Shown here one piece after another: positions 1 through 64,000 of a DNA stretch of 64,000 nucleotides; the first letter of the stretch is position 1; each line of letters begins with the position of its first letter. A program made the translations under genes and the position numbers. Source of the stretch: Oxynema aestuarii AP17 (GTDB lineage Bacteria > Cyanobacteriota > Cyanobacteriia > Cyanobacteriales > Laspinemataceae); the NCBI RefSeq assembly GCF_012295525.1, contig NZ_CP051167.1, positions 4,013,501 through 4,077,500 on the forward strand, given 5' to 3'. The notes under the pieces are model-generated. The model worked only from the letters and a program-made list of their open reading frames with translations. It was not told where the DNA came from and did not search any database.

Positions 1-153
1 CTTCGTTTTGCCCGTCACCGCAACAATAGTGTTGTCAAATCCGACGATATTTTCCCACTGACCGGGCATTAAATAATCGACAGCTTTCAAAACTTTAACG
101 GTAATATTATCCGTCGGCAATCCGTCAACTAACTCGACGATCGATTTGTCCAC
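1..153 (-). CDS. N-terminal fragment of an unrecognised protein
   Basis: An open frame on the minus strand starts with GTG at 153 and runs off the left edge, giving the first 51 residues (VDKSIVELVDGL...). AAGAGG lies 8 bases upstream of the GTG and makes it a plausible start. The fragment has no signal peptide or membrane segment and no motif I recognise. It is divergent from ilvA, and the 230-base gap between them contains HIP1-type GCGATCGC sites and presumably both promoters. The product could not be named without the rest of the gene. Confidence 0.6.
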   Translation of the reverse strand, partial: MDKSIVELVDGLPTDNITVKVLKAVDYLMPGQWENIVGFDNTIVAVTGKTK

Positions 154-383
154 AACGGGAACCTCTTGTTAGGGAAAGACAATGGTTTAATTGTATCGAA
201 ATTTGGGGCGATCGCCTCGGGTTCGATCTTGAAAATTAACAATAACAACCATTATTATTTATCGATAAATCCTCGGTTAATCCGATCGCTATTGAAGCCG
301 CCCGCGAGATCGCCCCTACAGAAAAACACCTTCGTGACGTAAAATAAATCTCCATCCGCTTTTTGCACTCGCCCTCAACCGCC

Positions 384-1895
384 ATGTACTCTGATTATCT
401 CACCCGAATTCTCAACGCTCGCGTTTACGACGTCGCGCAAGAATCGCCCTTAGAATACGCGCCGAATTTGTCCGCGCGCCTGCACAATCAACTGCTCCTC
501 AAACGGGAAGACATGCAATCGGTGTTTTCCTTTAAATTGCGCGGCGCCTACAACAAAATGGCCCAATTGCCGCCGGATTTGCTCGCTCAAGGGGTGATTG
601 CGGCGTCGGCGGGCAACCACGCCCAAGGGGTAGCCCTCGGCGCCTCGCGCTTGGGAACCCGCGCCATCATTGTCATGCCCGTGACCACGCCCCAGGTGAA
701 GGTCGATGCGGTCAACGCCCGTGGCGGCGAGGTCGTCCTGCACGGCGAGACCTATGACGACGCCTATGCATACGCCCGCCAGCTCGAAAGTGAGAAAGGA
801 ATGACCTTCATTCACCCGTTTGACGACCCCGACGTGATCGCCGGACAGGGAACAATTGGTATGGAGATTTTACGCCAGTATCAAAAACCGATTCACGCGA
901 TTTTCGTCGCTATTGGCGGTGGGGGCTTGATTGCGGGGGTGGCGGCGTATGTCAAGCGTTTGCGCCCGGAAATTAAGGTGATCGGGGTCGAACCCGTGGA
1001 TGCGGACGCCATGCACCAATCGCTCAAAGCCGGATATCGCGTGCGTTTGCCGCAAGTCGGGTTATTTGCGGACGGCGTGGCGGTGCGATCGGTCGGCAAA
1101 GAAACATTCCGTCTGTGCCAGCAGTATATTGACGATATTATCTTAGTGGGTACGGACGATACTTGTGCGGCGATTAAAGATGTTTTTGAGGATACAAGAT
1201 CGATTGTAGAACCTGCCGGGGCTTTGGCGATCGCCGGGGCCAAAGCCTATGTGGAACGGGAGCAAATTGAGGGACAAACTTTAGTGGCGATCGCCTGCGG
1301 GGCAAATATGAATTTCGATCGCCTCCGGTTTGTCGCCGAACGGGCGGAATTGGGGGAACGTCGCGAGGCAATTTTTGCCGTTACCATTCCCGAAACTCCC
1401 GGCAGTTTGCGTAAATTTGGCGAATGTATTGGCAAGCGCAATTTAACTGAATTTAACTATCGCATTGCCGACGAAAAAGAAGCGCATATTTTTGTCGGAA
1501 TGCAAATTCAAAACCGCGCCGATGCCGCCAAAATGGTAGAAACTTTTCAAGCCAATGGCTTTAAAACCATCGATTTAACCGACGACGAATTGACGAAACT
1601 GCACTTGCGTCACATGGTCGGCGGGCGATCGCCCCTCGCCCACAACGAGTTAATTTATCGGTTTGAATTTCCCGAACGTCCCGGGGCTTTATTGAAATTT
1701 GTCAGTTCGATGAGCCGCAATTGGAATATTAGTTTATTCCATTATCGCAATAACGGTTCGGACTACGGACGGATTGTGGTAGGAATGCAGGTTCCCCCGG
1801 AAGAAATGGAAGAATGGCAGGCGTTTCTGAATTCGTTGGATTATCGCTATTGGGACGAAAATCAAAATCCAGCCTATAAGTTATTTTTGGCGTAA
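384..1895 (+). CDS. ilvA: Threonine ammonia-lyase (threonine deaminase), biosynthetic type
   Basis: PLP enzyme that deaminates L-threonine to 2-oxobutanoate, the first committed step of isoleucine synthesis, in the cytoplasm. The PLP-lysine motif SFKLRGAYNKM is at about residue 51 counting from ATG 384, a glycine-rich phosphate-binding stretch (AIGGGGLIAGVA) follows near residue 180, and two ACT-like regulatory repeats fill the last 170 residues (VTIPETPGSLRKF and FEFPERPGALLKF). About 503 residues with two ACT-like repeats matches the long, isoleucine-regulated biosynthetic form rather than the short catabolic form. The frame extends upstream to TTG 363, but ATG 384 fits the family N-terminus better; neither start has a strong ribosome site. 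Confidence 0.95.
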   Translation: MYSDYLTRILNARVYDVAQESPLEYAPNLSARLHNQLLLKREDMQSVFSFKLRGAYNKMAQLPPDLLAQGVIAASAGNHAQGVALGASRLGTRAIIVMPVTTPQVKVDAVNARGGEVVLHGETYDDAYAYARQLESEKGMTFIHPFDDPDVIAGQGTIGMEILRQYQKPIHAIFVAIGGGGLIAGVAAYVKRLRPEIKVIGVEPVDADAMHQSLKAGYRVRLPQVGLFADGVAVRSVGKETFRLCQQYIDDIILVGTDDTCAAIKDVFEDTRSIVEPAGALAIAGAKAYVEREQIEGQTLVAIACGANMNFDRLRFVAERAELGERREAIFAVTIPETPGSLRKFGECIGKRNLTEFNYRIADEKEAHIFVGMQIQNRADAAKMVETFQANGFKTIDLTDDELTKLHLRHMVGGRSPLAHNELIYRFEFPERPGALLKFVSSMSRNWNISLFHYRNNGSDYGRIVVGMQVPPEEMEEWQAFLNSLDYRYWDENQNPAYKLFLA

Positions 1896-2041
1896 AACTG
1901 AGGACAAATAGGGAACATTCTGCGACGGGCGATCGGCCTTTTTTTAGGGTGATCGCTCTTGTTATTGACGAAGGCAGCTAAATTGAATGAAACTCGTTAC
2001 AATTAAGTCACTCATGAAAATTCGGGCAGGACTAGCCGACC

Positions 2042-3601
2042 ATGCGCGCCTTACTCATCTATCCTCTCTTTCCCCCTACTTTTTGGTCTTATAACAAAAT
2101 TTTAGAACTCGTCGATCGCCAAGTTTTATTACCCCCTTTAGGTTTAATTACTGTAGCCGCAATATTGCCGCAAACTTGGGAATTTAAGCTCGTAGACCGT
2201 AACGTTCGTGAGGTCACTCAAGCCGAATGGGATTGGGCGGATCTTGTGATTCTCTCGGCGATGATCGTCCAACAAGAAGACTTAACTGCGCAAATTCGAG
2301 AAGCCAAACAACGGGGAAAATTAGTTGCCGTCGGCGGACCTTATCCTACATCCGTTCCCGAAGATTCCGAACGCGCTGGCGCTGATTTTTTAATTTTAGA
2401 TGAAGGGGAAATTACCTTACCGATGTTTGTGGAGGCGATCGAAAAAGGAGCGACAAGCGGTATTTTTCGCACCTCAGAAAAACCTGACGTTACTCAAACT
2501 CCCATTCCCCGTTACGACCTCTTAGAATTGGACGCTTACGATTCCATGTCCGTTCAATTCTCCCGAGGGTGTCCGTTCCAGTGCGAATTCTGCGATATTA
2601 TCGTCCTTTACGGTCGTAAACCGCGCACCAAAACTCCCACTCAACTCCTCGAAGAATTAGCATATTTATATAACTTGGGTTGGCGACGCGGCATTTTTAT
2701 GGTCGATGATAACTTTATCGGCAACAAACGTAATGTTAAGTTATTGCTCAAAGAATTAAAAATTTGGCAAGCCAACCATCAATATCCTTTTCGATTTAAT
2801 ACAGAAGCTTCTGTAGACCTTGCTGCCGATCCGGAATTGATGGAACTGATGGTTCAGTGTAACTTTGACGCCGTCTTTTTGGGAATTGAAACCCCCGACG
2901 AAGAAAGTTTACAATTAACTAAAAAGTTCCAAAATACTCGCGATTCTTTAACGGAAACTGTCGGTAAAATTATTGAAGCAGGTTTGCGTCCGATGGCGGG
3001 ATTTATTATTGGATTTGACGGTGAGAAAAAAGGGGCGAGCGATCGCATCGTGCAGTTTGTCGAAGATGCAGCCATCCCCACTGCCATGTTTGGGATGTTG
3101 CAAGCCTTACCAAATACGGCGTTGTGGCAACGATTAGAAAAAGAAGGACGATTGCGTATCCATGGCAAACAAGATATCAATCAAAGCACGTTAATGAATT
3201 TCGAGCCGACCCGTCCGATGGAAGATATTGCCCGAGAATATATTGAGGCATTTTGGGAATTATACGAACCTGAAACGTTTCTCGATCGCACCTATCGTTG
3301 TTTTCTTAAACTCGGCGCACCGCAATGCAAAGCCCCGTTTAAACTGCCCAGTTGGGTCGATATCCGAGCATTAGCTATTGTGATTTGGCGACAAGGTGTT
3401 AAACGCAAAACGCGCTGGAAATTTTGGCATCATTTATTTGGCATTTTTCGCCACAATCCCGCCGTTTGGGAGCATTATCTAACGGTTTGCGCGCACAACG
3501 AGCATTTTCTCGAATATCGTCAAATTGTCCGCGATGAAATTCAAAACCAACTGGCGCTGTTCCAAGAACAAGAAGCTCGTACAGAGATGGCCATCGGTTA
3601 A
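2042..3601 (+). CDS. B12-binding radical SAM enzyme (DUF4070 type)
   Basis: An N-terminal cobalamin-binding Rossmann region (about residues 1-150) is followed by a radical SAM core with the cluster motif C-x3-C-x2-C in RGCPFQCEFCDI, then an alpha-helical C-terminal extension typical of the DUF4070 group. Members use cobalamin and a 4Fe-4S cluster for radical chemistry, often methylation; the hopanoid C2 methylase HpnP has the same architecture and a similar N-terminus (MRALLIYPLFP...FWSY). Cyanobacteria carry several paralogues, so I do not assign HpnP. It stands alone, 146 bases after ilvA, and no other hopanoid gene is nearby. Confidence 0.88.
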   Translation: MRALLIYPLFPPTFWSYNKILELVDRQVLLPPLGLITVAAILPQTWEFKLVDRNVREVTQAEWDWADLVILSAMIVQQEDLTAQIREAKQRGKLVAVGGPYPTSVPEDSERAGADFLILDEGEITLPMFVEAIEKGATSGIFRTSEKPDVTQTPIPRYDLLELDAYDSMSVQFSRGCPFQCEFCDIIVLYGRKPRTKTPTQLLEELAYLYNLGWRRGIFMVDDNFIGNKRNVKLLLKELKIWQANHQYPFRFNTEASVDLAADPELMELMVQCNFDAVFLGIETPDEESLQLTKKFQNTRDSLTETVGKIIEAGLRPMAGFIIGFDGEKKGASDRIVQFVEDAAIPTAMFGMLQALPNTALWQRLEKEGRLRIHGKQDINQSTLMNFEPTRPMEDIAREYIEAFWELYEPETFLDRTYRCFLKLGAPQCKAPFKLPSWVDIRALAIVIWRQGVKRKTRWKFWHHLFGIFRHNPAVWEHYLTVCAHNEHFLEYRQIVRDEIQNQLALFQEQEARTEMAIG

Positions 3602-3884
3602 CATTATTTTACGAACAACGGGTCTATTGTTAAGTTGGGCGATCGATTAATGTAGGAGCAACGAATTAAAACAATAAAAATGCCAAAATTGAGGCCGATT
3701 CTCAAGTGGGTCGAGTCCGAATCCGGTGGATGGATTTTTTCTACGGGAATGACAGGTTAGATCGGTGAATTAAGACGATCGCATTTACACGAGTTCCTCG
3801 TTTTCAATACATGTCAGAACTCAAATTGGATCCCTAGAGTAGATAGATGCACCCAAAATTACCTTAAATCGTGCTAAGCAACTG

Positions 3885-5147
3885 CTAGTTTGTGCGCGTT
3901 GCTAACATCAAGTTTGAGTCTTGATAATACTTGTAACCGATACCGAAATCGAGGGGTTCGATGCTGCTGTCACTTTGATAAATTTCGCGTAATTCCGGCT
4001 GGTATCGGTTCTTAAACAGATCGATGGGAGCGATGTAGGTTCCGTAAAAGTCGAGTTCCCATTGTTCGCGGTCAAAATTGCGTAAGGGAATCCCGGAATC
4101 GTCTTGTAAAATGTGACTACTTTGAGCGAAAATCAAGTCGCGAATTTGAGAAAAACTCTCGTTGTACATCAAGTACGATGCCGCTTTGAGATAAGTAATG
4201 GGATTGTCAAATTGTTTGACAAACTTCTCGAATTGGGGGGTATTCGCCAAACCGCTATTCGATAAGTCGGTAGAGAAATAATAGAGCGATCGCGGCTCGG
4301 TTTCGCCTTCGGGGATAAAGGCAATTTTTACCCCAGGAATGGCATTGGTATTATCTCCAATATCATCGAGCGATCGCGCTTCGCCGCTTTCGTCAATTCC
4401 CACATATTGGATGTCTACAACTTCGTTATTCGTGCGCGCCATAAAGAATAACAAAATGGGAATCACGCCTTTTTCGGCGAGGTCTTGAGCCATTGATTTC
4501 GTGCGGAAAAAGCTAAATTGCAAAATTGCATAGAGGGATTGCTGAATTTCTTGCAATTTTTGCGCTTTCGCTCCCTCGGACATATTCTCGAAATCGGGAA
4601 TACTACCGAGCGGTTCTAAACCGACCATGATGTAATTACTCCCTTGAGGAAAGAGGGAATAAGCGTAGAGAAAATCGGGGCCACTAAAGGGATAAAAAAT
4701 GGTGGGAGCGTTCGCCTGAATGCTTTGCAGTTGTTTGTCCGACCATCGACGAACTTTTGAGAGTTGTTGCGCTTCTAACGCGCTCCAGGAGTTATCGAGG
4801 GTTTGCGAGTAATTGAGCCAAGCATTACTCTTTTGAAGTTCGGCGATCGCCCCTTCTTTTTCAACTTTAATTCCGGCGATAAACTTGGCATTTCCCGTCA
4901 ATTTATCGGCTTTGGCGCGATCGATTTTAGGAGCTGGATCGGCTTTAGTTTCCGATGCTTTGATTTCGGCAGCACTAACTTCTTGCCGACCTTCTCCCTC
5001 TGGAGTCACTTCGGTGGAGGTTTGCGAGCTGACTTGAGCCGATTCTGAAGCGACTGGCGTCGAAGTATTCGCACAACCTTGAACGAGGAGAAGGAGTCCG
5101 AAAATAGAAAGGAAAAAGGATGAGAATTGAGAGGTTTTAGGTTTCAT
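3885..5147 (-). CDS. Predicted lipoprotein of unknown function
   Basis: Starting at ATG 5147 the protein has a lysine, a hydrophobic stretch (FFLSIFGLLLLV) and then QGCANTS, a plausible lipobox with Cys at about residue 25; glutamine at -2 is unusual. A low-complexity Ser/Thr/Glu linker of about 50 residues precedes a soluble domain of about 340 residues that I do not recognise. The ATG lies inside the last codons of the upstream permease gene (10-base overlap), so the two are probably cotranscribed and translationally coupled. The frame also extends upstream to 5189, but that extension lies within the permease gene and would place the signal peptide internally. Function unknown. Confidence 0.8.
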   Translation of the reverse strand: MKPKTSQFSSFFLSIFGLLLLVQGCANTSTPVASESAQVSSQTSTEVTPEGEGRQEVSAAEIKASETKADPAPKIDRAKADKLTGNAKFIAGIKVEKEGAIAELQKSNAWLNYSQTLDNSWSALEAQQLSKVRRWSDKQLQSIQANAPTIFYPFSGPDFLYAYSLFPQGSNYIMVGLEPLGSIPDFENMSEGAKAQKLQEIQQSLYAILQFSFFRTKSMAQDLAEKGVIPILLFFMARTNNEVVDIQYVGIDESGEARSLDDIGDNTNAIPGVKIAFIPEGETEPRSLYYFSTDLSNSGLANTPQFEKFVKQFDNPITYLKAASYLMYNESFSQIRDLIFAQSSHILQDDSGIPLRNFDREQWELDFYGTYIAPIDLFKNRYQPELREIYQSDSSIEPLDFGIGYKYYQDSNLMLATRTN

Positions 5148-6507
5148 CGTAATTTTTACTGATTGATTGTTTCGACGATCGCAAATCACTGGAAGAGACT
5201 AATTTTTTCCTCGCCGCAAAAAAGTAAATCGGCAGTCCCAGGAAAATAGTAAACAGTCCGGCTAAAGACTCTACAGGTTTTCCCATCAACGTAAAGATGA
5301 GAACCCACAAGCCAACCCCGACAAAAATTAGTGGCGTAATCGGATATCCCCACGTTTGATAAGGACGGGAAATTTGCGGATACTTGTATCGGTGAACGAA
5401 CACCCCTGCAACAGTCATTAATGAAGACAGAGTTAGGGTAAATCCGAGATAAGTTACTAAAGCTTCAAAGGTTGAAGTAATCAGAAGCACCAAAATCAGT
5501 GAAAGTTGAATCCAGATAGCTAAATCAGGAATGCCACTGGCATTTTTCTTGGCGAGGGGTTGGAAGAAGGGAATATCTTCGCCAATCGCTTGCGTGACTC
5601 GCGGTCCGGCCCAAATCATCGAACTAATCGAAGAAATGAGACCGAAAGAAATGAGCAAACTCATTAATTTACCGCCAAAGTCGCCGAAAATATATTCGGC
5701 AGCGATCGCGCCGACTTGAGTTTTTCCAGCCAGCGCTTGTAAGGGGGTACTGTAGAGAAAAATAAAATTCAACAGCAAGTACAGCACCATGACGATCGCC
5801 GTTCCCACAATTAGAGAAAACGGTAAATTTTTCTCCGGCTTATCAATTTCATTGGCAATATAAACCGATGCATTCCATCCAGAATAAGCATAGGTGACAA
5901 ACACCAAAGAAACCGCAAACGGAGGGCTAAAAATCGGCTGAATGTCGCCAGCAGAAGGCAATAAATTCACGAACTGCGGTTCGGCGAGGAAAAAGCCACA
6001 GGCAATCAACACCACAATCGAAATCACTTTCAAGACCGTAAACCAATCTTGAAACGAGCTCCCCGTTTTCAAATTGCGGGTGTGAATTGTCGAAATGAGA
6101 ATGGCGACGATCGCCGCCACTAGGGTTTCGTTCGGAATCGGGAATACTTGTGAGAGATAGTCGGCGAGGGCGATCGCGGCGGCGGCGATCGGCGCTGCGA
6201 AGCCCACCGTTACTGAAATCCAGCCCGAGAGAAAGCCGATCGCGGGGTGATAGATCTGCGAAAGGAATGTATATTCACCTCCCGACCGGGGCATGACGGA
6301 GCCTAACTCTGCATAAGACAGGGCGCCGCACATGGCAAAAATCCCTCCGATCGCCCATAACGCCAATAAGGCGAAATAGGATTGAATGTCGGCCACTTGG
6401 TAACCCAAGCTGGTAAAAACCCCCGTTCCGATGGTATTGGCGACCACCAGACAAATCGCCGTGAACGGGCCGATGAGGCGAGAACTTCGATTGGAATCTG
6501 CCTTCAT
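5137..6507 (-). CDS. APC-family amino-acid permease
   Basis: A 456-residue integral inner-membrane protein with about 12 hydrophobic helices. The first helix contains NTIGTGVFTS, the unwound substrate-binding glycine motif of the amino acid-polyamine-organocation family, and SYAELGSVMPRSGGEY is the conserved stretch after helix 2. It should take up or exchange amino acids using an ion gradient; specificity cannot be read from sequence. It is the first gene of a two-gene unit with the overlapping lipoprotein gene. The upstream region (6508-6730) holds no further gene and probably carries the promoter. Confidence 0.92.
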   Translation of the reverse strand: MKADSNRSSRLIGPFTAICLVVANTIGTGVFTSLGYQVADIQSYFALLALWAIGGIFAMCGALSYAELGSVMPRSGGEYTFLSQIYHPAIGFLSGWISVTVGFAAPIAAAAIALADYLSQVFPIPNETLVAAIVAILISTIHTRNLKTGSSFQDWFTVLKVISIVVLIACGFFLAEPQFVNLLPSAGDIQPIFSPPFAVSLVFVTYAYSGWNASVYIANEIDKPEKNLPFSLIVGTAIVMVLYLLLNFIFLYSTPLQALAGKTQVGAIAAEYIFGDFGGKLMSLLISFGLISSISSMIWAGPRVTQAIGEDIPFFQPLAKKNASGIPDLAIWIQLSLILVLLITSTFEALVTYLGFTLTLSSLMTVAGVFVHRYKYPQISRPYQTWGYPITPLIFVGVGLWVLIFTLMGKPVESLAGLFTIFLGLPIYFFAARKKLVSSSDLRSSKQSISKNYDET

Positions 6508-6730
6508 TGATATAGATTTAATCCGTTACATGAATCTGACTCGTTAAACAGTCAGTGAATCTCTTCTCTAAATACTTGTGCCCTAACTTCAGTCAGGACG
6601 CTGTAAGATGCAGCCCTAGGCAAACACCGCTATTAAAACCTATATTCGCAAGACTGTCCAGAGTCAACGAGAATCGAATCGACCCGGTCTTCGTTTTTCG
6701 ATTCCGCTCGATCGCCGATGAGTGAATTGC

Positions 6731-7186
6731 TCATTCACGATGAATATATTGCATAATTTTGACCTCGATCGGGAGAAATCTTGAAGCGAATTGACCCAAT
6801 CCAAATTTAACTTTTAACGGTTTTGGTAACGATCGCCACCCTATTTCTACAAACCCCAAGCGAGCATAAAATGGGGCTAAATATCCCATACATTCCAGAT
6901 AAATCGGTTCGCTCGTTCCCTCGACTAAATGGCGAACCAAATAAGACCCCAAACCGCGATCGCGCCAGGACGGAACGACCACCAAACTCCCCAACTCCCG
7001 AACTCCGTCGATCGATCGCAACTGAGCACAAGCGATCGTCTTTCCCTCGAACTCGATCGCCCAAAATTGCCGCCAGTCCAACTGGGTCGGGTCCAACTTT
7101 TCCGAAAACACCAAACGCCGGATCGTCCAGATATCGGACTTTCGAGCGCGTCTGAGAGTGCATCCCGGGGGTAAAGCGTCAGTCAC
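6731..7186 (-). CDS. GNAT-family N-acetyltransferase
   Basis: A 151-residue protein with the GNAT fold signature: an N-terminal RRARKSDIWTIRRL segment, the acetyl-CoA pyrophosphate loop VVPSWRDRGLGSYLV (motif A, R/Q-x-x-G-x-G/A) and a C-terminal FYARLGFVEIG motif. The start is GTG at 7186, 9 bases beyond the stop of the upstream hydrolase, with GAGGGG six bases ahead of it, so the two genes probably form an operon. The acceptor substrate is unknown. Confidence 0.88.
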   Translation of the reverse strand: MTDALPPGCTLRRARKSDIWTIRRLVFSEKLDPTQLDWRQFWAIEFEGKTIACAQLRSIDGVRELGSLVVVPSWRDRGLGSYLVRHLVEGTSEPIYLECMGYLAPFYARLGFVEIGWRSLPKPLKVKFGLGQFASRFLPIEVKIMQYIHRE

Positions 7187-7195
7187 GATCGCCCC

Positions 7196-8230
7196 TCAAT
7201 TCCCTTGCCATCGGACGCGGACATTCGGATCCTCCCTCGGACCGCGATCGCCCAGGTAGGCGAGGGCCGCCCGGTCGTCGAGGGCGTAAGCGCGCAAAAA
7301 CACCGCAGTCCACCGGGCGATCGTCTCCAAGCTGACGGCGCGATCGAGAGTAGAACTGCTCTTTTCATTGGGCGATCCGGGGGGATTGTCGAGGTCGGTC
7401 AACCCGTAATGATTGGCGCCGCGTACTTCGATATACGCCTTGGGCGGACTCTCAATATTATTATATGTTTTTTCGATCGATTCGGCGCGAATTAAACTGT
7501 CCCGACTTCCGGCAATGAGGGCGATCGGAATTCCCGCATTGTTAACTTTCAAATATTCGCCATCTTCCCATAAATCGCTACCAAAAAACACCCCGGCGAG
7601 TAATTCTTTCGGTCTTTCATAAGGACCTTCACACCAGGGTAAATCGCACGCCTCGCGAATGGCATCTAACCCGATAAATCCCCCTTGAGAATGACCGATC
7701 AACACCAATTTTTCCGCATCGGTAATCTTAAATAACGGAGAATTGGCATGATGCTGTTGCGCTTTAACGTACCTCAAAACATCGGTCACCTGTCCCACTT
7801 GCGGGAACAATTCCTCGCGATCGCGGATGGTCGTCAGGTGGTTGGGAACCACCACGATAAAGCCGTAACGGGCGATCTGAGTGGCAAATTGCGAGTAATA
7901 AGCCGCATCCACATTAAACCCTTGAATCAGCAAAGCGACGGGTAAACGGTCTGCGGGTGCAAGTTGCGAGGGTTGAGGATAGTAGATATCTGCCGGATCG
8001 TTGTAGCCGGGAATCGTGGTTTTGAAGCGATCGACTTTGGCATACAACGGTTGGCTGGGGTCGCGGTCGGTCTGCATCGGTACCGGGGAAGGAGTCTCGA
8101 TCGCAACTGGAGCGATCGCGGGTTCCGAGGGCCGTTCCACGGGTTGGGAATTGGCCAAAAAATGGGGAACCAACGTCACCGAAACGGCGGCGAGGGCGGC
8201 GATCGCCCCGAGGGCGAAAAGTCTAGACAT
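7196..8230 (-). CDS. Exported alpha/beta hydrolase (chlorophyllase/cutinase-like)
   Basis: A short N-terminus is followed by a hydrophobic signal segment (ALGAIAALAAVSVTLVP), so the protein is exported or membrane-anchored. The core carries the nucleophile elbow GHSQGG and a late Asp and His (AGSRDS, GANHYGL) that would complete a Ser-Asp-His triad. The arrangement resembles the dienelactone-hydrolase/chlorophyllase-like esterase group; the substrate is unknown. GGAGG lies 10 bases before ATG 8230, so this start is preferred over a TTG two codons earlier. The GNAT gene follows after 9 bases. Confidence 0.85.
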   Translation of the reverse strand: MSRLFALGAIAALAAVSVTLVPHFLANSQPVERPSEPAIAPVAIETPSPVPMQTDRDPSQPLYAKVDRFKTTIPGYNDPADIYYPQPSQLAPADRLPVALLIQGFNVDAAYYSQFATQIARYGFIVVVPNHLTTIRDREELFPQVGQVTDVLRYVKAQQHHANSPLFKITDAEKLVLIGHSQGGFIGLDAIREACDLPWCEGPYERPKELLAGVFFGSDLWEDGEYLKVNNAGIPIALIAGSRDSLIRAESIEKTYNNIESPPKAYIEVRGANHYGLTDLDNPPGSPNEKSSSTLDRAVSLETIARWTAVFLRAYALDDRAALAYLGDRGPREDPNVRVRWQGN

Positions 8231-8331
8231 CAGCAAACAACCTCCGGGAAAAACAACCGGGAATGGAGGATCGAAACAGTGCGCTTTGCCCTAAATTTCA
8301 AGGGAACCCAGAGCAAACCGCACCTTTTCCC

Positions 8332-10383
8332 TTACCTTTTAGCGTCGGCGATCGCCCCTTTCGCCATAGCAGCGAGAGCTTGGTCCGTCGCCTTGGGCAA
8401 ATGATAGTATTTTCCGCCCGCTTGTTTGGCTAACTCCTTACCAAATCCGGTGGAGATAAATTTATTCTCCGTATCGATCACGAGCAGTTGCATCCCCGCG
8501 AGGCGGATTTTCCCCGCAATTTCCAACAGTTCCGCCTTCAGATCCGGTTTTTCTCCTTCCTCCATCGGTTCCGCGAGCGATCGCGCCAGGGGAATATTCC
8601 CCCGTCCGTCGGTAATCGCCACGATCAACACCTGACCGATATCTCCCGACTGCTGGGCGTTCATCCCGACGCGCACCGCCGTCGTCAACCCGTGGGCTAA
8701 CGGAGAACCGCCCCCACAGGGCATCCGTTCCAAGCGGCGCCGCGCCGTCGTAATCGATCGCGTCGGCGGTAACAACACTTCCGCCTGTTCCCCACGGAAA
8801 GGAATCAACGCGATTTGGTCGCGATTTTGATAGGCTTCCGTCAGCAATTGCAACACCGCACCCTTCGCCGACTGCATCCGGTTGAGAGCCATCGACCCGG
8901 AAGCATCCACGAGAAACACCACCAACGATCCCGCTTTGCGCGCCATCCGCTTCGATCGCAAATCCGATTGTTCCACGATCACTTTGCGTCCCGGATAGCG
9001 TTCCCGTCGGGCTTTTTGGTACGGCGCCGCCGCCCGCAAGGTGGCATCCACGGCAACCCGTTTCACCTGACCTTTGGGCAACATCGGCTTGATATAGCGC
9101 CCGCGATCTTCAGAAAAGATAATACTGCGCGCGCCACTTTTGCCCTTGCGTTTCGCCATTTGCGCGAAATACATCATCGCCGGGTCGATAATCACCCCTT
9201 CGGGGTCGAAAACGAACTCTTCCGGGATGCTTTGTTCTTGTTCTTCCTGTTCCGGCGGTTCTTCTTCTTCTTGTTCTTCTTCTTCCTCTTGTTCTTGTTC
9301 TTGTTCCCCTTCCGGCGGCGGCGGCGGTGGTGGTGGCGGCGGCGGCGGTTGTTCTTCTTCCGGAGGGGTCTGCACGATCGTCGATCGCGGGACGATGACC
9401 AGTTCCACGGCGCGGCGCAAGTCGTCGGCGTTAACCGTGTTGCGTCCGTCTAAGGCGGCGGAGGCTTTGGCGACGCGGACGGCGAACAGTTCGGCGCGAT
9501 GGCCCTGGACCCCCCCGCGCACCGCTTCGTCTACGAGATAGGCGATTTGATCGTGACTGATGACGACGTCTTTGAGCCATTCCCGGGCCAGGAGGATCTG
9601 AGTTTTGAGGTTTTCGAGATCCTCGGCGTACTGGTCTAAAAAGGTTTGAGGGGAGTTGGCGTAGGAAAGGGCTTGTTCCACCGCCATGACGCGATCGTCC
9701 AATCCCAAAACCCCATCGGCGGACAGGGTAATGGCGATCCGATCGAGCAAGTGTTCGCGCAAGGGGCCTTCTTCGGGGTTGTAGGTGGCAATGAAGAGGG
9801 GCTTGCAGGGGTGTTGAAAGCTGATACCTTCCCGTTCGATTTGGTTGCGACCGTCGGTGAGGACACTCAGCAGTAAGTTGGCGATTTGGTCGTCGAGGAG
9901 GTTGATTTCATCGACGTAGAGGACGCCGCGATGGGCGCTGGCGAGTAAGCCCGGTTGAAAAACGGTTTCCCCCTGTTTGACCGATTGTTCTACGTCTACG
10001 GAACCGAGTAAGCGGTCTTCGGTGGTGCCGAGGGGGATTTGGATAAAGGGAGTGGGGATAATTTCCGTGGGGACGCTATCCGTGGCGCTGACGCCGTTTT
10101 GAGCGTTACGCGGATAGGTTTCGAGGGTGTAGTCGTCCCATTCTTCGGGATGGGTCGGGTCGCAGTTGGCGATCGAGTCTTTGACGATTTCGATCGGGGG
10201 TAAGAGGGAGTGGATCGCACGGGCCATGACTGATTTGGCCGTACCGCGTCGTCCGGCGATCGCGACTCCCCCCAACCCCGGATCGACGGCTGTCAATAGT
10301 AAAGCCATTTTGATCGCTTCCTGTCCGACCACGGCGGTCAGTGGAAACGTCGTTAAGTTAGAACGGGTTACGGGCGCAGGCAT
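8332..10383 (-). CDS. chlD: Magnesium chelatase subunit D
   Basis: ChlD works with ChlI and ChlH to insert Mg2+ into protoporphyrin IX at the start of chlorophyll synthesis. The sequence shows an AAA+ domain with Walker A GRRGTAKS (residues 44-51) and the arginine-rich [13 protein letters not shown] region. It is followed by a linker of about 60 residues made of a long proline run and Glu/Gln repeats, then a C-terminal von Willebrand A domain with a MIDAS site (DASGSM and TDGRGN). The length of 683 residues is normal. It is monocistronic here; chlI and chlH are not in the window. It is strong evidence of a phototroph. Confidence 0.97.
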
Positions 10384-10479
10384 GATCTAATGGGTTGGGA
10401 GTCCAGTCTTTTACTGTACTAGATCGTCGAGTGCATCGGGTTAACAATCCCGACGATCGCCTGCGATTTGAGAGGCGCC

Positions 10480-11271
10480 TTAGCAAGCGCAGATTTGGGG
10501 ACAAAGGGCGTTTTGTAAGAGCGCGTGGGCCGCATCGACGAGGTCGCTGTAGGTGCGATCGGCTTTGAACTGGCTCAGATAGTTAGCGCTGCGAATGCCG
10601 CAAGTGACTGCAATTGAGGGGATGCCGACGGCTTTAGCGGCGAGGATGTCGGCTTCGGTGTCGCCGATGATGCAGGCGCGATCGCGGTCTACGCCATGTT
10701 CGGCGATCGCCTCGGCGAGTAAGTGCGTTTTCACTTCAGCGTAGTTTTGATAGGCCAGCGCGAGATCGTCCGTTCCCCAAATGCCGCTAAATAAGGGAGC
10801 TAACCCGGTTTTTTCCAAGATGTCCGTGACTTGATCTTGGTGGCGCAAGGTGACCGACACCAACCGGGCGCCTTGGCAGTGCAGCAAACCCAAGGCCCAA
10901 CGCACTCCCGGTTGCAAGCGGTCTTTGTGTAATAAGTGGGGTTGATTGACGATTTCGTGAACTTGACCGAGGAAAACGTCGGTTTGTTCGTCGTCGAGTC
11001 CGGACTGTCTGGCGATTTCGACATCGGGGACGCGATCGCGCTTCATTTGCCAAAATTGCTCTTTACTGAGGATTTGTAAGGGCAATTTCTGCGATCGCGC
11101 CTGGTAGACCGCTTCCGTTTTTGCTAAGCCCAAGCGATAGGTGCTGTAGTACCGTTCCGAAACGTCGATTAACGGTCCGTCAAAGTCGCAAAAGACGGTC
11201 CAATCGGCCAACGGTCCCTCGGTCTTAACAGAGGGAGAATAGGGAGTTAAATAGGGGCGAGTCGGTTTCAT
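10480..11271 (-). CDS. HAD-superfamily hydrolase (phosphatase)
   Basis: A 263-residue HAD hydrolase. Motif I is CDFDGPLID (nucleophile and acid/base Asp), motif II is the Thr/Ser region VSVTLRHQDQ, and motif IV is IGDTEADILAAKAVG with the metal-binding Asp residues. An alpha-helical cap lies between motifs I and II, as in phosphoglycolate-phosphatase-like enzymes. The exact phosphate ester is unknown. ATG 11271 is preceded immediately by an in-frame GTG that could also start translation. It lies 96 bases downstream of, and is oriented like, the following chlD gene region but shares no obvious operon. Confidence 0.87.
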   Translation of the reverse strand: MKPTRPYLTPYSPSVKTEGPLADWTVFCDFDGPLIDVSERYYSTYRLGLAKTEAVYQARSQKLPLQILSKEQFWQMKRDRVPDVEIARQSGLDDEQTDVFLGQVHEIVNQPHLLHKDRLQPGVRWALGLLHCQGARLVSVTLRHQDQVTDILEKTGLAPLFSGIWGTDDLALAYQNYAEVKTHLLAEAIAEHGVDRDRACIIGDTEADILAAKAVGIPSIAVTCGIRSANYLSQFKADRTYSDLVDAAHALLQNALCPQICAC

Positions 11272-11408
11272 CACCAGACGATAGTTGCGCTTTTTTTTGC
11301 AATGTATCTTTACACTAGCAGATTAAAGATAAGATTTCATGCGGTTAATACCTATTTTTCTATTGAAAAATCTTATGTCAATAAAAAGGGAGAGGGTGCA
11401 GATTTTGA

Positions 11409-11450
11409 CCAAGATTGAGAGAATCGACCGGGCAATTCTCTCAATCTTGG
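11409..11450. repeat. Perfect 16-bp inverted repeat with 10-base loop
   Basis: The arms CCAAGATTGAGAGAAT (11409-11424) and ATTCTCTCAATCTTGG (11435-11450) are exact reverse complements around a 10-base loop. It lies in the gap after the 3' end of the alpha/beta hydrolase gene at 11514 (minus strand) and before the start of the HAD gene at 11271. It could act as a transcript end for the hydrolase gene, but no strong T run follows the arm on either strand, so a terminator call is uncertain. Confidence 0.7.
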
Positions 11451-11513
11451 ATACGGACATAGAGATTTTCTACGGTTCGCGACCGGATCGGCGATCGCGG
11501 CAAATCTCAACGT

Positions 11514-12692
11514 TCAGTTCGCGTCGGGAACTGGCGGAAGATCTGGGTCTTGCTCTACATTGCCCATGTTATCGGCGTCGATCTCTCCTTTGGTTAGGAA
11601 ACGCAAAGTTTCTTGATAGAGACTGCGCCAGAAGCGGTTACTCATTCCCTGACTAATTTCAGTGGGATCGACCATCGGATGCGGGACTAAATCGGAGGCG
11701 GGATAGAAGTAAGAACGGTGTCCGCCAGCTTCGCCGCCAATTTTGTCGAACAGCATTTGATTGGTTTCGATATCCGCCGCATCCTCATTTTCCGTCAGCA
11801 CCAGAAATGTCGGGATATTTTGGAGGGCGGCGATCGCCTTAGAATTGAGAACGGCAGTACGTCCGAAGCGATCCGCCGCCGTCAGACAACCCACGGGGAA
11901 TTTTAACTGCGGATCCCAGCCTAATTCGGCAATATCCAACGGTCCGGCGAGATTGACGTAGCGACGGCGATCGCCGTAAATCTTCAACAACGGCGCGTAA
12001 GCGACCACCCCCTTCACCGTTTCCGGGTGGTTCGCCGCCACCGCCAGCGCCACCGCACCCCCGACGGACAAACCGACCGCATACACCGGACCGGGTAACT
12101 CCGAAATTTCGTGCAGACGCTGACTCGCACAAGTCAAATAATCTTCGTGAGACGAATTGAAATAGCGATCGAACTCGTCCTCATCCTCGCGTTCGATCGC
12201 CTGCATGATGTTCAACAAACGCGGTTCGAGAATTAACAACCGTGCTAAAAGGGCTTTTTGTTGCAGCGCACTCGGCTGAGTGAACCCACTAGGATTGTCG
12301 GAAATATTATTAAAAAACTGATTGAGAACCGGATCTTTTTTTACCTTTTTGCGGAGGGGATCGTAGATTTCCGGCTTCAGATCGACCTGGGGCCAATATT
12401 GATGGGGAGGAAGTAAATGATGCCCTGCTAAAGTGGTTTGATAAACATTAAATCCATTGTGAAAAAGATAGTCGGCCAGCCGCCACATTTGGTGAGGTTT
12501 GGCACTGAATCCGTGAAACATCATCACCGTGCCGCGAATGGGTTTTCCCGGATCGTGAAAGAGATAATAAGGATAAGCCCACTCGCGGCGATCGCCGTGA
12601 CGGGCGATCGTTTCTAGATAAGCATTAATCGCTTCTTTGGTACGGCGAAGCTGTTCCTCGGTCGGAGTCACGAAAGAGTCTGTATTGGTCAT
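11514..12692 (-). CDS. Alpha/beta hydrolase (serine hydrolase, lipase/aminopeptidase S33-like)
   Basis: A 392-residue protein with an alpha/beta hydrolase core: the oxyanion-region motif MMFHGFSAKPHQMW, the nucleophile elbow GLSVGGAVAL, and a late Asp/His region (LTENEDAAD, HPMVDP). A helical insertion between the first strands and the nucleophile may form a lid. No signal peptide is visible, so it is probably cytoplasmic. The substrate is unknown; monoacylglycerol lipases and S33 peptidases share this pattern. Its promoter region abuts the AT-rich stretch next to the CRISPR array. Confidence 0.85.
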   Translation of the reverse strand: MTNTDSFVTPTEEQLRRTKEAINAYLETIARHGDRREWAYPYYLFHDPGKPIRGTVMMFHGFSAKPHQMWRLADYLFHNGFNVYQTTLAGHHLLPPHQYWPQVDLKPEIYDPLRKKVKKDPVLNQFFNNISDNPSGFTQPSALQQKALLARLLILEPRLLNIMQAIEREDEDEFDRYFNSSHEDYLTCASQRLHEISELPGPVYAVGLSVGGAVALAVAANHPETVKGVVAYAPLLKIYGDRRRYVNLAGPLDIAELGWDPQLKFPVGCLTAADRFGRTAVLNSKAIAALQNIPTFLVLTENEDAADIETNQMLFDKIGGEAGGHRSYFYPASDLVPHPMVDPTEISQGMSNRFWRSLYQETLRFLTKGEIDADNMGNVEQDPDLPPVPDAN

Positions 12693-12955
12693 AACCCGGC
12701 GACTTCAAAATTGATAAAAAAGACCACCTACGTTATAGCATTCGAGCAAAGCCGTGTCAGGGGTTCGTAGCCCCTGCACTCGGGTGACTTCTTCGATCGC
12801 CTCACCGATCGGGCATCAGTAAGCCATACAATTTTTAAGCCATACAATTTTTATTGAGCAAAACATAAAACATAATAATTTTTTTGCTATTGATAGGTTG
12901 GTCAGTTAGATGTACTGAAACTCCAACTGACAATCGTAGAGAGTCCAGGATTGTG
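12693..12955 (+). promoter_or_regulatory. Probable CRISPR leader (AT-rich)
   Basis: This 263-base gene-free stretch directly abuts the first repeat. From about 12820 it becomes strongly AT-rich and contains a direct duplication of AGCCATACAATTTTTA followed by runs of A and T. It fits a leader if the array is transcribed on the plus strand, which I favour because the repeat then ends in TGAAAC after its stem, like other cyanobacterial repeats. The right flank (15983-16233) is the alternative leader if the orientation is reversed. No convincing -35/-10 pair was found. Confidence 0.5.
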
Positions 12956-15900
12956 CTTCAATGGGGCTGTCCCAAAAAGGGACAGTGAAACGGTTCATTA
13001 ATTCGGGGTCGAGTTCTATTAATAATTCCTTCAATGGGGCTGTCCCAAAAAGGGACAGTGAAACAATATATAAAACATAAAAAAGAAAGGGAATATATTG
13101 GCCTTCAATGGGGCTGTCCCAAAAAGGGACAGTGAAACCGATCGCGCGCCGACGGCGACAAAGAATAGGGCCCTTCAATGGGGCTGTCCCAAAAAGGGAC
13201 AGTGAAACACCCTTCAACCCTCCGGTAGCTCTGACGGTAGGGCTTCAATGGGGCTGTCCCAAAAAGGGACAGTGAAACGGGAATCCAATCCCGGCAGGCT
13301 CGGGGAGAGGCCTACGAGCTTCAATGGGGCTGTCCCAAAAAGGGACAGTGAAACTCATCTGGATACTCCGCACTGATTGGATCCCAAATGCTTCAATGGG
13401 GCTGTCCCAAAAAGGGACAGTGAAACGGATCCCGACGAGTATTTTCTCTCATTCCAGGGAGGCTTCAATGGGGCTGTCCCAAAAAGGGACAGTGAAACAG
13501 ATTCCGACCTGTCTGGCACCAACCTCTCTGGGCGCGCTTCAATGGGGCTGTCCCAAAAAGGGACAGTGAAACCTACCCATTCTCCAATACTAGGGGTTAC
13601 CGAGTAGCTTCAATGGGGCTGTCCCAAAAAGGGACAGTGAAACCCTGTGCCTTACTCGTACTACGTCCACTATGGCTAGCTTCAATGGGGCTGTCCCAAA
13701 AAGGGACAGTGAAACTGTCGAAAATCAACCTCTCTGGTCGCGACCTGAGCGCTTCAATGGGGCTGTCCCAAAAAGGGACAGTGAAACCTTAGGAATGGGC
13801 GCCATTTTTCGAGCTTGGCATTGCTTCAATGGGGCTGTCCCAAAAAGGGACAGTGAAACCCAAAAAAATCCGAATCGTCGGTCACCGAGTAAGGGCTTCA
13901 ATGGGGCTGTCCCAAAAAGGGACAGTGAAACGGAACGCGGTGTCCGGGACGGGAATCGCCGCACTGCTTCAATGGGGCTGTCCCAAAAAGGGACAGTGAA
14001 ACAGTCATCCTCGGAGCCACCTGTCTGGGCATCCTCGGGCTTCAATGGGGCTGTCCCAAAAAGGGACAGTGAAACATAATCGAAGCATACGAACAAAAAA
14101 AAAGGAAGTAGAGGCTTCAATGGGGCTGTCCCAAAAAGGGACAGTGAAACCTATCTATCCCCTCCACCTGGATGATCAAAATTGGACCGCTTCAATGGGG
14201 CTGTCCCAAAAAGGGACAGTGAAACCTGGGATCTGCGATCTCCAGTCCCAAAAAGTTCGCGCTTCAATGGGGCTGTCCCAAAAAGGGACAGTGAAACGCT
14301 CCCTACGCCCATTGATAATTAGATAGCACCCGCTTCAATGGGGCTGTCCCAAAAAGGGACAGTGAAACCCAGGGTGCGATCTATTCTCCCATGAGAATTT
14401 CGGCGCTTCAATGGGGCTGTCCCAAAAAGGGACAGTGAAACGGTGATGTTTGTCAAGCTTTCGTTCAAAAGTGAGAGCTTCAATGGGGCTGTCCCAAAAA
14501 GGGACAGTGAAACAGTCGCACTTTCTGCCCTAGCATTTCGGCTTTAGGCTTCAATGGGGCTGTCCCAAAAAGGGACAGTGAAACGTTCTGGCGTTTTCGT
14601 AAGATTTTAAAAAATTATCGGCTTCAATGGGGCTGTCCCAAAAAGGGACAGTGAAACTCGCTCCCGTTCCCGACATTAGCCAACTGCGGAGCTCGCTTCA
14701 ATGGGGCTGTCCCAAAAAGGGACAGTGAAACAGGGCTTGAGATGCCGCATTAGTAGTAGCAGCATAGCTTCAATGGGGCTGTCCCAAAAAGGGACAGTGA
14801 AACTTGATTAATTGATTAGACATAGTTGATTGTTCCTTTTGATGCTTCAATGGGGCTGTCCCAAAAAGGGACAGTGAAACGCACGAGGAGATTGACCCGG
14901 TAGGGGTGGAATCCGCTTCAATGGGGCTGTCCCAAAAAGGGACAGTGAAACGCAATAGGGGAGGATGTCAACGGCGGGAGAGTCCGAGCTTCAATGGGGC
15001 TGTCCCAAAAAGGGACAGTGAAACATGGTTCCTGATTGGTCGAGTCTTTCGCAATTCCCGTGCTTCAATGGGGCTGTCCCAAAAAGGGACAGTGAAACTC
15101 ATTTGCAACGTATCTTTAAAAGGTAAACACGAAGCCGCTTCAATGGGGCTGTCCCAAAAAGGGACAGTGAAACCACTCTCCGGAAGCGCTCGACGGATCC
15201 CCCGAACCGTGCTTCAATGGGGCTGTCCCAAAAAGGGACAGTGAAACCAGTAGAAGACTAAGCTGCTCGTATTTTGGGATGTGCTTCAATGGGGCTGTCC
15301 CAAAAAGGGACAGTGAAACCCATCGGCGGCAATGTTGCTCCGGGGTCATGGGGAGGCTTCAATGGGGCTGTCCCAAAAAGGGACAGTGAAACAGGACTCT
15401 CTCAGCCTCGGCCTTTGATGCAGCATAGCTTCAATGGGGCTGTCCCAAAAAGGGACAGTGAAACATCATTTTTCTCCTGGTTGGGCGATCGTTTTTCGCG
15501 ATGCTTCAATGGGGCTGTCCCAAAAAGGGACAGTGAAACATCGGATCTATCCACTCGATGGCCGCCGCTTGCCTCGCTTCAATGGGGCTGTCCCAAAAAG
15601 GGACAGTGAAACTGAAGGCGTCTGTAGTGGTTTAAGTATAATGGGAAAAGAGCTTCAATGGGGCTGTCCCAAAAAGGGACAGTGAAACTGTTGTATACTT
15701 TGGAACTTTTCCCAATGGTGGCTCGCTTCAATGGGGCTGTCCCAAAAAGGGACAGTGAAACTCGTCCAATCGACCTGAAACTCAACTCCTACCTAGGGCT
15801 TCAATGGGGCTGTCCCAAAAAGGGACAGTGAAACGCTTGGGACTTTCCGGCCTTCGGACGCGGTCTGGGTAGCTTCAATGGGGCTGTCCCAAAAAGGGAC

Positions 15901-15982
15901 AGTGAAACCTGGGGCAGCTTTTCGAGTCGAAGCTCGGAAAGTCAGGCTTCAATGGGGCTGTCCCAAAAAGGGACAGTGAAAC
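12956..15982 (+). CRISPR. CRISPR array, 42 repeats and 41 spacers
   Basis: The 36-base repeat begins CTTCAATGGGG, contains a 7-bp stem CTGTCCC/GGGACAG around AAAAA, and ends TGAAAC. I counted 42 copies, the first at 12956 and the last at 15947-15982, all identical by eye. The base before the repeat is G in all copies except the second to fourth (C), so the unit may be 37 bases. Spacers are about 34-41 bases and all different. Plus-strand transcription would give a crRNA 5' handle of AGTGAAAC if cleavage falls at the stem base. The array lies 251 bases from the stop codon of csb2, last gene of the cas operon. Confidence 0.98.
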
Positions 15983-16233
15983 TGCTACCCTCTGAAACCC
16001 TGATGGAATAGAGTTTTCAAGGTGCAGTTTGGCGGGGGACTGAAAAAACTTCATTTCAGCGATCGCCGTCCTGAGAGATTGTAGCACATCGATGGCCAAA
16101 AACCTTATCCCATAAAGAATACAGCAATTTGGCGGGGGATTTTTGGAGACCGATCGCCGTATTCCTTGCTCATTCAAGGTTTCAGAGGAATTACAGCTCA
16201 TTGCCAATTCTCCCGCTTTCCCCCGCCAAAAAA
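15983..16233. repeat. Spacer region between array and csb2 with repeated TTTGGCGGGGGA
   Basis: The 251 bases between the last repeat and the csb2 stop contain TTTGGCGGGGGA twice in direct orientation (about 16028 and 16131) and a related inverted copy (CCCCCGCCAAAAAATT, about 16214). A pair of related sequences, CTCTGAAACC and its partner GGTTTCAGAGG, also occurs near each end. No gene is seen. It may be the trailer of the array, or the leader if the array is read on the minus strand; the TACAAT at 16078-16083 read on the minus strand could be a -10 element in that case. Confidence 0.5.
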
Positions 16234-17784
16234 TTAGAGATCGGGCACGAACAACCCCAGTCCGAAATGCGCGCCGTAGCCGATCGCGATCGGTCCGCAT
16301 TGTTCCTTCTCAAACTCTAACTCAATCCAATACCCTCGGTCTGAGGATTGATGACCTTTCCCCGAAGAGCGGCGGCGGCGGAAAGCGTGCCAGGGATAGG
16401 GACAATCGATATCGGAGTCGCTCAAAACACGAACGTCTGCCAGAGGGGCGATCGCCCATACCGATCGCAAATGGTCGATCAGGTGCTTCGCCTGCCACTG
16501 TACCCCATCGACCTGCCATCCGGTATCTGGATCGATTTTCTTCTTCGGATGACGCGGTAACACAAACGGCGTGAGCGATCGCCAAATGCGACTGCACCCG
16601 AGCAGGGAACGAGATTGTCTTATGGTTGTACTACGATAATCCTCCAGCGTTCCGAGTCCCGTCAACCGCGTTTGCACTTCAAACGCTTTACCTGCCCATA
16701 CTTTGGACAACCCACACAAGACCCGAACTGCATCCTCGCCGAACCCTTCCGCCGCAAACACCCAAAGGCGATCGATCCGTCCGTCGCCGTCGCTGTCTTC
16801 TGGTAAATACCAAGCGTGACGTTGATTCTGGCGCTTCTCACCCGTTTTCCGCCGACCTGAGAACGTTTCCATCGCTTGCGAACCGTCATCGCTGCGACTC
16901 ATTAACGTTTGTCGAAATCGTTCCCCGACGGCGAGGGCTTCGGTCAGAGGGGGCAACACATTTGAACTCAAATCAAATCGCGCCAGGGTCGGACGCGCGA
17001 TCGCCTGTCGCTCAGTAACCGACCATCCCCTAACATTGTTCGAGTTGTTCGCGATCGTATAAGTCGCCCATCGCGCACCGGGAACCCCACTCCACCCTTG
17101 ACGATGCAATTCGCCGATATCCACTTCTAAGGTATCGAGGAGATCCTGGGGAATCCGCCACTTGGCGCGTTTGGGTCGCTCGACGTTGCCTAAAGCCGTC
17201 TTAAATCCCTCAAACTCCGACTGAGAGAGGGGAACGAGAATGCGCGTCGTTTCGCCCGCCGCCACCTCATACGCCCCCAGGGGGCGGGCGTTGCACGCCG
17301 TCGCCGTGGTGTAGCACGGGGACACCTCACACCAGGACTCTGCACGACCGAGATAGGTCAACTGGTGACACAGACATTCGAGCAGTTGACGCTGCTTGTC
17401 GTCGAGTTCGACATCGTGCCACACCACTTGAATTTCCGGCGCTTTTTCAGGAATCGTCGTCGCGCGATCGAAGACGACGAACGTATCCAAGACCTTAGTC
17501 GTCGTCTCTTTCCCTTCTTTGCGAAGTGGCATATAGTGCCGAGTATGGGCCGTAGTATGAGGCGGCAACCGATACGACGGCAGGGAATCGGCGAGTTGGG
17601 TCACCAGTTGGCACAATCGATCGCGCGGCGGACGATCGCTCAGATAATAGTAAGCCGATACCAAAGCCCGCAAGATACGCCACGGCGACGGGGGATATTC
17701 GACAATGCCTTCGTTCACCTGATGATTCCACGGCGTGGCGTGAAAGCGCCCGGTGAGGAAGCGAATCGATAACGTCACACTCAT
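16234..17784 (-). CDS. csb2: CRISPR-associated protein Csb2 (Cas5-Cas6 fusion, subtype I-G)
   Basis: A 516-residue protein of the GSU0054/Csb2 family, which combines a Cas5-like N-terminal half with a Cas6-like C-terminal half and processes or holds the crRNA in the type I-G effector. The N-terminus (SIRFLTGRFHATPWNHQVNEG, then EYPPSPWRILRALVSAYY) is characteristic. The C-terminus ends in a glycine-rich Cas6-type loop, IGYGAHFGLGLFVP. AAGGGAAG precedes ATG 17784. It is the last gene of the minus-strand operon, 27 bases after csb1, and its stop faces the array. Confidence 0.88.
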   Translation of the reverse strand: MSVTLSIRFLTGRFHATPWNHQVNEGIVEYPPSPWRILRALVSAYYYLSDRPPRDRLCQLVTQLADSLPSYRLPPHTTAHTRHYMPLRKEGKETTTKVLDTFVVFDRATTIPEKAPEIQVVWHDVELDDKQRQLLECLCHQLTYLGRAESWCEVSPCYTTATACNARPLGAYEVAAGETTRILVPLSQSEFEGFKTALGNVERPKRAKWRIPQDLLDTLEVDIGELHRQGWSGVPGARWATYTIANNSNNVRGWSVTERQAIARPTLARFDLSSNVLPPLTEALAVGERFRQTLMSRSDDGSQAMETFSGRRKTGEKRQNQRHAWYLPEDSDGDGRIDRLWVFAAEGFGEDAVRVLCGLSKVWAGKAFEVQTRLTGLGTLEDYRSTTIRQSRSLLGCSRIWRSLTPFVLPRHPKKKIDPDTGWQVDGVQWQAKHLIDHLRSVWAIAPLADVRVLSDSDIDCPYPWHAFRRRRSSGKGHQSSDRGYWIELEFEKEQCGPIAIGYGAHFGLGLFVPDL

Positions 17785-17811
17785 CTATTTCTTCCCTTGC
17801 TTCGGTGTCTT

Positions 17812-21082
<3,271 letters not shown>

Positions 21083-21085
21083 CAA

Positions 21086-23569
21086 TTATTCCTCCGCCAA
21101 TGGTCCGGTGTATCGTGCCGATGCCCGCCAATCTGCCACGCGCACCACCGTTTCGAGATAGGCGAGTTTGAAGGCACCGTATTCGTCCAACAGGTCGAGC
21201 GATCGCGCCACCCACGATGGTTCGCCGTCGGAATTCTCCCCAAGTGCCACGCAATCGAGGGATAATTGGCACGACGGGATAGTGAGACCGTCGCCGAGGT
21301 CGATTTCGGGTAAGGTGTCCCCATCCCAAACCCCTCGCGCATAGGCTTTTCCATGCGGTGCAGCCTTCTCGTTCGGGTACGGCTGCACGACCATACGGAC
21401 TTTGCCGTGGTGACAGGCGACGAGATAAGCCAGTAGAAACGGTTCGCCCTGTTGCAGTGCCAGCAGCGCACTCGCCCATTCGTGACGCAAATAGCGAAAT
21501 CCACGATCTTGGAACTTACGAGGCGGGCGATCGCTGGAATTTTTGAAATCGCGATCGGATTTCGCCCACAATGTCGCTCCCTTGCGCTCTTCCCGGTTCC
21601 AGGTGAGCATCTTTTGAAATTCCTCGTGCGCTTTCCCCGCATCGTGATATCGGGCGGCGCGTGCGATCGACTCTACCGGGAGATCGCTGAGTTTGAGCGC
21701 CTCACACAATTTCTGAGCCTCATTAAATGTATCCCGAGCGTGTTGTTCGAGGGTGATGTAGGTTCCGACTTGAGAAAGTGGATCGTCGCGATCGCTATTG
21801 AAGTCTCCGTCTTCGGGTAGGTCGAGGGGTGCAAAGTCTTTCTCTTTGCCACCTGTAAAGCCCAATTCCGACGAATAGCCGCCGTCGGTCGTCCGAACCA
21901 ACAGAGTGATGCCAGGAAACAGCTCGTTGTGGGCGACCTTGCGCCATTGCTTGTTCGGCGCATCGAAGGTCCAAGCCTCTCGTTGTTTCAGAAACTGTTG
22001 AGCTTGAGCCATGCTGACCCGACAGAGTTCGTCTCGATACAATTTGCCGACGTAATTTTCATCTCCCCAGTCCGCAGAGGGATTGCCTTTTCCCCAATCG
22101 CGCCAGGCAATCTCTACATTGTTATCTTGGGCTTCCCGCACGAATGGCGAGATATCGATATCGTGACCCGCGAGGTCGCTGGCGGTATCGAATAATTGCA
22201 TGAGGTCGTGACGACGCAAAACCATTCCCTCAAGCGCCTGGGGCGATCGCTTGTCGTCGGGTAAGTTTTCCAGAAACGTTTGCAGCGACTCAATCCCGGC
22301 GTTGCCCTGTTGTTCTTGAAGTTGCCCGACGAGGTAGCGGGCCTGTTCGATCGCCTCCGCACGATATGGACTGGTCGCCTTATCGTCAACTTTCTTGTCG
22401 AAGTCGATCCAATACACCGCCGCCTCAGTCGCTTCACCGTATCGATTGCAGCGTCCGAGGCGCTGTACGAAAGACGACCAGGGACACAGTTCGGTAAATA
22501 AGGTGGTCGCAGAGATATCGACCCCAGCTTCGACCACCTGGGTAGCAACGAGAATGCCGCGAAAGGGATGCTCGTCGTCGAGATAGCGTGCGCCGAGGGT
22601 CTGGCGATCGCCTGCTCGAAATCGCGAGTGAATCAGTCCGATTTCTGCGTCGATCTCACCTTTACGCTGAAGTTGCTGGAGTTCGCGATACACCGCCCGC
22701 GCGCGATCGACGCGATTGCAAACGATTAGTGTCAACGTGTCGGCGCGATGTACTTCGGCGATCGTACTGGTGAGTTTACGGGCATACTGGCGAACCTCTT
22801 TATCTCCCCCCTTACTCGGAACCACGATCGCCGTACGCTGGATTGATTTGCTCGCACTCAGGCGCTTTTGCAAGGTGGGATGTTCTCGGTCATCTTCTCC
22901 CAGGGTGAAGGGTCGATCGAGATTGCCGTAGGTCTGACGATAATCGACCGTTTTCAAGATGTCGCTATCGAGAGTCGCAGACATCCACAAGGTGCGAGCA
23001 GTGCCATAGGTGCTGAAATGTTCTCGCAACCACTGCAGTTGTGCGGTCGTCCGCAATCCCGCGCCCATCAACTGCGTTTCGTCGATGACCCAGAAACAAT
23101 CATTATTCAGTTGTGCGAAATGCACTGGCCACCGATAGCGACTCATGGCATAACCCCGATTGAGCGCCCGAGAGAGCAGTTGGTCTTGGGTTCCGACTAA
23201 GATGGTATTGCGATCGAGGCGATCGTCCCAATCGTGACTGACGGAACCGCCCATCAGTTTGTGAACTTCAATGTCTTTAATGTCTTCGTCAAGGGCGTTG
23301 CGACCCTTGAGATGGTCGAGCCACTTGTGAATCGATCGCTCGGTCTGCTCGACCAAACTGCGCATCGGTAAGCAGTAGACCAATCGGCGTGGGGTGCGAT
23401 CGCGATCGTGTTGCCGTCGCCACAGCCATCCGAGAACGACTGTTGCTGTTTTACCACTCCCAGTGGGTACATTGAGAACAAGCGGGAGCTTATCGGCGCA
23501 GGCTAGCCGTTCTTGGTACGGAAACGGTGGTTTTCCAGTCGCAATTTGGAAAAACTCAGAAAATTTCAT
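21086..23569 (-). CDS. cas3: CRISPR-associated helicase-nuclease Cas3 with C-terminal HD domain
   Basis: An 827-residue Cas3 that unwinds and degrades target DNA. Helicase motifs are intact: Walker A PTGSGKT (35-41), DETQ (163-166), SAT (197-199) and motif VI QRLGRCNR. The HD nuclease lies at the C-terminus rather than the N-terminus, with HD at 642-643, His 696 in RHEWAS, HH at 720-721 and Asp 813 in RVADW, so all metal ligands are present. A C-terminal HD is the arrangement of the subtype I-G/I-U (GSU0051) group. It is the first recognised cas gene of the operon; no ribosome site is obvious before ATG 23569. Confidence 0.93.
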   Translation of the reverse strand: MKFSEFFQIATGKPPFPYQERLACADKLPLVLNVPTGSGKTATVVLGWLWRRQHDRDRTPRRLVYCLPMRSLVEQTERSIHKWLDHLKGRNALDEDIKDIEVHKLMGGSVSHDWDDRLDRNTILVGTQDQLLSRALNRGYAMSRYRWPVHFAQLNNDCFWVIDETQLMGAGLRTTAQLQWLREHFSTYGTARTLWMSATLDSDILKTVDYRQTYGNLDRPFTLGEDDREHPTLQKRLSASKSIQRTAIVVPSKGGDKEVRQYARKLTSTIAEVHRADTLTLIVCNRVDRARAVYRELQQLQRKGEIDAEIGLIHSRFRAGDRQTLGARYLDDEHPFRGILVATQVVEAGVDISATTLFTELCPWSSFVQRLGRCNRYGEATEAAVYWIDFDKKVDDKATSPYRAEAIEQARYLVGQLQEQQGNAGIESLQTFLENLPDDKRSPQALEGMVLRRHDLMQLFDTASDLAGHDIDISPFVREAQDNNVEIAWRDWGKGNPSADWGDENYVGKLYRDELCRVSMAQAQQFLKQREAWTFDAPNKQWRKVAHNELFPGITLLVRTTDGGYSSELGFTGGKEKDFAPLDLPEDGDFNSDRDDPLSQVGTYITLEQHARDTFNEAQKLCEALKLSDLPVESIARAARYHDAGKAHEEFQKMLTWNREERKGATLWAKSDRDFKNSSDRPPRKFQDRGFRYLRHEWASALLALQQGEPFLLAYLVACHHGKVRMVVQPYPNEKAAPHGKAYARGVWDGDTLPEIDLGDGLTIPSCQLSLDCVALGENSDGEPSWVARSLDLLDEYGAFKLAYLETVVRVADWRASARYTGPLAEE

Positions 23570-23597
23570 TGTCTAAAGTTCAAAAGTTTCTTGAACG

Positions 23598-23627
23598 AGA
23601 AAACTCCTGCCCAAACGAGCAGGAGTT
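23598..23627 (-). terminator. Terminator-like hairpin upstream of cas3 (possible attenuator)
   Basis: On the minus strand AACTCCTGC, an 8-base loop and GCAGGAGTT are followed by TTCTC, forming a 9-bp GC-containing stem with a short T tract. It lies between the small ORF ending at 23638 and ATG 23569 of cas3. Just downstream, AGAAACTT can pair imperfectly with the GAGTTTTCT that forms the right arm and T tract, so a competing structure is possible. Whether it ends the upstream transcript or attenuates cas3 is inference. Confidence 0.55.
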
Positions 23628-23637
23628 GATATTTCAG

Positions 23638-23886
23638 CTAAATCTCTTCAATTTCCATGCCCAGATCGGTAAGAATATTGCGCCATACAGCGTAAAACAA
23701 GACCGGATCGCTGCGATCGCTTACCCACTGCACCATTTCGTTAACACTCATGTCGTTTAAGGATGGGGCAGGTTGTTCAAGGCGAACACAAGCTTGTTCG
23801 ATCTCGTCCGATAAAGGATCGCGACGGACCCTGAGGAACCCCCAGGGATATTGCCACGGGGAGGATTGATCTTTTCGTTGTATCAT
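23638..23886 (-). CDS. Small protein of unknown function upstream of cas3
   Basis: An 82-residue protein from ATG 23886 (an in-frame TTG four codons earlier is the alternative). It is rich in acidic and aromatic residues, has an N-terminal PWQYPWGFLRVRRDP stretch and a C-terminal DLGMEIEEI, and has no signal peptide or membrane helix. AAAGG lies just 3 bases before the ATG, which is closer than usual. It is on the same strand as the cas operon, 68 bases ahead of cas3, with a terminator-like hairpin between. No family was recognised; it could be a Cas accessory or regulator, or unrelated to CRISPR. Confidence 0.6.
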   Translation of the reverse strand: MIQRKDQSSPWQYPWGFLRVRRDPLSDEIEQACVRLEQPAPSLNDMSVNEMVQWVSDRSDPVLFYAVWRNILTDLGMEIEEI

Positions 23887-24490
23887 GATCCTTTGCAATA
23901 TTTAATCTATTTCGCCTGCTCGATCCGCTTAGGAAACGGATTGGTGTGGGCGCTTTTTGTTTGCGCCTCCATGAGCTGGCTTACCTCTTAGGATATCATT
24001 ATTATTCCGAAAAGGGCAGAGACGTAAAAAAACAAACAACCACGAAACGAGCTACCAATGGAGCCACCCCGATAAGGGGTGGAACGGAAAATGCTCACTA
24101 TGTGAGTCAATTCCGAAAAGTGCAGAGCTTCAAAGAAGCCTTCAGGTTCAATGAAGGAAAGGAAAAATTGCTCTGCTCCATCTATCATAGTAGGTAACGA
24201 TGCAAGCATTCTGCGTAAATCTTTGAAAATCGTCACAAAAATTTCCATAGACTTCTTCAGAATCGTTACACCTCCCTCCCCAACGTGGCTGCCATCGGGT
24301 TCCCCCAAAGCTCTCGACAGTCTATAGTGCCTAGTAGGGGTTTGGTAACCAAACCCCTACTAAATTTTTTTATATTTTCTTTATTAACAGTCTGTAAGCC
24401 TTGTACTAACTGACCAATGGAGGCATCCCGATAGGGGGTGGAGCAAGACAACAACTACGCAAGCAATAGGTTCCATCTAAAATCTAAAAT
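23887..24490. repeat. Gene-free repeat nest next to the CRISPR locus
   Basis: These 600 bases hold no convincing gene. They contain: a direct repeat ATTCCGAAAAG(G/T)GCAGAG at 24004-24021 and 24110-24127; two related hairpin units starting ACCAATGGAG at 24054 (stem CCACCCC/GGGGTGG, loop GATAA) and 24413 (CATCCC/GGGGTG); and the 31-base inverted repeat at 24332-24362. Short ORFs across it read through these repeats. The pattern looks like a landing site for small non-autonomous elements. Confidence 0.65.
24332..24362. repeat. Inverted repeat, copy 1 of a two-copy family
   Basis: Arms TAGTAGGGGTTTGGT and ACCAAACCCCTACTA are perfect complements around a single A. A second copy with one mismatch is at 45643-45671, and flanking A/T tracts are also similar when copy 1 is read on the minus strand (GAAAATAT-AAAAAA before the arm). 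This suggests one dispersed element of about 45 bases rather than two chance palindromes. Confidence 0.8.
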
Positions 24491-24946
24491 CTAATCTGCT
24501 TCTCGTTCTAAAATTAAGGTGACCGGACCGTCATTATCGATCGCCACGTGCATCATCGCCCCAAATTCGCCCGTTTCTACCTTCAAACCACTTTGGCGTA
24601 ATTTCCCGACAAACTGTTCGTAAAGCTGTTGCGCGCGATCGCCGGATGCGGAGCGATCGAATGACGGTCGGCGTCCCTTCCGACAGTCTCCATATAAAGT
24701 AAATTGACTGACGACTAATAACTCCCCTCGAATGTCGAGAACTGACTTATCCCAACGGGCGCGATCGCTCGTTTCATCGGGAAATAGTCGTAATTCCAAA
24801 CATTTTCGCGCCATCCAATCCAGTTCGGCTTCCGTATCCGTTTCGGCAATTCCCACCAATAAATTTAAGCCTTTCCCGATTTGTCCGATCGCGCGATCGC
24901 CGACCATCACTTGAGACGATTTAACTCGTTGAATAATTACTCGCAT
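24491..24946 (-). CDS. dtd: D-aminoacyl-tRNA deacylase
   Basis: A 151-residue enzyme that hydrolyses D-amino acids (and glycine on tRNA-Ala) from mischarged tRNA, a cytoplasmic proofreading step. It starts [15 protein letters not shown], and carries the two cross-subunit motifs of the DTD fold, SQFTLYGD and NDGPVTL; the Gly-cisPro-type element is GPVT. Length is normal. The frame extends 12 codons upstream of ATG 24946, but that part lies in a hairpin region and has no family similarity. The COG0523 gene lies upstream on the same strand, 152 bases away. Confidence 0.95.
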
Positions 24947-24986
24947 CACTAAAAAAACTCTCTTCGATACAACCCCACTCATTCAA

Positions 24987-25030
24987 ACGGCAAAGACACT
25001 TAGAAGCTATCTTCTTTGTATCTTTGCCGT
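24987..25030. repeat. Nested hairpin between the COG0523 gene and dtd
   Basis: Outer arms ACGGCAAAGA (24987-24996) and TCTTTGCCGT (25021-25030) are exact complements; inside them AGAAG (25002-25006) pairs with CTTCT (25011-25015). The structure is symmetrical on both strands. On the minus strand it lies between the COG0523 stop (25099) and the dtd start (24946), so it may be a transcript end or a 5' structure of the dtd mRNA. No T tract follows directly. Confidence 0.6.
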
Positions 25031-25098
25031 CAATTCTCAATCGATTCTACGGGTTAAAGTCCCGCACTCGATCTTCGTAAATTTTGCCCGCTCAATTT

Positions 25099-26274
25099 TT
25101 AACGGCCAAATCCTTTACCGCTATTGCTTGAAGGCAAACAGAGACATTTGTTTAATTGTTCCCGTAACTTGTCGTGGTCTAAATTTTGACCGATGAGAAC
25201 TAATTGATTTTTCGGTTCGGTATTCCAATCATCATCATCAATGGAAAAGCGTTTACCACTCAAATGGAAAATATGACGGCGATCGCTTTCATCAAACCAT
25301 AAAATCCCCTTTGCACGGAAAATAGTAGAGGGTAATTGATTGTCTAAGAAATACTGAAATTTACGAATCGCAAACGGTTTGTCACTTTGGAAAGAAAGTG
25401 ATGTAAACCCGTCCATCGCCAAGTGATCGGAATGGTGGTGATGGTCGTGATGGTCGTGGTCGTGATGGTCGTGGTCGTGGTCGTGGACGCAGTGACCGTG
25501 GTCGTGGTCGCAATCAGAATGGTCGTGATGGTCGTGATGGTCGTGATGGTCGTGATGGTCGTGGTCGTGATGGTGATGATGGTCGTGACTTTCTGCCGAT
25601 TTTTCCGGCGTAAAATATTTGTCCGACTCGAACAATCCGACACTGAGAATTAACGGAAGCGGAACCTGCGATCGCGTCGTTCTTAAAATTCGTGCATCCG
25701 CCTTAACATCGCGGATTTTTGATTCTAATAAATCGACATCCGCTTCATCGACGAGATCCACCTTATTTAATAAGATGATATCGCCATAAGCAATTTGGCT
25801 ATAAGCCGCTTGCGAGTTAAATAAATCCAAACTGTAGTTTTCCGAATCGACCAACGTAACGATCGAATCGAGGCGGGTTAAATCGCGCAATTCCGTTCCC
25901 AAAAAGGTTAGAGCTACGGGTAACGGATCGGCTAAACCCGTGGTTTCGACCACTAAATAATCGACGCGATCGCTCCGTTCTAAAATCTTATAAACTGCAT
26001 CGAGTAAGTCATTATTAATCGTGCAGCAAATACAGCCGTTGCTGAGTTCCACCATATCGTCTCCCGTCGAGACGATCAGCTCGTTATCGATACCAATTTC
26101 GCCAAATTCGTTGACCAGAACGGCAGTTTTTAACCCTTCTTGATTGGCGAGGATGTGATTGAGTAGAGTAGTTTTGCCACTCCCCAGAAACCCGGTAATA
26201 ATCGTTACGGGTAAACCGTGTTTGGGAGCCTCCATTGTTGGAGATTCGGCGTGAGACGTATCCGTAGTCTGCAT
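25099..26274 (-). CDS. COG0523/CobW-family GTPase with long His-rich insert (metal chaperone)
   Basis: A 391-residue GTPase: Walker A GSGKTT (31-36), the conserved metal site GCICC (Cys 81, 83, 84), and the guanine-specificity motif NKVD (170-173), followed by a CobW C-terminal domain (GILWFDESDRRHIFHLSGKR). Between them residues 230-284 are almost all His and Asp, with two Cys, a likely zinc or nickel store. Members deliver metals (zinc, cobalt, nickel) to client proteins; the client is unknown. I looked for a Zur-type palindrome (TGATAAT-ATTATCA) upstream and saw none, so zinc regulation is not supported. The His-rich DNA is a tandem of GTGGTCGTGATG-like units. Confidence 0.92.
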   Translation of the reverse strand: MQTTDTSHAESPTMEAPKHGLPVTIITGFLGSGKTTLLNHILANQEGLKTAVLVNEFGEIGIDNELIVSTGDDMVELSNGCICCTINNDLLDAVYKILERSDRVDYLVVETTGLADPLPVALTFLGTELRDLTRLDSIVTLVDSENYSLDLFNSQAAYSQIAYGDIILLNKVDLVDEADVDLLESKIRDVKADARILRTTRSQVPLPLILSVGLFESDKYFTPEKSAESHDHHHHHDHDHHDHHDHHDHHDHSDCDHDHGHCVHDHDHDHHDHDHHDHHHHSDHLAMDGFTSLSFQSDKPFAIRKFQYFLDNQLPSTIFRAKGILWFDESDRRHIFHLSGKRFSIDDDDWNTEPKNQLVLIGQNLDHDKLREQLNKCLCLPSSNSGKGFGR

Positions 26275-26394
26275 AAGGCGATCTCGTTTGTTGACAAAGC
26301 TGGGGATATTCTCTTTAGTTTATCGGACAGACGGCATTGACGTGTTCTGACTTATGGGGATTTGGCGATTTTATGAGGTAAAGTGCCGATCCCT

Positions 26395-26505
26395 CTATCC
26401 CCCCTTCGCCTCCCCTTCGCCCCCCTTTCCAAGGGGGGTTGGGGGATAGAGGGGGGAACGAGGAAAGTCCCCCTTGTTAAGGGGGATTTAGGGGGATCTA
26501 AATGT
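26395..26505. repeat. G/C-rich dispersed repeat pair
   Basis: The gap between the COG0523 gene and the giant glycosyltransferase gene contains two related inverted-repeat units. One is CCCCCTTTCCAAGGGGGG followed by TTGGGGGATAG, the other TCCCCCTTGTTAAGGGGGA followed by TTTAGGGGGATC. Similar CCCCCTT-N-AAGGGGG units are common dispersed repeats in cyanobacterial genomes (recalled, not searched). A short ORF across it is judged spurious. Confidence 0.7.
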
Positions 26506-26530
26506 CTTGCATAGCAGAGGAAAATGCCGA

Positions 26531-29500
26531 TTAACCCAGGTGCGACCCGACGACAAAGCCGCGACATTGGGGCTCAGTTTGCGGGGAATCGGTCAATTTC
26601 CACGCTTTTACTTGAGTGAATCCGGCGGATTTGACGAGCTGTGCTAAGGCGTAAAGGGTCGGACGCCAAAGGGGTTGTGAGGGGTTGTTGGTGGTAGAAT
26701 TTGGGTTGAATTCGAGCAACATTTGACTCCCGGGATAACCGCAACCGAGACCGCCACGATCGCGGCTGTAATCGTCGAGAATAGCGGCTTCGAGGTAGAG
26801 TTCGCCACGGCAAAGGGTAGCGAGTCGATCGCATAATAGTAAGGGATAGCGGACGCGATCGCAGGTTCCAAATAAGAAGATGACATCGAAGTAACCGAGT
26901 TGATTCGGATCGAGGGCGTCTAAGGATAAATCGCGGTAACTGCAAACGGAGGGGTCAAAGGCTCGTATCCGTCGGTAATTATCGAAGCATTGGCGGTCAA
27001 AAGGCGCTGTAACCCCTTCAATTTGCAAGTTTGCCGCGATCGCCTCTCTCGCACCCCGTCGGAGGGCTTCAAAGCTCCAGTAGCCCTGAGTCGTTCCCAG
27101 TTCGAGAACCCGCTTCCCGGTTAAATCCGCCGGAACGCCGTAGCTGGCGGGGGGGTGAGGTGGTGGCGCGGGGGTGGGATCGGTATATTGGCTATATTGG
27201 CCGATCGCTGGCGGACGTTCGCGCAGCGACGGCTTTGCCGTATCGTCCGTATAGTCTCCCGCGCGATCGGGTAAGATGACTTCTAAAAGGCGATCGACGA
27301 CCCGCCGCCAGGTGAAGCGATCGCCGACGAACGCCGGACCGCTCGATCGCGCCTGCAGGCGGAATTCTGGCGAAGCGATCGCCCGTTCCATCAGGGCGAT
27401 TAAACTGTCCCAATTCGGCGATCGCGCGTAACGAAGATCCCCGAATTTGGTAATTGTTTCTAATTGACTCTCGATATACCAAGTAAACTCGGGACGGGTG
27501 AAATCGTCCGTCGGTCCGCCTCGGGTACAGATGACGGGCAATCCGCAGGCGATCGCCTCTAACACCGTGAGGTTGAATCCTTCCGCTAAATAGGGCGCGA
27601 CGTAAACATCCGCCGCCCGATACAAGCGCACGATCGCCGACGCCGATAAAGTCGTGCCGATGTATATGAGGCGATCGCGGACGATCTCCGCCTGTCGTCG
27701 GTCGAGGGTTTTCTCACAAACCCTGCGGATCGACTCGTCAGAACTGTAGATCGCGTCACTCCCTTTGAGGACTAAACGCGCTTGGGGGTGGGTTTCGGCA
27801 ATCTGCGCGAAAGCAAATAAGAGCGGCGCGATGCCTTTCTCTGCGGTCATTGCACCGATATTTAAAAAGATAAATTGACCGTCCCATCCGAGTTGGCGGC
27901 GCAAACTTTCCCGTTCGTCTTCCGAGACGGGGTGATAGAGGTTGGGATCGACCCCGTGAGGGACGACGGTCACGCGATCGCCCGGTGCCCCACTGCGTAG
28001 AAATCCTTCGCGAGACCAATTCGAGGGGGTAATGATGAGAGTATTGGTGCGATCGAGGATCTCCGATAAGGGCGCGCGATCGTGCAGTAATAATAATTGG
28101 GGATGGACGATTCCCCATTCGGTAGTCCCAAAGACGCAGGTTTTGCGACTATTGGGGGCCTCGCGGAGGTTGAGGGGGCTGAAGATGCGTAAGGTGGTGT
28201 CGGCGAACAGGTCCGGCGGGGGTGGGGGAATGGCGCGCAAACGATCGCCTGTGGCGCGGTCTACCATGTCGGCGATCGATCGCGCGTCCCGGGTCGGAAA
28301 GGGCGCGTCTCGGTGAAAGACTTGCAAATTGGGGCGATCGCTCATTTCTAGCAAGTGATAGTGATTGGCGATCGCGTAAGAATGAGGCAAAAAGCGCCAG
28401 CCTTCAACGATAATCGACTGAGACGGGCGAACGGATGTTATCCCAGATAGAGTTATTTCAGATTGAGTGATTTCAGATTGAGCAATCTCAGATTGAGCAA
28501 TCTCAGATTGAGCAATCTCAGGGGGAACCGTCGTCGGATCGAGTGTCATTGCCGGATCGAATAGGGGGAGAAGGCGATCGATCGTCTGTTTCCAGGTAAA
28601 ACGATCGCGAACCCAGCGTGGGCCGAAATCGTGCGATCGCGCCCGCAGGGCCGCATCGGCGATCGCCCGTTCCATGTGTGCCACCAAGCTATCAAATTGT
28701 GGCATCACCACAAACACCCGTTCCTTTTCTCGCCACGGATTTTTAAGCTGACTGGCGATTCTCAAGGCAAACTCATCCCGGATAAAGTCGTCCGTCGGTC
28801 CGCCATCGGTACAAATGACGGGTAACCCGCAGGCGATCGCCTCTAATACAGGTAAATTAAAGCCTTCCGCCAAATAAGGGGAAACGTAAGCATCCGCCGC
28901 TTGATACAGTTGCGCCATTTGCGCGCAAGAAAGACTCTCACCGATATAAATTAAACGGGGGGCGATTTTCTGCAATTCCCTCTCGCTGAGGACTTGGCGG
29001 GAAGCACGCACGATCGAATCGCGAGAGGGAAAAATCGCATCTCTGCCTTTTAACACCAAACGCGCCTCGGGATGGCGATCGCAAATTGCCGCAAATGCTT
29101 TCAACAGCATATCGATTCCCTGGCGTTCGTTCCACATCACCCCGACATTGAGAAACAGAAAACAATCCTCTTCCCAACCGAATTTACGGCGAATTTCCCG
29201 TTTTTTTGCCGGGGTGACGGGTTGATAAATCGTCGGATCGACCCCCAAAGGAACGACCTTGACGCGATCGCGATCGGCCCCACTGCGAACGAAGCCATCG
29301 CGCGACCAGCGAGAAGAGGTCACAATCACCGTATCGTTATCCCCGTGGGCCTTTTGAAAAGAATCCACCCCCATGGCGCGCAAAATGTATCGGGTGACGA
29401 TTCCCCATTCCGTACAGCCAAACACCAGCGTCCGTCCCGAAGGCGCCGGAGTCAGGTCAAAGGGGCAGTACATCCGCAAAGTCGCGTCCGGTACCCACCC

Positions 29501-29710
29501 GGGGGGAGGTTCGGCGATCGCCCGGATCGTCGCTTCCGCCGCTTCGTCTAACAGACCGCTTGCAGGTTTCCAATCGCTACCCTTGACAAAAGGCCGATCG
29601 CGATGAAACAGTTCCACCTCGGGGCGACGCCGCAGTTGCAACAACTGAAAATGATTGATAATCGCATAAGAATGGGGAATAAACCGCCAACCTTCCACTA
29701 GAATCCGCAT
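26531..29710 (-). CDS. Fusion of two GT4 glycosyltransferases and a methyltransferase-like domain
   Basis: Residue numbers here count from an in-frame ATG at 29755; ATG 29710 (residue 16) is preferred because the first domain begins exactly there. Residues 16-400 and 448-840 are two homologous GT-B family 4 domains. Both open with EGWRF(I/L)PHSYAI and carry the C-terminal donor-binding motif YLAEGFNL(P/T)VLEAIACGLPVIC. They are joined by a pentapeptide-repeat linker EIAQS/EITQS (413-440). A Pro-rich linker then leads to a SAM-methyltransferase-like domain (880-1074; VLELGTTQGYWSFEA, and WRPTLYALAQLVKSAGF) that resembles DUF1698/CmoB-type enzymes. It probably elongates and caps a glycan in the cytoplasm. 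It is divergent from cysS and stands alone. Confidence 0.88.
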   Translation of the reverse strand: MRILVEGWRFIPHSYAIINHFQLLQLRRRPEVELFHRDRPFVKGSDWKPASGLLDEAAEATIRAIAEPPPGWVPDATLRMYCPFDLTPAPSGRTLVFGCTEWGIVTRYILRAMGVDSFQKAHGDNDTVIVTSSRWSRDGFVRSGADRDRVKVVPLGVDPTIYQPVTPAKKREIRRKFGWEEDCFLFLNVGVMWNERQGIDMLLKAFAAICDRHPEARLVLKGRDAIFPSRDSIVRASRQVLSERELQKIAPRLIYIGESLSCAQMAQLYQAADAYVSPYLAEGFNLPVLEAIACGLPVICTDGGPTDDFIRDEFALRIASQLKNPWREKERVFVVMPQFDSLVAHMERAIADAALRARSHDFGPRWVRDRFTWKQTIDRLLPLFDPAMTLDPTTVPPEIAQSEIAQSEIAQSEITQSEITLSGITSVRPSQSIIVEGWRFLPHSYAIANHYHLLEMSDRPNLQVFHRDAPFPTRDARSIADMVDRATGDRLRAIPPPPPDLFADTTLRIFSPLNLREAPNSRKTCVFGTTEWGIVHPQLLLLHDRAPLSEILDRTNTLIITPSNWSREGFLRSGAPGDRVTVVPHGVDPNLYHPVSEDERESLRRQLGWDGQFIFLNIGAMTAEKGIAPLLFAFAQIAETHPQARLVLKGSDAIYSSDESIRRVCEKTLDRRQAEIVRDRLIYIGTTLSASAIVRLYRAADVYVAPYLAEGFNLTVLEAIACGLPVICTRGGPTDDFTRPEFTWYIESQLETITKFGDLRYARSPNWDSLIALMERAIASPEFRLQARSSGPAFVGDRFTWRRVVDRLLEVILPDRAGDYTDDTAKPSLRERPPAIGQYSQYTDPTPAPPPHPPASYGVPADLTGKRVLELGTTQGYWSFEALRRGAREAIAANLQIEGVTAPFDRQCFDNYRRIRAFDPSVCSYRDLSLDALDPNQLGYFDVIFLFGTCDRVRYPLLLCDRLATLCRGELYLEAAILDDYSRDRGGLGCGYPGSQMLLEFNPNSTTNNPSQPLWRPTLYALAQLVKSAGFTQVKAWKLTDSPQTEPQCRGFVVGSHLG
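28435..28517. repeat. 15-bp tandem repeat encoding the EIAQS linker
   Basis: On the plus strand the unit CAGATTGAGCAATCT (and variants) is repeated about five times; read on the minus strand each 15-base unit encodes E-I-A/T-Q-S. Three units are nearly identical and the others diverge, so recent slippage expansion is likely and copy number may vary between strains. It sits exactly at the junction of the two glycosyltransferase domains. Confidence 0.85.
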
Positions 29711-29880
29711 CTTGGCTGGGTTTTTATCGTTCGAGTTTTCAGCAAATCGTGTCATGATGAACGGTGAAGAAGATCCCCCGAGTCAGTCGGAATTTCAGAT
29801 CGCGAAGGCGGGCCCGATCCCCGCCCTACGGACTTCCACACCCGATCGCAAGCATTATCTAAAAAAAACGCTCTACTGTT

Positions 29881-31347
29881 ATGACCCTCAAGCTTTACAA
29901 CAGCCTCACCCGCCGTCAGGAACCCTTTGAACCCGTAGAATCGGGCAAGGTGCGGATGTACTGCTGTGGCGTGACCGTTTACGACTACTGCCACTTGGGT
30001 CATGCTCGTTCGTACATCGCCTGGGATACGGTGCGCCGTTATTTGATTTGGCGTGGGTTTGACGTGCGTTACGTCCAGAACTTTACCGACATCGACGATA
30101 AAATCCTCAATCGGGCGCGCGAACAAGGGACTTCGATGGAAGAAGTGGCCGATCGCTACACCCAAGCTTACTTTGAAGACATGGATCGGCTCAACATCCT
30201 GCGCGCCGACGATTATCCCCGCGCCACCCATACCCTCAACGGAATCGAACGGCTGATTTCCGAACTCGAACAAAAAGGATACGCCTATCCCGCAGGCGGG
30301 GACGTGTACTATGCGGTGCGGAAGTTTCCCGAATACGGACAACTCTCGGGACGCAAGTTAGAAGAGATGCAAGCGGGTGCAAGCGGTCGCGTCGCCGAGG
30401 ACGACCCGGATAAGAATAAGAAAAAAGACCCCTTCGATTTTGCCTTGTGGAAGGCGGCGAAACCGGGGGAACCCGCCTGGGATTCGCCTTGGGGTAAGGG
30501 CCGTCCCGGATGGCATATTGAATGTTCGGCGATGGTTCGCGAGAAGTTGGGCGAAACGATCGACATTCACATGGGGGGCGCGGATTTGGTGTTTCCCCAC
30601 CACGAGAATGAAATTGCCCAATCTCAGGCGGCGACGGGTCACCCGTTAGCGAAATATTGGATGCACAACGGTTTCGTGACGGTCAATGGCGAGAAAATGT
30701 CGAAGTCGTTGGGTAATTTCACGACGATTCGCGAGTTGTTGGACCGTCCGACGGATCCGATGGCGGTGCGCTTGTTCGTGTTGCAGGCGCAATATCGCAA
30801 GCCGATCGATTTTACCGAAGAGGCGATCGCCACGGCTGAAAAAGGCTGGGCGACGTTGAAAGAAGGGCTGTCGTTCGGGTTTCAATTTGGGGCGCGCCTC
30901 GGTTGGGAAACCTCGGAACTACCTCCGGCGAGTCAGTTGGATGCAGGGGCGATCGCCAGATTCGAGCAAGCGATGGACGAGGATTTCAACTCTCCCGGCG
31001 CGATCGCGGTCTTGTTTGAATTGGCCAAAGAATTGCGCCGTCAGGGCAATTTATTGGTTCACGAAGGGGAAATTCAAGGCGATTCGCAACGAGTGCAAAA
31101 ACAGTGGCAAACTTTAGTCAGTTTAGCTGGCGTTCTCGGACTCAAAGTCGATGCCGATGCCGAGTTAAGCCCCACCCCCAGCGACGGGTTGAGTGACGAG
31201 GCGATCGCCGCCCTTCTCGAACGGCGCCAAGCGGCGCGCCAGGCGAAAGACTTCGCCGAAGCCGATCGCATCCGCGACGAGCTCCAAGCTCAAGGAATCG
31301 TCACCATCGACCGTCCGGGGGGGGTCACTCAATGGCATCGCAGTTAA
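29881..31347 (+). CDS. cysS: Cysteinyl-tRNA synthetase
   Basis: A 488-residue class Ia synthetase that charges tRNA-Cys. It has the zinc-binding Cys in YCCGVTVYDYCHLGHARSY, where HLGH is the HIGH motif, further zinc ligands in WHIECSAM and HHENE, and the KMSKS loop as GEKMSKSLGNF. A C-terminal helical anticodon-binding region ends in ADRIRDELQAQGI. ATG 29881 follows the gene-free 125 bases shared with the divergent glycosyltransferase fusion. The next gene starts 56 bases downstream on the same strand. Confidence 0.97.
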   Translation: MTLKLYNSLTRRQEPFEPVESGKVRMYCCGVTVYDYCHLGHARSYIAWDTVRRYLIWRGFDVRYVQNFTDIDDKILNRAREQGTSMEEVADRYTQAYFEDMDRLNILRADDYPRATHTLNGIERLISELEQKGYAYPAGGDVYYAVRKFPEYGQLSGRKLEEMQAGASGRVAEDDPDKNKKKDPFDFALWKAAKPGEPAWDSPWGKGRPGWHIECSAMVREKLGETIDIHMGGADLVFPHHENEIAQSQAATGHPLAKYWMHNGFVTVNGEKMSKSLGNFTTIRELLDRPTDPMAVRLFVLQAQYRKPIDFTEEAIATAEKGWATLKEGLSFGFQFGARLGWETSELPPASQLDAGAIARFEQAMDEDFNSPGAIAVLFELAKELRRQGNLLVHEGEIQGDSQRVQKQWQTLVSLAGVLGLKVDADAELSPTPSDGLSDEAIAALLERRQAARQAKDFAEADRIRDELQAQGIVTIDRPGGVTQWHRS

Positions 31348-31403
31348 TTCCGGTCCGTGGCGATCGCCGCTAATTCTGCGCCCCCACTCTTGGTGATTTT
31401 TCC

Positions 31404-32513
31404 ATGTCTGTCCCGCGCTTGAGGATTTCCCTGACCAATCCCGTGCTGATTGCGATCGTCGGCTTAATTCTGGTCTTGATGTGGCAGGTTCGCAGTTTGC
31501 TGGTCACGCTGATGATCTCGGTCGTTCTCGCCGCCTCGATCTCCCCAGTGGTCAATTGGGCGGAAAAATACCGAATTCCGCGCTGGTTGGCCACCCTTGC
31601 TACCTATTTAATCTTAATCGCCGGATTGACCGGGGCCGGATTGGCGATCGGTCCGGCGGTCGCCTCCCAAATCGAACGCCTCGTGCGCCAACTTCCGGTT
31701 TATCTCGAAACCCTGCGCGAAATCGCCGAAGACCTCGCCGCCAATTTCAACGACACTCCCCCGGAGTTCGTGCGTCAGTTCTTCGATACCCAATCCCTCA
31801 CCACTTGGGCGATTCGATCGAGTCAGCAATTGCTGTTGCGGTCTTACGGTTTGACGCGCGGCTTCGTCGGCGGCGTGGTTTCGCTGATTTTATCTTTATT
31901 TATCTCCGGCTACATGGTCGCCGACAGTCGCACCCTGATTAACAGCGTCGTGCAGCTATTTCCCAGTCCCTGGGACCGCAATTTAGAAGCGCAAATCGAA
32001 CCGATTAGCTACCGCATGGGCGGCTACATTCGCGGACGCCTGCTCGTTTCGGCAATTTTGGGCGTGGCGATTACCGCCGGGTTGACTTTGTTGGGTTTGG
32101 GGGATTTTGCCCTGGGGTTGGGGGCGATCGCCGGAGTCACCAATTTAATTCCCTTCCTCGGTCCGGTCTTGGGCGCCATTCCGGCCCTGATCGTGGCGAT
32201 TTCTCAAGGCAGTTGGACGTTTTTATGGGTGTTAATTCTATTTGTCATCATCCAAAATGTAGAGACTTACATTTTAGATCCGCTTTTGGTCGGCAGTTCC
32301 GTGGGCGTTCACCCGCTTTATCAATTGCTCTCGGTCCTCGGCGGGGTGCAAGTGTTGGGAATCATCGGGGCGATCGTCGTCCCGCCTTGGTTTGCCGGAG
32401 TTTCGGCCCTGGTCGAAAATCTCTATCTCAAACCGAAGTTAATGGCTCAAAATAACGGGGAAAATACGGAGACGGACGAGGTGGGGGCGATCGCTTCCGA
32501 CGAGTCCAGATAA
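31404..32513 (+). CDS. AI-2E-family transporter (PerM-like membrane protein)
   Basis: A 369-residue integral membrane protein with about eight hydrophobic segments in the pattern of the AI-2E exporter/PerM family (UPF0118). Two or three helices come first, then a soluble region rich in charged residues (RQLPVYLETLREIAEDLAA), then a five-helix block containing LGDFALGLGAIAGVTNLIPFLGP and the conserved PxIxGxxxGxxP-like QNVETYILDPLLVG. Members export small molecules or act as Na+/H+ antiporters; the substrate here is unknown. It may be cotranscribed with cysS. Confidence 0.9.
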   Translation: MSVPRLRISLTNPVLIAIVGLILVLMWQVRSLLVTLMISVVLAASISPVVNWAEKYRIPRWLATLATYLILIAGLTGAGLAIGPAVASQIERLVRQLPVYLETLREIAEDLAANFNDTPPEFVRQFFDTQSLTTWAIRSSQQLLLRSYGLTRGFVGGVVSLILSLFISGYMVADSRTLINSVVQLFPSPWDRNLEAQIEPISYRMGGYIRGRLLVSAILGVAITAGLTLLGLGDFALGLGAIAGVTNLIPFLGPVLGAIPALIVAISQGSWTFLWVLILFVIIQNVETYILDPLLVGSSVGVHPLYQLLSVLGGVQVLGIIGAIVVPPWFAGVSALVENLYLKPKLMAQNNGENTETDEVGAIASDESR

Positions 32514-32615
32514 TCTCAAATCCAGCCCCGGGGGAGATTCTGGCGGTTCTCACCTTCGCCATCGAATGCATAATATCGAAAGGCGATCGAACCGCTTTCT
32601 CAAAGAGGGAATGTT

Positions 32616-32669
32616 ATGCTAACCCGTAAAGTCTTCGACCCGCGAGACCGATTCAATTTGTCAATCTAA
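32616..32669 (+). CDS. Possible short leader ORF before the histidine kinase
   Basis: ATG 32616 starts a 17-codon frame (MLTRKVFDPRDRFNLSI) that ends 11 bases before the kinase ATG at 32681. GAGGGA lies 5 bases upstream, a better ribosome site than the kinase gene itself has. It could be a translated leader that couples to or regulates the kinase gene, or chance. There is no comparative evidence. Confidence 0.25.
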   Translation: MLTRKVFDPRDRFNLSI

Positions 32670-32680
32670 TCAGAACGGCG

Positions 32681-34486
32681 ATGGGACATTGGCCGAAGTT
32701 CGGTAAACTCACCCCGACCAAGATTGTCGCGATTTATGCCTTGGTCGGTTCTTTATGGATTCTCTTTTCCGACCGTGTAATTGCCTTAATCTTGCAAAAT
32801 CCCGAGTTCGATCGCCTCACCCAGTTTCAAACGGTGAAAGGCTGGGTTTACGTGATCGTCACGGCCCTGTTGCTCGATCGCCTGATTCGCCGTTATGCCA
32901 CGATCCTCAACCGTTCTCGCGAGCAACTCAAGCGCAGCGAAGAACGCCTCGAAGCGATTGTCGAAACGACGACGAGCGGGATTGTCGTTCTCGACACCGA
33001 AGGACGCATCACCCTCTCCAACCAGGCGGCAGCCCATTTGCTCGGTTATCCTCGCAGCGCCACCCTCGGCGGTGTGGACGAGCGATCGCCCCAATCGATG
33101 CAGAGGTCTACTTATCCCACTCTCGCGGAAATCGTCCCGTTCGATCGCGTTCGCGAGACGGGTCAACCCTCTTGTGCGATCGAATATGAGATCCACTATC
33201 CCGATCGCCCCCCGGCGATTCTCTCTATCGATACCGCGCCTTTATACGACGGGGAGGGACGCTTTGAAGGGGCGGTGGTGGCGATCGCCGATATTAGCGA
33301 ACGCAAGCACGCGGAGGCGATCGCGCGCGCCCGCGATTTGGCGGAAGCTCGCAACCGCGCCAAGAGCGAATTTCTCGCCCAAATGAGCCACGAAATCCGC
33401 ACCCCCCTCAATGGCGTTCTCGGCTTGTCTCAAATCTTGCAGCGCGAAATTTTCGGGCCGCTCAATCCCAAACAACGGGAATATATCAATCGCATTAAAG
33501 ACAGTGGCGACCATCTCTTAGAACTGATTAACGACATCCTCGACTTATCCAAAATTGAAGCGGGCAAAGCACAATTGCAATACAGCGCGATCGAAGTGGC
33601 TCAATTGTGCAAATACTGTTTGAAAATCGTTCAGGAACGGGCTTACGAGCGCGGGCTGCAATTGACCACCGACATCGATCCCCAGGTTCGCACCCTCGTC
33701 GGCGACGAGCGCCGCCTCAAGCAAATTTTGCTCAATTTACTCTCGAATGCGGTCAAGTTTACCCCCGAAGGTCAAGTCTCGTTACGGGTGGAAAAAACCC
33801 CTCCGGGCCTTCGCATCACTGTCGCCGATACGGGAATTGGCATCGCTCCCGAGGATTTACCCTTGGTGTTCGAGCCGTTCCACCAAATCCAAAATGACTT
33901 AAATGCAAAAACCCAGGGAACGGGTCTCGGATTGGCTCTCAGTCGCGATTTAGCCCGCTTGCACGGCGGCGATCTCGATGCGGAGTCCACCCCCGGTCAA
34001 GGCAGTCGCTTTCACCTCTACTTACCGGATCTGCCGTCGGGTTATTTGCCGCCGGAACCCAGTGAGGAAGCCGATCGCGTCGATTTGACGACGGACTTGT
34101 CCCGGCGGACGGGTCGGGTGGCGATCGTCGAACCGGACCGCTCTACAGAAATACTGTTACGGGATTATTTGCAAGCGTTGGGCTGCGAAATCGAGATCGT
34201 TACCGATAGCGATCGCCTGTTCGAGGAGAGTGCCGAGATCGTGCCGGATTTGATTTTGCTAGACGTGAGCTGGTCGAATTTCTCCCGACGCCAGCAGTGG
34301 TTGTCTCAGTTGCGCGATCGCGCCGCTTGGCAAGGGATTCCGGCGATCGCGATCGCGGCGATGGCGATGGCGGGCGATCGCGATCGGGTCTTGGAAGCGG
34401 GAGCCACGGACTATCTCACCAAACCGATCCAACTCGAACAACTCGATCGCCTCTTGTTGCAATATTTACCCGGCGCGGGTCGTTGA
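32681..34486 (+). CDS. Hybrid sensor histidine kinase (2 TM - PAS - HisKA - HATPase - receiver)
   Basis: A 601-residue protein. Two hydrophobic segments (about 14-38 and 53-67) anchor it; a PAS domain follows (about 88-205, IVETTTSGIVVLDTEGRI), then HisKA with the phospho-acceptor His 237 in AQMSHEIRTPLNG. A complete HATPase follows (N box LLNLLSNAVKF, G1 DTGIGIAP, G2 GTGLGLAL), then a C-terminal receiver-like domain with Asp in LILLDVSW and Lys in LTKPI. The usual acidic pair at the receiver N-terminus appears as E-P-D. The signal is unknown. No response regulator gene is adjacent; the phosphatase gene follows after 90 bases. Confidence 0.93.
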   Translation: MGHWPKFGKLTPTKIVAIYALVGSLWILFSDRVIALILQNPEFDRLTQFQTVKGWVYVIVTALLLDRLIRRYATILNRSREQLKRSEERLEAIVETTTSGIVVLDTEGRITLSNQAAAHLLGYPRSATLGGVDERSPQSMQRSTYPTLAEIVPFDRVRETGQPSCAIEYEIHYPDRPPAILSIDTAPLYDGEGRFEGAVVAIADISERKHAEAIARARDLAEARNRAKSEFLAQMSHEIRTPLNGVLGLSQILQREIFGPLNPKQREYINRIKDSGDHLLELINDILDLSKIEAGKAQLQYSAIEVAQLCKYCLKIVQERAYERGLQLTTDIDPQVRTLVGDERRLKQILLNLLSNAVKFTPEGQVSLRVEKTPPGLRITVADTGIGIAPEDLPLVFEPFHQIQNDLNAKTQGTGLGLALSRDLARLHGGDLDAESTPGQGSRFHLYLPDLPSGYLPPEPSEEADRVDLTTDLSRRTGRVAIVEPDRSTEILLRDYLQALGCEIEIVTDSDRLFEESAEIVPDLILLDVSWSNFSRRQQWLSQLRDRAAWQGIPAIAIAAMAMAGDRDRVLEAGATDYLTKPIQLEQLDRLLLQYLPGAGR

Positions 34487-34576
34487 AGCTCTCTCTCGAT
34501 CTCCGGCGATCGGTTATCTTGAAAATAAGGAGTTTTTCGCGATCGCGCGGTCTGTTCCCGATCTCCTCCTCACTCT

Positions 34577-35833
34577 ATGTCTGAAAAATTTATCGCCATT
34601 ACCCTCGGCGCGATCGCCTGTGTCTCCGGCGCGATCGCTCTGGCAATGGCTCAAGCCATCCCCGAATCCCTCGGACTTCGGCCAAGCTCCGAGCGGAACT
34701 CGGCGTCTGCAAAACACGTCATCCTGTTTATCGGCGATGGGATGGGCTTCGAGCAAGTCAAAGCCGCTTCCCTTTACGATCGCGGCACCCCTCGCTCTCT
34801 ACCGTTTCAACAGTTTCCCCATCACGGCCAAGTGACGACCCATTCCGCCAACAATTCGGTGACCGATTCGGCGGCAGCCGCCACGGCGATCGCCACCGGA
34901 TTCAAAGTTAACAACAACGTCATCAGCATGGCCATTCCCGGCGATGGCGCCCCGTTAACGACGGTGTTGGAATATTTCCAAGCCCGGGGCAAAAGTACCG
35001 GAATCGTGACGACTACGGAGATGTCTCACGCCACCCCCGCCGCTTTTGCCGCTCACGAACCGAGCCGCTCGAACGCCGTCGAGATTGTCGCCGATTACTT
35101 CGAGCAAAGCCGTCCCCACGTGTTATTCGGCGGCGGCAGTTCGGGGGGACTGTCTCCCACCCTGGCCCGCGAAGCAGGCTATCGCGTCGTCGGCGATCGC
35201 GCCGAATTACAGCAGTTAGACACGGAAACCGTCGAACGGGTATCCGGTCAGTTCGGCAACGGCCATTTACCCTACGAATTCGACGGCTTGGGCGATTTAC
35301 CCCACTTGCAAGAAATGACCGCCACGGCGATCGCCATCCTCGACAACGACCCCGACGGTTTCTTCTTAATCGTCGAAGGCGGACGCATCGACCACGCCGG
35401 ACACGCTAACGACCTCCAACGCAATGTGATGGAGACCTTGGCGTTCGCCGACGCCGTTCGTCAGGCCGTCACTTGGGCCGAGGAGCATCCAGAAACCTTA
35501 ATTCTGGTCAGTGCGGACCACGAAACTGGAGGCTTGACCGTCGTTGGCGATCGCGGCGCCGGGGAATTTCCCGAAGTCACCTGGTCCACGACCGACCACA
35601 CCGGGACGAACGTCCCGATTTACGGGTGGGGAGTCGGCAGCGAGTCCATAGCAGGCACCCTTGACAATACGGATTTCTTCTCGCTGATGACTGGGGTCGA
35701 ACCCGTCCGGGTGTCCCAGGAGCCGAGGGTCACTCTCGCCGCGATCGTGCCTTTCTATCGCCCCGGGATCTTCGAGACCCCCGGGCGTCAGCTTCGATCG
35801 AAGGCAAGGGCGAACCTTTCCATAGCACGATAA
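34577..35833 (+). CDS. Alkaline phosphatase (PhoA family), exported
   Basis: A 418-residue phosphomonoesterase with a signal-like N-terminus (MSEKFIAITLGAIACVSGAIALAMAQA). Active-site motifs are in order: the metal-binding HVILFIGDGMG, the nucleophile Ser in DSAAAATA, a His/Asp-rich segment EGGRIDHAGHAND (zinc ligands) and SADHETGG, then DHTGTNVP. It releases phosphate from organic esters outside the inner membrane. I saw no clear cyanobacterial Pho box (CTTAACCT-type direct repeats) in the 90 bases upstream. It may be cotranscribed with the histidine kinase gene, which suggests but does not show a functional link. Confidence 0.93.
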   Translation: MSEKFIAITLGAIACVSGAIALAMAQAIPESLGLRPSSERNSASAKHVILFIGDGMGFEQVKAASLYDRGTPRSLPFQQFPHHGQVTTHSANNSVTDSAAAATAIATGFKVNNNVISMAIPGDGAPLTTVLEYFQARGKSTGIVTTTEMSHATPAAFAAHEPSRSNAVEIVADYFEQSRPHVLFGGGSSGGLSPTLAREAGYRVVGDRAELQQLDTETVERVSGQFGNGHLPYEFDGLGDLPHLQEMTATAIAILDNDPDGFFLIVEGGRIDHAGHANDLQRNVMETLAFADAVRQAVTWAEEHPETLILVSADHETGGLTVVGDRGAGEFPEVTWSTTDHTGTNVPIYGWGVGSESIAGTLDNTDFFSLMTGVEPVRVSQEPRVTLAAIVPFYRPGIFETPGRQLRSKARANLSIAR

Positions 35834-35906
35834 GGGGTGCGATCGCCTCGCTCTCCCCTAAAATGCTGCTGCCGACCCGTCGAGTCGCCTTGCTGGCGCT
35901 CCGTGC

Positions 35907-36329
35907 CTATTTCCGTGCCGAACTGACGACTTGTTGCTTTTTGGCGCGATCGAGAAATTCCAAAATAGCCATCGGCGTCGCTCGCGCTGAAATCATGCGT
36001 TGCACTTCGGGAACCAAGCGTTTCGGCAAATAACGCCGTCTGCTTTTCCCTTCGTGGTAATATCCGTAACGATATTGCCGCACCGAGCCGTCAAAGTTTC
36101 GCTCTTCTTCAATCCACCCGGTTCCGCCTTTACTGGAACTGGTGAAGATAAAACAATTGACCGCGCCCGCTTCCTGAAGCAACTCTGCCTGCTCTTCGGA
36201 GAGCGAGACAATCTCTGCTTGAATTTGGTATTTTCGCGCAGGGGTTGCATCCTTGAGCTGATGCACTAATCGCTGCTGTTCTTGGAAGATGGCGTTGAGC
36301 CGAGCCTCTGGCGATTGTTCTTTTGGCAT
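35907..36329 (-). CDS. Hypothetical protein with an N-terminal coiled coil
   Basis: From ATG 36329 (GGGAA is 7 bases upstream) this is a 140-residue protein. It has a Gln/Glu-rich helical N-terminal half (LNAIFQEQQRLVHQLKDATPA...) likely to form a coiled coil, and a basic C-terminal half with Tyr-rich RQYRYGYYHEGKSRRRYLPKRL. The second half weakly resembles the DUF6788-type pattern of Tyr/Lys-rich segments, but I would not assign it. It is 65 bases downstream of the candidate small secreted protein on the same strand. Function unknown. Confidence 0.7.
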   Translation of the reverse strand: MPKEQSPEARLNAIFQEQQRLVHQLKDATPARKYQIQAEIVSLSEEQAELLQEAGAVNCFIFTSSSKGGTGWIEEERNFDGSVRQYRYGYYHEGKSRRRYLPKRLVPEVQRMISARATPMAILEFLDRAKKQQVVSSARK

Positions 36330-36394
36330 AGCAATTCCCAGCAGTAGTGCGATAGAGATCAGCTTGATAAAGGTTGTTTGAACTACGCGATTGT

Positions 36395-36631
36395 CTAGTG
36401 ACAGTTCGAGTCGTCTACTCGTTGCGAGACTATACTCCCGTCCGAGCAGGCAATGAACAGCTTGCAACATGTTGATTCACCGCATTGTGTCCAAGCATAC
36501 CACCGACTGACCTCGGTACAAGTCCGATCTGCTATCTGTCCATTGTACAATTTTGTTTCGACAAGCTGCGGAAGAGGCTCGACGAGAGCAGGCGATGGTA
36601 GAAAGGTGTTCAAGAATAAACTAAAGAACAT
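36395..36631 (-). CDS. Candidate small secreted cysteine-rich protein
   Basis: A frame of 78 residues from ATG 36631 (an upstream ATG at 36664 is possible) starts with a signal-like MFFSLFLNTFLPSPALVEP. It then has a mature part of about 60 residues with six cysteines, including TQCGESTCCKLFIAC and DSNCH. The even Cys number and regular spacing suggest disulphides outside the cytoplasm. There is no clear ribosome site, and a longer frame on the opposite strand overlaps it, so the call is tentative. It would precede the coiled-coil hypothetical gene. Confidence 0.4.
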   Translation of the reverse strand: MFFSLFLNTFLPSPALVEPLPQLVETKLYNGQIADRTCTEVSRWYAWTQCGESTCCKLFIACSDGSIVSQRVDDSNCH

Positions 36632-36806
36632 GACCCAATGCACCCTAATTCTATTTTGCAGCATTTTGGGAAAGTATCCGGATAAATATCTCCCGATACT
36701 CCCCAGCTTGATTTTCCAATCTGTCTGCTGTTACTGGTAGAGGGAAGAGACCCCCCAAGAAGTCTAACTTAACTGGGCGGTTTCCCGTTATCAGAGGATT
36801 CAGACG

Positions 36807-37418
36807 ATGAACTCATTAATGGGCCACAGGTCCCGCCTACCTGTTTATTTTTATCAAACCCCGGAATGGGCGACGGCAGAGCTGTTACAACGCTTGCCTT
36901 TAGAACGAGGGGATCTGATTTTAGACCCGGCGTGTGGCGAACAATCTATTGCTAAGGTTGTTAAAGATTTTTCCAACCAAATTTACATTTTTACCAACGA
37001 TATCAATGGCGATCGCCCGGCGGATTTTCACTTCGATATGACCCGACGGGAATCTTGGCAGGCGATCGAGTTATGCACCGGGGGATTTGATTGGGTGATC
37101 GGTCATCCTCCCTTCTGGGCTGATTCCTCTGACGGCAAAAAAATCGGTAAGCCAATCGTACATCGTTTTTTAGAAATCGGCTACCAATTTGCTAAAAAAG
37201 GAGTGGTTTTTTTACTGAAAAAATCATTTACCGAACCTGTAAGCTATCGGCGATCTTGGCTCCAGGCTTATCGTCAGGAACAGTTCCTCGAACTGCGCTT
37301 GGAACCGATTAGTTTTAATTGCACCTGCCGACCCGATGGCGTCGCTTGCGATTGGTATGGTTGGAAACACGGCCATACAGGTGGTTTGGTGCCGGAATAC
37401 ATCTGGATGCTCGGTTAA
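36807..37418 (+). CDS. Methyltransferase-like protein with altered catalytic motif
   Basis: A 203-residue protein with motif I of SAM-dependent methyltransferases (LILDPACGEQSIAKVV) and a motif II-like acidic segment (IFTNDINGDRPADFHFD). It also has a motif IV-like segment, DWVIGHPPFWA, in the position of (N/D)PP(Y/F). The usual first residue of that catalytic motif, Asn or Asp, is His here, so DNA N6-adenine or N4-cytosine methylation may be lost or changed. There is no target-recognition domain. The gene is isolated between two gene-sparse stretches, with no restriction gene nearby. GTTCTTTG-type mobile hallmarks were not seen. Confidence 0.7.
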   Translation: MNSLMGHRSRLPVYFYQTPEWATAELLQRLPLERGDLILDPACGEQSIAKVVKDFSNQIYIFTNDINGDRPADFHFDMTRRESWQAIELCTGGFDWVIGHPPFWADSSDGKKIGKPIVHRFLEIGYQFAKKGVVFLLKKSFTEPVSYRRSWLQAYRQEQFLELRLEPISFNCTCRPDGVACDWYGWKHGHTGGLVPEYIWMLG

Positions 37419-37797
37419 ATGCCGATTCTGGGGAACTTATTACCGCCCCGCTCCGTCTACCACCGATCGCCCGCATCCGAGGTTTACCGGGCGAACTGTC
37501 GTCAACTTACCGATTTGCGATCGTGCTACCTTTCCTTTATATAAGATTTGTCTATAACTTCCGTCTCATTCTGCGCCTGTGGCAAGCCCTCGAAAGCGGT
37601 TGGCTTGCCCTCCAAGTGAAAAGATAGCTCCCGGAACCCCCGAGAGTGTACCTCCCCCGAAATCGCCCGCCATCGGACGGTTTCTCGATTGTCGTGGCGC
37701 CCGCCAGGCAAAAAAGTAAGGCCGTCGAGATCGCTCAAACGCCATTTGAGGGTTATCTTTAAAGGGAATATTTTCTGAATGCTTGTTGCTTGCGGCC
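37419..37797. other. Gene-free stretch
   Basis: A region of 379 bases between the methyltransferase-like gene and the next hypothetical gene. Short frames exist on both strands but have no ribosome site, no recognisable motif and poor composition. No strong hairpin or tRNA is seen. Confidence 0.5.
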
Positions 37798-38436
37798 ATG
37801 ACAGAATCCAAACTCCCGACTTCCATCTCGATGTTGGCCAAGGATACCTTAATTAAATTACCGACCCACAAGTTCTACCGACAAACTTTTATGTTTGACG
37901 AAATGTTATCGATCGCCCTGTGGTCGGTGACTCGTATTTCTTACGACGTTAAATGTTTGGTCGATGGAACCCGAGGTCGCGCCATTGCGCCGAATGGGGG
38001 ATGGGAAATGGGAACCGTGCGTCTGTTAGCCCTGTTGAACCTCAAAGTTAGGGCCGAAGAAACTCACTTACAGCTCGATTGCCTCACTCGCGATACCCCC
38101 CGGGCGATTTTGCCCAATACGGCGGTCATTCAATGCGATAATAACCAAGTCTGCCGCGAACCCCGACAAGTCGGCGAACTGGTCAAGGAACTCAAGGAAG
38201 AGTTGCAAAATGCTTGTGCGGAAATGACCGATTTTTTGGTGCCGACTCGCTTGGGATTCCCGACGATCGAATTTTTGGAGCCCGGACAACAGTGGCGTTA
38301 TGCCGAGTTACGAGTCGATTTAGAAATGAGTTTTGTTTCCGATTACGGCCAAAGCGATAACGGACAACCGAATGAAGACCGCCGCCTGGCCCAACCCCTT
38401 TCTCCCCTGGGAGAGCGACCCTCATCGGGATTTTAA
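37798..38436 (+). CDS. Hypothetical protein
   Basis: A 212-residue soluble protein from ATG 37798 (the frame extends five codons to a TTG). It has no signal peptide, membrane helix or motif I recognise. Features are an N-terminal HKFYRQTFMFDEMLSIALW segment, a central GGWEMGTVRLLALLNLKV stretch and a disordered C-terminal tail (DYGQSDNGQPNEDRRL). Composition and codon use match the neighbours. I recall no characterised homologue. Confidence 0.7.
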   Translation: MTESKLPTSISMLAKDTLIKLPTHKFYRQTFMFDEMLSIALWSVTRISYDVKCLVDGTRGRAIAPNGGWEMGTVRLLALLNLKVRAEETHLQLDCLTRDTPRAILPNTAVIQCDNNQVCREPRQVGELVKELKEELQNACAEMTDFLVPTRLGFPTIEFLEPGQQWRYAELRVDLEMSFVSDYGQSDNGQPNEDRRLAQPLSPLGERPSSGF

Positions 38437-38576
38437 GTGGGGGATGTTAACCGGGTTGGGCGATCGCCTGCCAATTGTATATAAAATTTTAACAAATCCT
38501 CGAATCGAGCTGTGCGATCGCTTTGGTGTAGAGACGTGCGATCGCGGTCGTTCCCCTTGCCGCTTAAATTGCCAAC

Positions 38577-38795
38577 TCAAACATTGAGCGATTCTTGTCG
38601 TTGTAACGGCATATCGAGATGACGGGGAGCTTCCCGTTGAATTTGACCGTTGTTGACTGCATCGCAAAGCCGTTGAAGGGCGTCCAAATCCTCAGCGCGA
38701 TAGCCCTTCATCGCGAGAACTTGGCGAATCAACCCCTCGGATTCTACACTCAAACAGCGATTTTGAAATGCAGATTTGACCAGAGCCTCGATCAT
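38577..38795 (-). CDS. Small conserved-type cyanobacterial protein of unknown function
   Basis: A 72-residue protein starting MIEALVKSAFQNRCLSVESE, with helical segments SEGLIRQVLAMKGYRAEDLDALQRLCDAV and a polar tail. It has no signal peptide or membrane helix. From memory, near-identical small proteins occur widely in cyanobacteria without an assigned role, which supports a real gene. It is convergent with the preceding hypothetical gene and 156 bases from the acyltransferase gene. Confidence 0.75.
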   Translation of the reverse strand: MIEALVKSAFQNRCLSVESEGLIRQVLAMKGYRAEDLDALQRLCDAVNNGQIQREAPRHLDMPLQRQESLNV

Positions 38796-38951
38796 AATAA
38801 CGCAAATCTCCCTGAGTTATAGAGCGCCTTATTAATACTATGAGCCATCTTTATCCGCAAGAGGTCGATCGAGATCCGAGCAATTGGCGATCGTAATCAC
38901 ATTTCTAGGTGTTCGAGATCGCTGACAGCCTTTTTACGACTGCCGCGATCG

Positions 38952-40184
38952 CTAACGGTAGCGCTTCCAACGCGCCGCAGGGCGTTCCACCAAGTAGAAA
39001 GTCACGATCGCCACGACCGTAGAAAGCAAGAAGGTAGCGATCAGTTTTCTAGTAAAAGATTCCAGAGGAAGATCGGAAGCAAAAATCGGCGTTATTTGAG
39101 CTAAAATCGGCCAATGCCACACGTAAATTCCGTAAGATAAATGACCGAATACCTCGATGATTCGTAATGGATTATTCAGGCAAGTTTGCACGCTTAGTTG
39201 AGAAGACTTTGGCGGACGATCGCCTGCTTCCATAGGAGGATCGAACTCGACGATCGCGATAAAAATAGCAGTAGCGATCGCCGTCATCGTCGGAAACAGA
39301 AAAAAGGCGATCGCCGTTTGAATTCCCCCCGGATGACCGGGTAAATTTCGCAATTCTCCATAGTAAATGTGAAAACTCGTCCACAAATACAATAGAGCGA
39401 TCGGGGCAATCGCGATCGGAGATTGCCACGACTTCCAAAAATTATATTTAAGCGTCCACGACTCCCAACCCAGGCGCACGCGATCGCAGCGCAGAAGTGG
39501 ATTGACTAAAAATCCCAACAGAAAAATATCTAAATTCGCAATTAAAGGCGTATACCAATAAGCAATCAGATTCATTTTTAAAGGCGTTATCCAAATCACC
39601 CAGCGATAAATCGAGACGAAAACCACAACGGCGATCGCCGCGATCGTAATCTCGTGCAGTCGCCGTAATCGCGGCTGGACTAACGCAAAAACAAACGGGA
39701 CGACTAGATAAAATTGAACCTCCGTGGAAAGGGTCCACAACGGCGCATTAAACAATAACGGTAAAGAGTGATTGTAAGTAAACGTTAAAAGGCGCAATAA
39801 ATAGCCCCAATTTTCGATCGCCAAACTTTGGGAATAAACAAAAATCGCCAAAAACAAGATAGCAAAATAATACAGTGGCGCAATTCTTAACAGTCGATTG
39901 CGATAAAACTCCAGAATTGAACGATAATTCAGCAAATAGCGACCCGTATAAAAAGCTTTGCCCATCAAATAACCGGACAAGACAAAGAAGATCCGAACCG
40001 CAATTCCACCCCCTGCAAAAAATAGCCAACTGAGATCGTAACCCAACACCCAGAAAAACTCTCGCGGCGGCTGACAGTGAGCCACCAGTACCATCAAACA
40101 GCCGATCGCCCGCAGGGATAAAAGTGCATCTAAACCATGAGAACCCGTATGTTGAGAAGCACCCGCCGAATCTTTCAAAGCCAT
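38952..40184 (-). CDS. Acyltransferase family 3 membrane protein (OafA-like)
   Basis: A 410-residue integral membrane protein with about ten hydrophobic helices. The N-terminus GLDALLSLRAIGCLMVLVAHC carries the conserved Asp-x-R-A and the catalytic-type His of the acyltransferase 3 family, and RLLRIAPLYYFAILF is the conserved basic motif after the second helix pair. Members transfer acetyl or other acyl groups to surface polysaccharides or small molecules. It is divergent from pepP and not linked to a glycan gene cluster here. Confidence 0.9.
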   Translation of the reverse strand: MALKDSAGASQHTGSHGLDALLSLRAIGCLMVLVAHCQPPREFFWVLGYDLSWLFFAGGGIAVRIFFVLSGYLMGKAFYTGRYLLNYRSILEFYRNRLLRIAPLYYFAILFLAIFVYSQSLAIENWGYLLRLLTFTYNHSLPLLFNAPLWTLSTEVQFYLVVPFVFALVQPRLRRLHEITIAAIAVVVFVSIYRWVIWITPLKMNLIAYWYTPLIANLDIFLLGFLVNPLLRCDRVRLGWESWTLKYNFWKSWQSPIAIAPIALLYLWTSFHIYYGELRNLPGHPGGIQTAIAFFLFPTMTAIATAIFIAIVEFDPPMEAGDRPPKSSQLSVQTCLNNPLRIIEVFGHLSYGIYVWHWPILAQITPIFASDLPLESFTRKLIATFLLSTVVAIVTFYLVERPAARWKRYR

Positions 40185-40245
40185 TCGCTACAATTGAAGG
40201 ACAAAGGCTTAATATATCATAAGGGTTCCATTAAAGTTGGCAGCA

Positions 40246-41532
40246 ATGCAAGCAGAATATCACCAGCGCAGACAAAGATTGATGGAAAAAATCGGTTCCG
40301 GAACCGCCATTTTCCGCAGCGCCCCCCTCGCCGTCATGCACAACGATGTCGAGTATGCTTTTCGTCAAGATAGTGATTTTTTCTACTTGACTGGATTTAA
40401 CGAACCGGAGGCGATCGCCGTTTTTGCGCCCCATCACGAACAACATCAGTTTATTTTATTCGTTCAACCGAAAGAACCGGATAAAGAAGTCTGGACCGGG
40501 ATTCGTGCGGGGGTGGAATTGGCGAAAGAGAAATACGGCGCCGATGAAGCCTATTCCATTCATGAATTAGATGAAAAGTTGCCGCAATATTTGCAAAATG
40601 CCGATCGCATTTACTATCGATTCGGACGCGATCGTGACTTCGATTTAAAAATTCTGCAATATTGGCAACATTTGATGCGATTTTACCCCCGACGGGGTAC
40701 CGGACCGATCGCCATTCAAGATGCGGGAACCGTCGTCCATCCCATGCGTTTAGTCAAAAGTCCCGCCGAAGTAGAGCAGATGCGCAAAGCGGCAGAAATT
40801 TCGGTAAAAGCGCACAACGTCGCCCGAGAAATGGCTCAACCGGGACGCTACGAATACGAAATTCAAGCCGAAATCGAGCATATTTTTCGCCTCAATGGCG
40901 CGAATGGGTTTGCCTATCCTTCGATTGTCGCTTCCGGTCCGAATAGCTGCATTCTACACTACATTGAAAATAGCCGCCAACTCGAAGACGGCGATGTTTT
41001 GTTGATCGATGCCGGATGTTCTTACGGCTATTATAATGCCGATATTACCCGAACTTTCCCAGTGAACGGTACGTTTAGTGACGAACAAAAAGCGATCTAC
41101 GACATCGTTTTAGAGGCACAAAAACAGGCGATCGCCGCCGTCCAACCCGGCAACTCTTACAACGAACATCACGATCGCGCCGTCCGGGTCATCGTCGAAG
41201 GGTTGCTCGATCTCGGCTTATTAGTTGGCGAGATCGACGAACTGATTAAAGAACAGAAATATAAACCCTTTTACATGCACCGGACGGGTCATTGGTTGGG
41301 GCTTGACGTTCACGATGTCGGCGTTTACCAATATGGCGAAGACCCCCATATTTTAGAAGCTGGAAATGTGCTGACCGTCGAACCGGGAATTTATATCGGT
41401 CCGGACATTAAACCCGCCGAAGGACAACCGGAAATTCCCGATCGCTGGCGCGGAATTGGGGTGCGAATTGAAGACGATGTTTTAGTCACCGAAAACGGTC
41501 ACGAAATCCTCACCACTGGCGTCCCGAAATAA
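40246..41532 (+). CDS. pepP: Xaa-Pro aminopeptidase (aminopeptidase P)
   Basis: A metallopeptidase that removes the N-terminal residue from peptides with proline second. It has an N-terminal creatinase-like domain (QAEYHQRRQRLMEKI, SDFFYLTGFNEPEA) and a C-terminal pita-bread domain with the five metal ligands: Asp in LLIDAGC, Asp in NADITRTFP, His in TGHWLGLDVHD, Glu in LTVEPGIYI and Glu in RIEDDVLV. ATG 40246 is used; a TTG three codons upstream is in frame. Cytoplasmic. About 429 residues is typical. Confidence 0.96.
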   Translation: MQAEYHQRRQRLMEKIGSGTAIFRSAPLAVMHNDVEYAFRQDSDFFYLTGFNEPEAIAVFAPHHEQHQFILFVQPKEPDKEVWTGIRAGVELAKEKYGADEAYSIHELDEKLPQYLQNADRIYYRFGRDRDFDLKILQYWQHLMRFYPRRGTGPIAIQDAGTVVHPMRLVKSPAEVEQMRKAAEISVKAHNVAREMAQPGRYEYEIQAEIEHIFRLNGANGFAYPSIVASGPNSCILHYIENSRQLEDGDVLLIDAGCSYGYYNADITRTFPVNGTFSDEQKAIYDIVLEAQKQAIAAVQPGNSYNEHHDRAVRVIVEGLLDLGLLVGEIDELIKEQKYKPFYMHRTGHWLGLDVHDVGVYQYGEDPHILEAGNVLTVEPGIYIGPDIKPAEGQPEIPDRWRGIGVRIEDDVLVTENGHEILTTGVPK

Positions 41533-41537
41533 CCTAA

Positions 41538-41562
41538 GTAGGGTGGGCAATGCCCACCTTAC
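41538..41562. repeat. 25-bp dispersed repeat, copy 1
   Basis: This sequence (GTAGGGTGGGCAATGCC followed by CACCTTAC) is, base for base, the reverse complement of the copy at 42897-42921. It is itself nearly palindromic. It lies just after pepP and could also act as a transcript end between the convergent pepP and solute-binding protein genes. Units of this GTGGGCATTGCCCAC type are known as frequent dispersed repeats in cyanobacteria (recalled). Confidence 0.85.
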
Positions 41563-41590
41563 GACCTTACTTACGAGCTTACTTATCACC

Positions 41591-42961
41591 TTACTTAAGG
41601 TTTAAAATCCATTCCAAACGGTCTTGAGAAGCTTGTAACGCCTTTCTCGGATCTTTCCCCAATAACGTCGCTTCGATCGCCCGTCCCAGACTTTCAGAGA
41701 TCCTCGGATATCCCGTTACCAAAGGACGCGATCGCGCCCACTGCATTTGTTCTAAAAACACTTGTAAAACCGGATTTTCTGCGACAAATTGACGATAAGT
41801 TTCGCTGTTTTGAGCTTTTAAATTAATCGGTAAATATCCCGTATCTAATGCCCACTTAATTTGAAACTCTTCACCCATTATATAGTCTAAAAATTCTAAA
41901 GCGGCTCGTTCAGTCACTGTATTTCCAGTCTTCATCAAAAATAAATTTTCGCCCCCTAAAACTGTCCCCCGTCGTTTCCCTTCCGGAATCGGAAACACAT
42001 CAAAATCGACCCCCGTTTCTTGTAAATACCCTAACGTCCACGGTCCGGTTAACTGCATCGCCACTTTTCCCGACAGTAACGGATCGTTCTCATAACCGCG
42101 TTCCGGTTGGGAATTCATGGCTATTCTTTCTTTTAACAAATTCTGCCATAATTCCAGGGCGGCGATCGCCCCATCATTAACTAAATTTGGTTCGCCCTTC
42201 TCGACTAAATCGCCCCCACCACTGTAGAGAAAAGGCAACCAAGTAAACACCGTCCATTCCCCTTTTCCTAAAGGGAGTAACATCCCATATTTATCCGGTT
42301 CTCCGTCCCCATTTTCATCCCGGGTTAATTGACGACAAACTTCGCGCAAATCGTCCCACGTTTGAGGAATTTCTGTAATTCCCGCCGCTTCAAACAAACT
42401 GGGACGGTAAAAAATGCCTACATTATTGGTCGCCATGGGAATCGACCATAAATGACCGTCGAGTTCCATGGTCTCGAACATGACGGGATTAATGTCTGCT
42501 TTGTGGGGATTTGTTTCCAGCCATGTTTCTAAGGGATGAATGGCGCCTAATTCTACTAATTGTCCCGTTAACATGGGGGAAAACCATAATAAATCGGGAA
42601 CGGTATTGCCAACAATGGCTGTTAGCAGTTTTGGCAGTTGTTGGTCGGCTTGACCGACATAAAGGGCTTCTACTTCAATGTTGGGATTGTTTTGGTTAAA
42701 GCGATCGACTAATGTTTGAAAACCTTCTCGATTGGGGGGTGGATTGATCCCATGCCATAGGGTTAAATGAATAGAGTTTTGAGTGATTTTAGATGAACTT
42801 TGGCAGCCATTTAGTAAAAGAAGGGTACATAGGAGGATGATGATTATCCCAAAATATGTTTTTTTAAATTTAGTTAAAAATCGTGAAATAGACTGGGTAA
42901 GGTGGGCATTGCCCACCCTACTTTTTCTGTTGTTTTGTCGGTGGGTGAATGCGATCGCCAT
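41591..42961 (-). CDS. ABC-type sugar-binding lipoprotein (solute-binding protein)
   Basis: A 456-residue extracytoplasmic binding protein of the sugar (MalE/UgpB-like) cluster. A long basic N-terminus precedes a hydrophobic segment and lipobox LLLNGC at about residue 53, followed by LTLWHGINPPPNREGFQ and the family segment DGHLWSIPMATN. No permease or ATPase gene is adjacent. The N-terminus before the signal is unusually long and residues 16-23 (RVGNAHLT) are encoded by a dispersed 25-bp repeat; no other ATG lies before the lipobox. It follows sfsA by 5 bases. The sugar is unknown. Confidence 0.9.
   Translation of the reverse strand: MAIAFTHRQNNRKSRVGNAHLTQSISRFLTKFKKTYFGIIIILLCTLLLLNGCQSSSKITQNSIHLTLWHGINPPPNREGFQTLVDRFNQNNPNIEVEALYVGQADQQLPKLLTAIVGNTVPDLLWFSPMLTGQLVELGAIHPLETWLETNPHKADINPVMFETMELDGHLWSIPMATNNVGIFYRPSLFEAAGITEIPQTWDDLREVCRQLTRDENGDGEPDKYGMLLPLGKGEWTVFTWLPFLYSGGGDLVEKGEPNLVNDGAIAALELWQNLLKERIAMNSQPERGYENDPLLSGKVAMQLTGPWTLGYLQETGVDFDVFPIPEGKRRGTVLGGENLFLMKTGNTVTERAALEFLDYIMGEEFQIKWALDTGYLPINLKAQNSETYRQFVAENPVLQVFLEQMQWARSRPLVTGYPRISESLGRAIEATLLGKDPRKALQASQDRLEWILNLK
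42897..42921. repeat. 25-bp dispersed repeat, copy 2 (inside the solute-binding protein gene)
   Basis: An exact inverted copy of the unit at 41538-41562. It falls within the first codons of the sugar-binding lipoprotein gene, just ahead of the signal peptide, and contributes its RVGNAHLT residues. The pair therefore brackets the whole mature coding region. Confidence 0.85.
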
Positions 42962-42966
42962 TAGTT

Positions 42967-43701
42967 TTACAGGGATAATTTGGCCAATCCTAGATAGCGA
43001 ATGCCGTCGGGATCGATCTGAAAACGACAGGGTAAAATCTCTAAACCTTGGGCCATTGTTTCGCGCAGGAGTTTTCCGTATTTCGGATCGGCAGCATCTC
43101 CCGGGCCGAAGGTGTCACAATCGGAACGATTGATAAAAAATAAATTGACCGATCGCGCGCCCAAATCGGCAATGGTATCGACTAATTCTTGTAAATGTTT
43201 CTGTCCCCGGGTCGTGACTGTATCGGGAAAGCGGGCAATTTTTCCATCGGCCCAGGTGACATTTTTCACTTCTAAATAAATCGGCGGTTTGTCCGGATTG
43301 CCGCTTAACAAAAAATCGACTCGACTTTTGCGATCGCGCCCGTAAACGACCTCGGGTTTAATCTCTGGATAATCACTTAACTCGGGGATTGCTTTGGCTT
43401 CTAAGGCTAATTTAACGATTTTATTGGGCAAACTGGTATTGACTCCGACCCAAGTCGGTTCGTTATCTTCGACGCGGACTAATTCTAAACTGTAAGCTAA
43501 TTTGCGTTTGGGATTATCGCTGCGCGATACCATGACTTGATAACCGGGTTCGGCTAACCCCAACATTTTGCCGGGATTGGCACAGTGGGCGGTAATTGTT
43601 TCTCCAGTTTCTAATTCGATATCGGCTAAAAAGCGTTTGTAACGTTTGAGCAGAATTCCAGAGGTTAAATTGGGGTATTGATAAATTAGACGATCGCTCA
43701 T
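42967..43701 (-). CDS. sfsA: DNA/RNA nuclease SfsA homologue
   Basis: A 244-residue protein matching the SfsA family (sugar fermentation stimulation protein A). The N-terminus YQYPNLTSGILLKRYKRFLADIELETGETITAHCANPGKM is diagnostic and is followed by a PD-(D/E)XK-type core with SRVDFLLSG and YLEVKNVTW, where Asp, Glu and Lys would form the nuclease site. E. coli SfsA is a DNA-binding protein first found by its effect on maltose genes; the role in cyanobacteria is unclear. It is the first gene of a two-gene unit with the sugar-binding lipoprotein gene 5 bases downstream. Confidence 0.94.
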   Translation of the reverse strand: MSDRLIYQYPNLTSGILLKRYKRFLADIELETGETITAHCANPGKMLGLAEPGYQVMVSRSDNPKRKLAYSLELVRVEDNEPTWVGVNTSLPNKIVKLALEAKAIPELSDYPEIKPEVVYGRDRKSRVDFLLSGNPDKPPIYLEVKNVTWADGKIARFPDTVTTRGQKHLQELVDTIADLGARSVNLFFINRSDCDTFGPGDAADPKYGKLLRETMAQGLEILPCRFQIDPDGIRYLGLAKLSL

Positions 43702-43927
43702 TTGGATAGAAATTGATAGAAAAATTATTATAAAACAGATTCAGGTTTGAATGAAATAGTAAGGGCGATCGCGATCGTTGAAAACTAGATAAATGAACGA
43801 ACCGAGGCGATCGCCCCGGCTAAAACAGCCCTCTCCGGGGAAAATTCACCGGATTCAAATCGAAAAGTATTCGGATTTTGCCAATTCGGGGTTAAATAAA
43901 GTGATGCCCTGTACCTCTTAACTCTTC

Positions 43928-45589
43928 GTGTCCGAACAGAAGAAAGCCAAACGGTCTCTCGCTGGCATTGCCGGGATTGTGGCAGTTGCCACCTTAATTA
44001 GTAAAGTTTTTGGATTAGTTCGCCAACAGGCGATCGCGGCGGCGTTCGGCGTCGGTCCGGCGTTCGACGCTTACAACTACGCTTACGTGATTCCGGGCTT
44101 TTTGCTGATTTTACTCGGCGGAATTAACGGTCCGTTTCACAGCGCGATCGTCAGCGTCCTCTCGAAGCGCAAACAAGAAGAAGCGGCCCCCCTCGTCGAA
44201 ACCATCACCACCTTAGTCGGCGGGTTGCTGCTGGCGGTCACGATCCTCTTAGTCATTTTTGCGGACCCTCTCGTGGGATTGGTCGCCCCCGGACTGAACG
44301 TAACGGCGGCCCAGGCGGCGGCCCAAGGGATGACCGGGGACGAGTTTCAAACCTTGCAACTGACCCACGAAATTGCCGTGCGCCAATTCCGGATTATGGC
44401 GCCGATGGCAGTGTTGGCGGGGTTAATCGGGATCGGTTTTGGAACCTTGAATGCGGCGGACCAATATTGGTTGCCGTCGATCAGTCCCTTATTTTCTAGC
44501 GTGGCGCTGATTGGCGGCTTGGGGGCCCTGGCGGTCTATCTCGGTAGCGATATTACCTTGCCGAAATATGCCTTACTCGGCGGGATGGTTCTCGCGTGGG
44601 GGACGTTGGCGGGGGCGATTTTGCAATGGTTGGTGCAAGTGGTGGCCCAATGGCGGGCGGGATTGGGACGGTTGCGATTGCGCTTCGAGTTCAACCGTCC
44701 GGGAGTTGGCGACGTCATGAAGGTGATGGGTCCGGCGACCCTGTCTTCGGGAATGTTGCAAATTAACGTCTATACCGATTTGTTTTTCGCGTCTTATATT
44801 CCCCAAGCGGCGGCGGCGTTGGGATATGCGGGATTGCTGGTGCAAACGCCGTTAGGGATTATCTCGAATATGCTGTTAGTGCCGTTGTTGCCCGTGTTTT
44901 CGCGGTTGGCGGACCCGCAAAATTGGCCGGAGTTGAAAGGTCGCATCCGTCAGGGGTTGATTTTGACGGGATTGACGATGTTGCCGTTGGGGGCGCTGAC
45001 GATTACTCTGGCAGTGGCGATCGTGCGGGTGGTTTACGAACGCGGGGCTTTCGATCCGGCGGCGTCGGAGTTTGTGGCGCCGATGCTGGTGGCTTACGGG
45101 ATCGGGATGTTTGTTTATTTGGGTCGGGACGTGTTGGTGCGGGTCTTTTACGCCCTCGGGGATGGCGAAACGCCGTTTCGGGTGAGTATTGTCAATATTT
45201 TTCTCAATGCCTTGTTTGATTTTTTGATGGTCAACCAGTTCGGCGCGCCGGGTTTGGTGTTGGCGACGGTGGCGGTCAATATTATTTCGATGGTGGCGTT
45301 GTTGGTGTTGCTCGATCGCAAAATCAATGGGTTGCCGTTGTGGGAATGGACCGGGCCGATCGTGCTACTGACGGGGGCTAGCGCGATCGCCGGATTCGTG
45401 AGTTTCGGGGTTTTGCGGGTTTGCGAACATTATCTGGGCACTCGGGGATTGTTGGTGCAATTGGTCGATCTGACGGTTTCGGGAACGGTCGGACTCGGCG
45501 TTTTTGCTTTATTGGCAATGCAGTTAAAACTACCGGAGATCGATATTTTTGTCGATCGCCTGCGCCAGCGTTTCTTGAGGCGGTCTTAG
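43928..45589 (+). CDS. murJ: Lipid II flippase MurJ (MviN)
   Basis: A 553-residue MOP-superfamily flippase with 14 or so hydrophobic helices that moves lipid II across the inner membrane for peptidoglycan synthesis. The N-terminus SLAGIAGIVAVATLISKVFGLVRQQAIAAAFG is the MurJ signature and RVVYERGAFDPAASEFVAP is the conserved loop. It starts with GTG at 43928. It is monocistronic, with a repeat element (45605-45671) just after its stop. Confidence 0.95.
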   Translation: MSEQKKAKRSLAGIAGIVAVATLISKVFGLVRQQAIAAAFGVGPAFDAYNYAYVIPGFLLILLGGINGPFHSAIVSVLSKRKQEEAAPLVETITTLVGGLLLAVTILLVIFADPLVGLVAPGLNVTAAQAAAQGMTGDEFQTLQLTHEIAVRQFRIMAPMAVLAGLIGIGFGTLNAADQYWLPSISPLFSSVALIGGLGALAVYLGSDITLPKYALLGGMVLAWGTLAGAILQWLVQVVAQWRAGLGRLRLRFEFNRPGVGDVMKVMGPATLSSGMLQINVYTDLFFASYIPQAAAALGYAGLLVQTPLGIISNMLLVPLLPVFSRLADPQNWPELKGRIRQGLILTGLTMLPLGALTITLAVAIVRVVYERGAFDPAASEFVAPMLVAYGIGMFVYLGRDVLVRVFYALGDGETPFRVSIVNIFLNALFDFLMVNQFGAPGLVLATVAVNIISMVALLVLLDRKINGLPLWEWTGPIVLLTGASAIAGFVSFGVLRVCEHYLGTRGLLVQLVDLTVSGTVGLGVFALLAMQLKLPEIDIFVDRLRQRFLRRS

Positions 45590-45604
45590 AGAGGGTCGAT
45601 CGAG

Positions 45605-45671
45605 AAAATATCAAAAAATCCAGTAAAAATATCAAAAAATCCAGTAGGGGTTTGGTAACCAAATCCCTACT
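45605..45671. repeat. Tandem A-rich unit plus inverted repeat, copy 2
   Basis: A 20-base unit AAAATATCAAAAAATCCAGT is repeated twice in tandem (from about 45605 and 45626). The second copy runs into the inverted repeat AGTAGGGGTTTGGT-A-ACCAAATCCCTACT at 45643-45671, which matches 24332-24362 with one changed base. It lies directly after murJ, where the hairpin may also end the murJ transcript. Confidence 0.8.
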
Positions 45672-45748
45672 TCTTTTATAAACCGTCTCTGAGGAGTTTG
45701 GAGTTTAGATCGAGGGCGGGTATCGAATCCACCCTCGGCGATTTCCCC

Positions 45749-46969
45749 TCAATCTGCGGTCATGATGTCATCTTTTGGGGAAACCAATTTCAGCAATTTT
45801 TGCTTGATTTGGATGTCGAAGACTTCCCATTTCATCTTGGCGTATTCTTTGCTTTCATTCGTTCCCGAGAGAAACCCCATCGGGATCTCGAAACCGCCTG
45901 CTTGCGATCGCCCGCCGCCGAAAAAGCGCCCGTGACTGTCTTGTCCGAAAGCTTCTTTGAGAAATTCGTCCGGGTCTAAGGTTAACTTATTGGTTCTCAA
46001 CGACCCGGTGACCAATTCGATATCTTCGTCTTCGTCGTGAACGATCCCGTAGACCACGGCGGTATGTACGTTTTCTTCGGTGACTAGAAAGTCCGCCGCT
46101 TGCGGGATAGCGTCGCGATCGTCGTAACGTAAGTATCCCACTCCGGCAATACAAAAACTATTTTGGACGATCCGATTTTTCAGCGATCGCTCGATCACAT
46201 CCATCACTCGTTTGGAACGGGAAGCTTGCAACACTGAGGTAATCAGTTGGGGGTCGTAATAGCGACTGAGAAACGCGGCGGCTAAAAAATCTTCTTCTTG
46301 CGCCTGTCGCAACTGGGCCGTATCGGCGCGCAACCCGTGCATCAGGGCCGTGGCGCACTTGACGTGATCGGTGTTGTTCGTATCCAGGGTGAGTAAATTG
46401 GCTTGCAGGTACTGGCTCAAAATCGTGGCCGTGGCGCGGATGTGGGGTCGAATATCGGCAAATTCGGCGTTTAACTCTTCTTGTAAGCTGTGGTGGTCGA
46501 TAATGACGACGATCGGAATTTCACTGGCTTTGACCAAGGTGGTCAGTTGGCTGGTCGTTCCTTGGTTGTCAATGAGAACGCAGCCGTGATATTCCGATAA
46601 ATCTTTAGTTTTGGCGATGTCTACGGGCCAGCGTTGCACGGGTAACCCGGCTAATTTGACCAGGGCGATGTTTTCTTGATGACTCAAGGCCCCGGCGTAG
46701 ATAATCTCGCATTCGATGTCATATTGGGCGGCAATCAGCTTGTACGCCCAAGCGCAAGACATGGCATCGGGGTCGGGAAAATCTTGCAAGACGACCAATT
46801 GGCGATCGCCCCGATGGCGTTCCAAGACCTGCTGTAATTGTTTTGCTTTCTCGGAGATCTCTGGAGAGAGCCAAAGCTGGGCAACCTGAGCGGGTGGGGT
46901 CGCCGTTTCTTCATCGATAGGCACCGGACTTTGACGATCGTTAGATTCTCCCACGGATTTATTCACCAT
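45749..46969 (-). CDS. DHH-family phosphoesterase (NrnA/RecJ-like)
   Basis: A 406-residue protein with the DHH core: motif I variant DFPDPDAMSCA (residues 63-73), LIDNQG for motif II, and motif III as IIDHH (157-160), then a DHHA1 domain with GGGRSQAGGFEIP, the substrate-binding glycine motif. It would hydrolyse short RNAs, pAp or cyclic dinucleotides in the cytoplasm using Mn2+. Motif I has Phe-Pro where DHDADG-type enzymes have His-Asp, so metal binding may differ. The N-terminal 30 residues are disordered. It stands alone on the minus strand. Confidence 0.9.
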   Translation of the reverse strand: MVNKSVGESNDRQSPVPIDEETATPPAQVAQLWLSPEISEKAKQLQQVLERHRGDRQLVVLQDFPDPDAMSCAWAYKLIAAQYDIECEIIYAGALSHQENIALVKLAGLPVQRWPVDIAKTKDLSEYHGCVLIDNQGTTSQLTTLVKASEIPIVVIIDHHSLQEELNAEFADIRPHIRATATILSQYLQANLLTLDTNNTDHVKCATALMHGLRADTAQLRQAQEEDFLAAAFLSRYYDPQLITSVLQASRSKRVMDVIERSLKNRIVQNSFCIAGVGYLRYDDRDAIPQAADFLVTEENVHTAVVYGIVHDEDEDIELVTGSLRTNKLTLDPDEFLKEAFGQDSHGRFFGGGRSQAGGFEIPMGFLSGTNESKEYAKMKWEVFDIQIKQKLLKLVSPKDDIMTAD

Positions 46970-47337
46970 GACATCGAGGCTTCAAGTGGACAGGGGTGTG
47001 GGGAGCGAGCGAACCATTGTTGCACGAGACTGATGATGATAGCGACCCGGAACGATCGCGCCCAACGGACGAACTCTTGAGGCGATCGCCCGACAACTAA
47101 CAGCCACAACGAACCACAATATCCTTATTTTAGGGGGAAACTTTTCCACATCGAAAAAATACGCGCGATCGCCCCTGGGGTTGGAAACCCTGAAAGTTCC
47201 TCGGTCAAGGCGATCGGCTCGTTTTGCGAAGTCAATTCGCCAACCTCTGCCACCGTTGACCTCGAAGGGGGGCGATCGCGCGATCGATGGGTCGAGAACA
47301 GGTCAAGAAATTTTAACTTGGAAACCGTCAACCTGGA
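46970..47337. other. Gene-free stretch
   Basis: A gap of about 370 bases between the DHH gene start and the terminator of the HNH gene. Several HIP1-type GCGATCGC sites are present. Short frames on both strands have no ribosome site or recognisable motif. The promoter of the DHH gene should lie here; no clear -10/-35 pair was identified. Confidence 0.5.
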
Positions 47338-47373
47338 AAAAACCCCCTGAAGTTGACTTCACTCCAGGGGGTT
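47338..47373 (-). terminator. Rho-independent terminator of the HNH gene
   Basis: On the minus strand AACCCCCTG, a 15-base loop and CAGGGGGTT are followed by a T run (the plus strand shows AAAA before the arm). The stem is 9 bp and starts at the stop codon of the HNH gene, so this is a well-supported intrinsic terminator. Confidence 0.85.
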
Positions 47374-47870
47374 CAGGCGCCAATGACATATTTTTGCCAT
47401 TCTTGGTGCATTCCAGTTTTGAGATGTTTGGTTATCTCGAAGTACAAACTGCTGTAAGGTTTGCGCGGGTTCTTTAACAAGGGCATCTTACTTTCGTCCG
47501 GGGTGCGATTGCCTTTTTTGACGTTGCAACGAACGCAAGCAGTGACCAGGTTTTCCCAGGTGTCTCCACCGCCGCGCGATCGCGGGATGACGTGATCGAG
47601 GGTTAATTCGTCGCCGAGATAGCCGCAATACTGACAACAGTGACTGTCTCGATGCAGGATATTCCGGCGGGTAAGCGGAATTTCTTTATAAGGCACTCGC
47701 ACGTAATGCCGAAGTCGGATCACGGTCGGGAGGGGAAAGTCGGAATAAATCAACTTACCGTTATGCTCGACTTCCACTGCTTTGCCTTTGAGTAATAAGA
47801 CGATCGCCCGCCTCCAGCTCGTGATATTGAGCGGTTCGTAGGAGGCGTTCAGGACTAGAACCTTGGCCAT
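47373..47870 (-). CDS. HNH endonuclease family protein
   Basis: A 165-residue protein with an N-terminal domain (VLVLNASYEPLNITSWRRA) and a zinc-bound HNH nuclease fold. CQYCG and CVRCN hold the zinc, and LTLDHVIPRSRGG and TWENLV give the His and Asn of the H-N-H motif. This architecture is a common stand-alone gene in cyanobacteria; the cellular role is not known. It is not near a restriction or phage gene. A strong terminator follows. Confidence 0.93.
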   Translation of the reverse strand: MAKVLVLNASYEPLNITSWRRAIVLLLKGKAVEVEHNGKLIYSDFPLPTVIRLRHYVRVPYKEIPLTRRNILHRDSHCCQYCGYLGDELTLDHVIPRSRGGGDTWENLVTACVRCNVKKGNRTPDESKMPLLKNPRKPYSSLYFEITKHLKTGMHQEWQKYVIGA

Positions 47871-47953
47871 TGATGTTATCTAAAAGCAGAAGAATATTTT
47901 CACTGAATGGTAACACAGCTTTTCTATCTGGGGCGCGGGCTCGGCTCAAAACT

Positions 47954-49444
47954 TTACCCCGACGATTCTACCGGGTTTGACCCTCGGCGCAGATTCGCTT
48001 TTTTCCCCAATAACAAGTAAGTCATCATTTCACCTTTCCCTTTGACTTCAATCCTGCCACGGGGTCGAAACTCGAAGCGATCGCGCAATTTTTCATAAGT
48101 CACTTCACTCACGTGAATATGACCGCTTTTTCCGTGGGATTCCATGCGACTGGCGGTGTTGACTGTATCGCCCCATAAATCGTAACTGAATTTTTTGACC
48201 CCAATCACTCCCGCCACGACCGGACCGCTATGAATTCCGATTCGCATCGCCAGGGAATAGGCTTTTTCTGTCGCAATGCGATCGAGTTCGGCTTGCATTT
48301 CTAGGGCCATCTGGGCGATCGCTCCCGCACAATCGGGATTCGGCATCGGTAACCCACTGACGACCATATACGCATCGCCAATGGTTTTAATTTTCTCTAA
48401 TTGATAGCGTTCGGTGAGGCGATCGAATGCGGAAAAGATTTCGTTGAGTAATTCGACTAATTCTCCCGGGGACATTTGGCTCGCCAAGGGCGTAAATCCG
48501 ACAATGTCGGCAAATAAAACAGTGATATCGTTAAAACTTTCGGCGATCGGCGAAACTCCTTGTTGCAATTGTTCGGCGATCGGCGCCGGGAGAATATTTA
48601 ATAAGAGCTTTTCGGAGCGATCGCGCGATGATTTAACTTCGTCAAATAATAGATTTAATTGTCTTTTCTGATCTTTCAGTTCGGCGACATTTTCGGCAAT
48701 TTGTCGGGTCATGCAATTAAACGCTTCCATTGCTTCTCCGAGTTCGTCCCGACGGGCGATCTCGATCAGGTGGCGATCGAGGTCTTTTTCATTTTCAACT
48801 TGAGTGTTGGCGACAGCTAATAAAGATCGGTGCAGTTTTAAAATCGGTAAAATAACCGTTTTTCCTAATGCGAGCATCGTCGCTAACGTCACGAAAATAC
48901 AAATAAAAATCACCAGTAACACGATCCGACCGATAAACGCTTTGACCTCCCAGCGCACGTGAGAAGCATCGAGGCGCGCGACAATTAGATATTCCCGGTT
49001 ATTTTGTAATACAGTTTTCATGACATCGTAACGATCGCCGTCGGGCGATCGCCGAGTGAACGTGCCATTTTTAAAATCTTCAAAGGTTAAGGCGGGCGCT
49101 TCGTCAAAGATCGTAATCCGTTCCCCATTATCCCGATAAACCGCCAGCCCTTTCAAGCGAGAATCCGGCATCAATTGTTTGGCAACACGATCGATTTTTT
49201 CCGCCGTAATCGTTTCGCCACACAAGCGCAGCAAGGGGGCGATCGTGGTCAGCCCGACATCTTCCAAGCGATCTAAAATTTCTTGTTGGCGGCGATAAGC
49301 CGAGGGCAATAAAATGATGGCTTCGACGATGACAATACTGATGAAAACCCACAGGGCAATTCGTCGAGAAAGGCGGGCTTTGAGCAAGGTTGCAAGCTGG
49401 AGCGATCGCGATCGGTCGATCGATAACGAGCCTAACCAATTCAT
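47954..49444 (-). CDS. Membrane-bound class III adenylate cyclase (sensor - HAMP - cyclase)
   Basis: A 496-residue protein. Two membrane helices (about 28-48 and 172-192) flank an extracytoplasmic sensor of about 120 residues, followed by HAMP (about 195-250), a linker helix and the cyclase domain (about 300-480). The metal-binding Asp residues are at 313 (FADIVGF) and 357 (TIGDAY). The substrate residues Lys 353 and Asp 421 (YDLWGDT) specify ATP rather than GTP, and Asn 428 and Arg 432 stabilise the transition state. All catalytic residues are present, so it should make cAMP. The sensed signal is unknown. Confidence 0.94.
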   Translation of the reverse strand: MNWLGSLSIDRSRSLQLATLLKARLSRRIALWVFISIVIVEAIILLPSAYRRQQEILDRLEDVGLTTIAPLLRLCGETITAEKIDRVAKQLMPDSRLKGLAVYRDNGERITIFDEAPALTFEDFKNGTFTRRSPDGDRYDVMKTVLQNNREYLIVARLDASHVRWEVKAFIGRIVLLVIFICIFVTLATMLALGKTVILPILKLHRSLLAVANTQVENEKDLDRHLIEIARRDELGEAMEAFNCMTRQIAENVAELKDQKRQLNLLFDEVKSSRDRSEKLLLNILPAPIAEQLQQGVSPIAESFNDITVLFADIVGFTPLASQMSPGELVELLNEIFSAFDRLTERYQLEKIKTIGDAYMVVSGLPMPNPDCAGAIAQMALEMQAELDRIATEKAYSLAMRIGIHSGPVVAGVIGVKKFSYDLWGDTVNTASRMESHGKSGHIHVSEVTYEKLRDRFEFRPRGRIEVKGKGEMMTYLLLGKKANLRRGSNPVESSG

Positions 49445-49819
49445 AAGTTGAAACCTGGAAGACGGCGAACGGAGTTGAAAAGGGATCGAAATTCAATGTT
49501 TTTCAGTCGATTTCCCCAAACTTATTGAACTTAAAACAAGCGGGTTACAGAATAATCTTTTAGAAAAGAACTTCTTAAATCGGCGATCGCCCTTACAGAA
49601 ATCGCCATTTCTAATTCTAGCTTTCAAAATTTAAGGCTTCCTGAGCATGGCTTCGATCGGCGAAAATTGAGACGTCCCGATACAGGGAGGCTACGCCCGC
49701 TCAATGTACCCCGATGGCGAGAAGAGAATCCCAATAGCTCATTCTTCCCCCGGTCTATCCGGAATCCGCTAAATGCAGATAGTGTTTAATGGTGTGAACT
49801 GATTGAGGAGTGAGTGCAA
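49445..49819. other. Gene-free stretch between divergent cyclase and alr genes
   Basis: A gap of 375 bases with divergent genes on either side, so both promoters should lie here. It includes a fragment around 49670-49715 (GACGTCCCGATACAGGGAGG, then CTACGCCCGCTC) that looks like a degraded dispersed cyanobacterial repeat and recalls the CCCGATA-GGG unit at 24054 and 24413. No RNA gene is evident. Confidence 0.5.
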
Positions 49820-51007
49820 ATGCTCAGTTGGGAGGAGACGCCGAGTATTTCATCGATGCGCTGGGAACGGGCGTGGGTAGAAGTGAATTTATCGGCGATC
49901 GCCCACAATGTCCGGCAAATCCGCACCTTATTACCCCCGAACACCGAACTGATGGCGGTGATTAAAGCAGACGCTTACGGTCACGGCGCGGTTTCCGTGG
50001 CGCGAACGGTATTGAAAGCGGGGGCCAGTCGTCTCGGGGTCGCCACGATCCCCGAAGGGATCGAACTGCGCGAAGCCGGGATTCGATCGCCGATTTTGGT
50101 TTTGGGGGCGACCTACACCCCGGAACAACTGCAGGCGATGAGTCGCTGGCAGTTAGAACCCACCTTATGTTCGCCGAAACAAGCTTTAGTCTTTGCCGAA
50201 AGTTGCCGCGATCGCCCGATTCCGGTGCATTTAAAACTCGATACCGGAATGTCCCGTCTCGGCGTCCCCTGGCAGGAAGCCGCCCAATTTGTCGAGCTAG
50301 TGCGCGGCTTGCCTCACTTAAAGATAGCGAGTATTTACTCTCACTTCGCCACGGCGGACAGTCCCGATCGCGCGGTGATGGACTTGCAACACGGGCGTTT
50401 CCGACAGGCGATCGCCCAAATTCGCGAACTCGGTCTCGAATTGCCGCCCCTGCATTTAGCTAACTCTGCCGCTACGTTGAGCGATCGCGCCACTCACTAC
50501 GACCTGGTGCGCGTCGGTCTGGCGATTTACGGTTTGTATCCCGCCCCCCATTTAAGCGGCGCGATCGCCCTCCAAACCGCCTTACAGGTCAAAGCGCGGG
50601 TCACTCAAGTGAAAACCGTAGCCGCCGGAACCGGGGTCAGCTACGGTCATCGTTTCGTCACCGACCGCGAAACCCGCCTCGCCGTCGTCGGGATCGGCTA
50701 CGCCGACGGCGTACCGCGCCATCTCTCCGACCGGATGCAGGTTTTAATTCGCGGTGGTCGGGTGCCGCAAGTTGGCGCGATTACGATGGATCAAATCATG
50801 CTCGACGTCACCGACATCCCCCAAGTCGATGTCGGCGACGTGGTGACCCTCCTCGGACGCGACGGCGACGAGACGATCTCCGCCGACGACTGGGCCGCAA
50901 CCCTCGGGACGATTTCCTGGGAAATTCTGTGCGGTTTCAAGCACCGTTTGCCTCGGGTGGCGATCGCCGAAGAACGGCGCCCTCGCGAATCGAAGCTGCG
51001 ATCGTAA
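49820..51007 (+). CDS. alr: Alanine racemase
   Basis: A 395-residue PLP enzyme that interconverts L- and D-alanine for peptidoglycan. The PLP lysine is Lys 49 in MAVIKADAYGHGA, the catalytic tyrosine lies in GVSYGHRF, and the conserved VGIGYADGVPR and GAITMDQIMLDVTD segments are present. GAGGAG at 49805-49810 is 9 bases before ATG 49820, so this start is preferred over GTG 49814. Cytoplasmic. The next gene is convergent. Confidence 0.96.
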   Translation: MLSWEETPSISSMRWERAWVEVNLSAIAHNVRQIRTLLPPNTELMAVIKADAYGHGAVSVARTVLKAGASRLGVATIPEGIELREAGIRSPILVLGATYTPEQLQAMSRWQLEPTLCSPKQALVFAESCRDRPIPVHLKLDTGMSRLGVPWQEAAQFVELVRGLPHLKIASIYSHFATADSPDRAVMDLQHGRFRQAIAQIRELGLELPPLHLANSAATLSDRATHYDLVRVGLAIYGLYPAPHLSGAIALQTALQVKARVTQVKTVAAGTGVSYGHRFVTDRETRLAVVGIGYADGVPRHLSDRMQVLIRGGRVPQVGAITMDQIMLDVTDIPQVDVGDVVTLLGRDGDETISADDWAATLGTISWEILCGFKHRLPRVAIAEERRPRESKLRS

Positions 51008-51028
51008 CCGATTTTCGGGCAGAATCAC

Positions 51029-51056
51029 CAAAAAAATAACCCGCACGGGCGGGTTA
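51029..51056 (-). terminator. Rho-independent terminator of the glycosyltransferase gene
   Basis: On the minus strand TAACCCGC, a 4-base loop and GCGGGTTA are followed by a run of seven Ts. The stem is 8 bp. It lies after the stop of the glycosyltransferase gene at 51093; on the plus strand there is no T run after the stem, so it acts mainly on the minus strand. Confidence 0.85.
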
Positions 51057-51092
51057 ATGCGATCGCCGAACTGCTGAAATCGTTACAAGGCT

Positions 51093-52370
51093 TTAGGCGC
51101 TCGCTTTCAGGGTTACGGGGGCGGTTTTCTCCGCCAGGACGCGGTTGTAAAGGTCGCTCAACTGGCTCGCTACCCCATCCCAGCTAAATTTCGCTTCTAC
51201 CCGGGCGCGGGCCGCTTGACCGAGGCGATCGCGCCATTCTCGATCGCCTAAAATGCGATCGATCGCTTCGGCGAAGGCGCCGTCATCTTTCGGCGGACAC
51301 AGCAGTCCGGTTTCTTCGGACTTGACCGTAAACTGCAAGCCGCCGACGTCGCTGGCAATGACTGGAGTCCCACTCGCCATCGCTTCGATCGCCACTAAAC
51401 CAAACGGTTCGTAATGACTGGGAACGACGGAAACATCCGCAGCCGCATAGTACACCGGAAGCAGTTCGTCAGAAATTCGTCCGGGGAAGGTCGTTATCTC
51501 GCTCAATCCCAATTCGTTGACGATCCCTTCGATGCGATCGCGCTCGATCCCGTCGCTGTGTCCGGGACGCGAACCGCCACCGATAATTAACTGTAAATTA
51601 CCTTGGGCGCGGATTTGGGTTTGGGCGATCGCCCGCACTAAGGTTTCGATCCCTTTGCGGCGATCGAACCGTCCGATATAAAAGGCAATGTTTCGATCTT
51701 GTTCCAACCCCAATTGGTTTCGGGCTTCGGCTTTGGACATCGCCCGGAAGCGACGAATATCCGTACCGCAGGGGATGATTTCAATGGTTCCTCGTTCGGA
51801 AACCAGCGATCGCATGTGTTCGCATTCTTGCGGACTGGTCGCGACAATACATTCCGCCGTTTCCAAACAGGTTTTTTCTACATTTAAGCGAGTCGTGGCG
51901 ATCGCCGGAATCGCTTCGACGGCTTGATATTTGACCGCGCCTAAAGAATGGTACGTATGCAGTTGTACTAAGGGTTGGTATTTTTTTAATTCCATCCCCA
52001 CCCAGGCAGACAGCCAGTAATTGGTATGGATTACGGGGTAATGAATGCCTTCGCGTTCTTGAAATTTAACAAACTCCTCAACAAAGGTCGGTAAATCATC
52101 AAAAATGTCATTTCTGGGGATGAACTCTTCCGGTCCGGCGACTAAACGAATCGTGCGACAATTCGGAGCGTGTTCGACGATTTCGCGATCGTCGCGATGG
52201 GATTTGCGGGTAAATAGATCGACCGTCCAGCCCCGTTTGGCTAAGGCTTCGCCCACTTGGCGCACGTAAACATTTTGTCCCCCCGCTTCTTCTTTCCCGA
52301 TCTCCACAGCCGGATCGCCATGAACCGAGATCAAAGCAATGTGTTTGCGATCTTCAGTAGCCATCTTCAT
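51093..52370 (-). CDS. Sucrose-phosphate-synthase-like GT4 glycosyltransferase
   Basis: A 425-residue GT-B enzyme. The N-terminal ALISVHGDPAVEIGKEEAGGQNVYVRQVGEAL and the HTNYWLSAWVG motif are shared with sucrose-phosphate synthase and related cyanobacterial sucrose or trehalose-type glycosyltransferases. The donor site is HYEPFGLVAIEAMASGTPVIA (EX7E). It lacks the C-terminal phosphatase domain of bifunctional enzymes. It probably uses a nucleotide sugar in the cytoplasm; whether the product is sucrose-6-phosphate is not certain. MKMATED gives two start ATGs (52370 and 52364); neither has a good ribosome site. Confidence 0.88.
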   Translation of the reverse strand: MKMATEDRKHIALISVHGDPAVEIGKEEAGGQNVYVRQVGEALAKRGWTVDLFTRKSHRDDREIVEHAPNCRTIRLVAGPEEFIPRNDIFDDLPTFVEEFVKFQEREGIHYPVIHTNYWLSAWVGMELKKYQPLVQLHTYHSLGAVKYQAVEAIPAIATTRLNVEKTCLETAECIVATSPQECEHMRSLVSERGTIEIIPCGTDIRRFRAMSKAEARNQLGLEQDRNIAFYIGRFDRRKGIETLVRAIAQTQIRAQGNLQLIIGGGSRPGHSDGIERDRIEGIVNELGLSEITTFPGRISDELLPVYYAAADVSVVPSHYEPFGLVAIEAMASGTPVIASDVGGLQFTVKSEETGLLCPPKDDGAFAEAIDRILGDREWRDRLGQAARARVEAKFSWDGVASQLSDLYNRVLAEKTAPVTLKASA

Positions 52371-52999
52371 TGTTTACCCAAATTCTACAAAAGTTAGGAA
52401 TGAATTTTGTTTTTTAAATTCACATCCAACTCGATCGCAACCCGTGCGGACTGTTCGGCTCTACTGTTTGTTAAAGCTTCAATAAAGCGCGTCGCTACGG
52501 GATGACTCCTTACCTTATTGAACTGGCATGAAAACTCAATTGATTCGAGGATCGGACGGGGGATCCCAGCGCCGTCTCTGTTAACTTCTAACCTCCTGCC
52601 TCAATCAGAAGTTGGCCTTGCCGCTCTCGATTGGATTCCACTTCTTTTGTTCCTCCCTCCGGGTAATCCATTGGCGATGTTTTGCTGGTGAATGGTCTTG
52701 CCCATCTCCCGTCCCGGTGTAAGCGGTTACCGTTTTTGAGGAATTGAGTATGATTTTAGTTTGGAGTAGGCTAATTTTAGCATATTTTAAGATTTCAGGG
52801 TCAAATGGGGACTGATACCTTGAAATGGGGTCAAAAGAGGGAGCGAAAACGGGGGCGATCGCCCGGGTCAAACCCCCATCTTTTCCGATGGTTGGTGCGC
52901 TCACGGGGCGATCGCGGCGCGAGGGGAGGGGGTCGATCGCTCTCAATGTCTTACCAGGAGGGGCGATCGAAAAATCTCCCCAATTCCCTGGGGGAGACA
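52371..52999. other. Gene-free stretch before tRNA-Ser
   Basis: About 630 bases with no convincing gene. It contains HIP1-type sites, a short direct repetition of a GGGTCAAA/AATGGGG sequence around 52798-52840 and weakly open frames on both strands. The frames (for example minus-strand 52605-53006) have no ribosome site, and their composition does not look coding. Confidence 0.5.
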
Positions 53000-53028
53000 T
53001 TCCCATGCTCGAAAAGATATGTTATGAT
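53000..53028 (+). promoter_or_regulatory. Candidate sigma-70-type promoter of tRNA-Ser
   Basis: TTCCCA (53000-53005) and TATGAT (53023-53028) are separated by 17 bases; the -10 matches the consensus in five of six positions and the -35 in four. The -10 ends 16 bases before the mature tRNA, which puts the start site about 8-10 bases ahead of it, as is usual for tRNA genes. Confidence 0.6.
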
Positions 53029-53044
53029 GCTTACCTAGCGACCT

Positions 53045-53136
53045 GGAGAGGTGGCTGAGTGGTTGAAAGCGACAGATTGCTAATCTGTTTTACGGTAGGT
53101 AACTCCGTAACGAGGGTTCGAATCCCTCCCTCTCCG
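53045..53136 (+). tRNA. tRNA-Ser (anticodon GCU)
   Basis: A 92-base cloverleaf: acceptor arms GGAGAGG (53045-53051) and CCTCTCC (53129-53135) pair fully, with G73 as the discriminator, the serine identity base. The anticodon loop TTGCTAA between ACAGA and TCTGT gives GCT, reading AGC/AGU. A long variable arm (ACGGTAGGTAACTCCGT) and the T loop GGTTCGAATCC are present. The 3' CCA is not encoded (TTC follows). Confidence 0.97.
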
Positions 53137-53172
53137 TTCCGATAAGAGAGCCAAAATCAATTTTCAAAAGGC

Positions 53173-53204
53173 AACAGCCAAAGTCTTTTTTGACCTTGGC
53201 TGTT
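53173..53204. terminator. Hairpin between tRNA-Ser and the convergent membrane-protein gene
   Basis: AACAGCCAAAGTC (53173-53185) and GACCTTGGCTGTT (53192-53204) pair over 13 bases with one mismatch around a T-rich loop. It lies between two convergent genes, so it could end either transcript; the T runs after the stem are short on both strands. Confidence 0.55.
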
Positions 53205-53255
53205 TCGTCGTAGAACGGCTTTGTCAACCCCCTCATGTCCGTCGGTCGAACCGAA

Positions 53256-53933
53256 TCAAAAGGTGTAGCCTCCACCGACCATCACGCCGAGTTCGAGTTC
53301 TTCGACATAGCCGAGATTGACGCCGACGGTCGCCGTAAAGTTGGAGGTTAACGCCGTATCTAAACCGACGGTTCCGAAACCGCCGAGAAAGTTATCGGAA
53401 TTGGGAGAAAGGGCCAATCCTCCGCCTAAATACGGGGCGATCGTGGCGCGGGCGACCTCTTCCGTATCTTGTAAAGGAAAATCGACGGTGACGGGCAGTA
53501 AAAACATCAAGTCATCGCCAAACAAGATCGCCGGACGGGCGGAAACCTGTTCGAGGAGTCCGATTTTACTGATGACGGCAAAATTACCGTTCCCCAAAGG
53601 GCTGCCCCCGTCTTCGTTAAAGCCGATATTGACCCCAATTCCGAGATAACTCGGACCGGAACGAGTGCGGCGACCGGGTTCGATCTCTCTATTTTGGGCA
53701 ATATTTTGAGCGACATCTTGGGCGACATGTTGGGCGACGGGGGAACTTTCCGGGGTCGGGAGGGGAGACCAGGGGCGCTCGACCTGGCGCGATCGCGTGC
53801 CGGACAAGGAAGCAGAAAGCGGCTCTACCCCTCGTTCGGAAAGGGTTTCCGGTTGCGATAACGCCGGGGACGAACCGAACCCACTCCAGAGGGCGATCGC
53901 CGCGATCGCATAAAAACAACGCTGGATCCACAT
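53256..53933 (-). CDS. Probable outer-membrane beta-barrel protein
   Basis: A 225-residue protein from ATG 53933, with AGGAGGAGG 9 bases upstream, a very good ribosome site. A signal peptide ends near SSPALSQ. A Ser/Pro/Val-rich region with repeated QDVAQ units follows. The C-terminal 130 residues have alternating hydrophobic and polar residues (YLGIGVNIGFNEDGGSP... TATVGVNLGYVEELELGVMVGGGYTF) and end in an aromatic residue (Phe), as outer-membrane beta-barrels do. No family was recognised. The beta-lactamase-like gene lies upstream on the same strand, 59 bases away. Confidence 0.75.
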   Translation of the reverse strand: MWIQRCFYAIAAIALWSGFGSSPALSQPETLSERGVEPLSASLSGTRSRQVERPWSPLPTPESSPVAQHVAQDVAQNIAQNREIEPGRRTRSGPSYLGIGVNIGFNEDGGSPLGNGNFAVISKIGLLEQVSARPAILFGDDLMFLLPVTVDFPLQDTEEVARATIAPYLGGGLALSPNSDNFLGGFGTVGLDTALTSNFTATVGVNLGYVEELELGVMVGGGYTF

Positions 53934-53992
53934 GAATATTAGCCTCCTCCTACGCCATATTTTTGATAAGCCTCGATCGCCATTGTGGCACT

Positions 53993-54928
53993 TCACACTT
54001 CCCCGAGGGCTTCGACGACTTGCTGCGAAATAAACGGCAAAACTGCTTCACTGCAACTTTGGGCCTTACCTTCGGTGAAAACGACCAATAAATAAGGCTG
54101 TTTGCCGTCAATTTCGATATAAGCCGCATCGTGACGGACTTGACTGGTCAATCCCGCTTTCGACCACAAGCGCGCCTGTTGGGGCAATCCACCGCCGAGA
54201 AACCCGGTAACCTGATTTTCCGGATCGGCTTCCAACGCTTTTGCGTCGAGCGATCGCCGCATCAAGCCCATCATCCCTTGAGACCCTTCCGACGAAACCG
54301 CGACCCCGCCGACGATCGCGTGTAGCAGCCGCGCCGTGGCGTTGGTGGTCAGCATGTTGCGATTTTCCATTAATTCCCCTAAGAAAGCCCGCTCGCGCCC
54401 GTAAGCCCCATCACACCAGGTTTTTTGATTGACGTTGATGCTTTCAAACTCGGGCCAGCCGAAATTCTGTAAGTAACGGTTGACCAGGTTGCGCTGCTGT
54501 TTCCACGTTTCAAACGGTCCGGCGGGTAACTCCGGTCCGCTTGTCGTTCCGGTGAGCACGTCTACCACCAGGGACGTCGCATCGTTACTCGAATCGACGA
54601 TCGTATCGCGCAAGGCCCGTTCGAGTTCCGCCGAAGGGGCGATCATCCCTTTTGCCAACCATTCGTAAGTGGCGACGAGATAAAACAGTTTGACCACACT
54701 CGCCGGATAAATGCGTTCGACGCCGCGATAGTGAAAGCCTCGGATTTCGTGTTTCCAAAACGCTTCCGGGCTGAGGGCTCCTCCGGTATTGACCGGAACC
54801 GGGTTATCGTAAACCAGCCAGGTCATGGCAATTTGGTTGCGCGCCAGATGGGAAAATTGGGTCCAAGTGGCTTCCAAGATGCGATCGCCCAAGCGTTGGA
54901 GTTGTTCGTCTTTGCGGAAAAAAGTCAT
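53993..54928 (-). CDS. Class A beta-lactamase-fold serine hydrolase
   Basis: A 311-residue protein from ATG 54928 with the three motifs of the serine beta-lactamase/transpeptidase-like fold: Ser77-x-x-Lys80 in YPASVVKLFY, an SxN-like element in DSSNDATSLV, and K-x-G in WSKAGLTS. No signal peptide is visible, which is unusual for an enzyme acting on peptidoglycan or antibiotics. The class A omega-loop Glu was not identified, so hydrolysis of beta-lactams cannot be inferred. It may be a cytoplasmic peptidase-like enzyme. GAGAGAAG precedes the ATG closely. Confidence 0.82.
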   Translation of the reverse strand: MTFFRKDEQLQRLGDRILEATWTQFSHLARNQIAMTWLVYDNPVPVNTGGALSPEAFWKHEIRGFHYRGVERIYPASVVKLFYLVATYEWLAKGMIAPSAELERALRDTIVDSSNDATSLVVDVLTGTTSGPELPAGPFETWKQQRNLVNRYLQNFGWPEFESINVNQKTWCDGAYGRERAFLGELMENRNMLTTNATARLLHAIVGGVAVSSEGSQGMMGLMRRSLDAKALEADPENQVTGFLGGGLPQQARLWSKAGLTSQVRHDAAYIEIDGKQPYLLVVFTEGKAQSCSEAVLPFISQQVVEALGEV

Positions 54929-55066
54929 CTTCTCTCGTTGAATAACTAAATATGTTGACCGAGATCGGGACAATGAGGAGCGGCCAGCAAATTGATTGGG
55001 TGCGTCGGTACTCGTCAGTTGTTGTCTCGTCGCGGGTCAATCGCAAACCTTGAAAGGAAAGGATCT

Positions 55067-55852
55067 ATGGTTTCTTCTCGCCCACTCCACAAGAGTCCAG
55101 CCATGCAACCGAGGGAAAAGGTCGAGTACCAATGCCGTGCCAATCTGAATCTCTATGATTCCCCGAAATGCGACACCCTCGCAACTCAAGCGGCTGCGGG
55201 ACGCCATTTACGGATCGTTCCACTCGATCCCCAGCGTCGGGAACGGGCAGGGATCGAGGCGATTCCGGTGCGCCTGTGCGAGGATGACTATCCCGGCTGG
55301 TTGAAGCCGGAAGACGGCCAATATTTGGAAAAAGTGGCGACGCCTTATCGGGCGATCGCGCGATCGCGCGAGGAGATCGAACGGCATCTCGCGGCGATCC
55401 TTGCTTTTACCGAAGGGGCCAAAGCAACCCCCAATTATTATCTTTGGGGAGGTACCCTCGCCCCGAATTACGATTGTTCCGGGTTGATGCAAGCGGCGTT
55501 TATGAATGGGGGTCAGATTTGGCTGCCCCGAGATGCCTACCAGCAGGAAGCGTTTACGGAGGCGATCGCCCTCAAAGACTTGCAGCCCGGGGATTTGGTG
55601 TTTTTCGGCGAGCGCGACAAAGCGACTCACGTGGGCCTGTACCTCGGCGACGGTCGCTATATCCACAGTTCGGGAAAGGAAGGCGGACGCAACGGGATCG
55701 GGATTGACGTGCTTTCGGCGAAGGGCGATCGGGTCAGTCGCTTTTATTTCGCCCAATTACGGGGCGCGGGTCGGGTGATGGCGAGTTATTTACCGAAAAA
55801 ATCCGGCGATCGCCCGGCGCGGACTCAAAATCCCTCCCCCGGAACTCCATAA
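55067..55852 (+). CDS. NlpC/P60-family cysteine peptidase
   Basis: A 261-residue protein from ATG 55067, with AAAGGA shortly upstream; an earlier in-frame ATG at 54992 has no ribosome site. The N-terminal 130 residues form SH3-like repeats (YQCRANLNLYDSPKCDTLATQ). The C-terminal domain has the catalytic Cys in YDCSGLMQAAF, His in THVGLYLGDG and a third polar residue in YIHSSGKEG. Members cut the gamma-D-glutamyl-diaminopimelate bond of peptidoglycan. No signal peptide is seen, so export may be non-classical or the start may differ. Its last 28 bases overlap the convergent glycosyltransferase gene. Confidence 0.9.
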   Translation: MVSSRPLHKSPAMQPREKVEYQCRANLNLYDSPKCDTLATQAAAGRHLRIVPLDPQRRERAGIEAIPVRLCEDDYPGWLKPEDGQYLEKVATPYRAIARSREEIERHLAAILAFTEGAKATPNYYLWGGTLAPNYDCSGLMQAAFMNGGQIWLPRDAYQQEAFTEAIALKDLQPGDLVFFGERDKATHVGLYLGDGRYIHSSGKEGGRNGIGIDVLSAKGDRVSRFYFAQLRGAGRVMASYLPKKSGDRPARTQNPSPGTP

Positions 55853-57375
55853 GCGCTCGATCGCAGGCGATCGTCCGAGGGGGTGGCCCGGTCTTCGCGA
55901 GGGGTCACCAAAAACAGTTGCAGGTTGTCCAAATCTCGATATTCGCGCACGTTAAATTGACGCTCTACTGCGGTTTTCAGGGGTTCGCGATTGTCTCGAA
56001 TGATATTGGCGGCGATCCAGAGACGGGAGGAAATCGGCGGGAGGCGATCGAGCCACGTAGCGATCGCGGCGGCGTCGAGATCTTCAATTAATGCCTCCCG
56101 TTCGACGATCTCGGCAGAGCCTTGGTAGTAGTGGTCTAGGGGCAACCGGGGCCGGGTATGTTGGATCGCCCAAACGACTACATCCCCGGGTTGTTCTTGG
56201 GTTTCGATCGTTTCGACGAAGGTTCGGTAGTCGGTGCGATCGTCCACGGTGTAGTAGTGGTGCAAGCCGCCACCGACGGCGATTAGATAGGCAATGGCGA
56301 TCGCCACCGCAGGGATCCGCCATTGTCGCCACAACCGCGTCCATCCCGCCGCGAGCAACACGAAGGCAAAGGGCGCGGCGAACAGTAAATAGCGCGTCAC
56401 CCACAAGGAGAGCGAAATTTGGGAAAAAAGGAAAATTTCGCCGATGGGGATGGCAAACCACGCTAACGGCCAAAATAAGCGCGAATCCCGATGTTTTTGT
56501 AGCAGGGCTGCACCCGGCAAGGCGACCAAAACGAGGGTAAATAGTTTGTAAAAGTTGGCGGCGATCGCGTCGGACTGTACCGCAAACGGCCAGACGGTGT
56601 AAAACTTGAACAGGCGCACCAGATCGGCGACTCCGGGCGATTGGCGGTTGGCGACGTGATCCGATCGAGCGTATCTGGAATCGGGATCGATCTCTTGCAA
56701 GGTCGTCAACAAGGAAGGCACCCACAGGGCGCCGAGGACGGCAAAGGCGACGCCAAAGGGGATGTAGGTGCGCGGTCGTTTGCGGTAGATCCATAAAATG
56801 AGGGCGGCGTCGGCGACGGTCAGGGTGACGTTGAGGGGAACGGCGAGCATCGCCAACCAGCGCAACAAAATCCACGCGCCGATCGCCCGGGGTTGGGGTC
56901 GTTCTAAGGCATAGGTGAGGGCGAGACTGCCCGCAATGCACAGAAATGCACTCAAAACGTACATTCGCACTTCTTGGGCGTGATTGATGACGAGCGGCGA
57001 CAGGGCGAATAATAAGGCGGCGATCGCCCCTTCCGCTTTGCCCGCGATCCGACAGCCGAGCCAATAGAGCAAAACGACTGCCCCCAAGCCGAATAATACC
57101 GACAGGCTTCGCAACCACGCATCGGAGGTTCCGAACTGAACCCAGACGCTCAAAAGTATGTAATAAAGCGGGCGCATCAGGTTTCTCGGGGGTAAGCCGC
57201 GACCGTCGCGCACGTCGCCGAGACTGATGAGTTCGTCAATCCAGAAGCTTTCGTCGTCAATGCGATAAAAAAATACAATCGCCGCGATCGCTACAATGAT
57301 GCCGATGGGCAACCATGGAGCGATCGTCTGTTTTTGTCTGAATTTATCCAAAAATACGGGATGATTTGAGTTCAT
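55825..57375 (-). CDS. Integral-membrane glycosyltransferase (GT39/GT83, PMT/ArnT-like)
   Basis: A 516-residue protein with about ten membrane helices and the GT-C signature near the first periplasmic loop: ESFWIDELISLGD has the acidic D-E pair, and RPLYYILLSVWVQFG is the conserved segment that follows. Members move a sugar from a polyprenyl-phosphate carrier to lipid A, a protein or a glycan on the outer face of the inner membrane. ATG 57375 is used; an ATG three codons earlier (57384) is equally possible. The 3' end overlaps the NlpC/P60 gene by 28 bases. Confidence 0.87.
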   Translation of the reverse strand: MNSNHPVFLDKFRQKQTIAPWLPIGIIVAIAAIVFFYRIDDESFWIDELISLGDVRDGRGLPPRNLMRPLYYILLSVWVQFGTSDAWLRSLSVLFGLGAVVLLYWLGCRIAGKAEGAIAALLFALSPLVINHAQEVRMYVLSAFLCIAGSLALTYALERPQPRAIGAWILLRWLAMLAVPLNVTLTVADAALILWIYRKRPRTYIPFGVAFAVLGALWVPSLLTTLQEIDPDSRYARSDHVANRQSPGVADLVRLFKFYTVWPFAVQSDAIAANFYKLFTLVLVALPGAALLQKHRDSRLFWPLAWFAIPIGEIFLFSQISLSLWVTRYLLFAAPFAFVLLAAGWTRLWRQWRIPAVAIAIAYLIAVGGGLHHYYTVDDRTDYRTFVETIETQEQPGDVVVWAIQHTRPRLPLDHYYQGSAEIVEREALIEDLDAAAIATWLDRLPPISSRLWIAANIIRDNREPLKTAVERQFNVREYRDLDNLQLFLVTPREDRATPSDDRLRSSAYGVPGEGF

Positions 57376-57483
57376 CGATCTCACGGAGGTGTTGCAAGGA
57401 TCGCCCCATAGGGGTGCGGATTTTCACGGAGTCACTCGAAGCTGGCGAGGCGGGCGATCGCCCCAGGTTGAAGCGCGCTCGCT

Positions 57484-58056
57484 TTATCGAGATTTGCGCA
57501 AATGATAACCGATTTTTTGGCCGAGATAATAACTGCCAACCAGGGCAGGAGTGAGAATTAAGATTTCGCGCAAAACTCCGAAGAAATTATGCCAACTTAA
57601 AATAGCGTCGAGCATTCCTAAAGCCGGATCGAAATAGTCAAAGCGGGCAAAAATGGCGATCGGAAACGCAAAATAATCGAAGGAGAACGGCCAAAAGGCT
57701 TGCACTCCCGTGGGAGGGAAGGGATCGGCAACGAGCATGTCGAGCAGAATATGGGACAGATACAGTCCCCCGGTATAAACTCCCCAGAGTCGATGCGGTT
57801 TCAAGCCACGAGATTTGGCGATCGCCCAGACCGATCCGGCGATCGCCATCCCTACAAAAATACTGTGGGTTGCATCTCGATGAAATTCCGACGGATCGCC
57901 GTATAACATTAATCCCGGGAGAATATCGAGGTCCGGTAAATTGGCGATCGCCACGCAACTCGCCAACCACCAGCGACGTTGTTGGGGTGGGATTCGTTCT
58001 CGACCGAGTAAAAATCCGCACAGTCCGGCGAGGGTATGTCCGACAGGAGAAGGCAT
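57484..58056 (-). CDS. Membrane-bound metal-dependent hydrolase-like protein (DUF457/YdjM-like)
   Basis: A 190-residue protein from ATG 58056 (an ATG five codons upstream is in frame). It has four to five hydrophobic helices and conserved HTLAGL, NLPDLDILPG, HRDATHSIF and SHILLDML motifs, a His/Asp set that is the signature of the DUF457/YdjM family, once annotated as metal-dependent hydrolases. The function is unproven. It lies directly downstream of the FG-GAP protein gene on the same strand, so the two may be cotranscribed. Confidence 0.85.
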   Translation of the reverse strand: MPSPVGHTLAGLCGFLLGRERIPPQQRRWWLASCVAIANLPDLDILPGLMLYGDPSEFHRDATHSIFVGMAIAGSVWAIAKSRGLKPHRLWGVYTGGLYLSHILLDMLVADPFPPTGVQAFWPFSFDYFAFPIAIFARFDYFDPALGMLDAILSWHNFFGVLREILILTPALVGSYYLGQKIGYHLRKSR

Positions 58057-58077
58057 AGGCGATCGAAACAATAGAGT

Positions 58078-59508
58078 TCAAGGATTGTAATAGTTCCAAT
58101 TAGTTTTACTGCGGCGGTAATGGTCTTGAGTCCACAAGGACGGGCGATCGGGATTGGGGTTGGGATCCGGGTTTTGATAGACCCGTAATCGATTGCCATC
58201 GAGGACGATAATTTCTTCGCGCCAATCGCCGGAAACGTCCGCCACGTAAAGGCGATCGGCTCGTTCGCGTATTCTCAAGACAAATTTGCCCGACATCGGC
58301 TCGAATAGGGCCACATCTCCCGATCGATGCCGTTCTTTGGCGGCGGCGAGTTCTCGCCGTTCCCCGGTCCAGTGGATCGGAAAAATGACTTCGACCCCGC
58401 GCAAGGTCCAGCCTCTCGGGGCCACATTTGCCATCTCGTATTCGCCAATGAGTTCGCCGTTCGCATCGAAGATAAACGGTTTTTGATCTTCGTTATAACG
58501 ACTGCGCGCCCAAATTTCCAAGCCGGGGCGATCGGGATCGAACTCGCCAACGGCAGTATTTTGCGGTTCTTGGTATTTGTAGTGAGTTTGCCATAAGAGG
58601 CGATCGCCGTTGTAGAGAAAAACGCGATTGTCTCCGTCTTCTTCTAAGGCGACCACTTCCAATCCCGGTAAGTCGGGGCGAACGTCGGCGACGGATAATG
58701 CATCGATATGCCCTTTAACCGGGAGTTTGACTGAGATTTCCCCGTCTGGCGAAACCGCGATCGCCCCTAAAACTTCGTGTTTTCCGTCATTGTCGAGATC
58801 GGCGAGGCGGGCGCCGTTATGGGCGTTGGCGATAAAATCGTCCCGAGTCCAGAGCGGTTGGGGATTGTCGGCGCCGAGCAAGTCCTCGATCGCGTAAGCG
58901 GCCAAATAGCGACCCATACGATATCCTAAAGCGTTCGTCGCCTGTAGCAACAGATCGCGATCGCCCTCGCCGCGAAAGTTGGCGATGACCAGATGTTCCC
59001 AGTGGCGCGCTCCTTCTGGAGAGGTGAGGGTTATACGCTGTTGCGTTTCCCCCGTGTCCCCCCGGACGACGTGCAGAATGTTATTGCTGTTTAAAAATAA
59101 AACTTCGGCGTTCCCGTCGCGATCGAGATCCCCAACTTGAACGCCTGCTGCGTGTAACCCCGGTAACCCTTGACTTTCAGCTTTTCCGGTCAAGTGGATG
59201 TCGGTCTCTTTCACCCAGAGTTTTTCGCCGGAATTGTCATACACTGCCAGATAACCGGGTTTGGTCACGAGAAAATCCCGGCGATCGTCATTGTTGACAT
59301 CTGCGACGATTAATCCCCCCGATCTCCCGCTTTCCTCCGGTAAATCTAAGGCGATCGTTTGCGGTTCGATCTCGGCGTAGGGGAGATCGACCCCTTGGGT
59401 ATAGGTATTGCTATGGCGCGATCGCCACAGTCCCAGGGCACCGAGGAAGAGAAAACTGGCGATCGCCAGCGCAATCCATTGCGGTTGTTTTACCCAATTT
59501 TTAACCAT
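58078..59508 (-). CDS. Anchored FG-GAP/VCBS repeat protein
   Basis: A 476-residue protein with an N-terminal membrane anchor (WIALAIASFLFLGALGLW). The rest is a beta-propeller-type domain with repeated DxDxDGxx or DxNNDGR calcium loops: DVNNDDRRDF, DLDRDGNAEV, DLDNDGKHEV and DVSGDWREEI. It would lie on the outer face of the inner membrane or in the periplasm. A role in adhesion or as a scaffold is possible, but the function is unknown. The DUF457-like gene follows 21 bases after the stop. Confidence 0.85.
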   Translation of the reverse strand: MVKNWVKQPQWIALAIASFLFLGALGLWRSRHSNTYTQGVDLPYAEIEPQTIALDLPEESGRSGGLIVADVNNDDRRDFLVTKPGYLAVYDNSGEKLWVKETDIHLTGKAESQGLPGLHAAGVQVGDLDRDGNAEVLFLNSNNILHVVRGDTGETQQRITLTSPEGARHWEHLVIANFRGEGDRDLLLQATNALGYRMGRYLAAYAIEDLLGADNPQPLWTRDDFIANAHNGARLADLDNDGKHEVLGAIAVSPDGEISVKLPVKGHIDALSVADVRPDLPGLEVVALEEDGDNRVFLYNGDRLLWQTHYKYQEPQNTAVGEFDPDRPGLEIWARSRYNEDQKPFIFDANGELIGEYEMANVAPRGWTLRGVEVIFPIHWTGERRELAAAKERHRSGDVALFEPMSGKFVLRIRERADRLYVADVSGDWREEIIVLDGNRLRVYQNPDPNPNPDRPSLWTQDHYRRSKTNWNYYNP

Positions 59509-59600
59509 GACACTGATTTACACTCGCTCCAAAAACAAATGATTTAAAATCGAAATTCTATTTTATGTTTCTATTTTAAAGAAGTTGAAGAATTGAGTTA

Positions 59601-61022
59601 ATGAAACATCTTCTATCCCGTTTCAATTGGTCTTATCTCTACGCGATCCTCGGCGAAGGAACCCTCGCTCTGACCTTCGTTCTTTACGTCCTGCTCGCCC
59701 GCGTTCTCGGTCCGGAAACCTATGAGATTTTTGCGGCGGCAGTTGCTTTAGGGGCGATTTTGTCATTATTTATGCAATTTGGATTTCCTACATTAATCAA
59801 TCGGGAAGTCGCCGCCAATCCTATCGAAGGCTCGAAATTAACTGTTGAATTTTTACTGATTCAACTGATATTTGCCGCGATCGTGGCGATCGCCCTCTGG
59901 CCCGTGGCTAAAACGTTGGGATTTGAAGGAAAAGGCGCGATTGTTTGCTATCTCGTGCTTTTATCTGAAGTCGATCGCGGCGTAAAAATGACTTTGCGAT
60001 CGGTACTCCGAGGTAAAGGTTGGTTTAGAACGGAAACAATATCCGTGGCGATCGAACGCTCTGCGGTGGTCGTTGTCGCCCTCTTCGTTTTATTCCAAAC
60101 TAAAAATTTAATCTGGGTTGTCACGTCAATAGTCATTGTTCGCAGCCTCGATATTATCGGTTTATTTTGGTTTTTAAGTTCTAAAACGAGGATTTATTCT
60201 CGTTTGAGCTTAAAACAATTTCAGCAGTCAATTCGGCGGGCTTCCCCGTTTGCGGTTTCCGGCATTTTATGGATTCTTTACTATCAAGTCGATGTCGTCA
60301 TGCTCAAGGCGATCGGCGCCGTCGGACAAGCGGGATTTTACAGTGCCGCCTATCGGGTGATGGAGATTTTTTCAGCCTTGCCGAGAGCGGTTTTTTATGT
60401 CATTTTTACGCAATTAACTCGATGTCATGCTAATACCCCGCAAGAGTTACCCCAAGAAATTTATAAAACCACTCGTTTATTATTACTGGTTGTTTTTCCC
60501 GCAATTTTAATGGCTGGCTTCGCTCAAAAAATCCTCATCAATCTACTATATGGCGATCGCTATTCTGCTTCGGTTGACTCTCTGGCGATCCTGATTCCCA
60601 GTATTAGCATCAATATGTTTGCGACCCTTGCCGAACGATTGTTACAAGCCACGGGACGGGAAAAATCTTTACCGCCACTGTTGCTGACGACCGCAATTGT
60701 GAATCTGGGAATTAATGCGATTCTGATTCCATTTTTGGGCGGAAGGGGAGCGGCGATCGCTACGTTATTAAGTGAATTAATCTTGTGTATTTTAGGTTTG
60801 ATTTTAATCGGTAGAATGGGCTACAAACAACTCGCAAAAAACATGATTTTACTGGTCGCGATCGCCTTGTTGATGGCTTCAATTCCTTCGTTTATGCTTT
60901 ATCAAATCATTTCGGTTTCTGTCGGTGCGATCGTCCTGTTTTTGGGGGCGATCGCCTTAGTTGTGCGGATGCGACCTCGATATTTTGTCGGTCATTCTCC
61001 CTCTGGGGAAGTTTCCTCATAG
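59601..61022 (+). CDS. Wzx-type polysaccharide flippase
   Basis: A 473-residue MOP-superfamily protein with about 12-14 membrane helices. The N-terminus LARVLGPETYEIFAAAVALGAILSLFMQFGFPTLINREVA is the Wzx/oligosaccharide-flippase pattern, and the central SGILWILYYQVDVVMLKAIGAVGQAGFYSAAYRVMEIF is the conserved second-half start. It moves undecaprenyl-linked oligosaccharides across the inner membrane. It is convergent with, and overlaps by 31 bases, the hexapeptide acetyltransferase gene. Confidence 0.92.
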   Translation: MKHLLSRFNWSYLYAILGEGTLALTFVLYVLLARVLGPETYEIFAAAVALGAILSLFMQFGFPTLINREVAANPIEGSKLTVEFLLIQLIFAAIVAIALWPVAKTLGFEGKGAIVCYLVLLSEVDRGVKMTLRSVLRGKGWFRTETISVAIERSAVVVVALFVLFQTKNLIWVVTSIVIVRSLDIIGLFWFLSSKTRIYSRLSLKQFQQSIRRASPFAVSGILWILYYQVDVVMLKAIGAVGQAGFYSAAYRVMEIFSALPRAVFYVIFTQLTRCHANTPQELPQEIYKTTRLLLLVVFPAILMAGFAQKILINLLYGDRYSASVDSLAILIPSISINMFATLAERLLQATGREKSLPPLLLTTAIVNLGINAILIPFLGGRGAAIATLLSELILCILGLILIGRMGYKQLAKNMILLVAIALLMASIPSFMLYQIISVSVGAIVLFLGAIALVVRMRPRYFVGHSPSGEVSS

Positions 61023-61762
61023 TTTTCATTTCTCATTTTGATAACTTTTGCAGGAACGCCGACGGCGATCGCGTATGCTGGAAGCGATCGGGTCACCACC
61101 GATCCGGCGCCAACGATCGCGTCGTTACCAATCTTTACCCCATCCAAAATCGTCGATCGCGCCCCCAACCAAACATTGGCTTGGATGATAATTCCTCCTT
61201 TAGGATTTAACCCTTGTAAAGCAATTGGAATGTCAGTGCGATCGCAATGATAAGAAACGCCGCCGAGATAGGTGTAAGGGCCAATTAAACTATCCTCGCC
61301 AACGGCGATCGTATTATCCCCGACAGCATAAATACTTGAATTAGCACCAATCCCAACGCGATCGCCGAGCTGAATATTTCCTTGTTTACACACCAGTCGC
61401 GTATTTTGTCCGAGAATCACCGAATCGCCGATTTTAATCCCAGAATTCTCCCCTCCTCGCCCATCTAAAACACAGCCGTCGTCAATGACAACTCCTCGAC
61501 CCAACTCAATTTTTTGAGGGTGTCGAACGGTGATATTTTTACCAAAAACAACCCCTCGACCTACCCTTTTCAATAAGGATTTGTAAAACTTTTGGCGCAA
61601 TAACAAGCCAAAAGCTCCGGGCATCGCTCCAAAAATCGAGCAAATTAACTCGTATTTGAAGGTAAACCACAAACTTTGAGATCCGACAACAACCGCTTGA
61701 TATCGGCGCAATCCAGAACTCGATTCATCGGTAATTTGATTCTGAATTTTTTTCGATTTCAT
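60992..61762 (-). CDS. Left-handed beta-helix (hexapeptide) acetyltransferase
   Basis: A 256-residue protein from ATG 61762; the frame extends four codons to a TTG. After an N-terminal helical segment with a hydrophobic stretch (YELICSIFGAMPGAFGLLL), it contains repeated hexapeptide units (IELGRGVVIDDG, IKIGDSVILG, IQLGDRVGIGANSSIY, ...IGNDAIVGAGSVV) of the trimeric WcaF/maltose-O-acetyltransferase group. It should transfer an acetyl group to a sugar of a surface glycan. It lies 53 bases after the AsnB-like gene on the same strand. Confidence 0.92.
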   Translation of the reverse strand: MKSKKIQNQITDESSSGLRRYQAVVVGSQSLWFTFKYELICSIFGAMPGAFGLLLRQKFYKSLLKRVGRGVVFGKNITVRHPQKIELGRGVVIDDGCVLDGRGGENSGIKIGDSVILGQNTRLVCKQGNIQLGDRVGIGANSSIYAVGDNTIAVGEDSLIGPYTYLGGVSYHCDRTDIPIALQGLNPKGGIIIQANVWLGARSTILDGVKIGNDAIVGAGSVVTRSLPAYAIAVGVPAKVIKMRNENYEETSPEGE

Positions 61763-61815
61763 GCCGATTTCCAATTTTTCAACTATCGACGGACGCCCGT
61801 CTTGAATTCACGTTT

Positions 61816-63597
61816 TTATTCAGGTTTTTCCCCTCGACCGTCGATAAACAGTTGCGCCCACAGTTCGGTTAAAATTGCCGTCCACAAACGCATCGATCGC
61901 TCCGAACTGTACAGTCCACTCTTGGGACGTCGGCGCAAGTTTTCAATTTCTGAGACGGAAAAAAAGCCGCGCGATCGCACCCGTTCCGGTGTCAGAAATT
62001 CCGTGCAAATTTCTTCTAAGACGTCACTAAAAACGCGATCGTATTTCATCGCTTGAGGAAACTTCGGTCGGTTTAATACCGCAGGGGGTAACAAGGGCTT
62101 GACGGCTTCGCGAAAAATATGTTTTTCCCGCCAGCGATAAATCTTGTAGCGTTCGGGAATTTCAAAGGCATTGTCGATCAGATCGCGATCGAGAAATGGC
62201 GATCGCACCGTCACGCCGTGGGCAATGTGCAGACGTTCCGCCTTGGGCAACCATTTGCCCACACCGTTGACCACGCCGGACTTGAGGACGGTGTTGAGTA
62301 ACTCCGGTTGTAAGGGCGGGATCGACTCTACGGGAGGCGCCACCTGCACGCCTTCGATCGCGGGCGCCGGGGCATCGGCACCGCGATAGTACGCCCAGTG
62401 CAATGCTTTGCCCAAAAGGGTTTGGGGCGGGCGACTGGTTTGGGTGTAACTGTAAAACTCCGTCAGTGGCGTCTTCAATGGCGGCAACCATTCCATTAAT
62501 TTGACGAGTTTGTGTTTGGGCATCCCGCCGTACAAGCCATCGGAGGCATACCCGGCGAGTACGACATCGACATACTCGGCGGCTTTCCCGGCGGTGACAA
62601 ACTTTTGTACGGTTTCGCTGCGGGCGATCGGGTCTTCGAGATGCCAGACTATCTGGGGTAACAACGGGGGAATATCGTGCGGAGTTACGTAAATGGGGTG
62701 ACGATCGCACCCGATCGCCTCTGCCACGATCGCCGCCGTCAGAATTTCCGGATCGGATTCCCCGTAACCGCAGGTAAACGCGTGCAAGTGCAGGTCGGGA
62801 CGGACTTTGCGAATCGCTGCGGCGACTGACGCCGAATCGACCCCGCCACTTAAGGTGACGCCAACCTGGCGGTCGAGATCGGCGGTTTGTCGGCGCACCG
62901 CTTGTAAAAAGATATCTCGCACTTCTGCCGCGCGATCGCCCTCGGTTTCCCGCGCCTCTACCGTCAAATCCCAATAGCGATCGGATCGGATTTTGCCGCG
63001 TTCGTACTCCAAGCAATGCCCGGGGGGAACGGCAACTATATTTTCAATTAAGGTGCGATTCGTCGGCGGATATTTTGTATATTGCAGGGTTTGAACTGCC
63101 GCGCGATCGGCCACGACGGGGAGTTGGGGAATCGCCAGCAATGCTTTGTATTCCGACGCAAACGCAAATATACCATTTTGGTGCCAGTAGTATAGAGGAC
63201 GCATTCCGACCGGATCGCGAACCAAGCGCAAGAGGCGGCGATCGTCGTCCCACAATGCCAAAGCAAAATCGCCGTTGACCCGATTAAAAATTTCGTCGCC
63301 AAATTCCAGAAATCCCTGTAATATCAAAATTTCTGGGCGATCGCCTATCGGTGCGATCCCGCGATCGGCCAGCATTTTTTGTAATTCAAGTGCATTATAA
63401 ATATCGCCGTCGGCGACCATGGCCCAATGGCCGAGGGTCAGCCTCCCGGTGGCTTTGTGCGAAAGCCATTCCCCGAGGGTCACCTGGGAACTCACCTCAA
63501 AAGATTGCACCCTATGACCTCGGTGTTGCAGGCGCCTTCCCATTGCCGCCACGACCCCAGCATCGAGATCGCCGATCGTTCCAAAAATACCACCCAT
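61816..63597 (-). CDS. Asparagine-synthetase-like amidotransferase lacking the glutaminase cysteine
   Basis: A 593-residue AsnB-type protein. The C-terminal ATP-pyrophosphatase half is intact, with the PP loop SGGVDS (250-255) and conserved GYASDGLYGG and APFDRDLIDNAF-like segments. The N-terminal glutaminase half should begin MCGI; here it begins MGGI, so the catalytic Cys is Gly, and the conserved NGEIYN is DGDIYN (residues 73-78). It therefore cannot use glutamine by the usual route and may take ammonia or act without it. Its place between an epimerase and an acetyltransferase suggests amidation of a uronic acid (compare the WbpS group), which is inference. Confidence 0.9.
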   Translation of the reverse strand: MGGIFGTIGDLDAGVVAAMGRRLQHRGHRVQSFEVSSQVTLGEWLSHKATGRLTLGHWAMVADGDIYNALELQKMLADRGIAPIGDRPEILILQGFLEFGDEIFNRVNGDFALALWDDDRRLLRLVRDPVGMRPLYYWHQNGIFAFASEYKALLAIPQLPVVADRAAVQTLQYTKYPPTNRTLIENIVAVPPGHCLEYERGKIRSDRYWDLTVEARETEGDRAAEVRDIFLQAVRRQTADLDRQVGVTLSGGVDSASVAAAIRKVRPDLHLHAFTCGYGESDPEILTAAIVAEAIGCDRHPIYVTPHDIPPLLPQIVWHLEDPIARSETVQKFVTAGKAAEYVDVVLAGYASDGLYGGMPKHKLVKLMEWLPPLKTPLTEFYSYTQTSRPPQTLLGKALHWAYYRGADAPAPAIEGVQVAPPVESIPPLQPELLNTVLKSGVVNGVGKWLPKAERLHIAHGVTVRSPFLDRDLIDNAFEIPERYKIYRWREKHIFREAVKPLLPPAVLNRPKFPQAMKYDRVFSDVLEEICTEFLTPERVRSRGFFSVSEIENLRRRPKSGLYSSERSMRLWTAILTELWAQLFIDGRGEKPE

Positions 63598-63621
63598 GAA
63601 TGTTGCTCGCCTCCGGCTTTC

Positions 63622-64000
63622 TTAACTGTCCAAATATCCCTTTTCTCGATACCATCGAGCTGTTTTGCTCAACCCTTCTTCCAGACCAATTTTCGGATCG
63701 TAGCCTAACTCTTTCTTGGCTTTTTCGATACTAAAAGCGCGATTTTGACGGAACCAATCGACCCGACGGCGAAATAACGGCGGATCGATTCCGGGAAACG
63801 GTTTGTAAACCATTTCGGTGATTAAAGCTGCCGTCCAAACAGGCCAAAATGGAATGTATTGAATCTTCAAATCGATTTGCAAAACTTTGGCGATCGCCGT
63901 GACTAATTCGGTTAGGGTATAGTAATGCTCGTCGGCGATTAAATAAACTTCTCCATTGCCGCGATCGGAGTCCGCCGCTAGTTGAAAGGCATCGACTAAA
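63622..64000 (-). CDS. NAD-dependent sugar epimerase/dehydratase, C-terminal part
   Basis: Only the last 126 residues lie in the window; the frame stays open to the right edge. The fragment contains LVDAFQLAAD, GEVYLIADEHYYTLTELV and the C-terminal RRVDWFRQNRAFSIEKAKKELGYDP, the pattern of extended short-chain dehydrogenase/reductase sugar epimerases and dehydratases. The NAD-binding N-terminus is outside. It lies 24 bases ahead of the AsnB-like gene on the same strand, so they are probably cotranscribed. Confidence 0.85.
   Translation of the reverse strand, partial: LVDAFQLAADSDRGNGEVYLIADEHYYTLTELVTAIAKVLQIDLKIQYIPFWPVWTAALITEMVYKPFPGIDPPLFRRRVDWFRQNRAFSIEKAKKELGYDPKIGLEEGLSKTARWYREKGYLDS

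Follow-up and report, generated by a model that had tools for sequence, protein, structure and literature searches.

A degenerate two-repeat mini-CRISPR lies in front of the type I-G cas3 gene in the window (the whole stretch of 64,000 nucleotides analyzed here), and it quite probably provides a guide with which the I-G effector would repress a promoter located before a small gene, ORF82. The repeats, their register, a unique seed match and the recurrence of the arrangement in other I-G loci were all observed directly. It had been proposed that the stretch before cas3 (23570-23886) is regulatory, and this proposal is now backed by a predicted pair of guide and target, both of which are located outside that stretch.

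The window contains a type I-G operon on the minus strand in the order cas3-csx17-csb1-csb2, and all four genes scored above their NCBIfam cut-offs. The cas3 gene (21086-23569, ATG at 23569) matched TIGR02621 with 787 bits (cut-off 400, E = 3.7e-236). The effector genes csx17 (18752-21085), csb1 (17812 to about 18762) and csb2 (16234-17784), which together span 16234-21085, were identified by TIGR04113, TIGR02570 and TIGR02165, respectively. A CRISPR array with 42 repeats of 37 nt and spacers of 33-40 nt was found at 12955-15982; judged by the handle, it is also transcribed from the minus strand. Near one end of this array (13028-13208), three repeats have C instead of G as the first plus-strand base, and variant repeats at one end are the usual sign of the old end of an array. 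Five cas1 matches could be detected in the genome, every one of them outside the window.

The mini-CRISPR (24052-24163) is on the cas strand and starts 166 bp upstream of the ORF82 ATG. We used a covariance model based on 15 I-G repeats aligned in crRNA sense, that is, those of the window and of 14 other loci, which have TTGAAG in common within their last eight bases; the L017 repeat (ending in TTGAAAC), the incomplete L020 repeat and second copies were left out. The model (R1) was run unfiltered over 16000-64000, and its E-values are rough and modest. The two best matches in these 48 kb were adjacent, 44 nt apart on one strand, and the third had an E-value of 1.2. The best was psiR2 (24052-24088; 17.9 bits, E = 0.0096), matched over 24056-24082 (model positions 7-33) with its ends extrapolated, and the second best was psiR1 (24127-24163; 17.4 bits, E = 0.013). 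Between them is a pseudo-spacer, psiS (24089-24126), which is 38 nt long by model position and starts exactly at the handle border. In psiR1, the first repeat to be transcribed, a hairpin is followed by four bases and the 8-nt handle TTTGAAGC (24127-24134), which is also present in the true I-G repeats of L014 and L016. The hairpin and CTCCATTG are retained in psiR2, which then departs (GTAG) and has a worn handle (ATTGGTAG). According to passages on a characterized I-G system, its Csb2 cuts four bases past the base of the hairpin, giving a handle of 8 nt (PMC9638904), and the layout of hairpin, four bases and handle position in psiR1 and psiR2 is as Csb2 cleavage requires. The unit has the composition by which CreA and CreR guides are recognized, namely two I-G-type repeat-like elements around a spacer-length stretch outside the array.

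Other repeated sequences are present nearby. A third repeat-like stretch at 24409-24446 shares 90% identity with the psiR2 stretch over 30 nt; it was not reached by the covariance model at E ≤ 1 and may be what is left of a second unit. A search for copies of the psiR2-like stretch returned only two sites, both in the window. A dispersed palindromic repeat of MITE- or REP-like type (TAGTAGGGGTTTGGT/ACCAAACCCCTACTA) occupies 24283-24393 and accounted for nearly all of the 69 match rows in the genome to which the window belongs, where 40 of 252 candidates were scored.

Positions 1-17 of psiS match a protospacer-like target at 24004-24020 on the minus strand, 106 bp from psiS and starting 118 bp upstream of the ORF82 ATG. 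Sixteen of the 17 positions agree, the mismatch being at position 6, a position that type I effectors disregard. It is the sole such match in 64 kb, the next best site having four mismatches; once position 6 is left free, psiS and the target are the only two places in the 6.36-Mb genome with the exact 17-mer. Any 16/17 pair was observed in 1 of 200 shuffles of 23570-24500. The CreTA seed is described in passages of an earlier study as positions 1-5 and 7-11, with changes at position 6 having no effect (PMC8501985). The seed of psiS, defined in this way, is complementary to the nearby site, which is itself a weakly predicted promoter. This putative promoter (24001-24028, minus strand) consists of TTTACG (24023-24028), 16 nt and AATAAT (24001-24006), and overlaps the target; one sigma-70-like site was found in 23400-24600 compared with 1.8 expected in shuffles, which is not significant by itself. 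The PAM-position flank 5' of the target (24021-24023, minus strand) is GTC and differs from the I-G PAM given as TTN in published passages (PMC9638904). TTN was observed in six of the eight seed-matched loci described below, all of which share T at position -2, and a GTN-like PAM would be predicted for some cyanobacterial I-G systems. PAM analysis based on array spacers yielded matches in 9 phage records, at chance level only. The first reading frame past the target is a 21-codon mini-ORF (23907-23972, minus strand) preceded by an SD-like AGAGG; it belongs to no family and is a candidate creT-like element.

On this basis, we infer that the mini-CRISPR at 24052-24163 would be transcribed into a crRNA-like guide, whose precursor would be cut four bases 3' of each hairpin by Csb2, the Cas5-Cas6 fusion of the I-G system. 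Loaded with this guide, the effector (Csx17, Csb1 and Csb2) would recognize the 17-bp seed match at 24004-24020 and bind there, a match that should be insufficient for DNA destruction and sufficient for a promoter block. The repressed transcript would comprise the mini-ORF and ORF82 and end at least partly at a hairpin (23602-23627), and read-through past this hairpin could add to the supply of cas3. If the effector were absent, inhibited or busy, the promoter would open.

We examined up to 1.5 kb before 78 I-G cas3 starts for NTTGAAGN handles on both strands (85 handles), the locus set being the best 80 of 131 I-G loci. Nine loci (L067, L073, L086, L089, L112, L116, L120, L129 and L135) were left out, their cas3 start being missing, located at the edge of a contig or not transferred to the scan, and L060 (the L014 sequence) and L063 (the L012 sequence) were excluded from both upstream and control scans. 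Under a seed rule that allowed one wobble and left positions 6, 12 and 18 free, a target was found in 13 of the 78 upstream regions, reaching position 16 or beyond in 8, compared with 10 and 1, respectively, of 291 control regions (far upstream, cas3 and csx17; Fisher P = 2.2e-5 for 8/78 versus 1/291). Random positions in the same upstream regions, a cruder null, gave seed targets in 265 of 6000 cases and targets reaching at least position 16 in 35 of 6000. Because the seed rule itself frees positions 6, 12 and 18, a rescan was carried out by plain identity (14/17). It returned 11 loci, including eight with T at -2: the window (GTC), L012 (GTC), L088 (TTC), L096 (TTC), L097 (TTT), L100 (TTT), L104 (TTC) and L113 (TTG). 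Of the 13 mismatches in these eight loci, six were at position 6, four at position 12 and three at position 17. The matches of L072, L091 and L123 lacked T at -2 and had mismatches elsewhere. Seven matches came from 6 of the control regions. T at -2 was absent from all of them; six had mismatches elsewhere, and that of L110 had its sole mismatch at position 12. Since the window was already known when the handle scan was devised, it was set aside for inference. The combination of handle, seed match, T at -2 and mismatches only at 6, 12 or 17 was thus observed in 7 of 77 other I-G regions versus 0 of 291 controls.

These seven regions belong to four phyla. L012, the same sequence as L063, is from Spirulina sp. 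CS-785/01; L088 and L100 (Dehalococcoidia), L097 (Caldilineaceae) and L113 (Chloroflexi) are from Chloroflexota MAGs, L096 is from a Puniceicoccaceae MAG (Verrucomicrobiota) and L104 from a Pirellulaceae MAG (Planctomycetota). A hairpin-bearing psiR2 comes next in all eight loci; its handle is worn in seven, and L096 retains ATTGAAGA.

The guide module is not universal among I-G loci. In four further I-G loci of cyanobacteria (L058, L059, L060 and L077), no comparable unit was detected in front of cas3, where the best model match had 11.1 bits; an equal-sized stretch of the window gave 17.9 and 17.4 bits. Some further loci were kept apart from the eight. L015 has a creA-like unit with the PAM GTT, whose seed needs one wobble (at position 9), and L016 has a creA-like unit without a target. 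In L134, a repeat-like unit (6864-6911) shows a 16/18 seed match at 7699 with mismatches at 6 and 12; it was rejected as a ninth locus, its repeat match having an E-value of 0.17 in a search of 79 sources and the unit lying among other frames, 4.6 kb downstream of where cas3 starts. L018 (10274-10458) has three diverged repeats of I-G type, separated by two spacers, about 450-630 bp upstream of cas3 and on the opposite strand; given this orientation and only imperfect matches, L018 was also rejected. A scan with relaxed handles (589 handles) returned 28 loci with a seed target, 11 of them reaching at least position 16; it had no control and was not used as evidence.

What lies between the guided site and cas3 differed from locus to locus. 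The order in the window is target, 21-codon ORF, ORF82, hairpin and cas3. A 57-aa ORF and a hairpin are present in L015, a 65-aa ORF in L100, and a 6-codon ORF in L012 followed by a stretch that looks terminator-like by eye and was not reported by the scan. ORFs of 78 and 77 aa end 7 and 13 nt before cas3 in L088 and L113, respectively. In L096 and L097, no ORF was reported within the 142 and 127 bp that separate the target from cas3. The small proteins of L088, L100 and L113 matched no Pfam family at E ≤ 1. In L104, a 172-aa protein behind the target (5170-5688) matched sigma-70 region 4 (E = 4.6e-8), which suggests that a sigma factor encoded ahead of I-G cas3 might be under guide control. 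As judged from these predicted features, the guided site is the constant element among such I-G loci and the gene behind it varies.

ORF82 itself (82 codons; ATG at 23886, TAG at 23638; 23638-23886 on the minus strand), a candidate product of the repressed transcript, had originally been described as an 82-residue ORF on the cas strand that ends 68 bases before the cas3 ATG, and we found it exactly there (intervening bases 23570-23637). An SD-like AAAGGA precedes its ATG, and its length by itself is unremarkable against chance. Among 101 shadow ORFs, three reached its codon score of 0.125 per codon and 13 reached its score for synonymous codons alone; of 194 real-gene windows, 15% had a lower codon score. 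These statistics weakly favor coding, and ORF82 is likely to be a real, coding gene. A single-sequence AlphaFold2 model, made without a control fold, contained three helices (pLDDT 72, pTM 0.57), and Foldseek comparison with the PDB gave 25 matches, none at E ≤ 0.001.

No family had been recognized for this protein, and our searches agreed, finding none in Pfam, NCBIfam, PHROGs or PADLOC at E ≤ 1. No match was found in plasmids or phages, and none of the peptide-pattern matches in viral contigs (4) or genome contigs (76) could be confirmed. Among 59 genomes of relatives, ORF82 was detected only in its own, and among 388 genomes of the order only two matched at E ≤ 0.001, its own and one with a 27% match containing two stops. 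Across the phylum, 66 of 386 genomes including its own gave matches at E ≤ 1 (best other E = 0.0054). Those inspected resembled chance and were rejected as homologs; they included what we take to be a coiled-coil-like stretch, a helix-turn-helix-like protein and a HAD-like N-terminus, among others. The expectation that homologs would occur beside other I-G cas3 genes was not borne out: among the best 80 of 131 loci, the top match covered 21 residues with an E-value of 0.035, and nine further I-G loci gave nothing better than E = 0.61. With no homologs next to cas genes in either set, the suggestion that ORF82 is an extra component of the cas system also finds no support. ORF82 is an orphan and probably a real gene. 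We also considered a single family of small proteins ahead of cas3. The 57-aa ORF of L015 and a 76-aa ORF of L077, which end about 70-76 nt before I-G cas3, could be aligned (34%) and are possibly members of one fast-changing family, yet neither resembles ORF82 and the idea was rejected. A search of 194 genomes with the L077 ORF gave a single weak match (E = 0.005), and no creA was detected in L077.

A terminator-like hairpin followed by TTCTC had been noted between ORF82 and cas3, and it is indeed present at 23602-23627 on the minus strand (AACTCCTGC/GCAGGAGTT, 11 pairs in the scan), in a region (23400-24600) with 6 predicted terminator sites versus 1.6 expected. It begins 10 nt past the ORF82 stop codon, 32 nt separate it from cas3, and it is best read as the terminator of ORF82 itself. 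The original prediction went further and proposed a terminator/antiterminator switch in which AGAAACTT pairs with the right arm of the hairpin. Such pairing is possible, but at only -1.3 versus -17.5 kcal/mol it is about 16 kcal/mol weaker than the hairpin, and AGAAACTT lies 3' of the terminator. As AGAAACTT is transcribed after the hairpin, the polymerase would already be past the stop point and the hairpin would not be prevented in time; in a transcription attenuator, the antiterminator is made before the terminator and competes with it. Another partner, upstream of the hairpin, might be CGAGCAGG (23915-23922, within the mini-ORF), an exact 8-base complement of CCTGCTCG in the left side and loop of the hairpin (-14.9 kcal/mol), but this duplex would span about 290 nt, is weaker than the hairpin even before the loop cost and is of a sort expected occasionally by chance, which probably explains it. 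Thus, although the hairpin itself exists, an attenuator between ORF82 and cas3 is extremely improbable. The inverted repeat GTTCAAGAAACTTTTGAAC (23578-23596, minus strand; -4.5 kcal/mol), of which AGAAACTT is the middle, lies directly ahead of the cas3 ATG and may act as an operator or form a hairpin in the RNA.

A different question is whether the mini-CRISPR has any function. It might be the decayed end of an old array, with the 17-bp match a functionless old duplication, and the degenerate repeats and the third repeat-like stretch at 24409-24446 are compatible with such a relic. On the other hand, the same register, PAM and mismatch pattern were observed in seven other I-G loci and in none of the control regions, and the psiR1 handle has been retained while the remainder drifted. 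We therefore regard a relic as unlikely, and repression by the guided effector remains the preferred explanation.

Within this explanation, the purpose of repression may be read in two ways, which we rate about equal. The guide may silence something harmful, either the mini-ORF RNA or the ORF82 protein, and the cell would then be harmed once the effector is lost or inhibited, as in CreTA or CrePA; if true, the unit would serve addiction or abortive infection. This possibility, for which we would give somewhat less than an even chance, is consistent with the terminator between the repressed unit and cas3 in both the window and L015, with the SD-preceded mini-ORF past the target, as in passages describing the Acinetobacter I-F CreTA (PMC10097628), and with the absence of relatives of ORF82, CreT toxins being described in parts of another source as highly diverse (PMC9458426). 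It is weakened by the fact that ORF82 falls in no known toxin family (Pfam, NCBIfam, PHROGs, PADLOC) and is not of the KilA-N type described for CreP in the passages of PMC12737573. Alternatively, the promoter, which is on the same strand as the cas operon and upstream of it, may feed the operon through or past the intervening terminator-like hairpin, so that the effector limits its own supply in a CreR-like manner (cas autorepression) and ORF82 is a leader gene. The short distances from target to cas3 in L096 and L097 (142 and 127 bp, no ORF reported between), the small ORFs abutting cas3 in L088 and L113 and the 32 nt between hairpin and cas3, which leave little space for a separate promoter, argue for such autoregulation, whereas the hairpin of -17.5 kcal/mol that separates the target promoter from cas3 in the window argues against it; it, too, is tenable without being the probable answer. 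More generally, and just as tentatively, we suggest that in I-G systems of several phyla a guide-controlled promoter before cas3 drives fast-changing small genes (82, 78, 77 or 65 codons, or the 172-aa sigma-factor-like protein), and that ORF82 is an effector-gated toxin or regulator. If this were true, a block of the I-G effector, such as one imposed by anti-CRISPRs, would release these proteins.

If guide-directed repression is correct, type I-G, which PMC9638904 describes as the least well understood of the type I families, would join the CRISPR systems that use degenerate guides to regulate promoters, and orphan small genes before cas3 would be tied to a concrete control; eight loci with exact seeds are now on hand for testing. 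In the parts of the literature available, CreA or CreR guides are reported for I-B, I-E, I-F and V-A: CreR is named for I-B, I-E and V-A (PMC13131331), and CreTA (CRISPR-regulated toxin-antitoxin RNAs) for I-B (PMC9458426) and for I-F, after previous discoveries in the vicinity of cas6 in type I or III systems (PMC10097628). When full texts were searched for CreTA together with 'type I-G', the phrase turned up only within a reference title, and the original CreTA paper (Science 2021) may list I-G; titles, abstracts and passages on CreR, CrePA and cas-regulating RNAs contained no I-G case, and the primary CreR paper may list one.

Compared with these systems as their published passages describe them, the window shows both similarities and differences. 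CrePA, a guide RNA with a protein toxin, CreP (PMC12737573), likewise combines a crRNA-like guide with a protein, a candidate one in the window, encoded behind the guide's target, but CreP is typically a KilA-N protein, whereas ORF82 has neither KilA-N nor any other family in Pfam or NCBIfam. CreR resembles the window in its mini-CRISPR guide with a limited match to a promoter (a predicted one here) upstream of cas genes; the window unit differs in being of type I-G and in having an orphan gene and a terminator between target and cas3. It differs from CreTA in its I-G type, its position before cas3 and the 82-codon ORF present besides the mini-ORF. CreTA of haloarchaeal I-B and Acinetobacter I-F systems nevertheless has the same degenerate psiR1-psiS-psiR2 unit adjoining a cas gene, the same seed of positions 1-5 and 7-11 matching a nearby promoter (predicted in the window), a kept psiR1 handle with a worn psiR2 handle, both described for haloarchaeal CreA (PMC9458426), and an SD-preceded mini-ORF past the target.
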